The position numbers were made by a program, and so were the translations under genes. Below the pieces are notes generated by a model that saw nothing but the letters and a program-made list of their open reading frames with translations, did not search any database and had not been told where the DNA came from. DNA of 64,000 nucleotides. Source: Mesonia aquimarina (GTDB lineage: Bacteria; Bacteroidota; Bacteroidia; Flavobacteriales; Flavobacteriaceae). This document shows positions 1 to 64,000 of the stretch, one piece after another. Each line of letters opens with the position of its first letter. The first letter of the stretch is position 1. The stretch spans positions 1 to 64,000 of the forward strand of contig NZ_RCNV01000004.1 of the NCBI RefSeq assembly GCF_003667275.1, written 5' to 3'.

Positions 1-121
1 CCAGAAGAAGACATTCTTATTTAGGAAACAGAACCATTAAAGAATTTGAAATAGATATGTATAATCAAAAACTAGCAGCATAGTCACTCAACTTAAAGTC
101 CAGTTTTTTGTTGCAAGTCCA
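1..121 (+). mobile_element. IS3-family element, right end only
   Basis: The window opens inside an insertion sequence. The reading frame gives the last residues of an IS3-type OrfB, and the element ends at a terminal AAGTCCA (115-121), the same end as the complete IS at 46453-47737. Over this stretch the two copies differ at roughly one base in eight, so they are related elements rather than recent identical copies. The left part lies outside the window. Confidence 0.85.
3..83 (+). CDS. IS3-family transposase OrfB, C-terminal fragment
   Basis: The last 26 codons of an IS3-type DDE transposase run in from the window edge. They match the end of the OrfB at 47699 (shared RRRHS, LGNRTI and EFEIDMYN stretches) and stop at a TAG. 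The catalytic residues lie upstream, outside the window, so it cannot be judged whether this copy is intact. Confidence 0.8.
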   Translation, partial: RRRHSYLGNRTIKEFEIDMYNQKLAA

Positions 122-842
122 AGGTTCAGCTCTTGACATGCTTGGGAAAACCAATGAGTCTATTAAATTATTTGAAAGAGCAATTAAAAAAACTGATGGA
201 CATTACTTACTCTATTACAATTTAGGACTGAACTATTACAAGATAAATGATTTTGAAAACGCTGAAGAAAATGTAATTAAAGGGATTGAATTAAATCCAA
301 ATCATTCAAGTAGTCATTTGATGTTAGCCAACATTCATAACCAAAAAGGAAATGCGGTTCAAACTTTACTTTCTTCACATTATTTTCTCTTTTTAGAGCC
401 AAATTCGCAAAGGTCATTAGATGCTTATTCAATGTTGCAGCAAAACTTTGGCGGAAATGTTTCAAAAGACAATGACAAGCCGAATACTATAAACATTTTA
501 CTTTCACCCAATAACGATAGTCAATTCGGAGCAGCAGAATTAATGGTTTCAATGCTTGAGGCTTCTAAATCTTTAGAAGAAAATGAGGGTAAAAGTGACG
601 ATGAGATGTTTGTTGAAAATACCGAGAAATTTTTCAAAGTCCTTGGAGAGTTGAAAAATGAGAAAAACAAGGAAATTTGGTGGACTTTTTATACCGTATT
701 CTTTTATGAGTTGGCTAAAAGCGAACATTTAGAAGTATACTGTAAGTACATAACACAAATCGGAAATGAAAATTCTAAAAAATGGCTTGAAGAAAATACT
801 GACGCACTGAGTAAATTCGATAAATGGCTGAGAGATAATTAG
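122..842 (+). pseudogene. TPR-repeat protein, 5' end removed by IS insertion
   Basis: An open frame of about 240 codons starts exactly at the IS right end. It begins mid-domain with a TPR helix pair (LGKTNESIKLFERAI) followed by another (LYYNLGLNYYKINDFENAEE, then GIELNPN). The remainder is helical without a recognised domain. The only available start codon is a TTG inside the IS end, so the native start and any signal peptide are gone. After the stop comes AAAC-GTTAACCAAC, the same arrangement of stop, AAAC and core-like motif seen behind the gene at 56005, which hints that this was also a cassette-type gene. Its function is unknown; TPRs usually mediate protein contacts. Confidence 0.7.
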
Positions 843-1275
843 AAACGTTAACCAACAATGCTATAAATAATTACTTGTTCTTGCCTATTTCTGAAAATCT
901 GCGAGAATTTTAAGCTTGGTGTGTACTTGAAATATTTACCTTTAATCCACGGAACTCTTGATAGTTGAAACTCTTAGCTGCAAGTTAAAAAAAACGACTG
1001 TTAAAAATATAATAATGAGTTAATTATGAGGAAAAGGGTTTATCTGAATTTAATTCTTATCATAAAATATCTCTTATCATAATATTAAGTTTTGGACTGA
1101 TTTTGATTATAAAAAACAGGCGAATAATAAATAAACGGAAGTATATAATTGATTGCTAGTGCAAACTTACTTAAGAAAATCCTTGCAGATTTTCTATTCA
1201 GTTTTTATTTGCTAACTTTCGTGCAAAACACACGCAACAAACAAAAAAAACACTTTGTCACACATATAAAAAACG
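843..1275. other. Intergenic spacer, no convincing gene
   Basis: About 430 bases. The first 50 carry the core-like GTTAACCAAC and a short AT-rich stretch resembling the spacers between accessory genes elsewhere in this window. An open frame at 1149-1346 runs through the start of the next gene in another frame and has no family resemblance, so it is not called. Confidence 0.5.
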
Positions 1276-1959
1276 ATGAAGAAGATTATAAAAATTGTTA
1301 TTTGGATTTTAGGAATCTCATTGATTTTATATGTTGGTTTTATTAGCATTGGGTTTTATGTATATCACAGATTACACGGAGAAGCCACTGGAGCGTATGA
1401 CAAAGCCTACTCTGAGTATGTTGAAAATGGTGACATTATTTTTCAGACTTCAAAATCCAATCAAAGTAAAGCCATTCAATTAGCGACTGGCTCGAAGTAC
1501 AGCCATATGGGAATTATTTATGAAAATGAAGGAGAGTTTTTCGTTTACGAAGCGGTTCAACCCGTAAAGCTAACTCCTCTAAATGACTGGATAAGTCGCG
1601 GAAAGAAAAGGCACTATGTTATTAAGCGCCTTGAAAACGCTGACCAAGTATTGACAAATTCTACTTTGATTAAAATGAAAGAAATTGGTGAGCAATTTAA
1701 AGGGAAACCGTATGATATTTACTTTGAATGGTCAGACGAAAAAATCTATTGCTCTGAACTTGTTTGGAAAATCTACAAACAAGCAACAAACATTGAAATC
1801 GGACAGCTTGAACAGCTTTCTGATTTTGACTTGAGCAATGAAATTGTGAAAGCAACAATGAAAGAACGTTACGGAAGCGATATTCCAATGGATGAGAAAG
1901 TAATTTCTCCAGCGGCAATGTTTAATTCGGAAAAATTGATAACAATAGAGGAAAAATAA
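1276..1959 (+). CDS. YiiX-like permuted NlpC/P60 (papain-fold) cysteine hydrolase
   Basis: A 227-residue protein with one N-terminal membrane segment (residues about 5-30) followed by a YiiX/YebB-type permuted NlpC/P60 domain. The family order is visible: GDIIF at 52-56, then catalytic His in YSHMG (H77), then catalytic Cys in YCSELVWKIY (C159). The permuted order (His before Cys) is typical of the family, whose members are thought to act on amide or ester bonds of lipids or peptides near the membrane. The substrate here is unknown. The gene stands alone with long spacers on both sides and no operon partner. The ATG at 1276 is chosen because the hydrophobic segment begins directly after it. 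Confidence 0.85.
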   Translation: MKKIIKIVIWILGISLILYVGFISIGFYVYHRLHGEATGAYDKAYSEYVENGDIIFQTSKSNQSKAIQLATGSKYSHMGIIYENEGEFFVYEAVQPVKLTPLNDWISRGKKRHYVIKRLENADQVLTNSTLIKMKEIGEQFKGKPYDIYFEWSDEKIYCSELVWKIYKQATNIEIGQLEQLSDFDLSNEIVKATMKERYGSDIPMDEKVISPAAMFNSEKLITIEEK

Positions 1960-2110
1960 AAAAATAGTTGTAGCAATATCTCGTAAAATACATGGCCTGC
2001 GGGACACTCAACATACACAATCTCACATATTAAAAAAAGATGTATAACTTAAAAAAGTGATTGTTATCTCGAACGAATAATCATGAATTTCTAATTTTCA
2101 AATTACTTCT

Positions 2111-2539
2111 ATGATAAAATTGAAAGATATAATAATTGACAGAATAAAAGATGTAATACCTCTTATTTTAATTTTATCACTCCCCTATTATTTTGAAATT
2201 ATAAATTTGACATTGAGTCCTTTATTTATATTTTTTTTCTTCTTACTCCTTACGTTCTTTCAATTAATAACGTCTGAAAATTATTTAATAGATTATCAAG
2301 TGATTAATACCAAAATAACCTTCACTTATAAGATTACTCTTTCCAAAAAGATCCAGAAAAAAGAAATTGATTTAAACTCAGTAAAGAAAGTTGAATTTCA
2401 ATCAAAATCTAATCTACTAGAAAACTTTAATGGAATTACTGTTAAATATGAAAATATTGATAAAAATCAAGAAAGGTTTAGTCTGAAAATAAAATCTGAT
2501 ACGATATGGCTACAAATTTTAAATAAATTAAAAGTTTGA
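2111..2539 (+). CDS. Small membrane protein of unknown function
   Basis: A 142-residue protein. An amphipathic start is followed by two closely spaced membrane segments (about residues 14-30 and 34-55) and then a soluble, Lys-rich beta-type domain of about 85 residues. The two-helix plus PH-like soluble tail layout resembles small bacterial membrane proteins with bacterial PH domains, but no diagnostic motif is visible, so the family is not assigned. It is a single gene between AT-rich spacers, in the same orientation as its neighbours but more than 150 bases from each. Confidence 0.6.
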   Translation: MIKLKDIIIDRIKDVIPLILILSLPYYFEIINLTLSPLFIFFFFLLLTFFQLITSENYLIDYQVINTKITFTYKITLSKKIQKKEIDLNSVKKVEFQSKSNLLENFNGITVKYENIDKNQERFSLKIKSDTIWLQILNKLKV

Positions 2540-2710
2540 AAAATCTCAATTAAAATATATAATTGAAAGTATATAGTAAAAAATAAATAAAAACTATAGA
2601 CCACAACTCAGATAAAAAATAGCTACGTTTTATCTAAATTGAAAATTAACTAATAATTATACATTACTAGTCATATAAGAAATCGTAGCTTCCATTTTGA
2701 ACAAACATCG

Positions 2711-3223
2711 ATGAAAAATATTTATTACATTGTTATTTTATTAATCTTTATTCAATCTTGTCAAGATGAATCAAAAAATAACGTGATAATCGATAATTTG
2801 AAATTAAAAGAAAAGAAGTGCCAGAAATACATTGATAAAAATGGCTTCATTAAAATATCTGAACTTAATTTGTCAGAATTATTATCGGAATTGAGGGTTA
2901 GAAATGAACAAAAAAATGAATTGAACATACTAACGACTATTGGACAGACCAAAGCTAATTGGCTAACTGACAAAGACCTTGTATATCTGATTTCAAAAAT
3001 TGAATCAAAAGAAAGATCAAAATGTATTATGAGAGTCTTATCATCTTTTATTCCTGATTCAAAAAATATGACGATTGGAAATCAAGTAATTTCAATAATT
3101 GAAGCTTATCGCAAAAAAGAACCATATCCGAACAATCTTTATATTTGTGAGATTTATGATAAAGAAAAGGTGACTGAAATATTGGAATGGTGGAAAGAAA
3201 AGAACTGTAGGGAACAAAGGTAG
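2711..3223 (+). CDS. Putative lipoprotein of unknown function (intact copy of a duplicated pair)
   Basis: A 170-residue protein with a lipoprotein signal: hydrophobic core IVILLIFIQ followed by the lipobox-like QSC (Cys17). The mature part is helical and charged with no recognised domain. A second copy of the gene lies at 8111-8617, very similar from the start codon through the C-terminal region but broken by a one-base deletion and a nonsense change. This copy is open throughout, so it is the likely functional one. It lies alone between spacers. Confidence 0.7.
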   Translation: MKNIYYIVILLIFIQSCQDESKNNVIIDNLKLKEKKCQKYIDKNGFIKISELNLSELLSELRVRNEQKNELNILTTIGQTKANWLTDKDLVYLISKIESKERSKCIMRVLSSFIPDSKNMTIGNQVISIIEAYRKKEPYPNNLYICEIYDKEKVTEILEWWKEKNCREQR

Positions 3224-3402
3224 CGGTTGATCAAAACCCTAAATTTTAAAAATACTTCATCAATATAAACCGCGTTTAGGTTTTTTCATTCTTAGATTTC
3301 CTATAATAAATAAAAATTGAATTACTTATGTAGTCCCGTTACCAATCAGAATAAATATATTTGTTAGGATGTAACCAGTGGGTAAAAATTTGAATCAAGT
3401 CT

Positions 3403-5067
3403 ATGAAATATATTTTTTTATGCTGTCTATTTTTTCATTTTACAAATACATTTAGTCAAATCAATGAAAAAGAAAAAAATGAAAGCTTCATTAAAATTTG
3501 GGGGTTATTAAAATATTACCACCCAGAAATAAGTGATGGAGAGTTTAATTTCAATAAGGAGTTTATCAAAGAATATCAAAAGTTAGAATTAATTGAGACA
3601 AAGGAAGCTTTTGATAAAGAAATGAGTGATTGGATAGAAAGTTATGGGATAGATGATTTTGTTACAAAAGAAAATAATACACAGGATAATCTTTTTACCG
3701 AAAATTATCATTTTGAATGGATTAATGAATCAAATTATAATTCCAAACTTATTAGTTTGCTAAATAGGTTGAGAAACAATACTAATTACAATAGCTACTA
3801 TGCAAAGGTTAAAAAATTAAGTAGTTCAGTAGATTTCAGTAATGAAATTCCATTAGAGAATTTTGATTATTCTAAAAAAGAACACCGACTATTATTTCTT
3901 GCTTCATTTTGGAATGCCATGAAATATTGGAATGTAAATATTTACTTGACTGACACCCCTTGGGAAAAAGTGTTATATCAATTAATACCAGTTTTTACTG
4001 CAAAAGGAAAAGAAAATTTTGAAAAAGCTAAAGAAAATTTGTTTAGCAAGCTAAATGACTCTCATTCAGATTATAAATACAGTTATACACTTAATTTATT
4101 AAATAAGTTTCCAAACTTTGGAGGGAAAATAATAAATGATTCGTTAGTTATAACTTCCGTGTTTAACGAAAAAAAGTTTCAGGAGGATTCTTTATCTAAA
4201 GGAGATATCATTTACGCAATAAATGATATCTCCTTAAAAGAATATTATCAGAATAAGTTTTCTGAGGTTATAAGTGTTTCAAATCAAAATTACTTAAAAA
4301 GAGCTATTGAAAAAACGTATTTATTAGCCTCGGCTAAGGATTCAATTCTTGTTAATATATTAAAAACTAATGGAGAGCATATAAAGAAATATATTCAATT
4401 GAGTCCTTTAAAGTATGTTGCCGAAAAATATATGCGTTTACGACCTTCAAAGACTGAAAACTGGAAAAAGTTAAATACAGCAATTGGATATATAAACTTA
4501 AACTATATTGACAAGAAGCAGTTAAAGAAAGCATTCAAACATTTTAATCTTTTTAAAGGTATAATTATAGATTTAAGAAACTATCCTAGAAATATTGGTA
4601 CATCAGATATAGCGAAACACCTTTACCCGGAAAAAACTACATTTGTAAAAGCACTTACATCAATAAAACCTTCTTATGGCGAATATGACTCAACTACAGC
4701 TTTAAGTTTCATAAACAATCCTTTTAAAGCAGGAAGGAGAAATAAAGCCTATTTTAAAGGAGAGGTAGTCCTACTAGTCGATAGAAAAACGGCCAGTAAA
4801 GCAGAGTGGATAGGAATGGCAATTCAAGCATCGCCAAACTGTACAACTATTGGAGAACAAACTTTTGGCGCGGTGATGAATAGAAATCAAATACCGCTCA
4901 TCGATGGTACCACAATCGACTTTACAGGAGTTGGAGCATTTTATCCAAATGATGAAGGCGTTCAACGAAGAGGATTAAAGTTAGATTATGAAATCAAAGA
5001 GAGTGCATTACACTACAACAAAAATTTATATATAGAAAAAGCAATAGAATTAATTAATCAAGAATAA
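3403..5067 (+). CDS. Secreted S41-family peptidase with PDZ-like domain
   Basis: A 554-residue protein with a signal peptide (cleavage probably after about residue 18, TFSQ). An N-terminal helical cap includes the family-typical IWGLLKYYHP. A PDZ-like segment (about 240-335, with GDIIYAIND) precedes the S41 protease fold, which begins at IGYINLNYI and contains IIIDLRNYP. The likely nucleophile is Ser465 in the TASKAEW motif, aligning with SASE of C-terminal processing proteases. The Lys normally found about 25 residues later in CtpA-type enzymes is not evident (TIGEQTFGAVMN). This is common in the Bacteroidota branch, so the catalytic partner is uncertain. A role in periplasmic peptide degradation is inferred from the family. 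The gene stands alone. Confidence 0.85.
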   Translation: MKYIFLCCLFFHFTNTFSQINEKEKNESFIKIWGLLKYYHPEISDGEFNFNKEFIKEYQKLELIETKEAFDKEMSDWIESYGIDDFVTKENNTQDNLFTENYHFEWINESNYNSKLISLLNRLRNNTNYNSYYAKVKKLSSSVDFSNEIPLENFDYSKKEHRLLFLASFWNAMKYWNVNIYLTDTPWEKVLYQLIPVFTAKGKENFEKAKENLFSKLNDSHSDYKYSYTLNLLNKFPNFGGKIINDSLVITSVFNEKKFQEDSLSKGDIIYAINDISLKEYYQNKFSEVISVSNQNYLKRAIEKTYLLASAKDSILVNILKTNGEHIKKYIQLSPLKYVAEKYMRLRPSKTENWKKLNTAIGYINLNYIDKKQLKKAFKHFNLFKGIIIDLRNYPRNIGTSDIAKHLYPEKTTFVKALTSIKPSYGEYDSTTALSFINNPFKAGRRNKAYFKGEVVLLVDRKTASKAEWIGMAIQASPNCTTIGEQTFGAVMNRNQIPLIDGTTIDFTGVGAFYPNDEGVQRRGLKLDYEIKESALHYNKNLYIEKAIELINQE

Positions 5068-5213
5068 AAACTTTTGCTGACTTAAGACGTATACCAAAGA
5101 TTTCGGCTGCATGCCCTGCAGACAAAACCACGCAAGTATAAAAGTCGGTAATTTTAGCTATCTTAGTTTTTAATCAATCGGTAAAGGACTGTTATGAATT
5201 AAAAAAAACAGGC

Positions 5214-6515
5214 ATGAAGCAATTATTTATTTTTTTATTAGTTCTTGCGATTTACTTTCCTGCCGGATTAATAGCGCAAGAAGAGAGCATATATATTAAA
5301 GCGGGAAAATTATACGATAGTAAAAATAATAAGCTATTAAAAAACAAGATCATACACATCAAAGGATCGAAAATTATTGAGATTGGAGAATTTGAATCTC
5401 TACCTAAAAATATTCAAGCAATAGATTTAACAGGTTACACCGTTCTTCCAGGATTAATAGATGCACATACCCATGTACTTTTCTCTCAAGAGGCGAACGA
5501 AGATTTTGCGGAACATAGCATTCATTCACTTACAATGGAAAGTGACGCCTTAAGAATACTCCGAGGTTCTAAAAGAGCCAAAAGTTATTTATATCAAGGA
5601 ATAACAAGTATTAAGGATCTTGGAAACTCCGGATTATATCTTGATGTAGCCCTGAGAGATGCTATAAACGAAGGAACAGTTGAAGGACCACGTATTTTTG
5701 CTTCGGGACCTATTTTAGCTGCAAAGGGTGGACAAATTTATGGAGTACTTCCTGAACATCAAAACATAATAAATTTAGAATACCGAATAATAACTGGTCC
5801 TGAAGATGCAAAAAATGCTGTTCGTGAACATGTAAACCAGAATGTAGATATCATTAAAATTTGTGCTGACAATCTTCCGAATAAAACCTATTTAACAATT
5901 GACGAAATAAAAGCTATTGTCAAAACAGCACACGCATACCAATTAAAAGTGACAGCTCATTGTGTCACAAATCAGTCAGCTTGGAACGCTATCGAAGCTG
6001 GTGTTGATGGTATTGAGCATGGGTTTAATTTAGCAGATAGCACCTTAACTAAAATGGCAGAAAACCAAATTTATCTAGTCCCTACAGAAAACAGCAAAGA
6101 GTACATGAACACCTATGTTAAACTCGCGGGATATAAAGAAAATGAAATTGGTTGGATTGATAAATATCTAAACAAAATGAGAAACAGACTTAATAAGGCC
6201 ATTGATAAAGGAGTCCCAATAGTAGCAGGGTCTGATAATTATACAGATATAAAAGTGTCTAGAGGAGAATCGTCTTTTGATATGTTTCAATACTATTTTG
6301 ATGCAGGGATGAAGCCATTAGATATTTTACAATCTAGTACATACATTTCAGCCAAGCATTTAAATAAAGAAAATGAAATTGGATATATAATTCCTCAAGC
6401 AAATGCAGACATCATTGCCGTTAAAGGAGATTTAATTAATGATTTTATCCCTACGATAGAAAATGTTGTATTCATAATGAAGAATGGAAAGGTTTATAAA
6501 AATAAAAGCGATTAA
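5214..6515 (+). CDS. Secreted metal-dependent amidohydrolase (imidazolonepropionase/prolidase-like)
   Basis: A 433-residue protein with a signal peptide ending near AGLIAQ. The amidohydrolase superfamily pattern is complete: HxH in LIDAHTHV (H85, H87), a lysine suited to carboxylation in VDIIKICAD (K215), His in VTAHC (H249), His in GIEHGF (H269) and the metal-binding Asp in VAGSDNYTD (D341). Members of this secreted subgroup act on dipeptides such as Xaa-Pro or on cyclic amides, and the substrate cannot be chosen from sequence. It follows the S41 peptidase in the same orientation 146 bases away. Separate transcription is likely, though a shared peptide-scavenging role is possible. Confidence 0.9.
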   Translation: MKQLFIFLLVLAIYFPAGLIAQEESIYIKAGKLYDSKNNKLLKNKIIHIKGSKIIEIGEFESLPKNIQAIDLTGYTVLPGLIDAHTHVLFSQEANEDFAEHSIHSLTMESDALRILRGSKRAKSYLYQGITSIKDLGNSGLYLDVALRDAINEGTVEGPRIFASGPILAAKGGQIYGVLPEHQNIINLEYRIITGPEDAKNAVREHVNQNVDIIKICADNLPNKTYLTIDEIKAIVKTAHAYQLKVTAHCVTNQSAWNAIEAGVDGIEHGFNLADSTLTKMAENQIYLVPTENSKEYMNTYVKLAGYKENEIGWIDKYLNKMRNRLNKAIDKGVPIVAGSDNYTDIKVSRGESSFDMFQYYFDAGMKPLDILQSSTYISAKHLNKENEIGYIIPQANADIIAVKGDLINDFIPTIENVVFIMKNGKVYKNKSD

Positions 6516-6684
6516 AATTTATATTAAAAAACATATATCAACAACGGCCATAATGCATTGAGGTATGATTTTCGGTAGAAAATTCCTTAATTTTATTAAT
6601 GGCAAGCTTATGGCGGAAAAATTCAGCTGATTTTTTTCTGCAACGAAACCATAGTTAAAAACATAAGTCATTTGAACAAGACGA

Positions 6685-7206
6685 ATGAAAAAATCAATTT
6701 TAAAATTAACACTACTATTTTTAATGCTCTGTAGCTGTCAAACCGAAAAAAAAGACAGCGAAAAAAAAGAATATTTACGTTGGGTTGGAGACATTGAGCA
6801 AAATGATAAAATAGATGAAACAGAATTTAAAGTTTGCAACGGAGATGCAAACATTCTTCAATATTTCAATTTGGGTAAAGGACCTATTTATAGCGGAGAA
6901 AAATCTAAAATTTTAAACACATTTAAAACAAAATATCAACCAATATCAGATAAAAATCAGAATGGACTAATCAGAATAAGGTTTATCGTAAACTGTAAAG
7001 GGAATGCAGGAAGATTTCGAGTTTTGCAATCAGATTACGATTATCAAGAAAAAGAGTTTGATAACGAAATTGTTTCTCAGTTTTTAAACATAACGAAAGG
7101 AATTGATAATTGGGTAGTTTTAGAAAGAGATGAAGTGCCCGTTGATTATTATATGTATTTAATATTCAAAATTACAGACGGAGAACTAATAGAAATTTTA
7201 CCTTAA
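6685..7206 (+). CDS. Lipoprotein with a TonB-C-like domain
   Basis: A 173-residue protein with a lipoprotein signal (LLFLMLCSC, lipid Cys at about 18). After a charged linker, residues about 90-170 show the pattern of TonB C-terminal-like domains: NGLIRIRFIVNCKGNAGRF followed by FDNEIVSQFL and a final beta strand. It is not a full TonB because no membrane anchor or Pro-rich spacer is present. The stop overlaps the start of the next gene by one base (TAATG), which indicates translational coupling with the TPR protein at 7206. The pair probably works together at the envelope; the role is unknown. Confidence 0.75.
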   Translation: MKKSILKLTLLFLMLCSCQTEKKDSEKKEYLRWVGDIEQNDKIDETEFKVCNGDANILQYFNLGKGPIYSGEKSKILNTFKTKYQPISDKNQNGLIRIRFIVNCKGNAGRFRVLQSDYDYQEKEFDNEIVSQFLNITKGIDNWVVLERDEVPVDYYMYLIFKITDGELIEILP

Positions 7207-8033
7207 TGAAATATTTTAATCTTTTAATAGTACTGTTTCCATTTTCAAGTGTGTTTGCGCAACCAAATTGCGAAGCTTATAAATATTACGGAGATACCTT
7301 AAAATATGAAGCTTGTAAAAAAGCAATGGAAATTAAAGGTCATTACCAATTCAGTAAAGAATACCAAACCGTTTTAGACCAATCAATCGAGATAGACCCA
7401 ACATTCGATTACGCTTATTGGGCAAAATCCATTGCCTATTTAAAAAGTGGAGACTTTGTGACTTGGAAAAAACTAATTGACAAAGCGGTTGCATACAATC
7501 CAAAAGGACATTTAGGCTATAGAGGTTGGTGTCGCTATCAATTCTTCAGAGATTATAAAGGAGCAATCAAAGACATTGAAAAATTGGATAGTTTGGTAGG
7601 TTATGATATTGGTCAATCTCAAAACGGAACTTATCATTTAAATATCGCCAAAGGCCTGTGTTACAAAGCCATCGAAAAACAAGAAAAAGCAATTGAAATT
7701 ATAGAAAAACAAATCAAATTAAACGAAGAGGAAGATTTTGTAGGAGCATATGATTATCTACACCTTGGAGTTCTTTATTTAGAAACTAAAAAATTTGAAA
7801 AGGCAGTTGAGACATTCAACAAACAATCGCAAAACAATGAAATAGCAGAAAATCAATATTATTTGGCGTTGACTTATCAAGAGTTAGACAAACCTGCCAA
7901 GTATAAATCTTGTTTGGAAAAAGTAAAGGAACTTTACATACAGGGAAGAAAAATGTACGATCCATATTCAAATCCTATGGACAAAATATATTTAGAAAAT
8001 ATTGAAAACGAACTAAAAAAGGATTACAAGTAA
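7206..8033 (+). CDS. Secreted TPR-repeat protein
   Basis: A 275-residue protein with an N-terminal signal peptide (cleavage near SVFAQ). It has several TPR motifs: one around YQTVLDQSIEIDPTFDYAYW, then a unit with YNPKGHLGYRGWCRYQF, and further ones near AYDYLHLGVLYLETKKFEKA and AENQYYLALTYQELDKPAK. TPR proteins provide protein-binding surfaces, and no catalytic domain is present. Its ATG overlaps the stop codon of the upstream lipoprotein, so the two form a coupled two-gene operon. The partner is probably the TonB-C-like lipoprotein or another envelope protein; this is inference from context. Confidence 0.8.
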   Translation: MKYFNLLIVLFPFSSVFAQPNCEAYKYYGDTLKYEACKKAMEIKGHYQFSKEYQTVLDQSIEIDPTFDYAYWAKSIAYLKSGDFVTWKKLIDKAVAYNPKGHLGYRGWCRYQFFRDYKGAIKDIEKLDSLVGYDIGQSQNGTYHLNIAKGLCYKAIEKQEKAIEIIEKQIKLNEEEDFVGAYDYLHLGVLYLETKKFEKAVETFNKQSQNNEIAENQYYLALTYQELDKPAKYKSCLEKVKELYIQGRKMYDPYSNPMDKIYLENIENELKKDYK

Positions 8034-8110
8034 TTGCTGTGCTAAATTAACTGTTAAAGCACCCAATTAAATCGTACAAAAGCCATTTATTAATCATTTG
8101 ACAAGCATCA

Positions 8111-8617
8111 ATGAAAAACCTTTATTACATTGTTATTTTATTAATCTTTATTCAATCTTGCCAAGATGAATCAAAAAATAATGTGATCTTCGATAATTTG
8201 AAATTAAAAGAAAAGAAGTGCCAGAAATACATTGATAAAAATGGCTTCATTAAAATATCTGAACTTAATTTGTCAGAATTATTATCCGAATTGAAGGTTA
8301 AAAATGAACAAAAAAATGAATTGAACTTACTAACGACTATTGGACAGACCAAAGCTGATTGGTTAACTGAAAAAGACCTTGTAATCTGATTTCAAAAATT
8401 GAATCAAAAGAAAAATCAAAATGTATTATAAGAACCATATCATCTGTTATTCCTGATTCAAAAAATATGACGATTGGAAATCAAGTAATTTCAATAATTG
8501 AAGCTTACCGCAAAAAAGAACCATATCCGAACAAGCTTTATATTTGTGAGATTTATGACAAAGAAAAAGTAAATGAAATATTGGAATAGTGGAAAGAAAA
8601 AAGCGGTATCGTAAATT
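8111..8617 (+). pseudogene. Broken second copy of the lipoprotein gene at 2711
   Basis: The sequence is very similar to 2711-3223 along its whole length, including part of the upstream leader. The frame is lost at about 8382, where GTATATCTG of the intact copy reads GTAATCTG, a one-base deletion. Further on, the Trp codon TGG of the intact copy is TAG at about 8587. A 92-codon truncated product (8111-8389) could still be made and would keep the lipoprotein signal. Two independent lesions argue for a true pseudogene rather than a read error. Confidence 0.85.
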
Positions 8618-8677
8618 AAAAATAATCGCTAACTCAATCCATAACTTAAATTATACCAAACAACTGACTAAAAAGTT

Positions 8678-8884
8678 TTAAGTTGTTTTCTCATTTTCCT
8701 TATGAATAGCACATGCTAAACTTTTATTGTCTTCTTCTAAATGAGTGGTAATATTTTTGATGTCTTTTTTTGAAAAGCCTTGATGATATTTTGCAATAGC
8801 TTCAATTTTTGTGGGTCTCAACCAAAAACCGGTGATTTGTCGAAAATTATTTTTAATGATTTTCTCAGGAATATCATCATACAA
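8678..8884 (-). CDS. Small protein of unknown function, possibly a gene remnant
   Basis: A 68-codon frame that opens with TTG. The reading continues upstream without an ATG until an in-frame TAA, so it may be the 3' remnant of a larger gene. The composition is protein-like (a WLRPTKIEAIAKYHQGFS stretch and a helical, charged C-terminus), but I recognise no family. It lies between the plus-strand accessory genes and the AraC-type regulator, in the opposite orientation. Confidence 0.35.
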   Translation of the reverse strand: MYDDIPEKIIKNNFRQITGFWLRPTKIEAIAKYHQGFSKKDIKNITTHLEEDNKSLACAIHKENEKTT

Positions 8885-8990
8885 AAGTGGGCATTCCTTC
8901 TCTTTTTCAAAAGTATTTTATACCAAATAAAAATTTCATCGGTATTTTGTATGTATTAATTTTAATAGCGTTAAATATAAAAGCAAATTA

Positions 8991-9032
8991 GTTAGTCTTG
9001 GTAATAAAAGTTACCTATGTTAACAGACTAAC
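8991..9032. promoter_or_regulatory. Nested palindrome directly upstream of the AraC-type regulator
   Basis: Outer arms GTTAGTCT (8991-8998) and AGACTAAC (9025-9032) enclose a second inverted repeat, GGTAA (9000-9004) and TTACC (9011-9015). The element ends 8 bases before the ATG at 9041. It could be an operator for autoregulation or an mRNA hairpin near the start codon; the sequence alone does not decide. Confidence 0.5.
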
Positions 9033-9040
9033 TACCACCT

Positions 9041-10072
9041 ATGCAACATATAACTTCTCATTCTATACCTTTAAAGGATGTTATAGATGATCTAGCTACT
9101 GAATTCCAAACTGAAGTCCAACAAAATTGTGATGAATACTCCCTTACTATTCCAGCACATTATGGCGAAGGTACAATCAAAGGAATTGACTTTAAGCAAG
9201 GGCTAGGCATTCTTATTTATGATTGTACTTTTAAAGAAGATATAGAAATACGATTTGTAATCGACAAAGTACACCCCTTAAAGTTTTTATTTTGTGAAAA
9301 AGGAAAATTCTCCCATCATTTTGAAAATGATACAGATCAACACTTGGTAAATTTACTCGAAAATATTATTGTTGCCAGTTGCGAAAATAACGGTCATTTT
9401 TTACAGTTTAAGGCAGGCTTGCATACGCGAATAAATAGCTTAGAAATAAATAGGGCTAAGTTTATAACCAATAAAGACTGTACTTTAAAAAGTTTAGGTA
9501 AAAATTTAGAAACGCTTTTTCGAGACATTCATGCTGTAGAAGTATTTTATCATCACGGTAATTATTGTATAAAAATGGCAGATCTTTTTATAGAAATAGA
9601 TGGGTTTCCGGAAGAAAATTTTTTACGGCATATTTTTTTTGAGGGCAGCGCCTACAAAATACTGACACTTCAAATTTTACAATACCAAGATGATAAAGCC
9701 TCACCCCACAAAAAATCAGTATTAAGAAAATACGAAATCAAGCAGGTTCAAGAAGCTGCAGCCTTAATAAGTGAGGAAATGCTTAGATTTGAAACTGTAC
9801 AGAAATTAGCTCTTCATGTGGGGCTTAACGTTAATAAACTTCAAGATGGATTTAAAGAGCTGTATGATTCTACAGTAAATGGGTATGTACACGACAGAAG
9901 GTTAGATATTGCCAACCACTATCTTAAAGAAACTGATTATAGTATTTCAGAAATTGTTGATAAGATAGGTCTTTCCAGTAAGAGTTATTTTTCCAGGATA
10001 TTTAAAGATAAGTATGGAATTTCTCCTTCTGAATTAAGAAAAAATAAAAACAATAATCAAAAGGAAGAATAA
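9041..10072 (+). CDS. AraC-family transcriptional regulator
   Basis: A 343-residue protein. The N-terminal about 230 residues form a sensing domain without a recognised ligand motif. The C-terminal about 100 residues are an AraC-type double helix-turn-helix: first HTH around VQKLALHVGLNVNKLQDGF, second in YSISEIVDKIGLSSKSYFS followed by RIFKDKYGISPSELRK. A paralogue with the same architecture lies at 13057, also on the plus strand, with the SDR and metallo-hydrolase genes between them. Both probably control nearby stress-type genes. A nested palindrome sits just before the start codon and is a candidate autoregulatory site. Confidence 0.9.
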   Translation: MQHITSHSIPLKDVIDDLATEFQTEVQQNCDEYSLTIPAHYGEGTIKGIDFKQGLGILIYDCTFKEDIEIRFVIDKVHPLKFLFCEKGKFSHHFENDTDQHLVNLLENIIVASCENNGHFLQFKAGLHTRINSLEINRAKFITNKDCTLKSLGKNLETLFRDIHAVEVFYHHGNYCIKMADLFIEIDGFPEENFLRHIFFEGSAYKILTLQILQYQDDKASPHKKSVLRKYEIKQVQEAAALISEEMLRFETVQKLALHVGLNVNKLQDGFKELYDSTVNGYVHDRRLDIANHYLKETDYSISEIVDKIGLSSKSYFSRIFKDKYGISPSELRKNKNNNQKEE

Positions 10073-10255
10073 CTGGGTAAAGAACCAATAAACCTCATTA
10101 TTTTTAATATCGAACTGCTCTAAATTTTTAAATAAATTTTCCCAATAACTTAGATATTCGTTATAATTATCGCATTTAACTTTAAAAGTGTCGGGGCTGT
10201 AACCTGAAGCTATTTTTTCTTTTTCATATGGTGCATAAAAAGCAGCATAAATTCT
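10062..10255 (-). pseudogene. Decayed gene remnant, unknown family
   Basis: On the minus strand a stretch of about 60 codons has clear protein character (AFYAPYEKEK, GYSPDTFKVK, NNEVYWFF) but no start codon. The apparent continuation upstream (IGSKGEF) is in a different frame. This is the pattern of a frameshifted, truncated gene. The family is not recognised. Confidence 0.4.
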
Positions 10256-10888
10256 CCTTTAGAGCCAATTAATTCTTATTAGTCGAAAAAAGACTCTGCT
10301 TTAAATTGCTATTTGTTTAACGTATAATTGATTTATGTATGAAAGGTACATTTTCAATTTTTCTACTTCTCTCCCACTATACTAATTTGCTTCGTTTTTA
10401 TCATTAAAATCTTCTACCATATGATTAATTACCACCCTGTTCTTTACTTTGTGATGGACATCCTTTATTCGTAATTTTTAAAATTGCCAACGTAAATTAA
10501 ATACTAGAACAGGAAACTAACTTTTTCTTGTAATCGGACTATTATTGGGGTGTAAACCTCCAATATAAATAGATTTACTTCCCATACTAAAATTATCATT
10601 TGGATCTTTAGGATCTACACATACTGATGTATCTCATTTTTGTGTATCTATACTCATTATATATTACAAGAGAAAAAATAAATCATTCCTCAGAAAGCTT
10701 TCTGTTGTTGCTTTTTCAATCGGAAAAGTGATTATAATTCATTAGAATTATATTACTTTATATATTTTAATATTCAATCACATATCTAATTAACTCAGTA
10801 TCACTACAACTTAACACTTTCCACATTTTAACTTTATATTATCATTTTTAGAATGAAAGCCTTTTTACCTTAGAAATAAAAATTTGCT
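10256..10888. other. Long spacer with short coding relics
   Basis: No intact gene. Minus-strand fragments with protein-like codon patterns occur at about 10390-10470 (VHHKVKNRVVINHMVEDFND) and about 10525-10655 (VDPKDPNDNFSMGSKSIYI, interrupted by a TGA after the first eight codons). They look like remnants of lost genes. The last 150 bases are AT-rich and should contain the promoter of the SDR gene. Confidence 0.4.
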
Positions 10889-11740
10889 ATGAAGAAAGAA
10901 AAGAATATTCCGGAACAACATCAATCTTCACAACCTGGTAAAGAAGAAAAAATGCATCCGCAGCCCGAGTATATAAGAGAGAATTATAAAGGCTGCGGTA
11001 AACTAAAGGATAAAGTAGCGCTCATCACCGGTGGCGATAGTGGCATAGGAAGAAGTGTGGCGGTGCATTACGCCAAAGAAGGAGCTAAGATTGCTATAGT
11101 ATATTTAGAAGAAGATGAGGATGCTCGTATTACCAAAGATTTAATTGAAAAAGCACATAGCACATGTCTATTATTAAAATTTGATATAACTGATAAAAAA
11201 AAGTGTAAACATATTATTGATGCGACAGTAGATCATTTTGGCTCACTCAATATTGTAGTGAACAATGCAGCCATGCAATTCCCGCAACAGCAAATTAAAG
11301 CTATCTCTCAAGGACAATTGGAAAAAACATTTAAAACTAATATTTTTTCTATGTTTTACATCGTTCAAGAAGCTATTCCACATTTAAAAGAGAACGATGT
11401 CATTATTAATACCGGATCTATTACGGCTTATTTAGGAAATGAAGTATTATTAGATTATTCAAGTACAAAAGGTGCGATCATCTCATTCACCAGAACATTA
11501 TCTCAAATATTAGTAGAAAAAGGAATACGTGTAAATGCAGTAGCCCCGGGACCTATTTGGACACCTCTTATTCCTTCCAGCTTTGATTCGGTAAAAGATT
11601 TTGGAAAAAATACACCGATGAAAAGGCCTGGACAACCGGCTGAATTAGGTCCAGCTTATGTTTTTTTAGGTTGTGAAGATAGTAGTTATATGACCGGACA
11701 AGTTTTACACATAAATGGGGGGGAGTTAGTAGGAAGTTAG
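10889..11740 (+). CDS. SDR-family oxidoreductase (YghA/general-stress-protein-39-like)
   Basis: A 283-residue short-chain dehydrogenase. After a 45-residue polar N-terminal extension typical of the YghA/GSP39 subgroup (HPQPEYIRENYKGCGKL), the Rossmann motif reads TGGDSGIGRSV. NNAAMQ follows, then the catalytic Ser in NTGSITAY, and Tyr and Lys in YSSTKGA. The C-terminus has the PGPIWTPL and INGGE motifs of the classical family. Members are induced by general, oxidative or osmotic stress in other bacteria; the substrate is unknown. It converges with the metallo-hydrolase at 11784 and lies between two AraC-type regulators. Confidence 0.9.
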   Translation: MKKEKNIPEQHQSSQPGKEEKMHPQPEYIRENYKGCGKLKDKVALITGGDSGIGRSVAVHYAKEGAKIAIVYLEEDEDARITKDLIEKAHSTCLLLKFDITDKKKCKHIIDATVDHFGSLNIVVNNAAMQFPQQQIKAISQGQLEKTFKTNIFSMFYIVQEAIPHLKENDVIINTGSITAYLGNEVLLDYSSTKGAIISFTRTLSQILVEKGIRVNAVAPGPIWTPLIPSSFDSVKDFGKNTPMKRPGQPAELGPAYVFLGCEDSSYMTGQVLHINGGELVGS

Positions 11741-11783
11741 TGTGTGTATTAAGCTGTCTTCAACTTATAACATATTACTTTTA

Positions 11784-12587
11784 TTACTCATCCAAACTTT
11801 TTAAAAGTGTTTGTAGCCCCACTCTAAGTTTTTTGCCCGATAAATGTTCTCCGTGCCCCATTATGGCTTTTTCAGGATTCACCTGCATTAGTTTTTCCAG
11901 AGATGCTTTTAAGTTTTCTCTATCAGAAGAAAAATAAGCAGGGGGCATATATACAGACGAATTAGTTTTTTTCTGAGTATTATAAAAGGCATCCAATGAC
12001 ATCGATACAAACGCATCTCCTGCTATTAATATTTTATCTTTTTCTCTATATAATGCTATATGTCCCGGGGAATGACCAGGAACATGGATCCATTTCCAAC
12101 CTTTTAAAAAGGGAACTACGCCATTTTCAGGCAATTCTTTTAAAACGCATTTAATATTAATAGGTTCTTGATTAAAAATCATATTTTTATGTTCCTTAAA
12201 AACGGATTGATATGCTGTCTTTCCTGTTAAGTAATCAAACTCTTTTGGATGAGCATACACAGGAATGTTCCAAGCATTAATCAAATCTACTACCCCACCA
12301 ACATGATCAAAATGTCCGTGAGTAAGAATAATGGCAGCAGGAGGATTATTTTTTCCAAATCTTCGATGGGCAACACTCATTATTTTATCTGCAGAATTTG
12401 GTAAACCAGTATCTATGAGCACCCAATTTTCAGTTTGTGATGTACCTATCATTACAGCATTTACAATATTATTTATATAATAAAGTATATCGTCCTTTAC
12501 TTCAATTTCGTTTAAATACGTATTAGCCTTGAGTTGTTTTTTTAGTGAGTCCATATTGAAAAAATTTATTTCCCCGCTCTTCGACAA
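11784..12587 (-). CDS. MBL-fold metallo-hydrolase
   Basis: A 267-residue metallo-beta-lactamase-fold protein. The metal motif HxHxDH is present as THGHFDHVGG, followed by His in VPGHSPGHI, Asp in LIAGDAF and the last His in MGHGEHLSG. This set fits the glyoxalase-II-like hydrolase branch rather than antibiotic beta-lactamases. No signal peptide, so it is cytoplasmic. It converges with the SDR gene with only about 40 bases between the stops and no obvious terminator. The substrate is unknown, perhaps a thioester or lactone. Confidence 0.88.
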   Translation of the reverse strand: MSKSGEINFFNMDSLKKQLKANTYLNEIEVKDDILYYINNIVNAVMIGTSQTENWVLIDTGLPNSADKIMSVAHRRFGKNNPPAAIILTHGHFDHVGGVVDLINAWNIPVYAHPKEFDYLTGKTAYQSVFKEHKNMIFNQEPINIKCVLKELPENGVVPFLKGWKWIHVPGHSPGHIALYREKDKILIAGDAFVSMSLDAFYNTQKKTNSSVYMPPAYFSSDRENLKASLEKLMQVNPEKAIMGHGEHLSGKKLRVGLQTLLKSLDE

Positions 12588-13056
12588 AGTAAGTTCTAGA
12601 AATAAGAAGAGATAGTTAATTTTATTGAAACTAGCATATTATCCGAACTTATGAACTATGCTTTTTTGTTGTATGATAATACACCTTTCCTAATTTAATC
12701 CATTCTCATAACAATTTATATAGCTTTACAATAAAAAACTAACAAAATTGACAATCCATAATTGTTAATTTTTTTAACAAGCGAACTATTCATATCGATT
12801 AAACGAACGTTTTAGTAGTAGATGAAATTTTTTATATTTTTCTTATTACTTATAAAAACTTAAATATCAGTTTTTAACTTAAACTTAGTTTTTAACTTTA
12901 ATTTAATAAGTGTTTATAATCTTCTGTTAAGCTAGCTATAGGTAAGGTTTCTATTTTGTAAATTCATACCAATATTAAACTCTGAACTAACAAAATTCGC
13001 ATAAAAATTGATACAATAAGTTGTAATCGCTCTACCTCCTATAAACAGTAAAAGAA
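12588..13056. other. Divergent spacer, probable promoters of both neighbours
   Basis: About 470 bases between the divergently transcribed metallo-hydrolase (minus) and the second AraC-type regulator (plus). Very AT-rich; no coding relic recognised. It must carry the promoters of both genes. Confidence 0.4.
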
Positions 13057-14109
13057 ATGAGTAATTTTGGAATAAAACCGCTATTGAAACGAATTACTAT
13101 TACTTCAAATAATCAAGAAGATGTTATTAAAGAAATAGCTCATTCTTTAAGTACCACCTATGCGCAGAACTGTAGTGAATGTTTAGTTGAGATCCCATCG
13201 CACACCGGAAAAGGATTTATTAAATCTATAAATTTTGAGGGAGGATTGACAATGATGGATTACCAATGTATTTTTTTTGAGGATACTCAATTTATATTCA
13301 AAGGTTCGAAAAACGCTCCTTTAAAGTTTTTATTTAATTTAAAAAGTAATTTGCTTCATTTTTTAGAAGGCAAACCTAATCCGCAAAGTTTAGAGGGATA
13401 TCAACGGGCGATTATCACGAGTGATGTTAACCATTCTCATGCCTTTTATTTCCCTAAAAAAGACTATATTAATTTTAACAGTTTAGAAATTGAACGTTAT
13501 CTATTTAAAAATAAAATGAGTACTGAATTGCAAAATCTTTCTCCTGAATTAAATAAGATTTTTGGAGATATCAGTACAGAAAAGTTTTTTTATCATAAAG
13601 GCTATTATAATTTAAAAATAGCCGATCTCCTCCATGAAATAAGAAAATTTGAAGAAGAAGATTTTCTCAAAAAAATTTTTTTAGAAGGAAAAGCATATCA
13701 AATACTCGGTCATCATTTAAGATTGTTTCAGCAAGATTTACGAAAAAATAGTATCTCTACCTTGAGATCTTCTGAAGTTGAAAATATTAAAAGAATAGCA
13801 CAACTCATTAAAAGTGATTTAACAAATATAAAAACCGTAAATCGTTACGCACAAGATGCAGGTTTAAATGTTAATAAGTTACAACTGGGATTTCAAGAAT
13901 TATACGAACTCACGGTAAATCGTTATATACAAAAAGTGCGTTTAGAAAAAGCCCAGGAATTATTAGCAACCACTGATTGTAATATTTCTGAGATTGTGGA
14001 TAAAATTGGTCTCTCGAGTAAAAGTTACTTTTCAAAACTTTTTAGAGAAAACTATCAAATGAGTCCTTCTGAATTTAGGAAAAAAAATCAGAATTTTTAT
14101 GGGAAATAA
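13057..14109 (+). CDS. AraC-family transcriptional regulator, paralogue of the one at 9041
   Basis: A 350-residue protein with the same layout as its neighbour at 9041: an N-terminal sensing domain (shared IPxHxGxGxIKxIxFxxGL pattern) and a C-terminal AraC double HTH. The first helix pair includes VNRYAQDAGLNVNKLQLGF and the second NISEIVDKIGLSSKSYFS, then RENYQMSPSEFRK. The DNA-recognition helices of the two paralogues are nearly identical (DKIGLSSKSYFS in both), so they may bind the same or similar sites while sensing different signals. It is followed by the glycosyltransferase at 14250, a plausible target gene. Confidence 0.9.
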   Translation: MSNFGIKPLLKRITITSNNQEDVIKEIAHSLSTTYAQNCSECLVEIPSHTGKGFIKSINFEGGLTMMDYQCIFFEDTQFIFKGSKNAPLKFLFNLKSNLLHFLEGKPNPQSLEGYQRAIITSDVNHSHAFYFPKKDYINFNSLEIERYLFKNKMSTELQNLSPELNKIFGDISTEKFFYHKGYYNLKIADLLHEIRKFEEEDFLKKIFLEGKAYQILGHHLRLFQQDLRKNSISTLRSSEVENIKRIAQLIKSDLTNIKTVNRYAQDAGLNVNKLQLGFQELYELTVNRYIQKVRLEKAQELLATTDCNISEIVDKIGLSSKSYFSKLFRENYQMSPSEFRKKNQNFYGK

Positions 14110-14228
14110 AAAAAGTTGCAAGTTAATAATATACATTCATAATAAATCGTTAAAACATTTACTATATTTAATCTATTAAAAGATATGCGGATAAAGACAG
14201 TATTTTTGTTAACAAAATTTTAGCTTAG

Positions 14229-14245
14229 GAGAAATAAAATTTCTC
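14229..14245 (+). promoter_or_regulatory. Hairpin over an AGGAG stretch just before a start codon
   Basis: GAGAAAT (14229-14235) pairs with ATTTCTC (14239-14245) across a three-base loop, ending four bases before the ATG at 14250. The left arm overlaps AGGAG, a Shine-Dalgarno-like sequence that is rare in this window. The fold could hide the ribosome site of the glycosyltransferase mRNA. Confidence 0.4.
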
Positions 14246-14249
14246 TGTT

Positions 14250-15707
14250 ATGAAAATATATGGTGCCACTATTCTTTTGCTATGTGTTGCATTTATCCTT
14301 AGTTATATTTACCTCCCTATACTTGCAGAAATTTTTTTATTCCTCAATCTTTTTTTATTAATTATTATTGAATTTTCAAGAATCACTATAGGACAAAGGT
14401 CTTATCTGCCTACCAAAAAAAATGTTCCTAATTCGTTACAGCCTAAAGTAAGTATTCATATTTCTATTTGTATGGACTCTCCAAAAATAGTATGTAATAC
14501 AATTCGCTCTATTGTAAATCAAACCTATGAAAATTATGAAGTAATTATACTATGTCATCACACCCACGATCCTCGTCTGTGGTCTCCCCTAAAAAGTTAC
14601 TGTAACAGCTTAGGTCATAAAGTAAAATTCATTCAAGTTAAAACAATCGACGGCAATAAAACAGGAGCACTTAACCTTTGTCGTAAATTCACGCATCCGA
14701 AAACAGAATATATATTTACGTTAAACGGAGATTATTGGCTAAAACATAATGCAATAGAAAAAATAGTTAAACAAATGCAAAGCCTCCAAGTTGATCTGCT
14801 ACAATTTCCTCGAGATTATATTAACATGGGGAGTTCAACTATAGGACTGCAGGCAGAAATGGATCATCACTTCAAATGTTATACTGCACCTTTTAATTTT
14901 TCCTATTCCAGCATTCCTAATGGAAATCTTCTTCTAATTAAAAAGAAAACGCTTGACGCCGTTGGAGGCTGGCCGTATCATTATATAAATGAAGAAACAC
15001 AATTAGGGATTCTCCTACTCGAGAAAGGATATACTACGTATCAATGTTCTGAAAAAATTGGAAAGGGAATGCTTCCATTTACCTATACCTCTTTACAAAT
15101 ACAACGGGCTAAATGGATTATAGGAAATCTTGAATCTCTTAAGTTTATATGGAAAGATAGTTTTTTCTCTCTTAGAAAAAAATGGGAAAGCTCTATTCAA
15201 CTTACCGGTTGGATTAATTTATTAGGCTTACCTTTTTTAGCTCTTTTTACCAATTGTGCTTTATCTTTAATGCACTTACCGGTTTCCTCACATATTAGTA
15301 CTATTGCTATCTCGAGTATTATTTTCCATCTATGTCTTCAGTACATTGTATTAGGAATTACTACTAAACTTGATTTTTTTCGCCATAATTTAGGCTACTA
15401 CATCCATTTGGGTTATATCTATTTAGGAGCTTTTTGTTGGTGGTCTTATTTATTTAAAAAACCGAAAGCGTTTAAGAAAAATAATCACTCTCATTTTCAA
15501 AAGGACTATAGTATATGTGAACCTTTATTTTCGTTGCTGTTATTCGGGTGTGGAATCATAATCTCCTCCTCTTCTCTTCTGTCAGGCATTATTTTATGCG
15601 GTATTGCTTTTCTATTATTAACCGCTTATCTTTATCTAAAATTAGAATTAAAAAAATCACGAGAGAACACATACAATTCCTTGTATGAACCGGATATTCC
15701 AACTTAA
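14250..15707 (+). CDS. Membrane-bound family 2 glycosyltransferase with degenerate catalytic motifs
   Basis: A 485-residue protein with one or two N-terminal membrane segments (to about residue 45), a GT2-type domain (about 70-310), and four to five C-terminal membrane segments, as in BcsA/NodC-like processive transferases. It keeps the IRSIVNQTYENYEVIIL and GNKTGALN signatures. The usual aspartates are altered: VIILCHHTHD replaces a VDDGSxD motif, LNGDYW replaces DADxxP, and INEETQLG stands at the TED position. The product-binding QxxRW appears as QRAKW. Activity may be altered or lost. It lies downstream of the second AraC-type regulator and ends at a bidirectional terminator. Confidence 0.8.
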   Translation: MKIYGATILLLCVAFILSYIYLPILAEIFLFLNLFLLIIIEFSRITIGQRSYLPTKKNVPNSLQPKVSIHISICMDSPKIVCNTIRSIVNQTYENYEVIILCHHTHDPRLWSPLKSYCNSLGHKVKFIQVKTIDGNKTGALNLCRKFTHPKTEYIFTLNGDYWLKHNAIEKIVKQMQSLQVDLLQFPRDYINMGSSTIGLQAEMDHHFKCYTAPFNFSYSSIPNGNLLLIKKKTLDAVGGWPYHYINEETQLGILLLEKGYTTYQCSEKIGKGMLPFTYTSLQIQRAKWIIGNLESLKFIWKDSFFSLRKKWESSIQLTGWINLLGLPFLALFTNCALSLMHLPVSSHISTIAISSIIFHLCLQYIVLGITTKLDFFRHNLGYYIHLGYIYLGAFCWWSYLFKKPKAFKKNNHSHFQKDYSICEPLFSLLLFGCGIIISSSSLLSGIILCGIAFLLLTAYLYLKLELKKSRENTYNSLYEPDIPT

Positions 15708-15727
15708 ATTTTTTAGCCAAAAAATTT
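15706..15727. terminator. Bidirectional terminator between convergent genes
   Basis: AAATTTTTT (15706-15714) and AAAAAATTT (15719-15727) form a perfect stem around AGCC. It overlaps the stop of the glycosyltransferase and lies just past the CsbD-like gene, so it can serve both strands. Confidence 0.6.
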
Positions 15728-15735
15728 TAAATAAC

Positions 15736-15924
15736 TTACCCATCTTTTATTTCTCTCATAATCTCTTTTTCACTTTTTCCGGTTTTTTCTACGAGATTAC
15801 CGATCATTTCTTCAAACCTTCCTTCTTGATAAGAAAGTTCCTTCTCTGTTAAATTGGCATATTTCTGCTTGAATTTTCCTTTTACTTTATGCCATTTGCT
15901 TTCTAATTTATGTTCTTTCATCAT
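15736..15924 (-). CDS. CsbD-family stress protein
   Basis: A 62-residue hydrophilic protein with the CsbD-like pattern: KWHKVKGKFKQKYANLT, then a YQEGRFEEMIGNLVEKTG helix. CsbD-type proteins are small, abundant and induced by general stress; their biochemical role is unknown. It is the last gene of a minus-strand run that starts at about 18572, 8 bases behind the membrane protein at 15933. Confidence 0.8.
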   Translation of the reverse strand: MMKEHKLESKWHKVKGKFKQKYANLTEKELSYQEGRFEEMIGNLVEKTGKSEKEIMREIKDG

Positions 15925-15932
15925 TGTACTTT

Positions 15933-16340
15933 CTATTTCATTTTACGATGAGGTCGTTTGGTAAACCAATTAACTGCTAATTGTAAAATACCCGTTAAAA
16001 TAAATATTATAACTGTAGTCAAAAATAATTTTAATTCCCAATTCTGATTCTTATCTAAAAATACATGATCTGGTGCATTAATAAAGAATCCCACAAGTAA
16101 TAAAGTATTAATTGCGTATAAAGCATAAATAATATAAAAGAACACAGTACTTCTTTTTTTCCATTTTATATAAATGGCCATAGTAATTTTAATGACCCAA
16201 CAGATCCATAAAACTTTTACATAGCGTAGGGCGTGTTCAATTATTTTTTCAGGTTCAATACTTAGCGATGAAAAGAAAACGACAAGAGCATATCCCCACA
16301 ATAGAATGTATATTAATAGAAAGTATTTTTTTAAATTCAT
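15933..16340 (-). CDS. Small membrane protein of unknown function
   Basis: A 135-residue protein with four predicted membrane segments (about residues 7-27, 43-60, 66-85 and 100-125) and a basic C-terminus ending in KRPHRKMK. No family motif recognised. The spacing is 5 bases to the upstream epimerase gene and 8 bases to the CsbD gene, so all three are very probably one transcript. The context points to stress or envelope adaptation, but no function can be assigned. Confidence 0.65.
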   Translation of the reverse strand: MNLKKYFLLIYILLWGYALVVFFSSLSIEPEKIIEHALRYVKVLWICWVIKITMAIYIKWKKRSTVFFYIIYALYAINTLLLVGFFINAPDHVFLDKNQNWELKLFLTTVIIFILTGILQLAVNWFTKRPHRKMK

Positions 16341-16345
16341 AATAA

Positions 16346-17308
16346 TTAGATTATGTTATTTTTTTGCATCCATTTGATGGCTTCTTCCAACCTGATCGGC
16401 AATTGTTCTGAATTTGTTTTTACTCTTTCAAAAGATTGGGCTTTTATTTGATAATAAGTTTTTGTAGAAAGAATTTTCATGTGTATTGTAGACCAGCTCG
16501 TTTTTATATTTAATTTTCTTATGATATCACCTAACCATCCTGCTATACTTAATAGGAATGAAGGAATCTTAATTAAGGTTGATTGTTGCTTAGTGACTTG
16601 TAAGCATAATTGAAAAAAATGCTTATAACTTAAATTTTCACCACTTATTAAATATGATTTTTTATTTTTTCCTTTTTCAAGAATTTTTATAATTGATTGA
16701 CTTACTTGTCTTGCACTTACAAAATTTTTACCTCCCGATGGATAAGCTATTATTTTTTTTCTGTACATCCATTGAATAATTTTTCCTGAGCTAGGCTTGC
16801 TATCATACTTACCTATCATAAAAGTAGGATGAATACTATTTACATGTAAAAAGGAAGCATTTTTCATTACTATATTTTCGGCTTCGATTTTACTTTGAGA
16901 ATAGTAGGTCTTTTCTATCAAACGCTGCACTTTACCTTTTGGATGTTTATTTCTATAATAAGTTGGTGCTGTACTAACAAAAAGAAAACGTTTAACCTTA
17001 GCTTGAATCGCTATTGTTAGAAGATATTGAGTACCCAATACATTTATTTGGTAATATTTTTCGTATAAAGGTTCATTTTGAGCAGTAAATGCAGCATTAT
17101 GAATAATTGCATCCACATTTTTTACCGCAACAACTAAACTTGTTTTATCTTTTAAATCTCCTTTTACTATTTCAAGTTGTGCATGAGAAGAAACAATCAT
17201 TTTATTCTTCTTTCTTACCATAGCGCGGACATTATAATTTTGCCGCAGTAAGTCTTTAACTAAATGCGTACCCAGCATACTATTAGCCCCTGTAACCAGT
17301 ATTCTCAT
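16346..17308 (-). CDS. NAD-dependent epimerase/dehydratase-family protein
   Basis: A 320-residue extended SDR. The Rossmann motif VTGANSMLGTHLV opens the protein, IIHNAAFT marks the fourth strand, and the active-site Tyr/Lys pair is YYSQSKIEAE. FLFVSTAP carries the Ser/Thr position. The pattern fits the 3-beta-HSD/dihydroflavonol-reductase-like branch rather than classical sugar epimerases. The start overlaps the stop of the upstream SDR by four bases (17305-17308), so the two oxidoreductases are translationally coupled and probably act in one short pathway. The substrate is unknown. Confidence 0.85.
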   Translation of the reverse strand: MRILVTGANSMLGTHLVKDLLRQNYNVRAMVRKKNKMIVSSHAQLEIVKGDLKDKTSLVVAVKNVDAIIHNAAFTAQNEPLYEKYYQINVLGTQYLLTIAIQAKVKRFLFVSTAPTYYRNKHPKGKVQRLIEKTYYSQSKIEAENIVMKNASFLHVNSIHPTFMIGKYDSKPSSGKIIQWMYRKKIIAYPSGGKNFVSARQVSQSIIKILEKGKNKKSYLISGENLSYKHFFQLCLQVTKQQSTLIKIPSFLLSIAGWLGDIIRKLNIKTSWSTIHMKILSTKTYYQIKAQSFERVKTNSEQLPIRLEEAIKWMQKNNII

Positions 17309-18108
17309 TTTGATCTATTTTTTAACTCTTTTCTTGCTATTCTACTCAATAACAAAACACTTATTGGGGTAGGTATAATTCTCATTAGGATATAGGCTAA
17401 TCTTTGCCAACTATGGAGATAAATAATACTTTTTCTCTTAAATAACTTTCTTACTATAGCTTTAGCTGCATCATCTGGAGATAAAGTTAATTTTCTTGTT
17501 AAATAACCTCGATTTTTCAGTCTATTAGATATTTCATTATTAGTTCTCATCGGCCCCGGATGTACCACACTAATTAGAATATCCTTATTTTTAAATTCTT
17601 CTTGCAAGCTCAATGTAAATTGATGAATAAAACCTTTTGTTGCCGGGTATACAGATTTATAAGCAATGGGACTAAAAGCAGCTAGGCTAGAAATATTTAA
17701 AATATAAGAATTTTTATTCTTTAATAAAAGAGGAAATAAAGATCTAGTACAAAGTACTGCTGCTACTATGTTTACTTCTAGCATAGCATGCATTTCACTT
17801 AATTTTTCATTTAAAAAATATTCATTACCACCCATTCCTGCATTATTAATTAATCCTGACAATCTATATTCCTTCTTTACTAGTTGAAGAAAATCTTCAC
17901 GTTCATCAGTATTTGAGATATCTAACTCTTTAAAGTCGACAATAATTTTTGAGTTGTTTAAATTTCCTGCTATTTTTTCTAAACCTTCATTAGGTAAAGC
18001 TACTAAGAGAAGATTTATATTTCTTTGTGCTAATTCAAAAGCAATAGCTTTTCCTAAACCTTTACTAGCGCCTGTAATTAAAGTATATTCCGTATCAAGC
18101 TTTTTCAT
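17305..18108 (-). CDS. SDR-family NAD(P)-dependent oxidoreductase
   Basis: A 267-residue classical SDR. The cofactor motif is ITGASKGLGKAIA, followed by NNAGMGG, catalytic Ser in NISSLAAF and Tyr/Lys in YPATKGFIHQF. PGPMRT follows the active site. The C-terminus carries a hydrophobic segment (about residues 235-255), suggesting membrane association as in the DltE-like subgroup. It overlaps the next gene by four bases. With the epimerase-like gene it forms a coupled pair, possibly in lipid or cell-envelope modification; that role is inferred from the membrane tail only. Confidence 0.85.
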   Translation of the reverse strand: MKKLDTEYTLITGASKGLGKAIAFELAQRNINLLLVALPNEGLEKIAGNLNNSKIIVDFKELDISNTDEREDFLQLVKKEYRLSGLINNAGMGGNEYFLNEKLSEMHAMLEVNIVAAVLCTRSLFPLLLKNKNSYILNISSLAAFSPIAYKSVYPATKGFIHQFTLSLQEEFKNKDILISVVHPGPMRTNNEISNRLKNRGYLTRKLTLSPDDAAKAIVRKLFKRKSIIYLHSWQRLAYILMRIIPTPISVLLLSRIARKELKNRSK

Positions 18109-18137
18109 TACAACTTATTCGCGTTCTTGTTCAGTCT

Positions 18138-18572
18138 TTATCCTAAAAGCATATAACCTAATCCCATTGTAATACCAAACACTGCATGGGCACCGATTAA
18201 ATGTTTATAATAATGTTTCGGCTTTAAATTAGAAGGTTTTGTATTTAAGACAAACATTGTATTCCAGCCTATTATTCCTATGACACCTATTACAATACCA
18301 TATAGAAGTGAATTCCAAACAGAAAACTCTAGTATATCATAAAATACAACTAGCTCAAAAGTTATTACAAATACAAGCCCAATAAAATAATGTACAAACC
18401 ACCCCAACCAATTATTTTTAAAAGGTGATAAGGGAATACTAGAAGAATGCCGTATCAATGAATTTAATAAATGGGGTTCCTTAAACTTACCCGAGTTTAT
18501 TTCTTCATATAAAAAACTAAATAACGTCATAGCACTAGTGGCTAATATTCCTATGAAAACAATGTTAAACAT
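18138..18572 (-). CDS. Membrane protein of unknown function
   Basis: A 144-residue protein with four membrane segments (about 3-20, 60-80, 85-112 and 122-142) and conserved-looking features such as NNWLGWFVHYFIGLVF and IGAHAVFGITMGLGYMLLG. It resembles the DUF2938-type class of small membrane proteins in layout, but this is not certain. It is the first gene of the minus-strand run 18572-15736, 29 bases before the SDR. A regulatory motif shared with the DUF892 gene lies about 90 bases upstream (18660-18688). Confidence 0.65.
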   Translation of the reverse strand: MFNIVFIGILATSAMTLFSFLYEEINSGKFKEPHLLNSLIRHSSSIPLSPFKNNWLGWFVHYFIGLVFVITFELVVFYDILEFSVWNSLLYGIVIGVIGIIGWNTMFVLNTKPSNLKPKHYYKHLIGAHAVFGITMGLGYMLLG

Positions 18573-18659
18573 ATTGTGTAAACTTTATGAGAAAAGGAGT
18601 TCCTTCTTTATTTAAATATACAGCCTACTTATGAGAGTTAGCATCTATTTATCAGTAAC

Positions 18660-18688
18660 TTAACGAAGCTTGTTAAAACCAAGTTAAG
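18660..18688. promoter_or_regulatory. Shared upstream motif, copy 1
   Basis: TTAACGAAGCTTGTTAA (18660-18676) followed by GTTAA (18683-18687). The same 17 bases with the same spacing to a following GTTAA occur at 34910-34938. In both cases a minus-strand stress-type gene starts 59-88 bases away. The arms TTAAC/GTTAA are inverted, and here an outer pair (GTAACTTAAC and GTTAAGTAAC) extends the symmetry. This is likely a regulator binding site. Confidence 0.55.
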
Positions 18689-18839
18689 TAACTTTTCTAG
18701 AACAAACGTTGATATTTTTTAGCAAACCTAATTAATAGCTTTTATGCTTTAAATCATAACACAAATCACACAATTCTACATCCTTATTTTCTTTTCTTTT
18801 AAAAAATTATTAATCTTAATGTGAAGAAAAAAGACTGTT

Positions 18840-18989
18840 ATGAAAAAAAAAGATTCAGGGAAATATCGTTCAGATAAATCTGAAATTCATCGAAAAAAAA
18901 GAAAAATGAGAAATACAGAAATGATTGCCATTATTGTAGTCATATTAATCGTTCTATTTCTACTTGGTTTTTTATTTTTTTCAAGTTAA
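18840..18989 (+). CDS. Small single-pass membrane protein
   Basis: A 49-codon frame (ATG at 18840, TAA at 18987). The N-terminal half is strongly basic (KKKDSGKYRSDK, then HRKKRKMR) and the C-terminal half is one membrane helix of about 20 residues rich in Ile, Val, Leu and Phe. No family recognised. The tight organisation of positive head and hydrophobic tail supports a real inner-membrane micro-protein. It precedes the dodecin gene in the same direction by about 125 bases. Confidence 0.5.
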   Translation: MKKKDSGKYRSDKSEIHRKKRKMRNTEMIAIIVVILIVLFLLGFLFFSS

Positions 18990-19113
18990 TTTTTTGTTAG
19001 AGAAAGTTGATTTAATGATTTTTAAAAAGTGTCTGACCTATCCCTATACTCTTTAAAAGTAATAACAGTTATTTTTCGTTATTAATAAATTTTTAACCAC
19101 AAAAACTAAAGCT

Positions 19114-19317
19114 ATGAGTATTGTAAAAGTAATTGAGGTAATTGCCTCTTCAGAAAAAAGTTTTGATGATGCTGTTCAACAAGCCGTAAAAGAGGCAAGT
19201 AAAACCGTAAGTAATATCAAATCTGTTTACGTAAAAGAAATGCACGCAAATGTTGATGACAATAAAGTTACATCTTTTGCAATTAATGCAAAAGTTTCCT
19301 TCACCATTACTAACTAA
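19114..19317 (+). CDS. Dodecin family flavin-binding protein
   Basis: A 67-residue protein of the length and pattern of dodecins: KVIEVIASSEKSFDDAVQQA, then SVYVKEMHANVDD and a last beta strand with FAINAKVSF. Dodecins assemble into dodecamers that store or buffer flavins and protect against flavin photochemistry. The Trp that usually stacks the flavin is replaced here (YVKEMHA), as in several bacterial members. It stands alone and is followed by a long hairpin repeat (19350-19484) that may end its transcript. Confidence 0.88.
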   Translation: MSIVKVIEVIASSEKSFDDAVQQAVKEASKTVSNIKSVYVKEMHANVDDNKVTSFAINAKVSFTITN

Positions 19318-19349
19318 GGGTAAAAAAAAACAGAAACATGTATTAAAAA

Positions 19350-19484
19350 AAGAGGCTGTCTAAAAAGTCTACTTTTATCAACCTGAACTTGATTTAGGTT
19401 CTCATACTGATTTGTATTTCAGTAATATGAGATTCTGAAATAAATTCAGAATGACACTTTTTTAATCTTTTTAGACAGCCTCTT
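19350..19484. repeat. Long imperfect palindrome, MITE/REP-like
   Basis: AAGAGGCTGTCTAAAAAG (19350-19367) is exactly inverted at 19467-19484. The 100 bases between also fold on themselves: a CTGAACTTGATTTAGG side pairs imperfectly with a CTGAAATAAATTCAG side, and TCTCATACTGA with TCAGTAATATGAGA. The whole 135-base unit is one long hairpin with no coding capacity. Such elements are spread by transposases acting in trans or act as terminators and mRNA stabilisers. Confidence 0.7.
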
Positions 19485-19723
19485 CTTTATCTTACTATCC
19501 TAGACTTTCATACTACCTAATTATCTATAGAAACCCTTTCCTAATATATAGATAGAGAATCCTGTTCTTTTATATTTAAAATGCTTCCTATTTTTATCAA
19601 AAGTTAGAATAATGATAAAACTTAGGGTTTTCATGCTATAGCTGTGTTAATTACCTTCATTTTCAACCTACTTATATTTAATTTCATTGATGTCTAGTTA
19701 ATTTCTAAAAAACCTTCTTCAAT

Positions 19724-22396
19724 ATGAGTCCAAAAAACAAAAAAAACGCTACCGCCATTGAGAATCAAGAATGGGTAGATTCTTTTCTTTGGATTATCCA
19801 AAATAAATCGACCAAACGAGCCAGTGAACTTTTAGAAATCCTTCACAAGGAAGCTAAAAAACATCAAATAAATTTACCACAAGAATTAAGCTCTCCTTAC
19901 CAAAACACCATCCTCACACAAGAAGAAGTAGATTACCCGGGAGATGAAGAACTAGAAGAAAAAATACTGGCATATATTCGTTGGAATGCGATGGCTATGG
20001 TCGTAAAAGCCAATAAAGCAGATGCCGGTATTGGCGGGCATATCTCTACCTATGGCTCTATTGCCCAACTTTGGGAAGTCGGTTTTCAACATTTTTTCAA
20101 AATAAATAAAAATGAAATAGCAGATCAGGTGTATTTTCAGGGACATGCCTCTCCCGGGATCTATGCTAGAGCTTACTTAGAAGGAAGGTTAACTAAAAAG
20201 AACTTAGAAAATTTTCGGCATGAAGTTCAATCCAAAGACGGACTCACTTCTTACCCTCACCCGCGTTTAATGCCGGATTTTTGGAGCAATCCTACCGTAT
20301 CTATGGGGTTGGGACCCATTCAAGCAATTTACCGAGCAAGATTTAATAAATATTTATATAATCGCGGACTTATAGAAGAAAATGACAGTAAAGTCTGGGC
20401 TTTTATAGGGGATGGAGAAATGGATGAAGTCGAAGCCCGAGGCGCGATAAATATTGCCTCCCGTGATAAGCTAGACAATCTTATTTTTGTAATAGATTGT
20501 AATTTACAACGACTTGATGGGCCCGTACGAGGTAACGGAAAAATAATTCAAGAGTTGGAACAACTTTTTAATGGTGCCAGCTGGAACGTCATAAAACTGC
20601 TTTGGGGAAAAAAATGGCAACAACTTATTGAAAAGGACAAAAGTGGGAAATTACTGGAAAAGCTCACTAAGCTTACCGATGGTCAACTTCAAAAATATGC
20701 CTATAGTGATGGTAAATTCCTGCGGAAAGATTTCTTCGGAAGTGATAAAGAACTAAAAAAACTGGTGGAAGATTATTCTGATGAAGAACTGAACAACTTC
20801 ACCCGGGGTGGTCACGATTTCCATAAGATTTATAACGCTTATAAAGTTGCTTTAGAAACCAAAAACAAACCCACTATTATTTTAGCGCAAACCATTAAGG
20901 GCTATGGTCAAGGCAGCGCAGGAGAAGCTAGTAATGTTTCTCATAAAACTAAAAAATTCAACAAAAAACAATTACAACATTTTCGTGATTTTTTCAATAT
21001 TCCGGTAGAAGATAAAGACCTAGAAAAAATCCCTTTTATCAAACCTAAAAAAGATAGTAAAGAAATCGAATACCTTCACCAACAAAGAAAAGAACTTGGG
21101 GGTTATCTTCTCCACCGAAAAGACAAAAGCACTAATCTGGATGCGCCGGACTCAACAATTTTTGAAAGTTTCTTAAAAGGTTCTGGTGATGATGAAGCTG
21201 CCACTACCATGGTAATGATCCAAATTCTTGGAAAACTTATGAAAGATGAAAGCATTGGAAAGTTAATCGTTCCCATTATTCCGGACGAATCCCGTACTTT
21301 CGGAATGGAGTCTTTATTTAGGCAAGTAGGAATTTATGCTCCCGATGGACAAAAGTATGATCCGGTAGACAAAGAAAGTTTGCTGTATTACAAAGAAGCA
21401 AAAGACGGAGCCATTTTAGAAGAAGGAATAACCGAATCGGGTTGTATGGCTGAATTTATAGCCGCCGGAACCACCCATCTCACCCACGGAATAAATACCA
21501 TTCCTTTTTATTTCTTCTATTCTATGTTTGGTTTTCAAAGAACAGGAGATTTAATGTGGGCTGCAGCAGATGCAGGGGCTAAAGGCTTCTTAATGGGAGG
21601 TATTTCAGGAAGAACCAGTATTCCAGGAGAAGGTTTACAGCATCAGGACGGACAAAGTCATCTCTACGCGTTGGCTTTTCCAAATTTAAGAGCTTACGAT
21701 CCTGCTTTCGCTTACGAGCTCGCCATTATTATCGAGGAAGGAATTAAAAAAATGTACGTAGAAAAAGAAGAGCTTTTCTATTATGTAACCATTAGCAATG
21801 ATACTTTCCCGATGCCAGAAATACCCCAAAAAGAGATAAGCCGAGAAGACATCGTGAAAGGTTTATATAAATTCAAAAAATCCAACAAACGTAAACAGAC
21901 CAAAAAAGCACATTTATTTGGAAGCGGCGCTATTATGATAGAAGTATTAGAAGCTGCCCAACTCTTAGAAGATAAATTTGATGTAGGTGCAGATATTTGG
22001 AGCATTACCAGTTATAAAGCACTTTACGACAACGCCATCGATACCGAGAGAAACAACCGCTTGAAAGCGCAGGTGAATAAAGAACCTACTTTTATAGAGC
22101 AACAATTAAAAGACGAAAAAGGAACTTTTATAGCCGCATCAGATTATGTAAAAGCCTTACCAGAAGCTATTGCCAGTTACTTTCCAGAAAAACTTATTAG
22201 CCTAGGAACCGATGGATTTGGCAGAAGTGATAATCGGGCCGCACTACGTGGTTTTTTTGAAGTTGATGCAGAACATATTGCTTACGCTGCATTATATGGC
22301 CTGGCGCAGCAAAATCAAATAAGTATGGAAGAACTGAAAAAAGCAGCAAAAAAATTAACTATAGATCCTAAAAAAATAAATCCCAGAACTGCATAA
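19724..22396 (+). CDS. aceE: Pyruvate dehydrogenase E1 component, homodimeric type
   Basis: An 890-residue enzyme of the single-chain AceE type, which decarboxylates pyruvate with thiamine diphosphate and passes the acetyl unit to the lipoyl group of E2. The ThDP site is visible as GDGEMDEVEARGAI followed by NLIFVIDCNLQRLDGPVRGNGK (only the key N and DGP-R-GN residues matter). The first half carries QGHASPGIYARAYLEGR and the second half GITESGCMAEFIAAGT and QDGQSHLYA. It is the first gene of aceE-aceF-lpdA with 10 bases to the next. Many Bacteroidota instead use two-chain E1, so this type is worth noting. Confidence 0.95.
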   Translation: MSPKNKKNATAIENQEWVDSFLWIIQNKSTKRASELLEILHKEAKKHQINLPQELSSPYQNTILTQEEVDYPGDEELEEKILAYIRWNAMAMVVKANKADAGIGGHISTYGSIAQLWEVGFQHFFKINKNEIADQVYFQGHASPGIYARAYLEGRLTKKNLENFRHEVQSKDGLTSYPHPRLMPDFWSNPTVSMGLGPIQAIYRARFNKYLYNRGLIEENDSKVWAFIGDGEMDEVEARGAINIASRDKLDNLIFVIDCNLQRLDGPVRGNGKIIQELEQLFNGASWNVIKLLWGKKWQQLIEKDKSGKLLEKLTKLTDGQLQKYAYSDGKFLRKDFFGSDKELKKLVEDYSDEELNNFTRGGHDFHKIYNAYKVALETKNKPTIILAQTIKGYGQGSAGEASNVSHKTKKFNKKQLQHFRDFFNIPVEDKDLEKIPFIKPKKDSKEIEYLHQQRKELGGYLLHRKDKSTNLDAPDSTIFESFLKGSGDDEAATTMVMIQILGKLMKDESIGKLIVPIIPDESRTFGMESLFRQVGIYAPDGQKYDPVDKESLLYYKEAKDGAILEEGITESGCMAEFIAAGTTHLTHGINTIPFYFFYSMFGFQRTGDLMWAAADAGAKGFLMGGISGRTSIPGEGLQHQDGQSHLYALAFPNLRAYDPAFAYELAIIIEEGIKKMYVEKEELFYYVTISNDTFPMPEIPQKEISREDIVKGLYKFKKSNKRKQTKKAHLFGSGAIMIEVLEAAQLLEDKFDVGADIWSITSYKALYDNAIDTERNNRLKAQVNKEPTFIEQQLKDEKGTFIAASDYVKALPEAIASYFPEKLISLGTDGFGRSDNRAALRGFFEVDAEHIAYAALYGLAQQNQISMEELKKAAKKLTIDPKKINPRTA

Positions 22397-22406
22397 ACAA
22401 TTCATC

Positions 22407-23804
22407 ATGGCAAAAGAAATTAAAATACCACAAATCTCAGAAGGTGTAGATACCGCGACTATTTCAGAAATATTGGTAGCTAAAGGGGATAAAATAGAAG
22501 AAGAGCAAGCAGTGGTATCGGTAGAAACCGATAAAGCAACAGCCGAAGTCCCAGCCACTTCTGGCGGAACAGTAAAAGAAATTAAGGTAAGTGAAGGCGA
22601 CGAAGTAAAAGTTGGTGATGTGGTACTAATCCTAGAAGAAGGCGATGAAGAAGAGGATTCAGCAGAAGATAAGCAAGAAGAAGCTGCTTCTGAAGAAGAG
22701 GAACAACAGGAAAATAAAGATGAAAATGAAGTTGAAGATTCAGCAGAAGACACCAAGGAAGAATCAGATACTGAAGAAGAACAGCAACAGGAAGATGAAG
22801 ATGAGGATTCCGAAGAAGATGTAAATAAAAAAACACAAGAAAAAAAGGAACAGGAAAACTCTTCAGATGAAGAAGATAAAACGGTAGAAAAAGACAACTC
22901 TTCAGAAGAAAAGAATGACTCTAGTGAAGTGCATGCTTCACCCGGAGTTCGCCGCTTAGCTCGGGAATTAAAGGTGGATCTTCAACAGATAAAAGGCAGT
23001 GGTGAAAGTGGTCGGATTACCGAAAAAGATGTCAAAAATCATCATAAAAATGGCGATAAAAAAAGTGGTTCTTCGTTAAGCAAATTACCCGATTTTAGTA
23101 AATGGGGCACAGTTGAAACGAAAAAACTAAACAGCATTAAAAAAACGACCGCCAAAAATGTGACCACTTCTTGGCAATCTATTCCGCATGTATTTCAGTT
23201 TGGTGAAGCCGATATTTCAGGGATTGAAGCTTATATAGAAAAACATCAGGATAAAGTAGAAGAAGCCGGAGGAAAGCTTACCCTAACTTCCATCCTTACC
23301 AAAATAGTAGCTACAGCCTTGCATCAATTTCCAATCTTCAATGCAAGTATAGATGTAGAAAAGGAAAAAATGATCCTCAAAAAATATGTGAATATAAGTA
23401 TCGCCGTCGCTACGGAGAAAGGACTTCTTGTTCCGGTTATTAAAAATGCAGATCAAAAAAGCATTAAAGATCTTTCAGTAGAAATTGCAGAAATCGCTCA
23501 AAAAGCTCGTGATGGGGAACTTTCTAAAGAAGATATGGAAGGCGGAAACTTCTCTATTTCTAACTTAGGTGGTATTGGCGGCACTAACTTTACACCTATT
23601 GTATATTATCCTCAAGTTGCTATTTTGGGGGTTTCGAGAGTAAGTACAAAACCGGTTTTTGTTGAAGACAAGTTTGAACCCAAAAGCATTTTGCCGCTTA
23701 GTCTATCTTACGATCATCGGTTAATTGATGGTGCCGACGGCGCTGCCTTTATCAACTGGATTGAAAAAGCCTTGGAAGATCCTTACGAAGCTTTATTAAG
23801 CTAA
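22407..23804 (+). CDS. aceF: Dihydrolipoyl acetyltransferase (PDH E2) with a hyperacidic linker
   Basis: A 465-residue E2. One lipoyl domain (1-77) has the lipoylated lysine in VETDKATAE (K43), against three in E. coli. Residues about 78-175 are an extreme acidic linker of Glu, Asp, Gln and Ser instead of the usual Ala/Pro linker. A peripheral-subunit-binding domain follows (ASPGVRRLARELKV to GRITEKDV, about 176-212). The catalytic domain ends with LSLSYDHRLIDGADGAAF, which contains the HxxxDG active site. It forms the core of the pyruvate dehydrogenase complex, accepting acetyl from AceE and giving acetyl-CoA. It lies 10 bases after aceE and 16 before lpdA. Confidence 0.95.
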   Translation: MAKEIKIPQISEGVDTATISEILVAKGDKIEEEQAVVSVETDKATAEVPATSGGTVKEIKVSEGDEVKVGDVVLILEEGDEEEDSAEDKQEEAASEEEEQQENKDENEVEDSAEDTKEESDTEEEQQQEDEDEDSEEDVNKKTQEKKEQENSSDEEDKTVEKDNSSEEKNDSSEVHASPGVRRLARELKVDLQQIKGSGESGRITEKDVKNHHKNGDKKSGSSLSKLPDFSKWGTVETKKLNSIKKTTAKNVTTSWQSIPHVFQFGEADISGIEAYIEKHQDKVEEAGGKLTLTSILTKIVATALHQFPIFNASIDVEKEKMILKKYVNISIAVATEKGLLVPVIKNADQKSIKDLSVEIAEIAQKARDGELSKEDMEGGNFSISNLGGIGGTNFTPIVYYPQVAILGVSRVSTKPVFVEDKFEPKSILPLSLSYDHRLIDGADGAAFINWIEKALEDPYEALLS

Positions 23805-23820
23805 TTACAAAACAAAAAAT

Positions 23821-25221
23821 ATGGCAGATAAAAAGAAAGAACTTGTAATATTAGGAGCCGGACCGGGCGGCTATGCAGCAGCTTTTCATGCGGCAGATTT
23901 AGGATTGGAAGTCACTTTAATAGACCCTGAAGTAAATCCCGGTGGTGTATGCCTCTATCGGGGCTGTATTCCTTCCAAAGCTTTATTGCATTTAGCTAAA
24001 ACTAAGGAAGAAGCACTAAATGCTGCCGAATGGGGTCTAAAATTCGAAGAGCCAATAATTGAGCTTAAAAAAATAAAAAAGTGGAAGGATAAAGTCATCC
24101 AGAAGTTAACGAATGGCTTAGGAGAATTAAGTAAATCTCGAAAAATTGAATACTTTCAAGGAAAAGCTAAATTTATTGATGAAAATAAAATAGAGATCAC
24201 TACGAAAGATAAGGAAACTTCCACACTTTCTTTTAAAAACGCTATTATCGCTACAGGATCTTCTGCGGTGAGCTTGTCCAATATTAAAATAGACCATAAA
24301 AAAGTGTGGGATTCTACTGATGCGCTTCAACTAAAAGAAATCCCTAAAAAATTATTGGTCATTGGCGGTGGTTATATCGGCTTAGAATTAGGGAGTGTTT
24401 ATGCCGCATTGGGTAGTAAAGTCTCGGTAGCAGAAATGACCAGCGGTTTTTTACCGGGAACCGATAAAGATTTGGTAAACGTGTTTGAAGAGAAACATCC
24501 TTTTAAAGAGGTCTTCTTCGACACTAAAGTTGAACATGTAAAAGTGAATAAACAGAGTATAAGTGTTTCTTTAAAAGGAAAAGACAAAGAACAAACCAAA
24601 AAATTTGACGCTGTTCTGGTGGCAGTGGGCAGAACACCCAACACGAAAGATTTAGGTTTGGAAAATATAAACATTTCTCCCAATGAAAAAGGTTTTTTAG
24701 AAGTAAATAGTCAACGAAAAACCACCTCAGAAAATATTTATGCCATAGGGGATATTACCGGAGAACCCTTATTGGCACACAAAGCTACTCATGAAGGGAG
24801 AGTGGCCGTAGAAGCAATAGCCAATAAAAAAGGAGCAGGTTATGATCCTAAAGTTATTCCTGGAGTAGTATTTACTCATCCTGAAATTGCTTGGTGTGGA
24901 CTTACAGAAACACAGGCTAAAGGAAAAAATAAAAAGGTGAAAATCGTGAAGTTTCCCTGGTCTGCCTCGGGAAGAGCGATGGCGATTGGAGAAAATTCAG
25001 GAATCACCAAATTACTCATAGACCCCGAAAGTGAAGTGATTTTAGGAGGTGGTGTGGCCGGAAAAGATGCGGGAAGCTTAATTCCCGAAATCGGTTTAGC
25101 CATAGAAATGGGAACCACGGCAAGTGACTTATCCTTAACCATTCACCCCCATCCTACCCTTTCGGAAACCATTATGGAAAGTGCAGAACTCTTTTTTGGA
25201 AACGCTACTCATTTAAAATAA
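23821..25221 (+). CDS. lpdA: Dihydrolipoyl dehydrogenase (E3)
   Basis: A 466-residue flavoprotein disulfide reductase that reoxidises the dihydrolipoyl arm with NAD+. The FAD motif is GAGPGGYAAA (12-21) and the redox disulfide is CLYRGC (C44, C49). The NAD-binding motif is IGGGYIGLELGSVYAALG, YAIGDITGEPLLAH marks the second FAD site, and the C-terminal HPHPTLSE supplies the catalytic His-Glu pair. It is the last gene of the PDH operon, 16 bases after aceF, so this copy is dedicated to that complex. Confidence 0.95.
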   Translation: MADKKKELVILGAGPGGYAAAFHAADLGLEVTLIDPEVNPGGVCLYRGCIPSKALLHLAKTKEEALNAAEWGLKFEEPIIELKKIKKWKDKVIQKLTNGLGELSKSRKIEYFQGKAKFIDENKIEITTKDKETSTLSFKNAIIATGSSAVSLSNIKIDHKKVWDSTDALQLKEIPKKLLVIGGGYIGLELGSVYAALGSKVSVAEMTSGFLPGTDKDLVNVFEEKHPFKEVFFDTKVEHVKVNKQSISVSLKGKDKEQTKKFDAVLVAVGRTPNTKDLGLENINISPNEKGFLEVNSQRKTTSENIYAIGDITGEPLLAHKATHEGRVAVEAIANKKGAGYDPKVIPGVVFTHPEIAWCGLTETQAKGKNKKVKIVKFPWSASGRAMAIGENSGITKLLIDPESEVILGGGVAGKDAGSLIPEIGLAIEMGTTASDLSLTIHPHPTLSETIMESAELFFGNATHLK

Positions 25222-25232
25222 CCGTATTTCTT

Positions 25233-25376
25233 TTAATTAAAAAAGTTTTTTATTTTTTGCCATAAATTTTTGGGTTTGGGATTTTCTCGATAAACGTCCT
25301 TTTTTTCTTTCTTTTGATATTTTTCTCGTTGACCCTCATCAACAGGGTAGGTTTCATTTGGTTTATCTGTCTTCAT
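25233..25376 (-). CDS. Small basic protein of unknown function
   Basis: A 47-residue minus-strand frame opposite the end of the PDH operon (ATG at 25376, TAA at 25233). It is very polar: a DEGQREKYQKKEKKDVYREN stretch leads to a C-terminal LWQKIKNFF, which could be an amphipathic membrane-binding helix. No overlap with any other gene and a clean start and stop support it, but no family is recognised. It converges with lpdA, with 11 bases between the stops. Confidence 0.45.
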   Translation of the reverse strand: MKTDKPNETYPVDEGQREKYQKKEKKDVYRENPKPKNLWQKIKNFFN

Positions 25377-25608
25377 AACTTTAAACTTTGTGACAAATTA
25401 GTAATAAAGAGTTATTATTACTTTTTTTATATCTTAAATTTACTCTATTATTTTCAATTTAATTTCTTTTCCACCAATTCATTAACAGTTAAATATCAAT
25501 ATTTTACAGTATTTAACATATTGTGTTATTATTATACGAATTCACAAAAATTTAATTCTTTTTTTTTAGATAGTATGTAACTTTAAAGTGAACCAAAAAA
25601 CAAAAACT

Positions 25609-26046
25609 ATGAAAAAATTAATTCTAAGTGGAATCCTTGGTTTGTTAACCATAGGGTTTACTACGGCCCAAGAAATTAAGGATTTTCCGTCTGCGGCACA
25701 GGATGTAGTAAAAACACATTACTCTAAAGAAAGGATAAAGAAAGTAGATGTAGATAAACGAGATCAAGATGAAATGTATCAAGTAAAATTTGAAAATGGA
25801 ACCAAAATAGATTTTAATTCTAAAGGTGATATCACTCAAATTAAAGGCAATGAAGAAATTCCAGCCGAATTGATTCCAAAAAAACTTAGGGATTATGTAA
25901 ATTCTCATCACAAGAACAAAAAAATAACAGAGTGGGATTTTGATGGAGAAGAACATGAAATTGAATTAAATGACGGTACAGAATTAGAGTTCACCAAAAA
26001 TGGGGAGTTTGATGAGGAATATAAATTTTTAGGATTGAATTGGTAG
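25609..26046 (+). CDS. Secreted PepSY-like (DUF2874-type) protein
   Basis: A 145-residue protein with a signal peptide (ILGLLTIGFTTAQ). Two repeats of the PepSY-like fold follow: FPSAAQDVVKTHYSKERIKKV with YQVKFENGTKIDFNSKGD, then IPKKLRDYVNSHHKNKKI with HEIELNDGTELEFTKNGE. Such periplasmic proteins are common in Bacteroidota and may inhibit or chaperone enzymes. The ATG at 25609 is chosen over a GTG 21 bases upstream because the signal peptide starts there. A strong terminator follows at 26068. Confidence 0.8.
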   Translation: MKKLILSGILGLLTIGFTTAQEIKDFPSAAQDVVKTHYSKERIKKVDVDKRDQDEMYQVKFENGTKIDFNSKGDITQIKGNEEIPAELIPKKLRDYVNSHHKNKKITEWDFDGEEHEIELNDGTELEFTKNGEFDEEYKFLGLNW

Positions 26047-26067
26047 TTTATCATATTATTTCCCTAT

Positions 26068-26100
26068 AAAAAAGCTGGCTTTTGCCGGCTTTTTTTATTT
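26068..26100 (+). terminator. Rho-independent terminator of the PepSY-like gene
   Basis: AAAAAAGCTGGC, TTTT loop, GCCGGCTTTTTTT: a GC-rich six-pair stem extended by A-T pairs and followed by a T run, about 20 bases after the stop at 26046. Confidence 0.85.
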
Positions 26101-26250
26101 AACGATACTTATCATTAAGTAAAACAAACTGTTAACGTAATAAATATAAAAGATAACACAATCAATTTATTATCAAAATCTTAGCATTTTTTAAACCCTC
26201 ATTTTTTATAATTCCTGTACCTTATATAAGCTTTATCAAAAATAACACTT

Positions 26251-26849
26251 ATGGAAAAAAGTGATTATCAAAAAAAAGAGACTTTTCAAAAACAAAAGAA
26301 CCAAGTGGAAATAAGAGCATAAAAAAAACCACTCATAAAGACCCTATTTTTGTTATTCAAAAACATGATGCCACTAACCTTCACTATGATTTTCGACTAG
26401 AAATAGCAGGTACTTTAAAGTCTTGGTCAATACCTAAAGGGCCTAGTCTTGATCCTCGTATTAAACGAATGGCGATTCCTACTGAAGATCATCCTATAGC
26501 ATATGCTAAATTCGAGGGTGTCATCCCGCAAAATCAATACGGTGGTGGCACGGTTATGATATGGGATAAAGGCACTTTTGAAAATCTAAAAAAAGACCCT
26601 TCAATCAATCTTGAAAAAGCTTATAAAAAAGGACGCTTAAAATTTTTTTTAAGTGGAAAAAAATTGCAAGGTGGCTATACACTTATTAAAATGACTAGTG
26701 GAAATATGAAAAATAACTGGCTACTTACAAAGATAAATGATAAAAATGCTGATGCAAGGCGAAAGTCTCTAAGTACCCAAAATAAAAGTGTGATAAGCGA
26801 CAGAACACTCGAAGAAATACGAGAAGATAAAAAAACCCAACTGAAGTAA
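26251..26849 (+). pseudogene. LigD 3'-phosphoesterase domain, frameshifted
   Basis: The reading from the ATG at 26251 gives the LigD start and is then lost in a run of eight A (26270-26277). One added base restores the motif RDFSKTKEPSG, which continues into the phosphoesterase domain (VIQKHDATNLHYDFRLE, WSIPKGPSLDP, EGVIPQNQYGGGTV, NNWLLTKI). These include the His, Asp and Arg residues that bind the metal and phosphate. In most Bacteroidota LigD proteins this domain is followed by an ATP-dependent ligase domain; here the frame stops after the phosphoesterase part. The A8 run could allow slippage, but the companion polymerase gene is broken too, so decay is more likely. Confidence 0.8.
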
Positions 26850-26865
26850 TAAAAGAAGAACCGCA

Positions 26866-27691
26866 ATGAAAATTAATGCAGTAAAGATTACACATCCTGA
26901 CAAGCTATGGTTTCCTAAAAATAACATTACCAAGTTAGCAGTAATTCAATATTATGAAAAAATAGCAGATCTCATGCTACCTTATCTTAAAAATCGCCCT
27001 TTAACACTACACCGTTTTCCGGATGGAATCGATTCTAAAGGTTTTTATCAAAAAAATGCAGCAGATTACTTTCCTGATTTTATTCATGTCATACAAATAA
27101 AAACCGAAAAGGCTTATAATTATCAACCAATGTGTAATAATAAAAAAAGCCTTTTATATCTTGTTAATCAAGGCACAGTAAGTTTTCATGTGTGGCTATC
27201 CCAAAAAGATAAACTTTACAAACCCAATAAAGTAGTTTTTGATTTAGACCCTCCTGAAAATCCCTTTAAAAAGGTAAAAGAAGCTACTAAAAAAACAGTT
27301 GAATTTTTCAAGAAAAAAGGAAAAAAACCTCAACTCATGACTACAGGAAAAAAAGGTTTTCATGTTTGGTATACTCAACGTAGAACAAAAACTTTTGAAG
27401 AGTTAAAACCAAATTTAAAAAACTTTGCTGTAGAATTAACTGCTCAAAACCCAAGTCTATTTTACAACCGCTGTTCGAAAAAACAAGCGGAAAGGAAAAG
27501 TTTTTATTGATTACCTACGAAATGCTTATGCCCAAACTTCGGTTTGCCCTTATTCATTAAGAGCTACTACAGAAATGGGAATTGCCACTCCTATTAAATA
27601 TAATGAATTAGACAATGTAAAAAAAGCTAGCCAATATAATTTAAATACTATTGAAAAAAAGATTCAAGGATTAGTAATAAAAAACCGTTAG
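26866..27691 (+). pseudogene. LigD polymerase/primase domain, frameshifted
   Basis: A standalone LigD-type polymerase domain starts 16 bases after the phosphoesterase frame. Motifs are clear: ITHPDKLWFPKNNITK, RPLTLHRFPDGI, GFYQKNAADYFPDF, VFDLDPP (the catalytic DxD), LMTTGKKGFHVW. The frame breaks near 27478-27485 at an A6C stretch and ends at 27510. One frame over, the family C-terminus continues (KVFIDYLRNAYAQT, CPYSLRATTEMGIATP) to about 27690, overlapping the end of the convergent SPW gene. With the upstream lesion this indicates loss of the NHEJ enzyme; no ku gene is in the window. Confidence 0.8.
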
Positions 27692-28056
27692 TTTTCTTCT
27701 TTATAGTGAATGGGATCTTTTTTCCATAGGGAACCCCATCCGCCTCCATAAGTTCCTTCGACTTTTCCTTTTACAGTGCTAAAAACAAATACAAGAACAC
27801 CTACCGTTATATTATTGATTAATCCAATTTCTGAAGAATAATCAAAAAAAAGAAAATAAGCTAAAAGCCAAATAGCTAATGGATAATTCCATTTTCTTAC
27901 TACACGAGTAGCTTCCCAATAAGCAATTACAGAAAAAGTAATAATTAAAGGTCCAACAATATAAGAATTGTTTGCTAAATCGTTATCATAATTTAATACG
28001 GCTGGCGCAATCATTAACCATAAACCTAAAATTGTATTTATAATTTGTGCCCACAT
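27688..28056 (-). CDS. SPW-repeat-type membrane protein
   Basis: A 122-residue protein with four membrane segments in two similar halves. The first half reads INTILGLWLMIAPAVLNYD, as in SPW-repeat proteins where a Ser-Pro-Trp motif marks each half (here APA). The C-terminus is soluble and Gly-rich. The family often accompanies epimerases and VKOR-like proteins; its function is unknown. It is the last gene of the minus-strand operon, two bases behind the VKOR-like gene. Confidence 0.7.
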   Translation of the reverse strand: MWAQIINTILGLWLMIAPAVLNYDNDLANNSYIVGPLIITFSVIAYWEATRVVRKWNYPLAIWLLAYFLFFDYSSEIGLINNITVGVLVFVFSTVKGKVEGTYGGGWGSLWKKDPIHYKEEN

Positions 28057-28058
28057 AA

Positions 28059-28619
28059 TTAATTTACTTTTTTAATTTCAGATTTTACTCCCCAAAAAAC
28101 CTTCCACAATGAAAGCTTCTTTTTTTTTGCCCGTTGCATATACTGTAAACTTGCTAGCATTTCATCCATTGCAGGACCAATCATTAAAATAGAAATAACT
28201 GCTGAAGCTAAACAAAAAGTACACCATGCAGAAAACAAGACAGGTTGAAAAACCACCAGCATAATACTTACGAGACCTAATGGACCTACCGCCAAACCAA
28301 AGACAATAACTACCCAAGGTTTTGTTCTCCATCTATAGGTCCCGCCAATTACCCCGGTGACAGCGTCAACCAAATAGCCAAAAGCTCCTAATACCGCGTC
28401 TGGAACCGGTAAAACATTGGATACTTTCGAATTCAAAATTTTTATACTTCCTTTACCAAAAAAAGGCTCCCAAACTTCATCAATAATATTTAATTGATAT
28501 AATGAAAGGTATACAGCGATACCAAATCCAATTATTGCTAAAATGACAATAGGGATACGTTGAGACCATTGTGCAGGATTATAACCCCAGCCTGGTGGTA
28601 TGTGATTATCTGTTTTCAT
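28059..28619 (-). CDS. VKOR-like membrane protein lacking the loop cysteines
   Basis: A 186-residue protein with four to five membrane segments and the vitamin-K-epoxide-reductase fold signature. The active CxxC is in AWCTFCLAS (C133, C136). In typical bacterial VKORs two more cysteines lie in the periplasmic loop before the second helix; here that stretch (GKGSIKILNSKVSNVL) has none, and the protein has only two Cys in total. Electron transfer from a DsbA-like partner would therefore need another route, or the protein has another role. It is translationally coupled to the epimerase (ATGA overlap) and followed by the SPW gene. Confidence 0.75.
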   Translation of the reverse strand: MKTDNHIPPGWGYNPAQWSQRIPIVILAIIGFGIAVYLSLYQLNIIDEVWEPFFGKGSIKILNSKVSNVLPVPDAVLGAFGYLVDAVTGVIGGTYRWRTKPWVVIVFGLAVGPLGLVSIMLVVFQPVLFSAWCTFCLASAVISILMIGPAMDEMLASLQYMQRAKKKKLSLWKVFWGVKSEIKKVN

Positions 28620-29689
28620 GAAAGATTATTTTTTTTGAACCATTTATTAGGATTTCCTTTCAGGTTTTTAATTATAGTAGGCAAGGTTTTCATTACAGAA
28701 TGAGAGGGCGTCCAATCTAAATATTTTTTAGCTCTACTTATATCTAATTCATAATGATCATCTGCACGATCTATCATCCATGGCTTAATAAAAGGATCGC
28801 TCACTAAATCAAGGGCCCACGCTCCTGCTTTGGCAATTTCTGAAGGAATTTGTTGTGTTTCCCATTTTTCATCAAAAAGAAGTTCTCCTATTTTATCTTG
28901 TAAATCTTGATAACTCGGTGTGGCAGGTTCTCCTATATTAATAGCCAAATCGTCAGGGAGGTCTTTTCTTCTATCAACCGTTTTTTCTATAGCTTCTAAT
29001 AAATCTTCTAAATGAATAAAAACATCTCCATGAGATGGGTTACCGGAATACAAATGACTTTTTAAATCTTTCTCATATATTCTTTTAATTTGCTGTGTAA
29101 TAGGTATGGAATGTCCATAATCATTATATACTCCGGCAATACGTAAGAAAACCGTCTTTAAACCTTCGTTATGCTCTTTAATCATTTTTTCTGTATGTAA
29201 TTTAGAATCAGGATAGCCCCAATTGGTTTCCATAGGACTATTTTCGGTAATTTTTTTTCCTGGTTTTGTTGGCTTATAAATTAGATTGGAGCTAGAATAT
29301 ATAAATTGGTCTACTTCAAAATCTTTTAGTTGATTTAACAGGTTTCTAGTACCTTTTAAATTAATTTCTTCATAAGCAGGACTATTTTTAGTATTAAAAT
29401 TATAAAAAGCGGCTAAATGAATAACAGAGGCTATTTTACTTCCATAACCATATCTAATTCTTTCCATTGCATGGTCTATGGCTTTCTCGTCTTTAATATT
29501 AAAATTTACACATTCTGCTTCTAAGGGTGGGTATGGTGGCCCTACCCGATCTAGCCCTATTACTCTATATTTAGGAGCTAATTTTTTAATCAATGAAAAA
29601 CCTATCAATCCGCTACTTCCTGTAATTATTATTACCTCTTTATCTTGGATTCGCGCTCCTTTCTCATCATGATCAATAATTTCATCCAT
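28616..29689 (-). CDS. NAD-dependent epimerase/dehydratase-family protein
   Basis: A 357-residue extended SDR. Cofactor motif ITGSSGLIGFSLIKKL, then VIHLAAFYNF, FIYSSSNLIY with the catalytic Ser, and an active-site Tyr/Lys pair in WGYPDSKLHTEK. A 15-residue polar N-terminal extension precedes the Rossmann fold. Its place in the operon between the AstE/AspA-like hydrolase and the VKOR-like gene suggests it modifies a sugar or another carbonyl compound in the same pathway. It overlaps the next gene by four bases, so their synthesis is coupled. Confidence 0.85.
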   Translation of the reverse strand: MDEIIDHDEKGARIQDKEVIIITGSSGLIGFSLIKKLAPKYRVIGLDRVGPPYPPLEAECVNFNIKDEKAIDHAMERIRYGYGSKIASVIHLAAFYNFNTKNSPAYEEINLKGTRNLLNQLKDFEVDQFIYSSSNLIYKPTKPGKKITENSPMETNWGYPDSKLHTEKMIKEHNEGLKTVFLRIAGVYNDYGHSIPITQQIKRIYEKDLKSHLYSGNPSHGDVFIHLEDLLEAIEKTVDRRKDLPDDLAINIGEPATPSYQDLQDKIGELLFDEKWETQQIPSEIAKAGAWALDLVSDPFIKPWMIDRADDHYELDISRAKKYLDWTPSHSVMKTLPTIIKNLKGNPNKWFKKNNLS

Positions 29690-29750
29690 AACTGTTTATT
29701 GTTTATTATAATTAGTACTTATTTAGTATTAAAAATTATAGTTGAATCTA

Positions 29751-30668
29751 TTAATTTTTCACCTCTTCAATAATAAAGAAACCATCATCACCTTGTTTCT
29801 GATATAATGGCATAAAAATTCGTGCATTCCACTTGCTTTTTATTTCTTTACCATTTAGAATGGCTAAAAGTTCTCCCTTTTTTATTTCTTGAAAATTTTG
29901 ATATCCTGGTTGCATTTCAAATTTATCTTCTGGTAAAATTCCTTTTCTATAAGATATTTCAAAAGTTTTTTGATTAGGTGCATTGATACTGGCAAAATTT
30001 TCCACACAAGCCGGATATATTGAAATGTCTTTTAAATTAAGTCGACAAGCCTTTTCTAAGGCTAGCCAAATCATTCCTTCATGATTTTCTATGGCATGCT
30101 TGCTAGTATGTTCTCCGGCTTCAAAAACGAAACCTGTAAAACCACTTCTACTTAGATAGTGATCTATATCTCCTGTAATAATATCACTAAAGCCTTTGAC
30201 AATATAGGTAGGGAAATTATGTGCCCATTTATTATTATCATTTACGTCTTGAACAGACATATAAGGCAAACTATCTGAAGATGTAGTATGACAATCTATA
30301 AAATATCGTTTAGTATACTCTTCTTCTGGAAATTCATCTAGTACATTGATGATCTCATACATTTCTTTTTCTTCGTGACTTTCAATCTTTTTCTTTTCTA
30401 AATTTTCTATCGTCCATGTCCGGTTAAGATCTTCATCTATATATCTTTTATTTTTATTGAGTGCTTTTTTATTTCCTGCGAGACCTAAAATTGTACCTTT
30501 AATAACAGGTTTTGTTTTATTTAATTCTTTAAAAACATTTAATAGTGCCTGTACACCACTGGGTTCATTACCATGTACTCCCGCGGTAATTAAAAGCAAA
30601 GGGCCTTTTTTTTTACTATCATACGTCCCTATAATTCTAGGAATCTGTTTATTTAGTTGTGTATTCAT
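29751..30668 (-). CDS. AstE/AspA-like zinc amidohydrolase
   Basis: A 305-residue protein of the succinylglutamate desuccinylase/aspartoacylase family. Zinc ligands and active-site residues are visible: GVHGNEPSG (HxxE), DLNRTW with the substrate-binding Asn-Arg, and the third ligand in IDCHTTSSD; FEAGEH carries the catalytic Glu. Family members remove acyl groups from N-acyl amino acids. The C-terminal domain (about 210-300) is beta-rich as in AspA-like enzymes. It lies 11 bases after the ATP-grasp gene, so it may reverse or process the amide bond made by that ligase. Confidence 0.85.
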   Translation of the reverse strand: MNTQLNKQIPRIIGTYDSKKKGPLLLITAGVHGNEPSGVQALLNVFKELNKTKPVIKGTILGLAGNKKALNKNKRYIDEDLNRTWTIENLEKKKIESHEEKEMYEIINVLDEFPEEEYTKRYFIDCHTTSSDSLPYMSVQDVNDNNKWAHNFPTYIVKGFSDIITGDIDHYLSRSGFTGFVFEAGEHTSKHAIENHEGMIWLALEKACRLNLKDISIYPACVENFASINAPNQKTFEISYRKGILPEDKFEMQPGYQNFQEIKKGELLAILNGKEIKSKWNARIFMPLYQKQGDDGFFIIEEVKN

Positions 30669-30679
30669 AATTCTCTATT

Positions 30680-31729
30680 TCATTCCATGGTTGCTAAAAC
30701 ACGATTAGAAAGTTGTTTACCATATAGTCTTTTATAGTGTAATTTTTTTTCAATCGCATCTATTACTTCATCTGTGAAATCAGGATAGCCTATCTCGTGA
30801 AAATGATCAAGCCCGCCGGGGCTTAAAACATTAATTTCAATTAATTTATCTTTTACCACATCTAAGCCGACAAAAAATAACCCGTCCTGTATTAATTTTG
30901 GAGCGGTTAATTCTATTATTTTTTTCATTTCAGGAGTTAGTTCTACAGTTTCTGCTGTAGCGCCTTGTCTAAAATTACTTCTAAATTCTCCTTTACACAT
31001 TTTTCTTCGAATCATCGCATGTTTACCATCTCTTTCTATAAGTCTCCCGTTCATTAATAAGATTCTTACATCTCCGTTTTTAATGTCTGGTAAATATTCT
31101 TGCGCTATTACATAGCCTTGCTCCGTAATAGTTTTGATAATTTGATTTACATTTTTTTCATGCTCATCTATCAAGTAAACATGTTCTCCGCCAGATCCTT
31201 CTAAAGGTTTTAAAACCATTTTTTTCTTCTGTTTTTCCCAAAACTCAAGAATATCTTCTTTTTTTCTTGTAATTATAGAAGCTGGTTTTATACATTGAGG
31301 TAGCTCTTCAAAATATAATTTGTCGATAAATGCATGAGATAAGGCATATGCATCATTTAATACTAACACCCCTGCTTGTTGCATCATTCTCCCAAATGCT
31401 ATTCCGGCTTGTTCTGCCCATTTCCTTCCCGAAGCTTCTTCTGTAGGGTTATTTCTAATAAAAAGAACGTCAACCTCATCAGCCATTATCATTTTTTTCT
31501 TTCTTTTTTTGCTCTGTAAATGCTTTAAAAATTTTTTAGACGTAGTTAGTTTAGTTGTTTTTAAAACTTGTATACAGTTTAACCCAATGGGAGAATCATA
31601 GTGAAAACTAAACCCTCCAACACTCATTACCAATACAGTGTGACCTCTTTGATGAGCTTTAGTCATAATTGCTACGGATGTACCACAAGTTTCTGTGGCT
31701 ATATCATTTAATACAAAGCATATTTTCAT
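30680..31729 (-). CDS. Glutathione-synthetase-like ATP-grasp ligase
   Basis: A 349-residue protein with the GshB-like two-part layout: an N-terminal pre-ATP-grasp domain (MKICFVLNDI to about 120) and an ATP-grasp domain. Visible motifs are MVLKPLEGSGGEHVYL (ATP-binding Lys and Gly loop), IAQEYLPDI, GDVRILLMNGRLI, and the metal-binding end FFVGLDVVKDKLIEINVLSPGG. It should form an amide bond between a carboxylate and an amine. No glutamate-cysteine ligase lies beside it, so a product other than glutathione is likely. It overlaps the QEGLA gene by four bases (31726-31729) and is followed at 11 bases by an amidohydrolase. Confidence 0.85.
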   Translation of the reverse strand: MKICFVLNDIATETCGTSVAIMTKAHQRGHTVLVMSVGGFSFHYDSPIGLNCIQVLKTTKLTTSKKFLKHLQSKKRKKKMIMADEVDVLFIRNNPTEEASGRKWAEQAGIAFGRMMQQAGVLVLNDAYALSHAFIDKLYFEELPQCIKPASIITRKKEDILEFWEKQKKKMVLKPLEGSGGEHVYLIDEHEKNVNQIIKTITEQGYVIAQEYLPDIKNGDVRILLMNGRLIERDGKHAMIRRKMCKGEFRSNFRQGATAETVELTPEMKKIIELTAPKLIQDGLFFVGLDVVKDKLIEINVLSPGGLDHFHEIGYPDFTDEVIDAIEKKLHYKRLYGKQLSNRVLATME

Positions 31730-33576
31730 GTGGCTATCATTTTAGAAAGTGGTAAACCATCTCGAATTAATTTTAATCTATTCTTAAAGTTTTCATATGA
31801 TATAAAACTTGGTTTTATAACATTCTGTTTTAATATTCTTCTTTCCGTAAGTTCTTTTATAATAGGTGTATGTTCTAACGAAAATTTACCTGCTAGAAGT
31901 GGTTCATACTCTCCCCCTTTTTCTAGGTGATTTTTAAGTTCAACCAATCCTTTCAAATAAATTATATCTTTTAAAAAACCACCACCTTGCATTATTCTAG
32001 AAGTTATATTAAAAGCTCTTTCTTTAGAAAATCCATAATCTTTACAAAGCAATCGGAAAATTTGAATGAAATCTGCTCCATCCATTAATGCACTTCCTGC
32101 GACTACTCTTCCTGCTAATGTACGCAACCGATTAGCCGTTAATCCTCCTACAAGATATTCAGCCATCACTGCTAGTCCTTCTTGAAGAGAATCGTAGCCT
32201 GCTAAACCTATACTTAATTGCTCTAAAGGTTGTTGTTTCCCATTAAAATAGGTAAGCACATGGGTTCCTACTTCATGTTGGATGAGTGCTTTTGCTTCAT
32301 TTTCGTTCATTTTATAATCTTGCGGAATGTAAAGCGCTCCTTGAGAAACCATCATAATATTAACATCCTTACGAATATGTACTTTGCATTTAAAACTAGG
32401 ATCTTGAGTAGAAAAAAAATTAAATTCATTCTCAGCTAAATATTTAAAATCCTTAGCATTAATCAGCTCTGCTGAAAACTCACTTGTGTCTTCGGACACT
32501 TCATTAAGAAGTTTTATTGCTTTATTTTTCAAGTCCTTTTCGACCCCCTTATAAAGCCGGATACTATTGTAAAAAAAATTGCGTGTTCCTCGTTCAGCTA
32601 GCATGCTAATCTGTTGATCTAACTCTTCTCTTTTTTGATGAAAAAGGAAAGACATTGTTGGGTCATCGATTTTTTCTAATCTTAGGTTATATAATTTTCT
32701 TTTTAAAACATCCGGATCTATTGGTAATAAGCGATAATGATAATTCAAAACGTTTTCATAGTTACTTTTAAAAAAAGTAGTTTTAATTTCATTAATATTT
32801 GCAGGAGAAACCAACCAAAGAAACTGATACGAACGTTCTATATTGGACAATTTCCTATCAATTTCAAAGACTTTATCTTTTAAGTTTTTTTTACCTAAAG
32901 AACTATAACTGCTTATTCCACTGGAAGTTTGTACCCGAATATATTCATAAATAGCTTTTTGCAATACTTTTATCAATGCATCTCTAAAACTTCTAAAAAA
33001 AACGGGGTATAATTTTCCTTTTTCAGTTCTAAAAACCGGGGGTATTTCTAGTCCTACTACTAATGCTCCGCATTTTTTTGCGTCTTCAACTTTAAGTAAA
33101 GGTTTATCATTTTCCTTTTGGCGATAAGGTGTATTTACTATTTCAACCTCTAAAAACTTTCCTGTATATACAGGGTTCATTTTATTTAATTCTTTTTGAA
33201 GGACTTTTAATGTAGTTGGTAATTTATCTGCAGGTCCTTTAATAAAAAAAGATTGACTTTGCGAACTTCCCGCATAAATCTCAAATACTAAATACGATTT
33301 AAACTTATTGGAAAGATGATCTGCAATGGAATATATTAATTGTTGGTATAACTTAAAATTTTCTGTTCCTACTATTAAATAAGAAGTTTGACTTTGAAGC
33401 ATTCTAGAAATACCACCATCATCTTTTTTTTGTCTGTAAATAAGTAAATAGGGTAAACCTTTTTCTATATATAATATACCTCCATCAGAGAAGTTACAGA
33501 AAACTGTATTATTTTTCTTTAAAGAAACTAATAGATCTTTAATTAATTGTTTTGATAAAACTGAAAAAGTAGGCAT
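31726..33576 (-). CDS. QEGLA-motif (DUF1704, MATCAP-like) metallopeptidase
   Basis: A 616-residue protein of the family often called flavohemoglobin expression-modulating QEGLA motif protein. The name-giving motif is at about 465-469 in SLQEGLAVMAEYLVGG, and the zinc motif HEVGTH is at about 434-439. Eukaryotic relatives (MATCAP) are tubulin tyrosine carboxypeptidases, so a C-terminal peptidase activity is plausible. The N-terminal about 300 residues are not recognised. It overlaps the ATP-grasp gene by four bases, a pairing known in other bacteria and proposed to build or trim small peptide-like metabolites. The target is unknown. Confidence 0.88.
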   Translation of the reverse strand: MPTFSVLSKQLIKDLLVSLKKNNTVFCNFSDGGILYIEKGLPYLLIYRQKKDDGGISRMLQSQTSYLIVGTENFKLYQQLIYSIADHLSNKFKSYLVFEIYAGSSQSQSFFIKGPADKLPTTLKVLQKELNKMNPVYTGKFLEVEIVNTPYRQKENDKPLLKVEDAKKCGALVVGLEIPPVFRTEKGKLYPVFFRSFRDALIKVLQKAIYEYIRVQTSSGISSYSSLGKKNLKDKVFEIDRKLSNIERSYQFLWLVSPANINEIKTTFFKSNYENVLNYHYRLLPIDPDVLKRKLYNLRLEKIDDPTMSFLFHQKREELDQQISMLAERGTRNFFYNSIRLYKGVEKDLKNKAIKLLNEVSEDTSEFSAELINAKDFKYLAENEFNFFSTQDPSFKCKVHIRKDVNIMMVSQGALYIPQDYKMNENEAKALIQHEVGTHVLTYFNGKQQPLEQLSIGLAGYDSLQEGLAVMAEYLVGGLTANRLRTLAGRVVAGSALMDGADFIQIFRLLCKDYGFSKERAFNITSRIMQGGGFLKDIIYLKGLVELKNHLEKGGEYEPLLAGKFSLEHTPIIKELTERRILKQNVIKPSFISYENFKNRLKLIRDGLPLSKMIAT

Positions 33577-33624
33577 CGAAAATTTCTTTTTTAACTATTT
33601 TTTAAACAACTGATTTTCTTATTT

Positions 33625-34275
33625 TTAAGAACTCATCTGTTTAGCTTTTTCTTCTACTTCCTGAAGATCAATAGAATAAGGAGCTTCTTTTAATGTTATA
33701 GCAAGATGAACTAAGTTTTGTAACATAATTAATAACATATTATTCGTAAATTCATGTTTGTCACCTTCTGCTTCAATATAACTTGGACCGGGTCCAGCTT
33801 TCCCTACATAATAGGAAAAAGCATTTACAGGCAATGTAAAACCATGCTCATTTAAATCAAACAAAATATTTGAAATAGCCTTCTTAGCACCATCCTCATT
33901 ACCATCGACCATTACACCAGCTACTTTATTATATGTAGGGTATTGGCTATTATCTTTTTGGTTTTCCGTCATTATTCCCTCTAATCGTTCTGCAATCTTT
34001 TTAGCTATAGAACTTCGATCACCTCTCCATATAGGAGTGGCAATAATTAAAATATCTGTTTTTTTTATGAGTTGTAATATTTTTGGCCATTCATCATCAT
34101 CCCCTTCATCTGAGGTTATACCATAAGCTATATTATAGTCGGCTATTCTAATTTTTTTAGAAGTGACACCAAGCTTATCAAAAAACTTCTGTGCTTGTCT
34201 TATAAAAGCTTCAGTATTTGAAGTTTTTGGTTTTTGCTTTAAAGTACAATTGAGAAATAAGGCATTTAGTTTCAT
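33625..34275 (-). CDS. NADPH-dependent FMN reductase/flavodoxin-family protein
   Basis: A 216-residue flavodoxin-fold protein. The phosphate-binding loop is NCTLKQKPKTSNTEAF and the second FMN contact is ATPIWRGDRSSIAKKIAERL. It lacks signal or membrane segments. Relatives reduce quinones, azo compounds or iron complexes using FMN and NAD(P)H. It is the second gene of the operon, 48 bases before the QEGLA gene and 75 after the DUF892 gene, so it is probably co-transcribed and could supply reducing power. Confidence 0.82.
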   Translation of the reverse strand: MKLNALFLNCTLKQKPKTSNTEAFIRQAQKFFDKLGVTSKKIRIADYNIAYGITSDEGDDDEWPKILQLIKKTDILIIATPIWRGDRSSIAKKIAERLEGIMTENQKDNSQYPTYNKVAGVMVDGNEDGAKKAISNILFDLNEHGFTLPVNAFSYYVGKAGPGPSYIEAEGDKHEFTNNMLLIMLQNLVHLAITLKEAPYSIDLQEVEEKAKQMSS

Positions 34276-34350
34276 AAAAAAATATTTTAATTATAAAAAT
34301 GAATTAAGTAAAATGTTAGTATCTGAATATACAAATAGTAAAGGCAGGTT

Positions 34351-34851
34351 CTAGGATTTAGCTTTGTTATTAATCCTATTTTGAGCTATTTTTTTTAAGT
34401 TTTCATCTGTTCTTTTCTCTTCTTCTAAAGTTTGTTTAAGAATTTCTGCTTGACTATCTAAACCCAATTCTTCTGCATAAGAACAAACTGCCCAATAGCC
34501 GGCAATTTCATAATGCTCAATTCGTTGAGCTTCTGCAATAAGCCCAGCATTCTTTACATTTTCTGAAGTTTGTTCTTCTAAAAAACTTTTTGTTTCCTTT
34601 ATAAGCCCTTGCATAGCTTTACAAGTTTTACCTCCTAATTGAAAATGTAAATGCTTGCTTATAATAATTAAGCGTTTTTTATGATCTTTAGTTTCTTCTA
34701 AATGATCTCTAAATGTATTTTCCAGATTTTTATCATTTGTACTTTCTGCCATAATTGGCAAAATTTTCAATAACTGATCTTCTGCGCTATACAAGTCTTT
34801 TAATTGATGTTCAAATAGGGCTCTTAGTGTTTTCATAGTTGAGGATCTCAA
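34351..34851 (-). CDS. DUF892 (YciE/YciF-like) ferritin-like protein
   Basis: A 166-residue four-helix protein. The family start LRALFEHQLKDLYSAEDQLLKILP is clear in pattern (key residues LF-Q-KDLY-AE-QL), followed by HLEETKDH, RIEHYEIAGYWAVCSYAEELG and LEEEKRTDENL. These give the Glu and His residues of a diiron ferritin-like site. YciF-type proteins are induced by stress. It is the first gene of the eight-gene minus-strand operon to 27688. A motif shared with the 18572 gene lies 59-87 bases upstream. Confidence 0.88.
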   Translation of the reverse strand: MRSSTMKTLRALFEHQLKDLYSAEDQLLKILPIMAESTNDKNLENTFRDHLEETKDHKKRLIIISKHLHFQLGGKTCKAMQGLIKETKSFLEEQTSENVKNAGLIAEAQRIEHYEIAGYWAVCSYAEELGLDSQAEILKQTLEEEKRTDENLKKIAQNRINNKAKS

Positions 34852-34909
34852 TTAGTTTTTTCTTAAAGATAATTAAGAAAATTTTCTTTAAGCCTTATTT
34901 ACCAATACA

Positions 34910-34938
34910 TTAACGAAGCTTGTTAAGAGGAGGTTAAC
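34910..34938. promoter_or_regulatory. Shared upstream motif, copy 2
   Basis: TTAACGAAGCTTGTTAA (34910-34926) then GTTAA (34933-34937), identical in its 17-base core and spacing to the element at 18660-18688. It lies upstream of the minus-strand DUF892 gene that heads the ATP-grasp/QEGLA operon. Confidence 0.55.
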
Positions 34939-35311
34939 TATTGTTGAGAGAGCTGTTTTGGTATAAAAGTTTTGCTTTAATCATCATTGAAAATTCTATC
35001 TCTGATAATTTTTTTCTTAACTGTATAGCTTAATTTTGGAATTAAAATTTTTATATTTTAATAAGTTTTTGTAATAGGAATGTTGTATGATTGCTTCCAT
35101 TATTCGACAGTAGTTTCATTCTAATTCTGAAGAAAATTTAACTCAAGAAAGGAGGTTCTATTTCAAATAAACCCAGGGCATCTTAAATTTTAAAACCAAG
35201 AAATAAGAGCATAATTGCAGTTGTAAAACTTGATATGTAATACTAATTATTAGTATAGTATAACCTGTATATAATTCTTTTATCCAGCCATGAACGCTAT
35301 TATAATATTGA
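34939..35311. other. Spacer without a recognised gene
   Basis: About 370 AT-rich bases between the upstream motif of the DUF892 gene and the end of the DUF3891 gene. Short frames only; AAAGGAGG occurs near 35150 but is not followed by a convincing coding region. Confidence 0.35.
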
Positions 35312-36052
35312 TTAAGATTGGTGTAAGCTATACGAGACTAAGTGAGGTTGCGTTTGTTTTAATGCGCTTTTGAAAGAGTCCTCATTGCTAAAAGTAGCTA
35401 TATTTACCAAACGCTGTTCTACAGATAAGCTTATTTTATTTTCTTTAAATAGCCAGGGTTCTACAGTTATTTGATTTTTTTTATTTTTAAATATATAATA
35501 GGTTTTATCTAAAATAGAGGTATTAATTTCTAATTTTCTATGGCCTGTCGGAATTTCATTCTTGCAGAGAATTAGAGATAAACGATCACAGAAGCGTAAA
35601 ATATCATAAGCAGATTTTACCTCTTCAGATGTAAGCGAATAGATGCGTAAAACTTCTTGTTCAACTTTTTTTTGTTGGAGAAAAAAATCTTGAATAAGCT
35701 TACTTTTTTTTCGCAAATGACCATATAAAAAATTAAAATGATAAACTACTAATAATGCACTGTATAAAGACTTTGGGTACACTAGATGAAAAATTCTTTT
35801 CATTCTTTTTAGGATTTGCCAAACCGTATCAGAACTTTCTGTAAAATCTAACGGGATTCCATTTTTTGAAAGATATTTTTTTTCTGCAAAATTTAACTGT
35901 TGATCATCATGAGCACAAATCGCTAATACCAACTCCTCCCAATATTGTGTTCTTACAGAAAAATTTAATTCTTTAGCTATTTTGCTTGCTAAAAAGCCAT
36001 GAGCAGTATGATAAATTAAGGCATAACCATTTTTTTTCTTATTGACAATCAT
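35312..36052 (-). CDS. DUF3891-family protein
   Basis: A 246-residue protein of the DUF3891 family. The diagnostic start is a His-containing helix (IYHTAHGFLASKIA) and the HDDQQLNF motif near residue 48, which together look like metal-binding residues of an HD-type hydrolase fold; FCDRLSLILCKNEIP lies in the second half. No enzymatic activity is established for the family. It is a single gene, with the Rho-N-like gene 65 bases downstream. Confidence 0.75.
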   Translation of the reverse strand: MIVNKKKNGYALIYHTAHGFLASKIAKELNFSVRTQYWEELVLAICAHDDQQLNFAEKKYLSKNGIPLDFTESSDTVWQILKRMKRIFHLVYPKSLYSALLVVYHFNFLYGHLRKKSKLIQDFFLQQKKVEQEVLRIYSLTSEEVKSAYDILRFCDRLSLILCKNEIPTGHRKLEINTSILDKTYYIFKNKKNQITVEPWLFKENKISLSVEQRLVNIATFSNEDSFKSALKQTQPHLVSYSLHQS

Positions 36053-36117
36053 CCCTTTTCTTGATTTTAATACTCCCTATATAATGTAATGGCGAGTATA
36101 AATTAAAATTAGATTAT

Positions 36118-36366
36118 TTAATGATTACGAAGTTTTTTAATTAACTCCTCTTTATTCATCTCAGAATAGTTTTTTATTCCTATTTCTTTTGCTTTTTTAT
36201 CAAGTTCTTTTTTTGTTCGCTTTTCATACTTTTCCGCCTTCCCTCCTTTTTTACCGGAATTACTAGTATTAGCAATACGAGCTGCCTTTTCCTTACTCAT
36301 TCCTTTATCACGCAATTCTTCATATTGCTTATCATCCTTAATTTGGTTACCGTGATTCTTAGTCAT
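36118..36366 (-). CDS. Small stress-type protein with a Rho-N/SAP-like C-terminus
   Basis: An 82-residue basic protein. The N-terminal half has the pattern DDKQYEELRDKGMSKEKAAR followed by IANTSNSGKKGGK, typical of the DUF7218 group. The C-terminal 35 residues (TKKELDKKAKEIGI, then MNKEELIKKLR) form a helix-extended-loop-helix of the Rho termination factor N-terminal/SAP type that binds nucleic acid. It is probably a small DNA- or RNA-associated stress protein; this is inference from the fold. Confidence 0.75.
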   Translation of the reverse strand: MTKNHGNQIKDDKQYEELRDKGMSKEKAARIANTSNSGKKGGKAEKYEKRTKKELDKKAKEIGIKNYSEMNKEELIKKLRNH

Positions 36367-36583
36367 TATATTAAAATTTAGAATTATCTTTAAAATTAAT
36401 AGGTTAGTAAAAAAAATACAGCCTAAATAAAGTTAACAATCCTTAAAAAAAGTATAAAGTTAGAGTATTACTATAAGGTAGAGCAATCCTATTGTTTTCT
36501 ATCTATTTTTTATAAAATTACACATATAATATTTTGATAATCATATCTTTATATAATTTTATAAAATCAATCCTAGAAGATTA

Positions 36584-37153
36584 TTACTTTTTTTCTTTTA
36601 ATATCCAATACAAGCCCTTAATATCTGTTTGAGGTTTATTCAATTTCTTTATTAAAATAATCTCTTCTAGTGTTTCCAGTACACTTATAATTAAGGTTAT
36701 ATAAAGCAACCATTGTAGTGGTTTAAAGAATATAATAACCGTAAAAAAAACACCTTGAATACCTGCTGCTAATTTGGCAGCATAAGTATGAAAACTACTG
36801 GAATTTCCATATTTCAAATAAGCAAAAGCTAATTGAAAAAAATAAAGAAAAACTACGGGTATAATACTGTATAGATGTTCTTTAATAAAGCTAGTTTCGA
36901 AATGCACAATTCCAAGAATAACAATTAAAGAAAGTATTGCGTCTCCTGCCGAATCCAACGAAGCACCCCGTGTTGTTACCTGATTATAATGTCGAGCAAT
37001 ATAACCATCTAAAAAATCACTTAAAAAGCCAGTAATCATCAAAATACCAAATATTATTTTTTCACCTTTAAATAATACTATTAATGCTAGTAGAATAGCT
37101 ATTAAAATTCTTAATAAAGAAAGGTAATCTGGTATAGTAGGTTTATAGCGCAT
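36584..37153 (-). CDS. CDP-alcohol phosphatidyltransferase family protein
   Basis: A 189-residue membrane protein with five to six membrane segments. The complete family signature DGxxAR-x8-GxxxDxxxD is present: DGYIARHYNQVTTRGASLD then SAGD (from residue 49). The enzyme transfers a phosphatidyl group from CDP-diacylglycerol to an alcohol; whether this is glycerol phosphate, inositol or serine cannot be told. A conserved Pro-Asp-YLSLLRI start also fits. It stands alone on the minus strand with over 200 bases on each side. Confidence 0.88.
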   Translation of the reverse strand: MRYKPTIPDYLSLLRILIAILLALIVLFKGEKIIFGILMITGFLSDFLDGYIARHYNQVTTRGASLDSAGDAILSLIVILGIVHFETSFIKEHLYSIIPVVFLYFFQLAFAYLKYGNSSSFHTYAAKLAAGIQGVFFTVIIFFKPLQWLLYITLIISVLETLEEIILIKKLNKPQTDIKGLYWILKEKK

Positions 37154-37375
37154 CCTTAGATTTAAATTTATTTTTTCAATTTAACATATTATAATCATTG
37201 TTATAAAATGAAACATGTGTTTCATACAAAAACATTATTTAAAAATATTTCTTAAATATTTAACATAAAAAGTATTTTTAATACAATGCAAATAATTATT
37301 AACACTCTTCCTTCTATTTTTTTATCTGAATTGCTATTATCTTTCTAAAAAAGTAATTTAGAATTAAAAATTCTT

Positions 37376-37699
37376 ATGAAAAATTCAAGTTTATTAAACA
37401 GTCTTTCCAATTGTATTAATCATTGTAATTTTTGTGCTTCTAAATGTTTAGAAGAAGATGACGTAAAAAAAATGATCTCTTGTATACAGTTAGATCGGGC
37501 TTGTGCTTCTGTATGTACTACCACCGCTACCCTAATGGCAGCCGAGACTTCCATCAATTTAGTGCCAATCCTAAGCTATTGTCAACAACTTTGTGAAGAA
37601 TGTGCAGAAGAATGTAAAAAGCATTCTACAACGCATTGTCAACAATGTGCTACAGCCTGCAAAGAGTGTGCTGCAAAGTGTAAAGAATACCTTTCTTAA
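37376..37699 (+). CDS. Cys-rich four-helix-bundle copper-binding protein (DUF326, Csp-like)
   Basis: A 107-residue protein with 16 cysteines spaced as on the inner faces of a four-helix bundle (INHCNFCASKC, DRACASVC, CQQLCEECAEEC, HCQQCATACKECAAKC). This is the pattern of DUF326/Csp copper-storage proteins, which hold many Cu(I) ions. No signal peptide is seen, so it would be the cytosolic type. It is followed at 83 bases by a small hydrophilic frame and then the DUF2383 gene, all plus strand. Confidence 0.88.
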   Translation: MKNSSLLNSLSNCINHCNFCASKCLEEDDVKKMISCIQLDRACASVCTTTATLMAAETSINLVPILSYCQQLCEECAEECKKHSTTHCQQCATACKECAAKCKEYLS

Positions 37700-37781
37700 A
37701 GCTTTAGCCTCTTTTTGAAGGCTATATAAATTTCTAAAGGGATTAAACTATTACAAATCAATTACCTTAAATATATTAGTT

Positions 37782-37922
37782 ATGAATAAGAAAAAAGAAG
37801 AACATTCAAAAAAGTCAGAAAAGCATACGCCGTATAGCAGTAAGATTGTACATAGTGAAGAGGACAATTCTACGAAAGATGGATTGAAGATTAAAGATTC
37901 AACCCAAAAGAAAGGCAAATAA
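37782..37922 (+). CDS. Small hydrophilic protein
   Basis: A 46-codon frame (ATG 37782, TAA 37920) lying between the copper-storage-like and DUF2383 genes in the same direction. The sequence is almost fully polar: KKKEEHSKKSEKHTPYSSK, then SEEDNSTKDGLKIKDS. It is likely disordered, as in small stress proteins. No family recognised. Start and stop fit the gap well, with 29 bases to the next ATG. Confidence 0.5.
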   Translation: MNKKKEEHSKKSEKHTPYSSKIVHSEEDNSTKDGLKIKDSTQKKGK

Positions 37923-37951
37923 TTTTTATAAACAACTTAAACTTTATTGTT

Positions 37952-38404
37952 ATGAACCAAAACGAAACTGCAAAAAAAATTAATGATTTAATTGAAAAAA
38001 ACAATGATGCTGTAAAAGGTTTTAAAGAAGCGGCTGACAATGCTGAATCACAAGAATTAAAATCATTTTTAATAAATCAATCAAGAGAACGAGCATCGTT
38101 TGCTCAAGACCTCTCGGAAAAGCTGAACGTGAATTATCCGGATGAAAAAATTGATACCGATGGAAGCACTACCGGAAAAATCCATAGAGGATGGATCAGT
38201 TTTAAATCTGCTTTATCGGTAGATGATGATGAGGCTATTTTAGAAGAATGCATTCGCGGAGATAAAGCAGCTAAAAAAGAATATGAAGAAGCCTTGTCTA
38301 ATTTTTCTGATTTTCCTCAAAGTATAGCAAATTTGATCTCTACCCAAAAAAATAAAATAGAAAGAACTCTTAATGAGGTAAAAACCTTGGAAGATTTGCA
38401 TTAA
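37952..38404 (+). CDS. DUF2383 (PA2169-type) four-helix protein
   Basis: A 150-residue helical protein with the DUF2383 pattern: INDLIEKNNDAVKGFKEAA, SRERASFAQDL, GWISFKSALS, DDDEAILEECIRGDKAAK. These ferritin-like four-helix proteins are widespread in stress regulons and may bind metal or membranes; their function is not established. It is followed by a strong terminator at 38427. Confidence 0.82.
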   Translation: MNQNETAKKINDLIEKNNDAVKGFKEAADNAESQELKSFLINQSRERASFAQDLSEKLNVNYPDEKIDTDGSTTGKIHRGWISFKSALSVDDDEAILEECIRGDKAAKKEYEEALSNFSDFPQSIANLISTQKNKIERTLNEVKTLEDLH

Positions 38405-38426
38405 TATACTGCTTCACCTTAGTTAT

Positions 38427-38460
38427 AAAAACTCAAGTTTAAATTAAGCTTGAGTTTTTT
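38427..38460 (+). terminator. Rho-independent terminator
   Basis: AAAACTCAAG pairs with CTTGAGTTTT around an AT-rich loop and ends in a T run, about 22 bases after the DUF2383 stop. Confidence 0.8.
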
Positions 38461-38472
38461 ATAGTATTAGAT

Positions 38473-38592
38473 TTAGCATGTTTGTAAACACATATTTTTT
38501 TGGAGATAGTCTTCGAAGGTTGTACTCAATAAAATTGGTTTTTGTTTCTTTCCTTTAGGTATTGCTTTTCCGCTTGCAACCAAATCAGTCAT
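38473..38592 (-). CDS. Short frame of unknown function, possible remnant
   Basis: A 39-codon minus-strand frame (ATG at 38592) with protein-like usage (LVASGKAIPKGKKQKPILLS) and a Cys-containing end. It lies behind the frame at 38676-38879 in the same direction. Both may be pieces of a lost gene. No family recognised. Confidence 0.25.
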   Translation of the reverse strand: MTDLVASGKAIPKGKKQKPILLSTTFEDYLQKNMCLQTC

Positions 38593-38675
38593 TTTTATAA
38601 AGTCTTAGTTGTGTGATCTGATTATCGTTTCACGACATTTTTCTTTTAGGAATCCTTTGACTGATAACTTCTTTG

Positions 38676-38879
38676 TTAAAATACATTACTCATTATATTT
38701 CTTATATCTTCTCGGGAGTACTTTTTTGGCTCCACAGGCTCTATTAATTCTGAAATGTATAGGACTATCTGATCAAAAATTTTATCTTCCTCAAATTTCT
38801 GCCATAAAACGCCACAATCCTTAGAAGACTGGAAGACTGATTGTTTTGATGCATAGCCTTTTCTTTTAATATATACCAA
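38676..38879 (-). CDS. Small protein of unknown function
   Basis: A 67-residue minus-strand frame starting at ATG. Charged and helical (WQKFEEDKIFDQIVLYIS), ending in YSREDIRNIMSNVF. No signal peptide or membrane segment and no recognised family. It lies alone in an otherwise empty 900-base stretch, so it may be a real small gene or a remnant. Confidence 0.35.
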   Translation of the reverse strand: MVYIKRKGYASKQSVFQSSKDCGVLWQKFEEDKIFDQIVLYISELIEPVEPKKYSREDIRNIMSNVF

Positions 38880-39301
38880 CTAGAGTAAAAAGCTTCTATT
38901 TTCTATTCTATAGTTTTCAATCTTACAATTACATAAAAAAAGGAAACTGTAAACGCATTTAATCTTTGAAATTATAATTAAACAAAACCAGAAAATGGTC
39001 ATAAAAAAGCTAAGTTAATGACATCTTACCCCTCTATCAAGTGTATAAGTCGTGTATGGCTCCCCCAATACTAACACAAGGCTTAACCAATGCTAGCTCG
39101 AAGCTTAGCCGTATAAAGTCCCTATATACGGCTTAACCACGGTTCTGTCTCGAAGGAGTAATGATTTAGCTATACTTGAGCTATGGTTTATCCATACTTT
39201 TTCTATGGAAAAACCTGCTTACATGCCATGCGCATTCTAATATTTTTGAAGAAGATTTTTATGAAGCCAACAAACATTAACCATAAAACACTTCATAGCA
39301 T
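38880..39301. other. Spacer upstream of the DUF6266 gene with a small palindrome
   Basis: No gene seen. It contains repeats of GCTTAACCA and GCTTAGCC, and the inverted pair GCCGTATA / TATACGGC at about 39108-39132. These could be operator or terminator structures for the DUF6266 gene. Confidence 0.35.
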
Positions 39302-39934
39302 ATGGCACGACTACTCAACAATCCCTTTGGGAATATTAGCGGAAAAGCGGCAAGTATTGTTTTTAAACGAAACAAAAATGGCACATACATTAGCACGCTT
39401 CCTACGCCCACCTTAAAGCCCCCAAGTACAGCGCAAAGCTTACAGCAATCTAAGATGACCATAGTGATGCGTTTTTTACAAGCATTGAAGTTTTTATTCA
39501 AATCAAGTTACTTCCCTTTACATCCTAAAAAGTCAGCGTTTAATCACGCGAAATCTTATTATTTAAAAGAAGCCTTAACTCATACTCCCGATGGCTATGA
39601 AATTAATTACGCAAAAGCTATAGTCAGTTATGGAACTATACGGGTACCGGAGCAAGTGCACGCGCAGCGACCGGCAGCGGATCATTTAGAACTCCAATGG
39701 CTGGCACAAACCAGACAAGCTTTTGCATCTGCAAAAGATCAAGTGCTACTGGTTCTGTATCAGGAAAAAACGCAAGAAGTCTATTTTCAAACCCAAGCGG
39801 GATTTCGTGAAGATGCCTATATAAATTTTAGCATCCCCAAAAAATGGCAAGTCTTTACTTTTCATCTTTGGATGGCGTATATACAACCGGAAGCCAAACA
39901 AGCTTCGGTTAGTGTATATTTGGGGGAGTTTTAA
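39302..39934 (+). CDS. DUF6266-family protein
   Basis: A 210-residue protein with the DUF6266 layout: a short Gly-rich start (NPFGNISGKAASIVFKRN), a helix with SAFNHAKSYYLKEAL, EINYAKAIVSYG, then a beta-rich C-terminal half with VLLVLYQEKTQEVYF and the closing SVYLGEF. The family is confined to Bacteroidota and often accompanies small holin-like membrane proteins. Two such small genes lie 20 kb away at 59264-59645, without their own DUF6266 partner. The function is unknown. It converges with the ClC gene. Confidence 0.8.
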   Translation: MARLLNNPFGNISGKAASIVFKRNKNGTYISTLPTPTLKPPSTAQSLQQSKMTIVMRFLQALKFLFKSSYFPLHPKKSAFNHAKSYYLKEALTHTPDGYEINYAKAIVSYGTIRVPEQVHAQRPAADHLELQWLAQTRQAFASAKDQVLLVLYQEKTQEVYFQTQAGFREDAYINFSIPKKWQVFTFHLWMAYIQPEAKQASVSVYLGEF

Positions 39935-40046
39935 TGGAAATCACAAAAAAAGTATATACCAGTAATGCTTGAAAATAAAGAATTTTGAAGCACAAAATAT
40001 GATACATGCTAATAGCATTTATATATATTCTTTGTTTGCTGTATTT

Positions 40047-41315
40047 TTATTCTTTTTTCATTTGTGAACCAATAAAAGGTATTCTCGGAGCTAAAAAATA
40101 ACCTGTTAAACTTGCGAATAAGATAGGGATAAAGTGTCCGAACCCTGTCAAGGTAGCAAGTAAAATGGTAGTACTCATTGGTGTTCGAGTTACACACGCA
40201 TTAATTGCTGCCATACAACTAACTATTGCTAAGGTCAAATTTACTGTCGGGAAAAGTTGATGGATAATCAATCCTAATGTTGCTCCTACAAAAAACAGCG
40301 GAATGATAAACCCACCCCTCCAACCTGAGGTAACGGTTATTGAAATTGCTATTATCTTGAAAACCAAAATTGCAAACAATAAAGTCAATGAAAAATTTCC
40401 TGATAGTAGTTCGTTTATCTCGTGATGTCCAAAGTATCTTGTTATTGGTAAATAAAATGCTATAATTCCAAGAAGAATCCCTCCTATGAGCGTTTTAATA
40501 TAAATAGGTATTGGTCTTTTCTGGAAAATTGATTTGAAAAATTTGGTACAAAAAATAAATGCCCAACCAAAAGCAGCTCCAATTATTGCAAAGAGAACTG
40601 CATAACCAAAATCAAAGATTCCTGAATATTCATAAGCTGACAAATCCCAAATAGGACCAAGACCCAAATGAATTATTAAGGCGAAAACCAAGTAACTAAA
40701 GCAACTTGCTACAAATGCAGGGATAATTGCTTTATAATACTCGACTGCGTGTTTGTGATGAAGTATTTCTAAAGAAAATAAACTACCCCCTAACGGTGCT
40801 CCGAATAAGGCTGTAAAACCTGAAGCCATTCCTGCGATACTTACTGAGCGTAATTCTTCTCCTTTTAATCGGAATAATTTTCCTATCCAGGTTGCCGTAG
40901 AACCGGTTACTTGTACTAATGGCGCTTCAGGCCCGAGACTTCCACCTGAGGCAACACATAACAAAGAAGAGAGAACCATTGACGGATTGTTTTTGGGGTC
41001 AAGTTTTCCTTTATTAAATCGGATATTGTTTACAATTAAATGTATTTCTCCCGGATCTCCGATGAAATGAATTATTAAACCTGCTAAAAATCCGCAAATT
41101 GCCATTGCAGGTATTACTTGCCACCCGCTAAAAAAGCTTAATTGATGAGTTAGAAATTCAAGTCCAATCCAATAAACTCCCGCAATAATTCCGCCTATCA
41201 AACCTAGTAAAGCCCATAATAAAAAAGTTCGACTGAAAACGAATGGGTTAAATCGGACAGGTTGGTCTAAAATATTTAAATAGCTTATTAATTTTCTTCT
41301 TCGTTTTAATTTCAC
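40047..41315 (-). CDS. ClC-family chloride channel/transporter
   Basis: A 422-residue protein with about ten membrane segments and ClC selectivity-filter signatures: GGSLGPEAPLVQ early (GxxGPE type), GWRGGFIIPLFFVGA (GxFxP type) in the second half, and a following VTRTPMST. No cytoplasmic CBS domains are attached. Whether it is a channel or a Cl-/H+ exchanger cannot be settled from sequence. It stands alone on the minus strand, about 100 bases behind the DJ-1-like lipoprotein gene. Confidence 0.92.
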   Translation of the reverse strand: MKLKRRRKLISYLNILDQPVRFNPFVFSRTFLLWALLGLIGGIIAGVYWIGLEFLTHQLSFFSGWQVIPAMAICGFLAGLIIHFIGDPGEIHLIVNNIRFNKGKLDPKNNPSMVLSSLLCVASGGSLGPEAPLVQVTGSTATWIGKLFRLKGEELRSVSIAGMASGFTALFGAPLGGSLFSLEILHHKHAVEYYKAIIPAFVASCFSYLVFALIIHLGLGPIWDLSAYEYSGIFDFGYAVLFAIIGAAFGWAFIFCTKFFKSIFQKRPIPIYIKTLIGGILLGIIAFYLPITRYFGHHEINELLSGNFSLTLLFAILVFKIIAISITVTSGWRGGFIIPLFFVGATLGLIIHQLFPTVNLTLAIVSCMAAINACVTRTPMSTTILLATLTGFGHFIPILFASLTGYFLAPRIPFIGSQMKKE

Positions 41316-41411
41316 TGTTTCGTTTCTTTTTTAGTTCGTGTAAAACGGTATAATGCATGAATTTTAGTAAGTTTCACTCACAAAGCTTTCGATTTTATAC
41401 TGATTTATGAA

Positions 41412-42161
41412 TCATTCTTTCCAATTTTGAAGTCGATCTAGATATAGATAACTTTCCACAAACTCTTTATGTTCAGTACTTGTCATTTTTTCTAATAAAT
41501 TCAATGCCGAAATATAACTTGCAAGATTTCCATTTGATGAACTAAATTTTCCGTCTTCAACAAACGTTATCAAGCTGTCATTCTGTACTTTTAAATTCGG
41601 GTAATCTTTTTGTAGTTGTTTACCACCACCAATCCAAGTAACTATTTTATGTCCATCTGCAATGCCTGATTTTCCAATTAATTGAGCTCCGGCACAATTA
41701 CTCACAACATACTCAACTTCTTTATTTTTCTCTTTTATAAAATTAACTATTTTTTTGTTATGAATTTGAGCGTACATATCATAAGCACTTGGCACAAACA
41801 AAGCTGTTAAGTTAGGACAATTGTCAAAAGTATAATCGGGCACAAAGTGCATACCTTCTTCTGTTGTGATTGGTTTATTAGTTTCAGCTATGGTTATCAC
41901 ATTGAAAAGCTGTTTTCCATCTTCGGTAGGTTTTGCAAAAACATCGGAAGTTGCAATTACTTCACTTTGCAAAACTCCGTTGTACATCAAAAGGCCAATT
42001 GTTGGCAATTCAGAATTAAATGGTTTTAGGTGTTTTGTTAACGTATCTGATGACACTATATTTTTATTATTTTCTTTTTTGACAGTATCGTGTATGGTTT
42101 TGGTTTTTGAGTTGCAACTGTATAGAAATATGGCAGTACAAAGGATTAAAAAATTTTTCAT
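41412..42161 (-). CDS. DJ-1/PfpI-family lipoprotein
   Basis: A 249-residue protein with a lipoprotein signal (LCTAIFLYSC). The mature part from about residue 55 is a DJ-1/PfpI domain: IGLLMYNGVLQSE, LFVPSAYDMYA, and the nucleophile elbow VVSNCAGAQLIGKSG with the reactive Cys. SSNGNLASYISALNLLEK supplies the later family motif. Membrane-anchored members resemble the sensor parts of GlxA/FtrA-type proteins or act as glyoxalases; the exact role is unknown. It lies just downstream of a CMD-like fragment. Confidence 0.82.
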   Translation of the reverse strand: MKNFLILCTAIFLYSCNSKTKTIHDTVKKENNKNIVSSDTLTKHLKPFNSELPTIGLLMYNGVLQSEVIATSDVFAKPTEDGKQLFNVITIAETNKPITTEEGMHFVPDYTFDNCPNLTALFVPSAYDMYAQIHNKKIVNFIKEKNKEVEYVVSNCAGAQLIGKSGIADGHKIVTWIGGGKQLQKDYPNLKVQNDSLITFVEDGKFSSSNGNLASYISALNLLEKMTSTEHKEFVESYLYLDRLQNWKE

Positions 42162-42165
42162 TTTT

Positions 42166-42300
42166 TTATTTATTTAAAGATTTATGTGTATTGATTGCTA
42201 TCCTATTCCAAGCATTTATTGTGGTAATGTTCATTATAATTTGAGCAATATAGCTGGAAGAAGTCTTTGTTTGTGTATCAATGTTATTTTTTCGTGTCAT
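42166..42300 (-). pseudogene. Carboxymuconolactone-decarboxylase/AhpD-like C-terminal fragment
   Basis: A 44-codon frame ending four bases before the DJ-1 gene. Its sequence IIMNITTINAWNRIAINTH closely resembles the last helix of CMD/AhpD-type proteins (typical end INAWNRIAIST). The catalytic CxxC part is missing and an in-frame stop lies 6 codons upstream of the ATG, so it appears to be the 3' remnant of a peroxidase-type gene. Confidence 0.45.
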
Positions 42301-42384
42301 ATTCGCAAATTGAGTTATCTAAACTTACTGCCTTAATTGTTTGGGATATCTACATATCTTCTATACAGTGTATACATTTGTATG

Positions 42385-42945
42385 TTAATTTTCGATGATT
42401 TCCAATACAAAATCCGCTCTTTCGCTTACAGATATTTTAGGTATTTCAACAATATTATATCCATATTTTTTGTAGGTTCCACACATTTTCTCAAATGTTA
42501 AAACGGCTTCTTTCCAATCTTGTTTACGTTCGTTATCTATTTGATAAATTTCTTGCCAAGGAGGAAGCATAAATATATTCTTATTGTACCTCCAATTCTC
42601 GGCAAAATGTTCCATTTCCTCGTCTATTTCTGATTGAATCAGTTTAGCATAACAAATTGTGTCTAAAAACCCACGATCAAAAAAAATAGGCTTTTCTCCA
42701 TTTAATTTTTTTTCTGTCTGTTCAAAACTATGTAAAGAACGCTTAAACATTATTTCTTTATATAATTCTTTGTTTTTCCATGGTAATGCCTCTCCATTGC
42801 TTTCCTGTTGTTCTTTTATTAATTCACGTGCAATTTCAGGAATAATTACATGATTTCTACTTTTTAATTCTTCAAATAAAGTCGTTTTCCCTACTCCAGG
42901 CCCTCCTGTTATTACATAGAAATTATTATTATTTTTTAAATTCAT
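42385..42945 (-). CDS. AAA_28-type P-loop ATPase/kinase-like protein
   Basis: A 186-residue P-loop protein. Walker A is GGPGVGKTT (14-22) and the Asp-Arg-Gly motif FFDRGFLDT is the family's second signature. PEIARELI follows the P-loop as in AAA_28/NadR-like kinases. It may phosphorylate a small molecule or nucleotide, but no substrate motif is visible. It overlaps the antibiotic-biosynthesis-monooxygenase-like gene by 17 bases, so both are co-translated. Confidence 0.8.
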   Translation of the reverse strand: MNLKNNNNFYVITGGPGVGKTTLFEELKSRNHVIIPEIARELIKEQQESNGEALPWKNKELYKEIMFKRSLHSFEQTEKKLNGEKPIFFDRGFLDTICYAKLIQSEIDEEMEHFAENWRYNKNIFMLPPWQEIYQIDNERKQDWKEAVLTFEKMCGTYKKYGYNIVEIPKISVSERADFVLEIIEN

Positions 42946-43255
42946 AATCCCTTTCCACTTTTGCTATTCTTGTTTTATAGTGTTTATACCATTCAGTTCT
43001 TCCTTTATTTTGAGCAATTAAGTGATCGGATTGTTGTTTCCATTTTTTTATCGACTCAAGATCTTTCCAATATGACACGGTTATTCCAAGCTCATTTCTT
43101 GCACTTTCTACACCTATAAATCCTTCTTGCTTACTAGCTAGTTGTACCATTAAATCAGCCATTTCAGCATACCCCTCAATTTCTTCTGTTCTTAATGAAC
43201 TAAAGATTACAGCATAATAAGGAGGTTCAGGAGTGTTTGCTATCATAAATTTCAA
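42929..43255 (-). CDS. Antibiotic-biosynthesis-monooxygenase-like (ABM) protein
   Basis: A 108-residue dimeric alpha+beta-barrel protein of the ABM type: YYAVIFSSL, MVQLASKQEGFIGVES, VSYWKDLESIKKWKQ, HLIAQNKGRTEWYKHY. These fit the heme-degrading or cofactor-free monooxygenase branch, though the substrate is unknown. It is the first gene of the two-gene unit with the P-loop ATPase, which overlaps its end. Confidence 0.8.
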   Translation of the reverse strand: MKFMIANTPEPPYYAVIFSSLRTEEIEGYAEMADLMVQLASKQEGFIGVESARNELGITVSYWKDLESIKKWKQQSDHLIAQNKGRTEWYKHYKTRIAKVERDYEFKK

Positions 43256-43604
43256 ATTAATTATTATCTTAAATGATCGTATATAAATACATTAAAAATT
43301 TTTTTTCTTTTAGCGCCCTAGTTCTCTAGGAATAAATTAGCATAAAACTGATTTCTAAGGCTGGTTTTCCACTAGCAAATACCTTTAAAAACCTTTCGAA
43401 TTGTATTTCTTCATAATTACTAATTAAAATTAAAAATAATTTCTATGTAATAACAGTATGATTTTCTCTTCCCTTAATTCTAGGAGGTGTAAATTTTACT
43501 CTACAAGGATGACATATTCTATTCGTTAAACTTCATCTATTTTTATAAAATCATTTTTTTAAAATTTACAGGCTATATTATATACTTAGAGACCTTTTAG
43601 GAAT
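43256..43604. other. Spacer without a recognised gene
   Basis: About 350 bases, AT-rich. I see no coding relic, terminator or repeat that I can support. It probably holds the promoter of the ABM/ATPase pair. Confidence 0.3.
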
Positions 43605-43844
43605 TTAATAATTTATAAGGCTTATTTTAATGTTATTTAATCTTCCATAGTTTAGAACTCCTGGTATGTCGATGCCATTATTAGCCTCAATCCTTAATAC
43701 GTTATCGCAATCCTCAAAATCAAAATTGATATGATAATCGGGATATAATTGGTTAAGATCAAAAACTATTTGGTCGGCTAAATTTTGATTCTCTATATCA
43801 GTTTTAAATATCTCTACGGTATGTACATTAAATATATTAGACAT
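43605..43844 (-). CDS. Small protein of unknown function
   Basis: A 79-residue acidic protein (FKTDIENQNLADQIV, then INFDFEDCDNVLRIE) with an alternating beta-alpha-beta pattern like a ferredoxin-fold or heavy-metal-associated-type domain. The metal CxxC is absent. It is the last gene of the minus-strand string 46452-43605, 14 bases behind the YdeI-like gene. The function is unknown. Confidence 0.55.
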   Translation of the reverse strand: MSNIFNVHTVEIFKTDIENQNLADQIVFDLNQLYPDYHINFDFEDCDNVLRIEANNGIDIPGVLNYGRLNNIKISLINY

Positions 43845-43858
43845 AAACTTATTCGAGC

Positions 43859-44437
43859 TTATTTTTCGTTATATCCTTTACCTTTAAAAATATTTGGTAT
43901 AGACTTTTCAATTCTTGATATTCGTGTCTTAGATTGTTTTGCTTGTGAAAAGTAAAGCAAATACCCTCTTTGCCTACCGGGTGTAAGCTTATTAAATGCT
44001 GTTTTTAATTCAGGATTGTTATCTAATGCTTCTTTAAGTTCTTGTGGAATTTTATAGGCTGAAGTCTTTTTCTTTTTAACTTTCAACCCTCTTTTTTCAA
44101 CTTCAACCGCCTCAAAAATATAAGCTTTAATAGCCGATTTTAAATCAATGATTTCCTTTAGGTTGATAAAACGGATTTGACGAGCAGCCTGTACATTCTC
44201 GGTTTGTTGAATTAAAATTTGATGAGTATCATTCAACAATACTCCTTTATGGAAAAGCAAAGCACAATAGTCTTTAAAACCATGTATAAGCACTATGTTT
44301 TTACCTTGATAGGTATAACAAGGGTGCATCCATTTAAAATCTTCTTCTAAACCACATTCAAGACAAATTTCTCGCAATAGAATGGTTTCTTCTTTCCAGT
44401 TCTTTATCTTTTCGATGTATTGGTCAACTTTTTCCAT
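43859..44437 (-). CDS. YdeI/OmpD-associated-family protein (DUF1801 + Omdp)
   Basis: A 192-residue protein. The N-terminal DUF1801-like domain shows FKWMHPCYTYQGKNIVLIHG and CALLFHKGVLL. The C-terminal part has LDNNPELKTAFNKLTPGRQR followed by YLLYFSQAKQSKTRISRIEK, the signature of the bacteriocin-protection/OmpD-associated group. No enzymatic role is known. It sits in a same-strand string of small stress-related genes, 17 bases behind the DUF4180 gene. Confidence 0.85.
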   Translation of the reverse strand: MEKVDQYIEKIKNWKEETILLREICLECGLEEDFKWMHPCYTYQGKNIVLIHGFKDYCALLFHKGVLLNDTHQILIQQTENVQAARQIRFINLKEIIDLKSAIKAYIFEAVEVEKRGLKVKKKKTSAYKIPQELKEALDNNPELKTAFNKLTPGRQRGYLLYFSQAKQSKTRISRIEKSIPNIFKGKGYNEK

Positions 44438-44454
44438 TTAAGAATGTTTTAATT

Positions 44455-44808
44455 TTACAATGGGTTTAATGCTTCATTTAGTGAGCTTTTAAAATTAACT
44501 TGTGTACCCTTATTACTTTCAAAAATAAAGTCTTTTAGACTTGTACTTGAATAGCTTGAAAAATCTCCTACGATAATTAAAGGCATTTTATATTGAGTGA
44601 ATTTTTGAAGTATCTCTCCCGCTAATTTGGTTTTTAAATCAAAGAAGTAGGGTGTGATATTTTGCTCGTGAACAATCATTTTCTCATATCCTTGATAATA
44701 TAAGTTTCCCAGTAAATTAAGCGCATCATCTACAGTATGAATGATGATTTCATCCGAAATGACTTCAGCAGTATTTAATCCATTGATATTATGTTCTTCT
44801 ATTTTCAT
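44455..44808 (-). CDS. DUF4180-family protein
   Basis: A 117-residue protein with the DUF4180 pattern: VDDALNLLGNLYYQGYEKMI, HEQNITPYFFDLKTKLAGEI, then YKMPLIIVGDFSSYSSTSL and FIFESNKG. These are the family's conserved positions, and the fold resembles STAS-like domains. The role is unknown. It is part of the minus-strand string, 11 bases behind the NTF2-like gene. Confidence 0.82.
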   Translation of the reverse strand: MKIEEHNINGLNTAEVISDEIIIHTVDDALNLLGNLYYQGYEKMIVHEQNITPYFFDLKTKLAGEILQKFTQYKMPLIIVGDFSSYSSTSLKDFIFESNKGTQVNFKSSLNEALNPL

Positions 44809-44819
44809 CTTATTATCAA

Positions 44820-45233
44820 TTATTGTTGGCTAAGCGCTTTTGAAACGGCATAACTATCTTCAAGCAAACGATATTTTGTGATTAGGTTATTTTCAATAAT
44901 CATTTCAACACAAAATAAAGAGCTTACAATCTTGCCTGTTAGCAACATTTTAGTTGAAAATTCACCTGTAATTACTGCATTTTCATTATCAATAAGTATA
45001 TTACTTATTTGTGCTGAAATAGGTTCTGTACTGCTCCACAGTAAATCGTAAAATTGCTCAACCTCTTTTCTATTACTTCTTTTTCCAAGCCATGGTGCTT
45101 TAGTTTCGTCACCTGGTATAAACCAATTTATATCATTAGCAAAAAGGTTAGTAATTTGGTTTAAATTTCTTTCTGTCAAGAATTTTAAAAAATTCTCAAC
45201 AATTGTCTGGGTTTGAGATGTGATATTCGTCAT
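44820..45233 (-). CDS. SnoaL/NTF2-like protein
   Basis: A 137-residue protein with the NTF2/SnoaL-like cone fold: an opening helix IVENFLKFLTERNLNQI, LFANDINWFIPGDETKAPWLG, REVEQFYDLLWSSTEPI and a final curved sheet. Such domains bind or isomerise small hydrophobic molecules. The substrate is unknown. It is in the string of small genes, 25 bases after the DUF1801 gene. Confidence 0.8.
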   Translation of the reverse strand: MTNITSQTQTIVENFLKFLTERNLNQITNLFANDINWFIPGDETKAPWLGKRSNRKEVEQFYDLLWSSTEPISAQISNILIDNENAVITGEFSTKMLLTGKIVSSLFCVEMIIENNLITKYRLLEDSYAVSKALSQQ

Positions 45234-45258
45234 ACTTTTTAATTTATACCAATGTAAA

Positions 45259-45615
45259 TTAAACTTCGTTTAGCTTTGCTTGTTGCTTAATCAGTTGCTT
45301 AAATTCTTCTGTAGGAATATCTTGGTCAAATTTTATCTGAATGGTCTTTTTACCTGTTTTATATCCCTTTTCTTCCAATATTTTACGCATTTCTTCAGTT
45401 AAAGAATCGATACCAAAGCTCACGTGTTTTTTAGCTAAAGAAAAACCAGCAAGAATTCCGTTGTATTTATAAATGGGCACATTCCAACTTATTCCACTTT
45501 CTGCATTTGGTGCTGTGGTTTCAATGAGCTTTTTGAGTTTGATCATAACTTCTTGCGCTTCTTCTGGTGAATTATCGATAAACTCATCAACTGTTTTTGG
45601 TTTTAACTCTTTCAT
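45259..45615 (-). CDS. DUF1801 (YdhG-like) protein
   Basis: A 118-residue protein with the DUF1801 pattern: VDEFIDNSPEEAQEVMIKLK, APNAESGISWNVPIYKYNG, HVSFGIDS and KGYKTGKKTIQIKFDQDIP. The fold is that of frataxin-like/YdhG proteins; the function is not established. It is separated by one codon from the DoxX-like gene, so the two are likely coupled. Confidence 0.85.
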   Translation of the reverse strand: MKELKPKTVDEFIDNSPEEAQEVMIKLKKLIETTAPNAESGISWNVPIYKYNGILAGFSLAKKHVSFGIDSLTEEMRKILEEKGYKTGKKTIQIKFDQDIPTEEFKQLIKQQAKLNEV

Positions 45616-45987
45616 TTATATTAATTTTCTATTAGCAGGTCTGAAATACCAAGAAATAAATGTTAGTACTAGAAGTAAACTTGGTCCGAACAGTGTTACT
45701 ATTTCATCTCTAATTGCCAAATGCGAAACGATTGCACCTGACATTACAAAAAAGAAACCTGCGTACGCCCATTCTTTTAATAAAGGAAATTTAGGAATGA
45801 GTATTGCTATCACCCCTAGAATTTTCCATACTCCGAGAATACTCAACACATAAGAAGGATAACCTAATAGTTCCATGATTTTAAGATTTTCTTCTATTTG
45901 TATCAATTGTACAATACCTGTAGATAACATTCCTAGAGAAAGCCAAACTGTGGCTATCCAATAAATTATTTTGTCTCTTTTTTTCAT
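45616..45987 (-). CDS. DoxX-family membrane protein
   Basis: A 123-residue protein with four membrane segments and the DoxX-like pattern: WIATVWLSLGMLSTGIVQL, LLGYPSYVLSILGVWKILG, FPLLKEWAYAGFFFVMSGA, and a final LTFISWYFRP. DoxX-like proteins are small quinone-linked or redox-associated membrane proteins. It directly follows the truncated reductase gene and abuts the DUF1801 gene. Confidence 0.82.
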   Translation of the reverse strand: MKKRDKIIYWIATVWLSLGMLSTGIVQLIQIEENLKIMELLGYPSYVLSILGVWKILGVIAILIPKFPLLKEWAYAGFFFVMSGAIVSHLAIRDEIVTLFGPSLLLVLTFISWYFRPANRKLI

Positions 45988-45988
45988 A

Positions 45989-46452
45989 TTATTCTTTTCG
46001 TTTGTAATGTAGTTGAGCTAAACCTGTTTCAAATGTTTTTACTTTCACAAATTCAAGCAGTTGCTCAGGTCTTTTATCTTTAAATAACCTTATTCCACTT
46101 CCTAATAATACAGGAACGATCGAAATGATAAACTCATCAATCAAGTCGTTTTTTAATAGTTCATTAATTACTTCAGCTCCACCATCACAATAGATGTTTT
46201 TTCCGTTTTCAGATTTTAATTGACTCACTAAATCGGTCAATTTACCTGTGTAAAAAGTAGTTCTACCTACACTTGGTCTTTGGGTTCTTGTAATTACATA
46301 AATATCTCTTTGTCCATTATCATAATGAGATGAACCAACTTCTTTAAGTACATAATCATAGGTTTTTCTGCCAATAATCAACGTGTCTATATTATCTGTA
46401 AATTCTGCATAACCATAGTCTTCACCCTCCTTTTCTACACGTTTTAAAAAGC
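45989..46452 (-). pseudogene. Dihydrofolate-reductase-family protein, 5' end removed by IS3
   Basis: The frame extends in from the IS left end (FLKRVEKEGEDYGYAEFTD) through DTLIIGRKTYDYV to the stop. The remaining about 154 codons carry the RibD-C/DHFR-like domain with VITRTQRPSV, GKNIYCDGGAEVINELL and the IVPVLLGSGIRLF motif. About 25 N-terminal residues of the cofactor-binding start are missing. An internal ATG at 46381 could give a 130-residue product, likely inactive. It was the first gene of the minus-strand string to 43605, whose own promoter has therefore been displaced. Confidence 0.8.
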
Positions 46453-46520
46453 TGGACTTCCTATATTAGACTAGACATAAAGATGAGAGAAAATGTTAGT
46501 TAGTTTTTATCTTAGCCATT

Positions 46521-46835
46521 ATGAGAAAAAAATCTAAACATTACACCTTAGAATTTAAACAAAAAGCAGTCGAATTAAATTATGCCAAAGGCAATGTAAA
46601 ACAAGTATGCGATGATCTAGATATATTTCCATCCGTACTTTACCGTTGGCGTAAGGAGTTAAAAGATTATGGTAAGAACAGTTTTCTAGGTCGTGGTAAT
46701 CCTAAAATGACCGATGAAGAAAAAGAGATAGCTCGATTAAAAAAAGCTTTAAAAAATGCCGAAATGGAACGTGACATCTTAAAAAAGGCCATCAGCATCT
46801 TCTCCGCGAGCAACAAGAAAAATACAGGTTTATAA
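46521..46835 (+). CDS. IS3-family OrfA (HTH protein)
   Basis: A 104-residue protein with the IS3-type helix-turn-helix (YTLEFKQKAVELNYAKGN, VCDDLDIFPSVLYRWRKEL) and a leucine-zipper-like tail (EIARLKKALKNAEMERDIL). Near its end lies AAAAAAG (46781-46787), the usual place of programmed -1 frameshifting that fuses OrfA to OrfB in this family. It binds the element's ends. Confidence 0.88.
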   Translation: MRKKSKHYTLEFKQKAVELNYAKGNVKQVCDDLDIFPSVLYRWRKELKDYGKNSFLGRGNPKMTDEEKEIARLKKALKNAEMERDILKKAISIFSASNKKNTGL

Positions 46836-46846
46836 AGCAGCACCTT

Positions 46847-47699
46847 ATGAGATTTCCTGTCGAGATGATTTGTCAAATATTAAAGGTAAGCAAAAGCGGT
46901 TATTACCATTGGTTACAATCAGGACCAAGTAAATTATGGTTAGAAAATCAAAAAGTGACAACGCTTATTAAATCTATATTTAAAGGTAGCTTTGAAAGCT
47001 ATGGCTCACCTAGAATAAAAACAGAGTTGGAGTCATTAGGCTATAAAATATCAAAGCCCAGAGTGGCGCATTATGAATGCTAATTATTTGTTTGCAAAAC
47101 GAAAACGTAAGTTTAAAGCAACCACAGATAGTAAGCATAATTACCCAATAGCACCTAATTTATTAAACCAAAACTTTGACGTAAGCCGGCAGAATCAAGT
47201 GTGGGTAAGTGATATTACCTATATCAAAACTAAACAAGGTTGGTTATATCTTACTGTAATTATTGATTTGTTTAACCGCAAAGTTATTGGATGGGCTTTA
47301 AGCAATAATCTAAGTACAGAAGACACTATTATTAAGGCTTGGCATATGGCAGTAAAGAAAACAACTTTAACCCAGCCTTTAATTTTTCATTCCGACCGAG
47401 GTGTACAATATGCCAGCCATAAGTTTACCTCTTTAATTAAAAGTTATAATGGCTTAGTAAACCAATCTATGAGTCGTAAAGGAAATTGCTGGGATAATGC
47501 TGTTGCAGAATCGTTCTTTAAATCATTAAAGGTAGAATGGGTTTATAGGCACAATTATAAGTTGAGATCTGAAGCGGAGTTATCCATCTTTGGATGGATA
47601 GAAACTTGGTGCAATAATAGAAGAAGACATTCCTTTTTAGGAAATAGAACTATAAGAGAATTTGAAATAGATATGTATAACCTTAAACTAGCGGCATAG
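46847..47699 (+). pseudogene. IS3-family OrfB transposase, frameshifted
   Basis: The DDE transposase reads in two pieces. The first (46847-47083) carries the HTH_21 part (VSKSGYYHWLQ, YGSPRIKTELESLGY). The second (47073-47699) holds the catalytic rve domain with D in VWVSDITYI, D in FHSDRGVQYAS and E in DNAVAESFFKSLK. Between them, near 47066-47072, the frame shifts at GTGGCGCATTATGAA, where an intact relative would read RVAR followed by MNAN. This lies well past the programmed A6G site, so it inactivates the copy. Confidence 0.8.
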
Positions 47700-47762
47700 T
47701 CATTCAACTATTTGTCCAGTTTTTTGTTGCAAGTCCAGATTTCGAAAGAGGCGGCTTATTGT

Positions 47763-49865
47763 CTAATTATTTAAAGTAAAGCTTGTGTTTCCTATCATAC
47801 CAAGTGAGTCTAGCTCTATATAGTGTTTCTCTTCTTCTCGCGTAGTAAATTCTATTCGCTTTAACATTCCATTTGGGTGAGTTTCAATAACGGTCATGGT
47901 TTTAAGAGGTTCATTTATAACCAACTTATTTTCATTATAGATTGTAATATTTCCAACATCACCTTTTATATAACTAAAAATTATATTGCTTTTATCGGAT
48001 ATATAATATTGATTGTTTAGTATAATTTCAGGGTACTCATCGTAATATTCTTTTAAAGTAATACCTTCTCCCAATTTAGTCCTTACCTCATAATTATTAG
48101 GGTTTGGTATAGCATACATTATTTTTTTTAATTGTCTATTTTCGAAGTATTTTTGACTATAGTGGGTACCATCCTTAAAGTAAAAATCTATGATACCATC
48201 TTTAGTATTAAGTAAGGTGCCATTATTATCGGTAATAGGAGTACCTTGTTTGTCGTAGAAGTATACATTAAATAATTCCAACGTTGTTTTGCCATTATCT
48301 ATTACCTGCTTTATATATTCCAGTTTTTTCCAAAATTGTGGGTCGTCACCAAACAGTTTTCTAAAAGATTTTTTAATTTGTTCTATGTCTTTACTATAGT
48401 CGGATTTTTTTTTGGAAGCTTTATAATATGCTGAATAAATTGCCAAACAATAATCTTCTTGAGTTTGATAAATATTTAGAAGCCGATTGTAAAGAATTTC
48501 TGAATAAGCATCACCCAAAATATTTTTCTTTTTTTCTGATGAAAAATCATTGAAAGCCATATCTGTGCTCATATATGAAACATATGGATTTATAGCTTTT
48601 TTTAAATTGTTTTTAAATTTTTCTAAATCTTTCTTTGAAGTTGAGGCTACAATTGCAGTCCTTGAATTGTATTTATTATAAGAATCAGACTCATAAGTAA
48701 GACCCAATTTCTTGCTTGCAGATAAACAAGCTTTATCCACCATCTTTATATAGCCATGAATAATCTGTGCTTTAATATCGGAGAGATAGAGTTTATTTTC
48801 ATACTGCCCTGTCTTCCGACTCCTAATACTTGTTCTATAGGATACTTCCATTTTGAATACAATTTGGTTTGCATCTATGGTTATATTGTCAAGCATTTCA
48901 TCATAAAAAATTACATTACTACTTGAATTGATAGCATCAAGTAATATTTTATCAACAGCCTTAAGCTTTTCACCAAGTCTATTAAAACTTTCTTCACGTT
49001 CTCTTCGGCCTCTTTCTTGTTGACGCTCAATTTCCTGCCATTTTCTTTCTTGTGTGTTTCGAATGTTTTGATATTGACTTTCAAAGGCACCACTGATATA
49101 ATTGCTGGCTTGTTGTTTATTGGCCATCGTTTGTTCATATTGTCGCTGGTTTACTGCTACTCTTCGTTGTACTTCGGCTTCTCTTGATTTTCGTTGCGCT
49201 TCTCTTTCTCTTTCAGCTTGCTGGGCCTCACGTTGCCGTTTTTGGTATATGGATTCTTGTGATTGGTTATTTTCAGTATAACCATCACTCTGCCCGCTTG
49301 AGGTATGCGCTGTTTTATCTGATACGATACTTAGTGTGTGGGTTTTGGATTGTTCTTTTTCGTGTAATCGGTTAATTTCTGCTCGTTTATGAGCCACATC
49401 CTGTTCTGTAGCATTAACATTGTTGTTCATTCCAAAACGTTGATTCATTTCTTTTAGAAGCCCAATGACTTGTTCATTGTACCCTATGTATTCTTCCAAA
49501 AAGGCAATTTTAGCTTGCTTCTTTGTATCAAAATTGGAGTCGTCGTCAGTCAAACTTATTTGATACGCGTTTCGTTTGGCCTTATTAGCTTTGTCTATTA
49601 ACGCATCTCTTTGCGCGTACATATTATCAATTTCTGCTTGCATTTTTCCTTTGCTAGTTTCCGTGGCTGAACTCTGCTTGCATTTGCATTTGGCATAGGC
49701 ACTACCAGTTTCCTGAGCAACGTCGCACCAGCTTTTTCCATCTGGCAAGACAATACTTCCGTTTAGGTCAGAATCCAAGAGGTGCTCACACGGATCGCCT
49801 TGTGCAACCACTGAAGTGCCAAGAAATAATATCAGGACTATCGAGTAAATATTCTTATGGTTCAT
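47763..49865 (-). CDS. Secreted coiled-coil protein with constant N-terminus (variant 1)
   Basis: A 700-residue protein with a signal peptide (IVLILFLGTSVVAQG), a Cys-containing head (GDPCEHLLD, SWCDVAQETG, AKCKCKQ) and a long charged coiled coil (about 75-300). Residues 1 to about 293 are almost identical to the 453-residue protein at 53841-55202; after RREREES the two diverge completely. Here the C-terminus has an unrecognised helical region (about 310-530) and a beta-rich tail with MORN/YwqK-like pieces (DGIIDFYFKDGTHYSQKYFEN, NENKLVINEPL). The constant-head, variable-tail design resembles polymorphic secreted effectors, but no toxin motif is recognised. Its 3' side is bordered by the IS3 element. 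Confidence 0.7.
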   Translation of the reverse strand: MNHKNIYSIVLILFLGTSVVAQGDPCEHLLDSDLNGSIVLPDGKSWCDVAQETGSAYAKCKCKQSSATETSKGKMQAEIDNMYAQRDALIDKANKAKRNAYQISLTDDDSNFDTKKQAKIAFLEEYIGYNEQVIGLLKEMNQRFGMNNNVNATEQDVAHKRAEINRLHEKEQSKTHTLSIVSDKTAHTSSGQSDGYTENNQSQESIYQKRQREAQQAEREREAQRKSREAEVQRRVAVNQRQYEQTMANKQQASNYISGAFESQYQNIRNTQERKWQEIERQQERGRREREESFNRLGEKLKAVDKILLDAINSSSNVIFYDEMLDNITIDANQIVFKMEVSYRTSIRSRKTGQYENKLYLSDIKAQIIHGYIKMVDKACLSASKKLGLTYESDSYNKYNSRTAIVASTSKKDLEKFKNNLKKAINPYVSYMSTDMAFNDFSSEKKKNILGDAYSEILYNRLLNIYQTQEDYCLAIYSAYYKASKKKSDYSKDIEQIKKSFRKLFGDDPQFWKKLEYIKQVIDNGKTTLELFNVYFYDKQGTPITDNNGTLLNTKDGIIDFYFKDGTHYSQKYFENRQLKKIMYAIPNPNNYEVRTKLGEGITLKEYYDEYPEIILNNQYYISDKSNIIFSYIKGDVGNITIYNENKLVINEPLKTMTVIETHPNGMLKRIEFTTREEEKHYIELDSLGMIGNTSFTLNN

Positions 49866-49938
49866 AATTTATGGTTTTTATTTCGAGCAATGCTTAGTTC
49901 GATTTCATACTATTTAAGTATATGATAAATAATTTATT

Positions 49939-49981
49939 ATCGAAATACCCAATAATAAGTATTTTTCAGCTTGTTGCCAAC
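49939..49981. repeat. Hairpin repeat B, copy 1
   Basis: TCGAAATACCC ... AAGTATTTTT ... TTGTTGCCAAC. A short stem (AAATAC 49943-49948 / GTATTT 49959-49964) ends 9 bases before GTTGCCAAC. A second copy lies at 55467-55508. Both lie upstream of the two genes with the shared N-terminus, so the repeat belongs to their common leader. Confidence 0.6.
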
Positions 49982-50202
49982 GGCTGTCTGTCTTAAAACT
50001 ACCTAATTAGTGGTTGAAAATAGTTATAATTTAGTTTCAAACCAAAAACTAGGATCAACCCGTTTTTTATCTTCCAGATTAGTCTCATCTGTATTTTGGG
50101 GCTTTATATACGCTAAACATATGCTTATAGTGACTGTTAAGTCAAGTTAATTATTTTCTCAATAATGGTGTCGCTTATTGGCGATTAACCCTTGTTGGCA
50201 AC
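49973..50202. repeat. Cassette-boundary-like site (GTTGCCAAC ... GTTGGCAAC)
   Basis: GTTGCCAAC (49973-49981) and its exact inverse GTTGGCAAC (50194-50202) frame a 230-base non-coding spacer between the WG-repeat genes and the 700-residue protein gene. The arrangement, with inverse core at one end and core at the other, is that of integron attC sites, though longer than typical ones. It contains repeat R1 (50016-50049). Confidence 0.5.
50016..50049. repeat. Repeat R1, copy a
   Basis: Contains TTATAATTTAGTTTCAAACC followed by AAAAAC. With the preceding 35 bases (from 49981) it is over 90 percent identical to 57109-57177. All four R1 copies (50016, 57144, 58282, 59243) have the same orientation. 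Confidence 0.75.
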
Positions 50203-50318
50203 TGACGTTTGGAAATCTTAATTAACATAAATCATCTTATCTTGATTTTATTTCACAAAATAATGAATTAGCCTTTAAATTTATTCAATAGATATACTAT
50301 CGATTTTATTAAATTAAA

Positions 50319-51611
50319 TTATCTTACCTCATTACCCGTTTTATTAATATAGAATTCTCTACCGTTTAATCTAACTCGCGCGAATCCATCTTTAAAAATA
50401 TGTACAAAATCGTATTTAATAGGTATAACTATTTTACCAGTTTTGTCTATAAACCCATACTTATCATTCAATTCAACTCTAACCAAACCATCTGAAATTG
50501 CCGAGAAATAATCATAACTTCTAAATGAAGATATTTTTCTACCATTTTTATCTATAAAACCCATTTTATCGTTTACTTTAACGAATGCTATTTCATCTTT
50601 AAATGGATGAGCATATTGATATTCAAATGGAATTATTGTATTACCATCTTTATCGATGAAACCGAATTTTTGATCAATTGCAACGGGTGCTAAACCTTCT
50701 GAAAATCCATTTGCTGCATCGTAAATTAATGGAATTACTATTTCTCCAAGTTTGTTTATAAAACCAAATTTCCAATCAAGTTTAACGAGTGCTAAACCTT
50801 GCGAAAATGATCCATTATGATGCCATCCAACATGATCATATCTAAAAGGAATTACTGTTTTTCCATTTTTATCTATAAAGCCATATTTGTCATCCGAGCC
50901 AACAACGGCCAAACCTTCTGAAAAGCTATCTGCAGAATCATAACTTACAGGTATCACTGTTTTTCCTGTTTTATCTACAAAACCATATTTGTTATTTAAC
51001 ATTACCAAGGCTAATCCTTCTGAAAAATCTTTAGCATAATCGTATTTAATTGGTATAACACTTTCACCAGTTTTATCAATAAAACCATATTTGTTATCTA
51101 ATTTAACAAGGGCCAAACCTTCTGAAAATGAATTAGCTTCATCATACTTACTTGAAGTTAGAATTTTACCATTCTTATCCATAAATCCAAATTTATTACC
51201 CATTATAAACTTGAATAATTCGTCTTCAAATATTATTTTTTCGGAATTAGTATTACTACTTATGTCTGAGACAAGGTTTAGCATTTCCATATAATCCGAA
51301 TGGCTTTCATCGGCCATTTCAAAATAATTATTAATATGATTTTTGGCATTAAAGAAGTTACCATTATTATGCCATATTTTTACATACATGCTTTCTATTT
51401 TTGCATTAGTGCTGCCAAGATGCTCTACTGTTTTATAAAGATTGTTTAGAGATGCAGCAGTGTTGCCTTCGCTATAGTTTTTCTGGGCTTTTAAAAAATA
51501 GGATTTTGCCATTACCTCTTCACTTTGGGCGTGGGTGGGCTTTGAAACACTAACGCATAGGAAGATTAAAATACCTATGACTTTTTTAAACGTGTGATTT
51601 TTTATATACAT
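50319..51611 (-). CDS. Secreted WG-repeat protein (about nine units)
   Basis: A 430-residue protein with a signal peptide (GILIFLCVSVSKPTHAQ) and a TPR-like helical region (about 30-120) shared with the two neighbours. It then has about nine 34-residue WG-type repeats (consensus YGFIDKTGKTVIPFKYD, then A-SFSEGLA-VKL). WG repeats build beta-rich binding surfaces on secreted proteins; the partners here are unknown. The start and signal peptide are the same as in the gene at 51618, showing recent tandem duplication. The spacing is 6 bases. It is the last of three WG genes in this operon. Confidence 0.85.
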   Translation of the reverse strand: MYIKNHTFKKVIGILIFLCVSVSKPTHAQSEEVMAKSYFLKAQKNYSEGNTAASLNNLYKTVEHLGSTNAKIESMYVKIWHNNGNFFNAKNHINNYFEMADESHSDYMEMLNLVSDISSNTNSEKIIFEDELFKFIMGNKFGFMDKNGKILTSSKYDEANSFSEGLALVKLDNKYGFIDKTGESVIPIKYDYAKDFSEGLALVMLNNKYGFVDKTGKTVIPVSYDSADSFSEGLAVVGSDDKYGFIDKNGKTVIPFRYDHVGWHHNGSFSQGLALVKLDWKFGFINKLGEIVIPLIYDAANGFSEGLAPVAIDQKFGFIDKDGNTIIPFEYQYAHPFKDEIAFVKVNDKMGFIDKNGRKISSFRSYDYFSAISDGLVRVELNDKYGFIDKTGKIVIPIKYDFVHIFKDGFARVRLNGREFYINKTGNEVR

Positions 51612-51617
51612 AACAAA

Positions 51618-52793
51618 TTATTTAATCTCATTGCCCGTTTTATCAATATAGAACTCTCTACCATTTAATTTTACATAAGCCAATCCTTCTGAAAATGACC
51701 CCGCAAGGTCGTATTTAAAAGGAATAACTATATTGCCAATATTATCTATAAAACCGTATTTATTATCCAGCTTTACCGGCGCCAATCCTTGTCTATAGGG
51801 CCCGGCTCCATCGTATTTAAAAGTAATTATCGTTTTACCTGTATTATCTATAAAACCATACTTTTCTTTGTGTTTCACATTTGCCAAACCTTCTGAAAAT
51901 GAGTCAGCATAATCATATTTAAAAGGGGTGATAGGTTTTCCATTTTTGTCTATAAAACCATATTTATCATCCAACATGACACAAGCCAATCCCTCTGAAA
52001 ATGAATCAGCCTTTTTGTATTTAAACGGGATGATTGTTTTACCTGTTTTGTCTATAAAACCGTATGTATTATTTAGTTCAACTTTTGCCAAACCTTCTGA
52101 AAATGATCCAGCAAAACTGTACTTAATAGGAATCACAATTTTTCCAGTTGTGTCTATATAACCAAATTTATACTTCAATTTAACCCTTGCCAAGCCTTCT
52201 GAAAAGGCATCAGTATCGTCAAAGGTATAAGGGATTACTGTGTTACGATTTTTGTCAATAAAACCGTATTTACCTTTATATTTAGCGCTAGCCAAACCCT
52301 CTTGAAAATTCAATTGTTCATTATCTAATTGATTCAAAAAGAATTTTTCAGCTTCAATTCTTTTCCTTTCAGCTTCTTCTCTTTGTGCAACCTCTTGTTT
52401 GAATTCTTCTTTCCTTTTTTGCTTGGCATCTATTTGATTTTTGATATCTACCACGAGACTTAACATTTCCATATAATCTGAATGGTTATCATCGGCCATA
52501 TCAAAATAATTGTTAAGGTGTTTTTTGGCATTTAGGTAATTATTACGAGCAATCCATATTTTTACGTACAGGCCTTCTATTTTGGCATTGGTGCCCTTTA
52601 GATATTCCACCGTTTTGTCAAGGTTGGTCATCGCGGTAGCAGTATTGCCCTCGCTATAGGCTTGTTGCGCCTTTAAAAAATAGGATTTCGCCATAACTTC
52701 ATCGCTTTGGGCGTGGGTAGGCTTTGAAACACTAACGCATAGGAAGATTAAAATACCTATGACTTTTTTAAACGTGTGATTTTTTATATACAT
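51618..52793 (-). CDS. Secreted WG-repeat protein (about seven units)
   Basis: A 391-residue protein. Signal peptide and TPR-like domain are as in its neighbours, followed by a short Glu/Lys/Arg coiled segment (about 125-150) and about seven WG units ending in EFYIDKTGNEIK. The signal peptide is identical to that of the 50319 gene, and the TPR-like part is nearly identical to that of the 52800 gene. It therefore looks like a recombinant of the two neighbours or their common intermediate. Six bases separate it from each neighbour. Confidence 0.85.
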   Translation of the reverse strand: MYIKNHTFKKVIGILIFLCVSVSKPTHAQSDEVMAKSYFLKAQQAYSEGNTATAMTNLDKTVEYLKGTNAKIEGLYVKIWIARNNYLNAKKHLNNYFDMADDNHSDYMEMLSLVVDIKNQIDAKQKRKEEFKQEVAQREEAERKRIEAEKFFLNQLDNEQLNFQEGLASAKYKGKYGFIDKNRNTVIPYTFDDTDAFSEGLARVKLKYKFGYIDTTGKIVIPIKYSFAGSFSEGLAKVELNNTYGFIDKTGKTIIPFKYKKADSFSEGLACVMLDDKYGFIDKNGKPITPFKYDYADSFSEGLANVKHKEKYGFIDNTGKTIITFKYDGAGPYRQGLAPVKLDNKYGFIDNIGNIVIPFKYDLAGSFSEGLAYVKLNGREFYIDKTGNEIK

Positions 52794-52799
52794 AACAAA

Positions 52800-53786
52800 T
52801 TATTTAATCTCATTGCCCGTTTTATCAATATAGAACACCCTGTCATTTAGTTCTACTTTAGCCTTGCCTTCTGAAAATGACCAAGCATAATCGAATTTAA
52901 TAGGGATTATTATTTGTCCAGTATTATTCAAATAACCCCATTTACCTTCTAACTGGACTAATGCTAAACCATCTGTAAATGATCGAGCACTCTTATATTT
53001 AAAGGGAATTACCGTTTTACCAGTTTTGTCTATAAAACCATATGTGCCATCCGATAAATTACCTAATTTGACTGGTGCCAAACCTTCTGAAAAACTATCA
53101 GCGTCGTTATATTTAATAGGTATTACTAGTTTACCGTTTTTGTTTATAAAACCACTTTTATAGTCTATAAGAACTTGTGCCAAGCCTTCTGAAAATGACC
53201 AAGCTACATCATATTCAAAAGGAATGACCGTTTGCCCCATTTTATCTATAAAACCGAATTTATGATCTAACATGACTAGTGCCAAGCCCTCTGAAAATGA
53301 CCAAGCCTTATCAAATTTAAAAGGAATTATTGTGCTGCCGGCTTTGTCAATGAAGCCATATTTGTCTTTGTATTTGACTCTTGCCAGGTTTTCGGTAAAA
53401 TTCAATTTTTCAATATCCAAGTTTTTTAGAAACGTTTTTTCAGCTTCTATTTCAGAATTTACATCCGCTACAAAGGCTAGCATTTCCATATAGTCCGAAT
53501 GGTTTTCCTCGGCATTGTCAAAATAGTTGTTAAGGTGTTTTTTGGCATTTAGGTAATTATTATTGGCAACCCATATTTTTACGTACAAGCTTTCTATCTT
53601 GGCATTGGTGCCCTTTAGATATTCCACTGTTTTGTCAAGGTTGGTCATCGCGGTAGCAGTATTGCCCTCGCTATAGGCCTGTTGCGCTTTTAAAAAATAG
53701 GATTTTGCCATAACTTCATCGCTTTGGGCATAAGTAGGCTGAATACAATTGCCTAGTAGGCACATAAAGAGTAATACTTTGTTCAT
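52800..53786 (-). CDS. Secreted WG-repeat protein (about six units)
   Basis: A 328-residue protein with a different signal peptide (LLFMCLLGNCIQPTYAQ) but the same TPR-like region and about six WG units. One unit carries a four-residue insertion (GNLSDGTYGF). It is the first WG gene, 54 bases after the 453-residue coiled-coil protein gene, so the four are likely one transcript. Unit numbers of six, seven and nine in the three genes point to expansion by recombination. Confidence 0.85.
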   Translation of the reverse strand: MNKVLLFMCLLGNCIQPTYAQSDEVMAKSYFLKAQQAYSEGNTATAMTNLDKTVEYLKGTNAKIESLYVKIWVANNNYLNAKKHLNNYFDNAEENHSDYMEMLAFVADVNSEIEAEKTFLKNLDIEKLNFTENLARVKYKDKYGFIDKAGSTIIPFKFDKAWSFSEGLALVMLDHKFGFIDKMGQTVIPFEYDVAWSFSEGLAQVLIDYKSGFINKNGKLVIPIKYNDADSFSEGLAPVKLGNLSDGTYGFIDKTGKTVIPFKYKSARSFTDGLALVQLEGKWGYLNNTGQIIIPIKFDYAWSFSEGKAKVELNDRVFYIDKTGNEIK

Positions 53787-53840
53787 ACTAATTTTTATTT
53801 AAATATCTGTTTTGCAGTTTTATATGGTATATCTTTTATA

Positions 53841-55202
53841 TTAATCCCAGAAATCATCATCTTTTTTGGATTTTGCTTTTGTGTTAGTCTTTTGGCTACC
53901 CCAAAAGTCTTCGCTGTTACCGGTTTCGGTCTGCTTTTTACCAAAATCGATCTGTTTTTCTATGGTAACTTTTATGTAATTATTTTGAGCGGAGCTGTAA
54001 AGTTGGTCCACTTGGGTTTGTAACTGCTCATAACTACTATACACTCCGTGGGTACTGAGGTTATTTAAGCTTTTTTGCGTCTTTATTTTTTTTATCACCT
54101 CTATTTTATAGGGCAACTGATTATCTGTGTTTTTGTAAAGAGTTACAGGGATGATTTTTATGGTTTCGTTCCCCATTTTACTTACAAAAAGGACATAGGC
54201 TTGGGGATGTTCAAAAAACAAAGGGATTTTAACATCGGCTATACTGCTTAAAAAATTGCTTTTGGCGTTTTCAATCCTTTTTTCTTCTGCTGCCTGTCTT
54301 TTTCGTTCTTCTTCTTTAAGTCGACTTGCTTCACGTTCTCTTCGGTCTCTTTCTTGCTGACGTTCAATTTCCTGCCATTTTCTTTCTTGCTTGTTTCGAA
54401 TGTTTTGATATTGACTTTCAAATACATCACTGATATAGTTGCTGGCTTGTTGCTTATTGGCCATCGTTTGTTCATATTGTCGCTGGCTTGCTGCTACTCT
54501 TCGTTGTACTTCGGCTTCTCTAGCTTTTCGTTGTGTTTCTCTTTCTCTTTCAGCTTGCTGGGCCTCACGTTGCCGTTTTTGGTATATGGATTCTTGTGAT
54601 TGGTTATTTTCAGTATAACCATCACTCTGCCCGCTTGAGGTATGCGCTGTTTTATCTGATACGATACTTAGTGTGTGGGTTTTGGATTGTTCTTTTTCGT
54701 GTAATCGGTTAATTTCTGCTCGTTTATGAGCCACATCCTGTTCTGTAGCATTAACATTGTTGTTCATTCCAAAACGTTGATTCATTTCTTTTAGAAGCCC
54801 AATGACTTGTTCATTGTACCCTATGTATTCTTCCAAAAAGGCAATTTTAGCTTGCTTCTTTGTATCAAAATTGGAGTCGTCGTCAGTCAAACTTATTTGA
54901 TATGCGTTTCTTTTGGCCTTATTAGCTTTGTCTATTAACGCATCTCTTTGCGCATACATATTATCAATTTCTGCTTGCATTTTTCCTTTGCTAGTTTCCA
55001 TGGCTGAACTGTGTTTGCATTTGCATTTGGCATAGGCACTACCAGTTTCCTGAGCAACGTCGCACCAGCTTTTTCCATCTGGCAAAACAATACTTCCGTT
55101 TCGGTCAGGATCCAAGAGGTGCTCACATGGGTCGCCTTGACCAAACACTGAATAACCAAGTAATAGTAAGAGGATAATCGAAAAGATTTTTTTTTGATGC
55201 AT
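53841..55202 (-). CDS. Secreted coiled-coil protein with constant N-terminus (variant 2)
   Basis: A 453-residue protein. Signal peptide (ILLLLLGYSVFGQG), the same Cys-containing head and coiled coil as the 700-residue protein at 47763 (about 95 percent identical DNA to around position 54330), then a different C-terminus. That part has a Lys/Glu-rich helix, a beta domain (KIPLFFEHPQAYVLFVSK, IIPVTLYKN) and an acidic tail with two DFW motifs (EDFWGSQ, DDDFWD). The repeated DFW could be a recognition tail. It heads the operon with the three WG genes; the shared hairpin repeat B lies about 260 bases upstream. Confidence 0.72.
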   Translation of the reverse strand: MHQKKIFSIILLLLLGYSVFGQGDPCEHLLDPDRNGSIVLPDGKSWCDVAQETGSAYAKCKCKHSSAMETSKGKMQAEIDNMYAQRDALIDKANKAKRNAYQISLTDDDSNFDTKKQAKIAFLEEYIGYNEQVIGLLKEMNQRFGMNNNVNATEQDVAHKRAEINRLHEKEQSKTHTLSIVSDKTAHTSSGQSDGYTENNQSQESIYQKRQREAQQAERERETQRKAREAEVQRRVAASQRQYEQTMANKQQASNYISDVFESQYQNIRNKQERKWQEIERQQERDRREREASRLKEEERKRQAAEEKRIENAKSNFLSSIADVKIPLFFEHPQAYVLFVSKMGNETIKIIPVTLYKNTDNQLPYKIEVIKKIKTQKSLNNLSTHGVYSSYEQLQTQVDQLYSSAQNNYIKVTIEKQIDFGKKQTETGNSEDFWGSQKTNTKAKSKKDDDFWD

Positions 55203-55466
55203 AACTAATAGTTTTTTTGAACAAGATGTTTAAAGAACAAGCTGTCTCCAAATTGAAGTTGGTTAAAGGCTTCGTTGTAGTTTGATATTTACAAATTTAT
55301 TGAAAAAAAACAGCTAAAATCAGTTCTTTTTAACCATGATGCCAATATTTTATATATGAGCTGTGGCGTGTCTCGGGAATTTTCGAGATAAACGATAGCC
55401 AAACTAAAATTGGCAAGATGCATCTTTGTGATTAAAATTTTCAAAAATATAATAAAGAACTGATTT
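55203..55466. other. Leader region of the coiled-coil/WG operon
   Basis: About 260 AT-rich bases without a gene, expected to contain the promoter of the minus-strand operon. No clear promoter pair can be fixed. Confidence 0.35.
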
Positions 55467-55508
55467 TCGAAATACCCATAACGAGGTATTTTTTAGTTTG
55501 TTGCCAAC
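55467..55508. repeat. Hairpin repeat B, copy 2, ending in GTTGCCAAC
   Basis: AAATACC (55470-55476) pairs with GGTATTT (55485-55491), then TTTAGTTTGTTGCCAAC. The sequence and spacing match copy 1 at 49939-49981. GTTGCCAAC is at 55500-55508. Confidence 0.6.
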
Positions 55509-55705
55509 GTGTTTCTTTAGTTTGTAATGAATAACTTTAACATAGAAAAAGAGGAGAACTACAACGTGTTTTAGAGTTACAGTTGCACGATACACCAGTC
55601 CTCTCTTTCTATATAGGTGCAAAGAACCATTCGGAATACCAGGATTTAATCCCCCGATAAAGGAAGTAGTTTTTGTATCTATTTATTCACTCTAATTGTA
55701 AAAAT

Positions 55706-55901
55706 ATGAAAAACTATCAAGAAACCGTAGGAATTGATGTTTCAAGCTCAATTATATAAAAAATTCGTTAATGATATAAAGCTTGTAAAATGGGTTTAAA
55801 AAGTTGTAAAATACCTCCGAAGTATTTTACTGTTTTGAGAATACAGGCTACTTGAAGACGTCCTTTATAGCTCACTTTTAAAGAAACCAATTTTTACCTA
55901 A
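55706..55901 (+). mobile_element. IS110-family transposase remnant
   Basis: Three pieces of an IS110-type transposase survive: the start MKNYQETVGIDVS at 55706, a middle FENTGY (reading TTTGAGAATACAGGCTAC), and the end LLKKPIFT with its stop at 55901. The large parts between are deleted and frames are mixed. The remnant lies inside the spacer between the cores at 55500 and 55991. Confidence 0.65.
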
Positions 55902-55990
55902 GGCTATGGAATCTAAGAATAAAAATCGCTAAAAACGGCTTATTATAATGAAGTATTCTTAAAATTTAGAGCTTGTGCAACGGTTATCGT

Positions 55991-56000
55991 GTTAGGCAAC
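55991..56000. repeat. Core motif GTTAGGCAAC at the 3' side of the 56005 gene
   Basis: Exact inverse complement of GTTGCCTAAC at 57100-57109. On the coding strand the order is stop codon TAG, AAAC, GTTGCCTAAC. The 7-mer GCCTAAC fits the integron inverse-core rule RYYYAAC. Confidence 0.55.
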
Positions 56001-56004
56001 GTTT

Positions 56005-57096
56005 CTAATACTGCCCTCCTGTCAATTTTTTATCGACTACTTTCAAAACGAACTTATTATTTTCGTTTAGGATTAATTTATGTGTTCGTGTTAATATATA
56101 TCTATCTCCATTTTTTTTAGACCTCAATAGAAGCCCAGAATGAAACTCATTTTCTGCGTCTTTTAATATTCCAAAACCTTTATAATTTTCCAAGCTATCA
56201 GGGATTTTGTAATTTCCGTAATCCTTAATCACTTCATTTGCATTCTTATTTATAACATCTATTGAATAATAAGCGCCATACTGTATTCCAGAAGTTTCAT
56301 CTAATCTAACATAGATAAAATCATTATTATTTACTTCGAAACATTCAATTTCTCCAATATACGCTCCGCTAGTTTCTAAATTAAAAATCTCATATTTTTT
56401 TCCGTTTTCTTTTATATAAAACCTTAAAATTTCTGGCAATATTTCGTTGAAATTGGTAAATTTTACATCATATGATATTTCTTTATTATTTATTGTACAT
56501 AATTTCTGAATTGTTTCTTGATTATCAATTTCATTACATTTATTAAAATTTTGATTAATAAAAGAATTTGAATTAGATACACTAATTTTATTATGATTGA
56601 AACTACCGCTCATAGGCTTTTCCGAGAGAAATGCTAATTGTTCAAATTCCATTCCTTCACATTCTACTATTTTAGTGGTCTTATTTTTAGACTGACATTT
56701 ATTAATTCTTTTCCAATCAAATAAGTAATTACCTTCTAAATATTTGCCAAAATCAATAAAGTAATCATTATCATAAGTCATATTAGTAATTGTCAAATTC
56801 ATTGTGGATTTACTGACGATGTTTTTAAGTTGAATAACCAACTTTTGAATCCCACTATTTGTTGGTAATACCACTTTTAAAGTGTTTTTCGAAAATGCAT
56901 TTTTCTTTAATAAACCTCCAGGATAATGAATGAAATTTGGTTTTTCAAGAAAGTTTAATTCATAGTTAGAATTACCATTAGAAAAATTCAAATCATCAAA
57001 ATTTATTTGAATTTCAAATTTTCCACATAGACATTGTCCGTATGAATTAGGCAAGCTTAAAATAATTAAAAATATTATTAGAAGTATTTTTTTCAT
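56005..57096 (-). CDS. Secreted protein of unknown function in a cassette-like unit
   Basis: A 363-residue protein with a signal peptide (ILLIIFLIILSLPNSYGQ) and a beta-rich body with several Cys (QCLCGKF, NKCQSKN, FNKCNEI, KLCTINN) suited to disulfides. I recognise no domain. Its boundaries are striking: on the coding strand GTTAGGCAAC ends 3 bases before the ATG, and the inverse GTTGCCTAAC begins 4 bases after the TAG. The gene fills the unit completely, as in an integron cassette. It is a single gene unrelated to its neighbours. Confidence 0.65.
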   Translation of the reverse strand: MKKILLIIFLIILSLPNSYGQCLCGKFEIQINFDDLNFSNGNSNYELNFLEKPNFIHYPGGLLKKNAFSKNTLKVVLPTNSGIQKLVIQLKNIVSKSTMNLTITNMTYDNDYFIDFGKYLEGNYLFDWKRINKCQSKNKTTKIVECEGMEFEQLAFLSEKPMSGSFNHNKISVSNSNSFINQNFNKCNEIDNQETIQKLCTINNKEISYDVKFTNFNEILPEILRFYIKENGKKYEIFNLETSGAYIGEIECFEVNNNDFIYVRLDETSGIQYGAYYSIDVINKNANEVIKDYGNYKIPDSLENYKGFGILKDAENEFHSGLLLRSKKNGDRYILTRTHKLILNENNKFVLKVVDKKLTGGQY

Positions 57097-57099
57097 AAT

Positions 57100-57109
57100 G
57101 TTGCCTAAC
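57100..57109. repeat. Core motif GTTGCCTAAC at the 5' side of the 56005 gene
   Basis: On the coding (minus) strand it reads GTTAGGCAAC directly before ATT-ATG; the 7-mer GTTAGGC fits the integron core rule GTTRRRY. It is the exact inverse of the motif at 55991-56000. Confidence 0.55.
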
Positions 57110-57177
57110 GGCAGTCTGTCTTAAAACTACCTGATTAGTGATTAAAAATACTTATAATTTAGTTTCAAACCAAAAAC
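57109..57177. repeat. Repeat R1, copy b, with conserved flank
   Basis: From CGGCAGTCTGTCTTAAAAC to CAAACCAAAAAC it matches 49981-50049 with about five to six differences in 69 bases. In both cases it begins directly after the core motif. Confidence 0.75.
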
Positions 57178-57397
57178 AGGTGTTATCCAGTGGACTTATC
57201 CCATATTTTGAGGGTTTATATACTCTTATAGTATCTGTTAAGACTGCCTGTATAACTTTTTGGTGAGCTAAGCTAATACCTATTCCCTATAGATAGTTAA
57301 CCGGAAATCCTAATGATTATAAGAACCGGTTTAGTCAGCAAGGCGTTTATGTTGGGGCGTACCGACCACACAAACGCTAGTTATTGTAGCACGTTTT
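57178..57397. other. Remainder of the spacer behind the esterase gene
   Basis: No gene. On the minus strand the esterase stop is followed by CGTGCTACAATAAC (57380-57393 inverted), a core-like end that partly mirrors GTTGTAGTGC at the esterase 5' side (58242-58251). Confidence 0.4.
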
Positions 57398-58222
57398 TTA
57401 TTTACCAATAAATTCAATTCCATCGATTAGAGATTTTAAACCTGAAGTTGAATGATTTTCATTATCATAAATTTTCATTCCTACTTTTTGATTTTCAGAT
57501 TTGTGTTCAGACAAATATTTTTTTAGCCATTCCACATTTTCACGATAACCATTGGCATCATTTAATCCTGCTGTTAAAAACATAGAATTGAATATCAAAT
57601 TGCCTTTTTTTTCGATTGTCTTAAAAATAAAATGTTGATCATACATTGTACTTGGACTTGCTGCAATATAATTATCAAATATCTCTGGTCGTAAAACAGC
57701 AAAAGATAAAGAACCTAAACCACCGAGAGAATGCCCAAATATTGTTTTTTGATTAAAGTTTATTTTATATTTTTCTTCAACTGACGGAATGAGTTCGTTA
57801 TGAACGAAGTCAGCAAATTCATCGAATTTTCCAGTGCTCGAATATAAATCCTCAAAACCTTTTTCAATTTTAGTTGTATCTTTTGTTGGCGTATAGTAAG
57901 TCCATCTACTTTCTCTTGTGCTTGGAAGTGAAATAATTACTGTAGGGCTTATTTTATCACCAAATTCATAAAGTGAAGTAAGATTCTTTGCAATTCCAGA
58001 ATAATCATCTCCGTCCAACAAAACCAATAAACTTAAACTATCTTTTTTTATTTCTAAATTTTCCGGCAGAATTATTTTATACTGTATATTTTTTTTGAGG
58101 CTTTTAGATTGAAAGGTTTCTAATTCAGATAATTTTATATTTTCTTTTTCAATCTCAGATTTTGTTGAATCATTACAAGATATTATTAAGATTGATAGTA
58201 AAAGAAATATTATTTTATTCAT
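57398..58222 (-). CDS. Lipoprotein alpha/beta-hydrolase (esterase D/Fes-like)
   Basis: A 274-residue protein with a lipoprotein signal (IIFLLLSILIISC). The esterase D-type fold shows LLVLLDGDDYS, VIISLPSTRESRWTYYTP, the nucleophile elbow IFGHSLGGLGSLSF, an acidic residue in FLTAGLNDANGY and the His in YDNENHST. Relatives hydrolyse acyl esters or siderophores. The ATG at 58222 is chosen because the signal peptide starts there; the open frame extends 25 codons upstream through the repeat R1/core region, which is non-coding elsewhere. Confidence 0.85.
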   Translation of the reverse strand: MNKIIFLLLSILIISCNDSTKSEIEKENIKLSELETFQSKSLKKNIQYKIILPENLEIKKDSLSLLVLLDGDDYSGIAKNLTSLYEFGDKISPTVIISLPSTRESRWTYYTPTKDTTKIEKGFEDLYSSTGKFDEFADFVHNELIPSVEEKYKINFNQKTIFGHSLGGLGSLSFAVLRPEIFDNYIAASPSTMYDQHFIFKTIEKKGNLIFNSMFLTAGLNDANGYRENVEWLKKYLSEHKSENQKVGMKIYDNENHSTSGLKSLIDGIEFIGK

Positions 58223-58241
58223 TGATTTTGCTTTTTTAAAT

Positions 58242-58318
58242 GCACTACAACGGGAGTCTATCCCTAAAATTCTTGATTTGTGATTGAAAATACTCATAAT
58301 TTAGTTTCAAACCAAAAC
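58242..58318. repeat. Core-like motif plus repeat R1, copy c
   Basis: GCACTACAAC (58242-58251) is followed by GGGAGTCTATCC and the R1 core CATAATTTAGTTTCAAACC at 58295-58313. The order (core, variable 35 bases, R1) is the same as at copies a and b, although the variable part is more diverged. Confidence 0.6.
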
Positions 58319-58698
58319 CGTTTTATTTTCCTCTACTTTTTTGAGGTCCCTAAAAATCAGTAAATTTTAGCTTTCGGATAGCCCTTCTTCCTACTAAAAT
58401 AGAATTTTACGTCTTATTTAACATATATTTTAACGCGTTATAAACGTACTTATTTAGGTTACTTTAGTAATTTTAATTGAAGAGAAATTACAACTATGTT
58501 GTGCTTTTATTGATTAAAGAGAGGTTCAGCATTCAACATAAAAGAATGAATAATGATAAAAGTAAAACAATACCCGCGCTATAAACGGAAAATTCTTCCA
58601 CCAAAGAAGAGCAGCCTACTAAGCAAAGGGAAGGTAACGGCTCTTTAGCTATACACTTATGGCGAAAGTTTAAAAATATATTTTTTACTAGATAGACA
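58319..58698. other. Leader region of the mgtC-like gene
   Basis: 380 bases between divergent genes. It contains the inverted pair CCTCTACTTTTTTGAGG and a possible short leader frame (58553-58648). No other gene recognised. Confidence 0.35.
58553..58648 (+). CDS. Possible leader peptide upstream of the MgtC-like gene
   Basis: A 31-codon frame rich in Lys with a Pro-Pro pair (QYPRYKRKILPPKKSS), ending 50 bases before the mgtC-like ATG. In enterobacteria, mgtC and mgtA mRNAs carry leader peptides that sense proline or ribosome stability at low magnesium. The resemblance here is only in position and composition. Confidence 0.2.
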   Translation: MIKVKQYPRYKRKILPPKKSSLLSKGKVTAL

Positions 58699-59148
58699 AT
58701 GGAACTAGAAATAGATATAATAGAATCTTTATTAAGAGGCGGTAGTGCTATTGTTTCCGGGATATGTATGGGGTTAGAACGGCAAATAAAAGGGAAAGCG
58801 GCCGGACTAAAAACAAATATTCTTGTTGCATTGGGAGCCACTACCTTTATTATTATTTCTAATTTATATGCACAGCACGAAAACACAGATCTTACTCGGG
58901 TATTAGGTCAGATAATTGTTGGAGTTGGTTTCTTGGGAGCGGGGGTTATTTTAAAACAAAAAAGTTCAGAAAAAATTTGGGGCCTTGCTACTGCGGCTAC
59001 AATTTGGTGCAGTGCTGCAGCCGGATGTTTGGCAGGTCTAGGCATTTATGATACTTTACTTGCCTTTACCCTTATGGTGGTGTTTGTAAATCTACTTTTT
59101 GGGTATTTCGGAAAAAAAGTAAATGATATTTCTAAAAATGGAGATTAA
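58699..59148 (+). CDS. MgtC/SapB-family membrane protein
   Basis: A 149-residue protein with four membrane segments and the MgtC hallmark GGSAIVSGICMGLERQIKGKAAGLKTN in pattern (key residues G-ER---K-AGL-TN), then GQIIVGVGFLGAGVIL and TAATIWCSAAAGCLAGLG. No C-terminal ACT-like domain is present, as in the short MgtC/SapB members. It is linked to growth at low magnesium and to intracellular survival in other bacteria. It is the only plus-strand gene in the cassette-like block. Confidence 0.9.
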   Translation: MELEIDIIESLLRGGSAIVSGICMGLERQIKGKAAGLKTNILVALGATTFIIISNLYAQHENTDLTRVLGQIIVGVGFLGAGVILKQKSSEKIWGLATAATIWCSAAAGCLAGLGIYDTLLAFTLMVVFVNLLFGYFGKKVNDISKNGD

Positions 59149-59242
59149 ACTTTTAACGTGCTCCCTGAAGTAAAAGCAAGGGTTTCAACAATACTGTTCG
59201 TTTAGGAGTAAGTTACTTTTAACTACTTTAGCTCATTTATGC

Positions 59243-59278
59243 TTAAAAATACTTATAATTTAGTTTCAAACCAAAAAC
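59243..59278. repeat. Repeat R1, copy d
   Basis: ACTTATAATTTAGTTTCAA followed by ACCAAAAAC, the same as copies a to c. Its right end touches the coding part of the holin-like fragment, and the start codon of that gene appears to be lost at the junction. Confidence 0.75.
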
Positions 59279-59485
59279 CAAACCCCAAAGTTTTTTAAAA
59301 CCTTACGGACCATTGGCTTAAGCTTAGCCGGAATCGGCGGCACAATTGTAGCAGCCCCCGTTGCCTTACCGAGTATTATAACCACCATAGCCGGTTATTT
59401 TACGGTTGCCGGAGGGGTGCTCAGCGGGGTAAGTCAACTGACGGTTGATGATAAAGCTAAAAAACCGAAAAAGCATGAAGAATAA
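59264..59485 (+). pseudogene. Holin-like small membrane protein, start lost at repeat R1
   Basis: An open frame in from the repeat reads KFFKTLRTIGLSLAGIG, then two membrane segments (VAAPVALPSIITTIAGYF, VAGGVLSGVSQL) and a Lys-rich end. This is a recognisable partner of DUF6266 proteins in flavobacteria. No ATG precedes it, and an in-frame TAG stands at 59261 in the repeat. The stop overlaps the next gene by 11 bases. Confidence 0.6.
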
Positions 59486-59645
59486 TCTTTTTATCTCAGG
59501 CACCGCGGGAGGAACACTTTGCAGTATTTTGCCGGTCTTGAGTTCTGAAGATATTCTGAAAACCATCATTCTTGCTGCAATTGGCTCAGTGGTTAGTTGT
59601 ATGGTCAGTTTTCTTATCAAAACCTATTGGAAGAAAGACGAGTAA
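59475..59645 (+). CDS. Small two-helix membrane protein
   Basis: A 56-residue protein: two membrane segments (ISGTAGGTLCSILPVL and TIILAAIGSVVSCMVSFLI) and a basic end (KTYWKKDE). It overlaps the holin-like fragment by 11 bases and is followed by a strong terminator. It is probably the second member of the small-membrane pair that goes with DUF6266. The ATG inside KHEE-coding sequence is chosen; an upstream ATG would give a Lys-rich extension in the other gene's frame. Confidence 0.55.
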   Translation: MKNNLFISGTAGGTLCSILPVLSSEDILKTIILAAIGSVVSCMVSFLIKTYWKKDE

Positions 59646-59668
59646 GTCGATTATAGACTGAAGTTAGT

Positions 59669-59699
59669 AAAAGGGCTGTCTCTTAGAGGCGGTCCTTTT
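59669..59699 (+). terminator. Rho-independent terminator
   Basis: AAAAGGGCTGTCTC, TTA loop, GAGGCGGTCCTTTT: 14 paired positions including G-T wobbles, followed by T. It lies 24 bases after the small membrane protein. Confidence 0.7.
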
Positions 59700-59860
59700 T
59701 ATCTTGTAGAATAAATTAGTTGCTGAACTTTATAATGCGATCCACAAAAACATTAATACTATCAACACTTTAACAAAAAGTTTATTTTTTTTAACAGTAG
59801 GATCTTTATAAATTTAATACAAACAATAATTAATTAGGTTATTTTTTAACAACTCGTATT

Positions 59861-60328
59861 ATGAAAGACACTTCCTTAACTTTTCACCCGTATACAGAAC
59901 CGGCTCAAGATTATTTACAAGAAGTTTGTGAACAGTTGGGTCATCCACAAGAACAGAAACGCGTGATGCGTATTTGGCGCTCTGTCATGCATACTTTTAG
60001 AGATCGGTTTCCATTAGAAGGTGCTTTTTTAATAATTTCTCCTTTACCGGTTATTTTTCGAGGAATATATACAGAAGATTGGGATATCCATAAACATCCC
60101 GCTTTAACTTACACCTCCATAAAAGAAATGAAAACCCAAGTAAAGGAATTGCAAGCAGAATATGGCGAAGAAGCGTTTTCTTGGAATATTGCTACTGAAA
60201 AAATAATTGCTATTACTTTTTTTTCTCTACAGAAATTTATGAAAGAAGAACACTTAGATCATCTTCTTACCCTTTTACCAAATGAAATAAAAGAGTATTT
60301 GGAATCGGAGAGAAATAGTAATCAGTAA
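59861..60328 (+). CDS. DUF2267-family protein
   Basis: A 155-residue helical protein with the DUF2267 pattern: PAQDYLQEVCEQLGHPQEQK, VMRIWRSVMHTFRDRFPLEGA and LPVIFRGIYTEDWD, the latter resembling the family's LPxxFRG motif. The function is not established; the family occurs in stress regulons. It is followed at 43 bases by the baeRF-like gene and then the catalase, all in the same direction. Confidence 0.82.
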   Translation: MKDTSLTFHPYTEPAQDYLQEVCEQLGHPQEQKRVMRIWRSVMHTFRDRFPLEGAFLIISPLPVIFRGIYTEDWDIHKHPALTYTSIKEMKTQVKELQAEYGEEAFSWNIATEKIIAITFFSLQKFMKEEHLDHLLTLLPNEIKEYLESERNSNQ

Positions 60329-60371
60329 TTTATTTCTACCAAATGATTTTTAATAATAAAAATATATAGCT

Positions 60372-61535
60372 ATGACACAATTTAAAACAGATGATTTTAA
60401 TGATTTGGCTTCTTACAATTCAAGTCTTTGTATCTCAATATTTCTCCCCACCCATACAAAAGGAAAGGAAGTATTAGAAAAAGAAAATAAAACACACTTA
60501 AAATCCTTATGGATCGAAATAAAGAAAGATCTTGATTCGGAGAAAATTTCTAAAGAAGAATACGCTTCGATGGAAGCTAAAATTTCCGACTTATTAGAAG
60601 ATCCTCAGTTCTGGAGGCATCAAGATGCTGGATTAGCTATATTTATTACTCACGATTTTTTTAATTATTACCAAGTTCCTGTTCATTTTAAACCGGATTA
60701 TTACATTTTAAATAACTTTTATTTACTTCCGCTTATCCCGCTGTTATCTACTCAAAAAGAGTTTTATCTTTTAGACTTAAGTCTAAAGGATGTAGCTTTT
60801 TATAAAGCTTCAAAACAATATATAGAGGCAATTGAAATTGAAGATCTCACCCCTGATCGTTTAGAAGATCGTGTAGGTTTTGATTATAAAGAAAAAAGCT
60901 TACAAGCCAGAAGTTTATCTAGTGGAAATGAGGAAACGCAGTTTCATGGACACGGAGGAAGTAACAGAAATGAAAACGTAGAGATCAAACAGTTTTTTAG
61001 CGCTGTTAATGAAGGGCTGCAAACTTATATAAACTCAACACAAGAGATCCCGTTAGTGGTGGCTTGTGATAATCATTTATTTCCCATATACCAGGAAGCA
61101 AACACCTATACTTATTTATGGGAAAAACCTGCCCCGATGAGTTCTACACACAAGGAAAAAGAACTTTTAGAAAATGCATTAACAGTCATAACTCCTTATT
61201 TAAATGAAGAAGTAGAAACAGCCTTAACACAATATACCTCTTTACCTCCCAGCAATACCTCCAGTGCTATCCAAGATATTTTGCCGGCTGCACATCAAGG
61301 TAAAATAGAAACCTTTTTTATTACTAAAGGAAAAGAAATTTGGGGCAACTATGATTCCATGAAACAAAAAGTTGAAATTAGTGAACATTCAGTTGAAGAA
61401 GGAAACACTAACCACATTCCTTTATTAAATACTGCTGCCATAGAAGTTTTTAATAAAGGCGGAAAAGTTTTTTTGGTAGAAAGCTGGGATATTCAAGAGG
61501 ATAATCAACCCGCTCATGCTATTTTCAGGTATTAA
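60372..61535 (+). CDS. Bacterial archaeo-eukaryotic release-factor-like (baeRF) protein
   Basis: A 387-residue protein with the baeRF layout. The N-terminal domain shows CISIFLPTHTKGKEVLEKEN and AGLAIFITHDFFNYYQVP. The middle domain resembles eRF1 domain 2 (YLLDLSLKDVAFYKAS, then PLVVACDNHLFPIYQ). The C-terminal domain is L7Ae-like, with IETFFITKGKEIWG and LNTAAIEVFNKGGKVFLV. Such proteins are thought to act on stalled ribosomes or in stress. The catalytic GGQ motif of true release factors is not present. It lies between DUF2267 and the catalase. Confidence 0.75.
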   Translation: MTQFKTDDFNDLASYNSSLCISIFLPTHTKGKEVLEKENKTHLKSLWIEIKKDLDSEKISKEEYASMEAKISDLLEDPQFWRHQDAGLAIFITHDFFNYYQVPVHFKPDYYILNNFYLLPLIPLLSTQKEFYLLDLSLKDVAFYKASKQYIEAIEIEDLTPDRLEDRVGFDYKEKSLQARSLSSGNEETQFHGHGGSNRNENVEIKQFFSAVNEGLQTYINSTQEIPLVVACDNHLFPIYQEANTYTYLWEKPAPMSSTHKEKELLENALTVITPYLNEEVETALTQYTSLPPSNTSSAIQDILPAAHQGKIETFFITKGKEIWGNYDSMKQKVEISEHSVEEGNTNHIPLLNTAAIEVFNKGGKVFLVESWDIQEDNQPAHAIFRY

Positions 61536-61597
61536 GATTACTGAAGACATTCATTTATTTTTCAAACTAATTATTAACTTCTTTTTAAATATACATT

Positions 61598-63736
61598 ATG
61601 AGTAATTCAAATCAACCGCAGCCTTCCTCTACCAAATCTGATGATTTACAAAAAAACATCGAAGAAGGAAAAGACAAAACAATGACGACCAACCAGGGAG
61701 TTAAAGTTAACGACACTAATAACTCCTTAAAAGTTGGCGAACGTGGCGGAACGCTTTTAGAAGATTTTATTTTACGCGAGAAAATAACCCATTTTGATCA
61801 CGAACGCATTCCTGAGCGGATTGTTCACGCTCGTGGTAGTGGCGCACACGGTTATTTCGAATTGTATAAAAGTCAAGAAAAATATACCAAAGCACGAATT
61901 TTTAATGATACCAACCGCAAAACACCGGTATTTGTACGTTTTTCTACGGTGGCAGGAAATAAAGGATCTGCCGATTTAGCGAGAGATGTACGTGGATTCT
62001 CAACCAAATTTTATACAGAAGAAGGTGTATTCGATTTAGTGGGAAATAACATGCCTATTTTCTTTATTCAAGATGCGATGAAATTTCCGGATTTAATACA
62101 TGCTGTAAAACCAGAACCCGATCGTGATATTCCACAAGCTGCCTCGGCACATGATACGTTTTACGACTTTGTATCGTTAACCACGGAAACTTTACATAAT
62201 CATATTTGGGTAATGAGCGACCGTGCCATTCCTCGAAGCTATAGAATGATGGAGGGTTTTGGAATTCATACGTTCCGGTTAATTAATAAAGATGGAAAAT
62301 CTCACTTTGTTAAATTTCATTGGAAACCCTTATTAGGAGTTCATTCTGTAACTTGGGATGAAGCTGTAAAAATACACGGTGCCGATACCGATTTTCACCG
62401 ACGCGATTTATGGGATGCTATTGAAGCTGGTCATTACCCAGAATGGGAACTTGGTTTTCAAATAGTACCCGAAGAAGATGAGCATAAATTTGATTTCGAT
62501 TTATTAGATCCTACAAAATTAATTCCCGAAGAAATGGTGCCGGTGCAACGTATTGGTAAAATGACCTTAAATAGGAATCCTGATAATTTCTTTGCTGAAA
62601 CCGAACAAGTAGCTTTCCATCCGGGACATTTAGTTCCAGGTTTAGACTTTACTAACGATCCTTTATTACAAGGACGCTTATTTTCATATACCGATACGCA
62701 GTTATCACGTTTAGGTAGTCCTAATTTTCACGAAATTCCAATTAATCGTCCTGTAAATGAAGTTCACAATAATCAACGTGATGCTCATATGCGAATGACG
62801 GTAAATAAAGGGAAAACTGCATACTTCCCTAATTCTATAGGAGGTGGTTGTCCACATTTGGCAAAAATGGCAGAAGGTGGCTTTACTTCTTATGAAGAAC
62901 GTATCGATGCTAAAAAAGTTCGTGAACGAAGCGAAAGTTTCAGCGATCATTTTAGTCAACCTGCTTTATTTTACAGAAGTTTAGAAGAATGGGAAAAAAA
63001 TCATATAGTAGATGCTTATACTTTTGAGATTGGAAAATGTACCTATGATCATATTAAAAAAAGAATGTTATATGTAATTGCTGAAATAGATAAAGACTTA
63101 GCAAAAGAAGTAGGTAAAGGTTTAGGTATGGAAATTCCTAAAGAAATAGAAGAACCCGTAAATCAAGCAATTGGCGCAGATGCTGATGTTAAGAAACATC
63201 AACCCGGGAAAAAGAAAAATTACTTAGAAAAATCGGATGCTTTAAGTCAAACACATCTTAAAAGCAATAGTATTGTGAGCAGAAAAATTGCTATTCTTGT
63301 TGGTGATGGCTTCGATGGTGAAGCTACTATGAATATGAAAAAAGGCTTAGAAGAAAAAGGAGCAATGCCACAAATAATTGCAACCCATGGAGGAACAGTT
63401 AAATGTGATAAAAATAAAGACCATAAAGTTGATGCGGCTATTCTTACCACAGAAAGCGTTTTGTTTGATGCCTTTTATGTACCGGGAGGAGAAAAAAGCG
63501 TACAAGCACTTTTAGATGAACCTAAAGCAAAAAAGTTTATTAATGAAGCTTTAAAGCATTGCAAAGCGATAGCCGTAAGTAAAGAAGGTGAACAATTATT
63601 GGAGACTACCCACGGTAAGGATTTTAAAGATGATGATGCTATTTTCATCAACAAAAGCCCAGATAAATTTGCCAGAGCGATAGCTCAGCATCGAAATTGG
63701 GCACGCGAAGAAAAAGCAAAGAAAATCCCGGCCTAA
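61598..63736 (+). CDS. katE: Large-subunit catalase with DJ-1-like C-terminal domain
   Basis: A 712-residue clade-2 catalase that breaks down hydrogen peroxide with heme. The catalytic His is in RIVHARGSGAHGYF (H77) and the Asn in FDLVGNNMPIFF (N150). The heme-ligand Tyr is in RLFSYTDTQLSRLG. After the catalase core (to about 560) a flavodoxin/DJ-1-like domain follows (IAILVGDGFDGEA, DAFYVPGGEKSVQALL, HCKAIAVSKEG), as in HPII-type enzymes. The N-terminal 45 residues are polar. Probably co-expressed with the two stress genes upstream; a hairpin terminator follows. Confidence 0.95.
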   Translation: MSNSNQPQPSSTKSDDLQKNIEEGKDKTMTTNQGVKVNDTNNSLKVGERGGTLLEDFILREKITHFDHERIPERIVHARGSGAHGYFELYKSQEKYTKARIFNDTNRKTPVFVRFSTVAGNKGSADLARDVRGFSTKFYTEEGVFDLVGNNMPIFFIQDAMKFPDLIHAVKPEPDRDIPQAASAHDTFYDFVSLTTETLHNHIWVMSDRAIPRSYRMMEGFGIHTFRLINKDGKSHFVKFHWKPLLGVHSVTWDEAVKIHGADTDFHRRDLWDAIEAGHYPEWELGFQIVPEEDEHKFDFDLLDPTKLIPEEMVPVQRIGKMTLNRNPDNFFAETEQVAFHPGHLVPGLDFTNDPLLQGRLFSYTDTQLSRLGSPNFHEIPINRPVNEVHNNQRDAHMRMTVNKGKTAYFPNSIGGGCPHLAKMAEGGFTSYEERIDAKKVRERSESFSDHFSQPALFYRSLEEWEKNHIVDAYTFEIGKCTYDHIKKRMLYVIAEIDKDLAKEVGKGLGMEIPKEIEEPVNQAIGADADVKKHQPGKKKNYLEKSDALSQTHLKSNSIVSRKIAILVGDGFDGEATMNMKKGLEEKGAMPQIIATHGGTVKCDKNKDHKVDAAILTTESVLFDAFYVPGGEKSVQALLDEPKAKKFINEALKHCKAIAVSKEGEQLLETTHGKDFKDDDAIFINKSPDKFARAIAQHRNWAREEKAKKIPA

Positions 63737-63755
63737 TAGGTTAAGAATTTATTCT

Positions 63756-63790
63756 ATATAAAAGCTATGCATTTTGCATAGCTTTTATAT
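63756..63790 (+). terminator. Rho-independent terminator of the catalase gene
   Basis: ATATAAAAGCTATGCA pairs fully with TGCATAGCTTTTATAT over a TTT loop (16 pairs), 20 bases after the stop. Confidence 0.75.
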
Positions 63791-63812
63791 ATTTAATTTT
63801 CACATGATAATT

Positions 63813-64000
63813 ATGAATATAAAGAACGAAGTATATTATAAAATTATCTCCGGATCTCTATTAATAATAGGCGGGTATTTTCTAATATTAGGACTTATAA
63901 AAGTAAAAGCTTTTTTAGCTCCCCTAGTAATTGCAGGTATTTTAAGTTTAGTCATTTATCCTCTTTGTAAAAAAATAGAAAAAAAACTTTTTAAATCCCT
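63813..64000 (+). CDS. AI-2E (PerM) family transporter, N-terminal part
   Basis: The frame starts at ATG 63813 and runs out of the window. The 62 residues visible show two membrane segments in the AI-2E/PerM arrangement: YYKIISGSLLIIGGYFLILG, a short loop with KVKAFLAPLVIAG typical of the family start, then LSLVIYPLCKKIEKK. Members export small molecules such as auto-inducer 2 or indole, or Na+; the substrate is unknown. It follows the catalase terminator. Confidence 0.75.
   Translation, partial: MNIKNEVYYKIISGSLLIIGGYFLILGLIKVKAFLAPLVIAGILSLVIYPLCKKIEKKLFKS

Follow-up and report, generated by a model that had tools for sequence, protein, structure and literature searches.

The locus

The minus strand carries eight open reading frames (ORFs) at positions 27688 to 34851 of the window, i.e., the whole 64-kb stretch of DNA that was analysed, and each of their names is backed by a Pfam match. 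From upstream to downstream, the first two encode a DUF892 ferritin-like protein (34351..34851; PF05974) and a member of the NADPH-dependent FMN reductase family (FMN_red; 33625..34275; PF03358), both of them neighbours outside the core. The core consists of gene 1, encoding a long MATCAP/QEGLA (DUF1704) metallopeptidase of 616 aa (31726..33576; PF08014, 285 bits; TIGR02421, 311 bits), gene 2, encoding a GshB-like ATP-grasp ligase of the PRK12458 type with 349 aa (30680..31729; NF009110, 422.5 bits; PF02955, 169 bits), and gene 3, encoding an AstE/AspA-type zinc hydrolase of 305 aa (29751..30668; PF24827, 66 bits). Downstream lie the genes of a separate module, for an SDR epimerase (28616..29689; PF01370), a VKOR-family membrane protein (28059..28619; PF07884) and an SPW-repeat membrane protein (27688..28056; PF03779). 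The DUF892 ORF was called with a TTG start, and an in-frame ATG at 34836 is the likelier one.

In the same direction, the intergenic gaps are 75, 48, -4, 11, 61, -4 and 2 bases, the looser joints being those between DUF892 and FMN_red, between FMN_red and MATCAP, and between AstE and the epimerase. Both of the 4-base ATGA overlaps claimed in a preliminary description of this DNA (31726-31729 and 28616-28619) are present. A promoter scan was uninformative (43 found versus 47.2 expected from shuffles), and no tRNA was found within the 64-kb window.

A conserved unit of three genes

The preliminary description took the eight genes for one operon. At the window itself, eight same-strand ORFs with tight spacing agree with this, but only the order MATCAP, GshB, AstE/AspA is conserved, being present in all 24 distinct loci of the window type. 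No neighbour family beyond this triad was found in more than 5 of the 24 loci (families were counted if present in at least 3 loci); the window was counted, duplicate loci L057 and L063 were left out, and the shorter loci L049 (8.6 kb) and L079 (14 kb) display fewer neighbours than those of 20 kb. All three genes were on a single strand in 24/24 trios, with median gaps of 1 and 16 bases; the first gap was 60 bases or less in 21/24 and the second in 18/24. The strand and gap count takes in the two duplicate loci and leaves out L079, where the hydrolase gene is convergent. The AstE gene of L050 is split over two ORFs.

The linkage was also surveyed across the window's family (199 genomes), with 107 MATCAP places, the best 103 PF02955 places without RimK-type rows, and 76 places of FGase (N-formylglutamate-amidohydrolase-like) proteins as the input. 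FGase places left out were HutG-like rows (E<1e-59), a GCS2-linked type (about 226-266 aa) and weak fragments; when those on MATCAP-bearing contigs were compared by eye, none was within 6 kb of MATCAP. A strong GshB-type match was found within 6 kb of all 27 long MATCAP genes and, with the best 103 PF02955 places, of 71 of the 80 short ones, among which the 313-aa MATCAP at a contig end in G048 was counted. Conversely, MATCAP was within 6 kb of 100 of the best 103 PF02955 matches, and none of the genomes with a strong GshB-type match among these places was without MATCAP. Because an AstE/FGase neighbour was absent at 5/27 long loci, and neither ligase nor FGase was within 6 kb at 8/80 short loci, not every locus needs the complete trio.

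The five other genes gave a different picture. FMN_red and DUF892 were each found in 3/24 triad loci, the window included (2/23 others). At L060, DUF892 and then FMN_red are found upstream of the triad in the window's order, with an opposite-strand ORF between those two. A search of 37 other loci with the proteins of the window gave no match to the epimerase, VKOR or SPW protein (E 1e-4). An epimerase match at E<=1e-60 occurred in 3 of 100 genomes, the window's included, and VKOR adjoins the epimerase in both other loci; SPW is beside VKOR in L070 and fused with VKOR in one ORF in L071. The set of epimerase, VKOR and SPW is about 450 kb away from the triad in genome G080, and it is also present in G037, a genome without a MATCAP match. 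These three genes are therefore a separate module, unlinked to the triad elsewhere.

The conserved unit, and probably the functional one, is a three-gene module, and the eight-gene operon is not a conserved unit. When the preliminary description's own check is applied, namely whether the genes travel together in other genomes, three of the eight do and five do not. Its linkage of a GshB-like ligase, a DUF1704 peptidase and a zinc enzyme holds as a conserved module with the active-site motifs kept, and its fuller pathway, with the epimerase, VKOR, FMN reductase and ferritin-like protein, is unsupported, as these partners are rare or unlinked. Three features described below escaped it: the FGase alternative in the third slot, the degenerate FGase-like N-domain of the long MATCAP and the RimK/RimB-like logic. 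No paper on the triad was found in the open-licence literature. The treatment of ATP-grasp amidoligases by Iyer et al. 2009 (Mol BioSyst) reportedly deals with ATP-grasp operons containing peptidases, and it may already list ATP-grasp neighbourhoods with DUF1704 and FGase; we therefore do not claim the association of ligase, MATCAP and hydrolase as unpublished.

The long MATCAP protein carries a degenerate N-terminal domain

With a PF08014 score of 285 bits against a cut-off of 27, the product of gene 1 is a MATCAP/QEGLA member. It missed the TIGR02421 equivalog cut-off (311 versus 338.65 bits), as a divergent long form. Its catalytic domain (31762..32778, minus strand) contains HEVGTH at residues 434-439 (32260-32277) and QEGLA at residues 465-469 (32170-32184). 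HExxxH and QEG were kept in 36/36 aligned long MATCAP proteins, two duplicate loci among them.

The remaining N-terminal part, residues 1-250 (32827..33576, minus strand), gave no match in a Pfam scan of the window's protein, and a single-sequence Pfam scan of 13 N-domains gave nothing consistent. An hhalign comparison of 40 N-domains with 41 FGases (PF05013) gave a probability of 97.1, an E value of 7.6e-11 and a score of 79.5, whereas the best of 100 column shuffles scored 20.4. A smaller hhalign comparison gave E 1.2e-6 and was row-dependent, nine subset pairs spanning E 2.8e-6 to 0.32. The N-domains had EEDPxT in 0/40, DLNR in 0/40 and DxHSY in 1/40; in the FGases, the DLNR type was found in 41/41 and DxHSYN in 38/41. 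An AlphaFold model of the long MATCAP made with seven alignment rows (pLDDT 51.6) was too poor to judge the N-domain. By profile comparison, the N-domain is a predicted FGase homologue without the zinc-site motifs, a degenerate domain and not an FGase-family enzyme. On MATCAP, it probably serves for substrate docking or subunit contact.

The ligase is GshB-like

Gene 2 passed the cut-off of NF009110 (PRK12458, "glutathione synthetase") with 422.5 versus 408 bits, and its closest solved relative is Escherichia coli GshB (1gsa, E 1.1e-30). The Gly-loop motif KPLxGxGG and the metal motif E-x-N-x-x-[ST]-P were both present in 39/39 rows. Gene 2 failed the equivalog test for glutathione synthase (GshB), with a TIGR01380 glut_syn score well under the cut-off (191.5 versus 299.05 bits). 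No match to GshA (PF04262) was found in the window's genome, and its sole GCS2 match sits in another ATP-grasp cluster. Linked second ligases were found at L040 and L042. No graspetide precursor gene was found beside the ATP-grasp gene among neighbour families of at least 60 aa, none of which, the triad apart, exceeded 5/24 loci.

AstE/AspA or FGase enzymes occupy the third slot

Gene 3 is an AstE/AspA member (PF24827, 66.4 versus a cut-off of 25 bits) in which HGNE, DLNR, DCHTTS and EAGEH are kept. The motifs were found in 25/26 aligned rows, and the one exception is a piece of the gene that is split in L050. The protein is matched by 1yw6 (E 2.8e-7), and it missed the equivalog cut-offs of PRK02259 (64 versus 180) and arg_catab_astE (54 versus 305.65 bits). 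Its AlphaFold model had a pLDDT of 62.9 and a pTM of 0.64. The top Foldseek matches of this model were succinylglutamate desuccinylases (1yw6, 2bco and 3cdx), with a TM of about 0.4 and an rmsd near 10. VIA-align placed 3cdx (AstE/AspA; Z 13.0, rmsd 3.5, 189 aligned) level with the peptidoglycan carboxypeptidase Csd4 (Z 12.7) and also matched CphZ, a cyanophycin dipeptide hydrolase (Z 10.2, rmsd 4.2, 191 aligned). No FGase-titled entry was recognised among the Foldseek and VIA-align matches listed. The predicted structure is thus evidence for the superfamily and not for substrate contacts.

The third slot is held by an FGase instead of AstE/AspA in rhizobia and in further Bacteroidota. The AstE/AspA-type triad formed one clade in the tree (97/89), so that one exchange suffices; the duplicates L057 and L063, together with L001, L030 and domains below 250 aa, were left out of the tree, and its label "shortsolo" is incomplete, since genomes seen twice (L082-L085) also bear the label "short". 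We infer that in the window's lineage a separate FGase was replaced once by AstE/AspA. FGase-MATCAP fusions with the FGase motifs kept were found in Photobacterium and in a Bacteroidota genome of the same class as the window's. No ligase gene adjoins a Vibrio fusion (L068), in whose FGase part two motifs are lost and tyrosine stands in place of the motif histidine. The FGases of L077 and L080 are without the DxHSYN motif.

A candidate writer with two erasers

The linkage and order of the three genes, the hydrolase exchange, the degenerate domain, the fusions and the kept active-site motifs are observations, to which we add a substrate class, a direction for each step and a role in stress by inference. 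By analogy with RimK/RimB and TTLL/MATCAP, the triad would pair an amino-acid ligase driven by ATP with two zinc hydrolases that act against it, a reading to which we give a probability of about 0.5. At the expense of ATP, the GshB-like ligase would extend a carboxylate on a peptide or protein by one amino acid, probably Glu or some other acidic one. MATCAP, as a metallocarboxypeptidase, would take residues off that C-terminal tail, and the AstE/AspA enzyme (FGase elsewhere) would cut the remaining acyl or isopeptidyl bond to an acidic amino acid or recycle the released piece. Amide-bond making plus trimming, as the preliminary description proposed, is the natural reading of the triad. Since AstE/AspA and FGase swap in one slot, the bond should be cleavable by both, and the type they share should be an acyl or peptidyl linkage to an acidic amino acid. 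The probable specificity for acidic residues is taken over from distant relatives, namely AstE, AspA, FGase, RimK and eukaryotic MATCAP.

Modification of a protein is favoured over a small peptide metabolite, and gene order cannot separate the two. In the latter case, the ligase would build a di- or tripeptide or an N-acyl peptide, MATCAP would trim it and AstE/FGase would deacylate it, to yield a soluble metabolite or osmolyte. The homology of the ligase to GshB, the second ligases at L040 and L042 and the deacylase-type third enzymes suit metabolite making, and induction at low salinity (see below) would suit osmolyte turnover. However, the triad has no conserved transporter, regulator or further tailoring enzyme (the next family is at 5/24), and two hydrolases with one ligase resemble a reversible cycle more than a build-only route. 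Such a pathway is possible, with odds clearly short of even.

The named families of AstE, AspA and FGase comprise catabolic deacylases. This, and the match of the AstE-type model to CphZ, would fit a catabolic or salvage set whose two hydrolases degrade an N-acyl-acidic peptide and whose ligase puts the fragments to use again. We regard it as unlikely: at 27/27 long loci a ligase that consumes ATP lies within 6 kb of MATCAP, which is unexpected for pure catabolism, and the recurring neighbours include no uptake system. Synthesis of glutathione or a glutathione-like thiol, which the annotation of gene 2 suggests and with which the passed PRK12458 cut-off and the nearest structure 1gsa agree, is very improbable given the low glut_syn score, the missing PF04262 GshA and the GCS2 that belongs to another ATP-grasp cluster; it would also require neither MATCAP nor AstE. 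Finally, the initial proposal of a single eight-gene pathway that includes redox and epimerase steps is scarcely credible despite the common strand, short gaps, two ATGA overlaps and the order at L060, given FMN_red and DUF892 at 3/24 each, no epimerase, VKOR or SPW match at the 37 other loci and the unlinked epimerase module in G080 and G037.

If the triad is read as a ligase opposed by two hydrolases, what was annotated without a function as "flavohemoglobin expression-modulating QEGLA protein" becomes part of a testable writer-eraser hypothesis whose three enzymes can be purified. The comparison also shows which five neighbours to set aside, and the hydrolase exchange in one slot gives a handle on the substrate.

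Comparison with known systems

The RimK/RimB system (and RimA) of ribosomal S6 polyglutamylation is similar in that an ATP-grasp ligase is beside a peptidase removing the added residues (PMC11957791, PMC12239564); RimB strips Glu added by RimK (PMC11957791). However, the ligase of the triad is of the GshB/PRK12458 type and not RimK, its peptidase is a zinc MATCAP and not a retropepsin, and the triad has no known tie to S6. It is not a RimK/RimB member, as its families are others, and by analogy it may work alike. The window's genome has two further sets of ATP-grasp and zinc-hydrolase genes, in the orders RimB-like, RimK, AstE and RLAN-ATP-grasp, GCS2, FGase; in a genome of the same genus, a RimB-RimK pair is likewise found with AstE.

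The rhizobial sets in the order FGase, QEGLA, GshB-like, which are annotated but unnamed, resemble the triad in their tight order, in having a long MATCAP with a degenerate FGase domain, and in the ligase family, the best four rows listed being 40-42% identical. One such set is that of Sinorhizobium meliloti 2011 (L067, pSymB). Their third enzyme is an upstream FGase, whereas that of the window is a downstream AstE/AspA. The AstE/AspA family, including CphZ and EutE/DoeB, shares the zinc motifs HGNE, DLNR and H, but gene 3 is under the aspartoacylase and AstE equivalog cut-offs. Pseudomonas RloABC (retropepsin, inactive transglutaminase and ATP-grasp) is also an operon of ATP-grasp and peptidase with an inactive enzyme domain (PMC12239564). 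Without the Rlo proteases, growth stops at low osmolarity, and it returns when the operon's ATP-grasp gene is lost (PMC12239564). RloABC differs in having a secreted aspartic protease and a membrane protein, with neither MATCAP nor AstE.

In RNA-seq data of Photobacterium damselae at 1% NaCl, the genes for GshB (A0J47_RS17020), QEGLA (RS17025) and RimK were up 38.4-fold, 27.5-fold and 52.2-fold, respectively (PMC10308900). In the passages of PMC10308900 considered here, the GshB and QEGLA genes are not discussed as a pair. The locus tags of the Photobacterium ligase and MATCAP are consecutive. The organism behind these salinity data is a distant gammaproteobacterium, and its hydrolase type is not that of the window.

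Tubulin TTLs are ATP-grasp enzymes, and CCPs are of the M14 type. In the tubulin system, the TTL/TTLL writers are set against a MATCAP-family eraser (TMCP1/2) and CCP1 (PMC10499314). Eukaryotic MATCAPs cleave off Tyr and Glu at the C terminus and oppose the TTLL polyglutamylases (PMC10499314). Bacterial MATCAP also keeps HExxxH and the EG glutamate, but human KIAA0895L matches only marginally (E 0.29), and the bacterial case has no tubulin. A bolder and rather doubtful extension of the analogy is that the triad would be a bacterial, linked counterpart of the tubulin-tail code, a writer and two erasers acting on the C terminus of a bacterial protein in osmotic or general stress, and that MATCAP would have arisen in bacteria as the eraser of an ATP-grasp ligase before eukaryotes put it to use on tubulin. 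The triad may in this way bear on the origin of the eukaryotic tubulin-trimming enzymes.

Results

Eight minus-strand ORFs around a conserved three-gene core

The eight minus-strand ORFs of the preliminary description, their families, and two ATGA overlaps were borne out by ORF reading and Pfam searches. The row runs from DUF892 (34351-34851) through FMN_red (33625-34275), a long MATCAP/QEGLA peptidase (DUF1704, PF08014; 31726-33576), a GshB-like ATP-grasp ligase (30680-31729), an AstE/AspA zinc hydrolase (29751-30668), an SDR epimerase (28616-29689), and VKOR (28059-28619) to SPW (27688-28056), with intergenic gaps of 75, 48, -4, 11, 61, -4, and 2 bases. DUF892 probably starts at the ATG at 34836 rather than at the TTG at 34851.

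We examined a family-level sample of 199 genomes, in which MATCAPs of 600 aa or more were called long and neighbors lay within 6 kb. MATCAP was found in 96 genomes at 107 places, 27 long and 80 short, the latter mostly about 390 aa. Ligases were counted as the best 103 PF02955 places among the matches listed, without RimK-type rows. Such a strong GshB-type match lay within 6 kb of every long MATCAP gene (27/27) and of 71/80 short ones, and 100 of the best 103 adjoined MATCAP. Among the matches listed, MATCAP occurred with the ligase in 89 genomes and without it in 7, and no genome of the 199 had the ligase without MATCAP.

All 27 long places were inspected. The order was MATCAP>GshB>AstE in 19 (window counted) and FGase (N-formylglutamate-amidohydrolase-like enzyme)>MATCAP>GshB in 3; in the other 5 (L041 and L044-L047), MATCAP>GshB had no recognized hydrolase neighbor. 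By eye, the same guaA-like gene was always close in these five loci, and their genomes (G012, G101, G073, G078, and G039) all carried a second MATCAP locus.

We then clustered 24 distinct loci by all-against-all BLAST, including six named Salegentibacter, Gillisia, and Psychroflexus loci (two identical to fetched loci) and L079, from another family. Each of the three core families was present in 24/24 loci, and the next commonest neighbor, an SDR, in 5. As a conserved unit, the eight-gene operon of the preliminary description was not borne out, with FMN_red and DUF892 each found in 3/24 loci. Across 24 trios, with duplicates L057 and L063 included and L079 excluded, the three genes always shared a strand, and the median gaps were 1 and 16 bases; the AstE gene of L079 adjoins but is convergent. 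Since HExxxH and QEG were retained in 36/36 long MATCAPs, HGNE/DLNR/DCHT in 25/26 AstE-type rows (the exception being a fragment), and ATP-grasp motifs in 39/39 ligases, the sequences speak for three active enzymes.

The flanking genes

Besides the window, DUF892 and FMN_red occurred near the triad only in L060 and L062. Searches with the window proteins found no match to the epimerase, VKOR, or SPW in 37 other loci. Close epimerase relatives (E<=1e-60) were present in 3/100 genomes, the window's included, and both others again stood beside VKOR and SPW (a single ORF in L071). In one genome (G080), this group lies about 450 kb from the triad, and the other (G037) has no MATCAP match. Therefore, epimerase>VKOR>SPW forms a separate module.

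Stress-type genes are scattered over the window (SDR, DUF2383, MgtC, a baeRF-family protein, and a long catalase; 10889-11740, 37952-38404, 58699-59148, and 60372-63736). SDR and catalase-like ORFs were seen again, by eye, close to the triad in L060 and L062, a hint that the triad is placed in stress islands in this lineage.

LigD pieces were also grouped with the stress-type genes. On the plus strand at 26469-27510, LigD phosphoesterase and polymerase domains fall in separate short ORFs with incomplete Pfam matches, so this ligD appears to be either disrupted or misassembled. The three Psychroflexus loci likewise carry relatives of both ORFs close to the triad.

Exchange of the hydrolase and a degenerate domain

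FGase>long MATCAP>GshB was also found outside the window's family, in four Bacteroidota loci (L075-L078); in L080, FGase and ligase matches flank the MATCAP place. By annotation, rhizobial plasmids carry N-formylglutamate amidohydrolase>QEGLA>glutathione synthetase or synthase, and pSymB of Sinorhizobium meliloti 2011 has the same families in the same order. In L074, also outside the family, GshB follows a fusion of FGase and MATCAP; in Photobacterium sp. DA100, GshB overlaps such a fusion. Both fusions retain the FGase motifs. The fusion of Vibrio sp. HDW18 has lost two FGase motifs, and no ligase adjoins it. A rhodanese-domain gene was seen between a second GshB-like ligase and FGase in L040 (12316-13137, minus strand) and L081 (6770-7609, plus strand).

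In a tree of 78 MATCAP domains, all 24 AstE-type rows fell on one side of a branch (support, 97/89), adjoining FGase-type long proteins, with short and fused forms apart. A single exchange of the hydrolase would therefore suffice. Because the FGase type is more widespread, FGase probably preceded AstE/AspA in the third slot.

Residues 1 to 250 of the window MATCAP matched no Pfam family. A profile-profile comparison of 40 such N-terminal domains with 41 FGases gave a probability of 97.1 (E, 7.6e-11; score, 79.5; top score of 100 column shuffles, 20.4), with a colinear alignment across 212 columns. DLNR-type motifs were present in 41/41 FGases and DxHSYN in 38/41; among the 40 N-terminal domains, DLNR and EEDPxT occurred in none and DxHSY in one. 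Judged from these profiles, the N-terminal domain is a degenerate FGase-like domain.

Discussion

Operons of ATP-grasp, DUF1704, and FGase genes may already have been predicted, perhaps by Iyer et al. in 2009. Beyond this, the present analysis contributes the limits of the three-gene unit, the exchange involving AstE/AspA, the degenerate FGase domain, and the FGase-MATCAP fusions.

By established chemistry, ATP-grasp ligases activate a carboxylate and couple it to an amino group. The triad would add and remove acidic residues on a shared acceptor. RimK-type and AstE matches stand side by side in many rows among the matches listed. RimB-like protease>RimK>AstE/AspA was found by Pfam on contig C24 of the window's genome (L094, 4143-6439) and in a genome of the same genus (L092, 6905-9197). 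Contig C5 of the window's genome holds RLAN RimK-like ATP-grasp>GCS2>FGase-type hydrolase, whose genes overlap at their ends (L090, 5531-8872). With the triad and the L094 and L090 sets, an ATP-grasp ligase thus accompanies an AstE or FGase hydrolase three times in this genome.

Eukaryotic MATCAP/TMCP enzymes take C-terminal Tyr and Glu off tubulin and oppose TTLL polyglutamylases (PMC10499314), and RimB takes off glutamates added by RimK (PMC11957791). Pseudomonas mutants lacking the Rlo proteases cannot grow at low osmolarity unless rloC, the ATP-grasp gene, is also deleted (PMC12239564). In Photobacterium damselae at 1% NaCl, GshB and QEGLA, which have consecutive locus tags, are reported up 38.4- and 27.5-fold, and RimK up 52.2-fold (PMC10308900). 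Indirectly, and by analogy with distant species, these data point to a possible role of the triad in osmotic or general stress.
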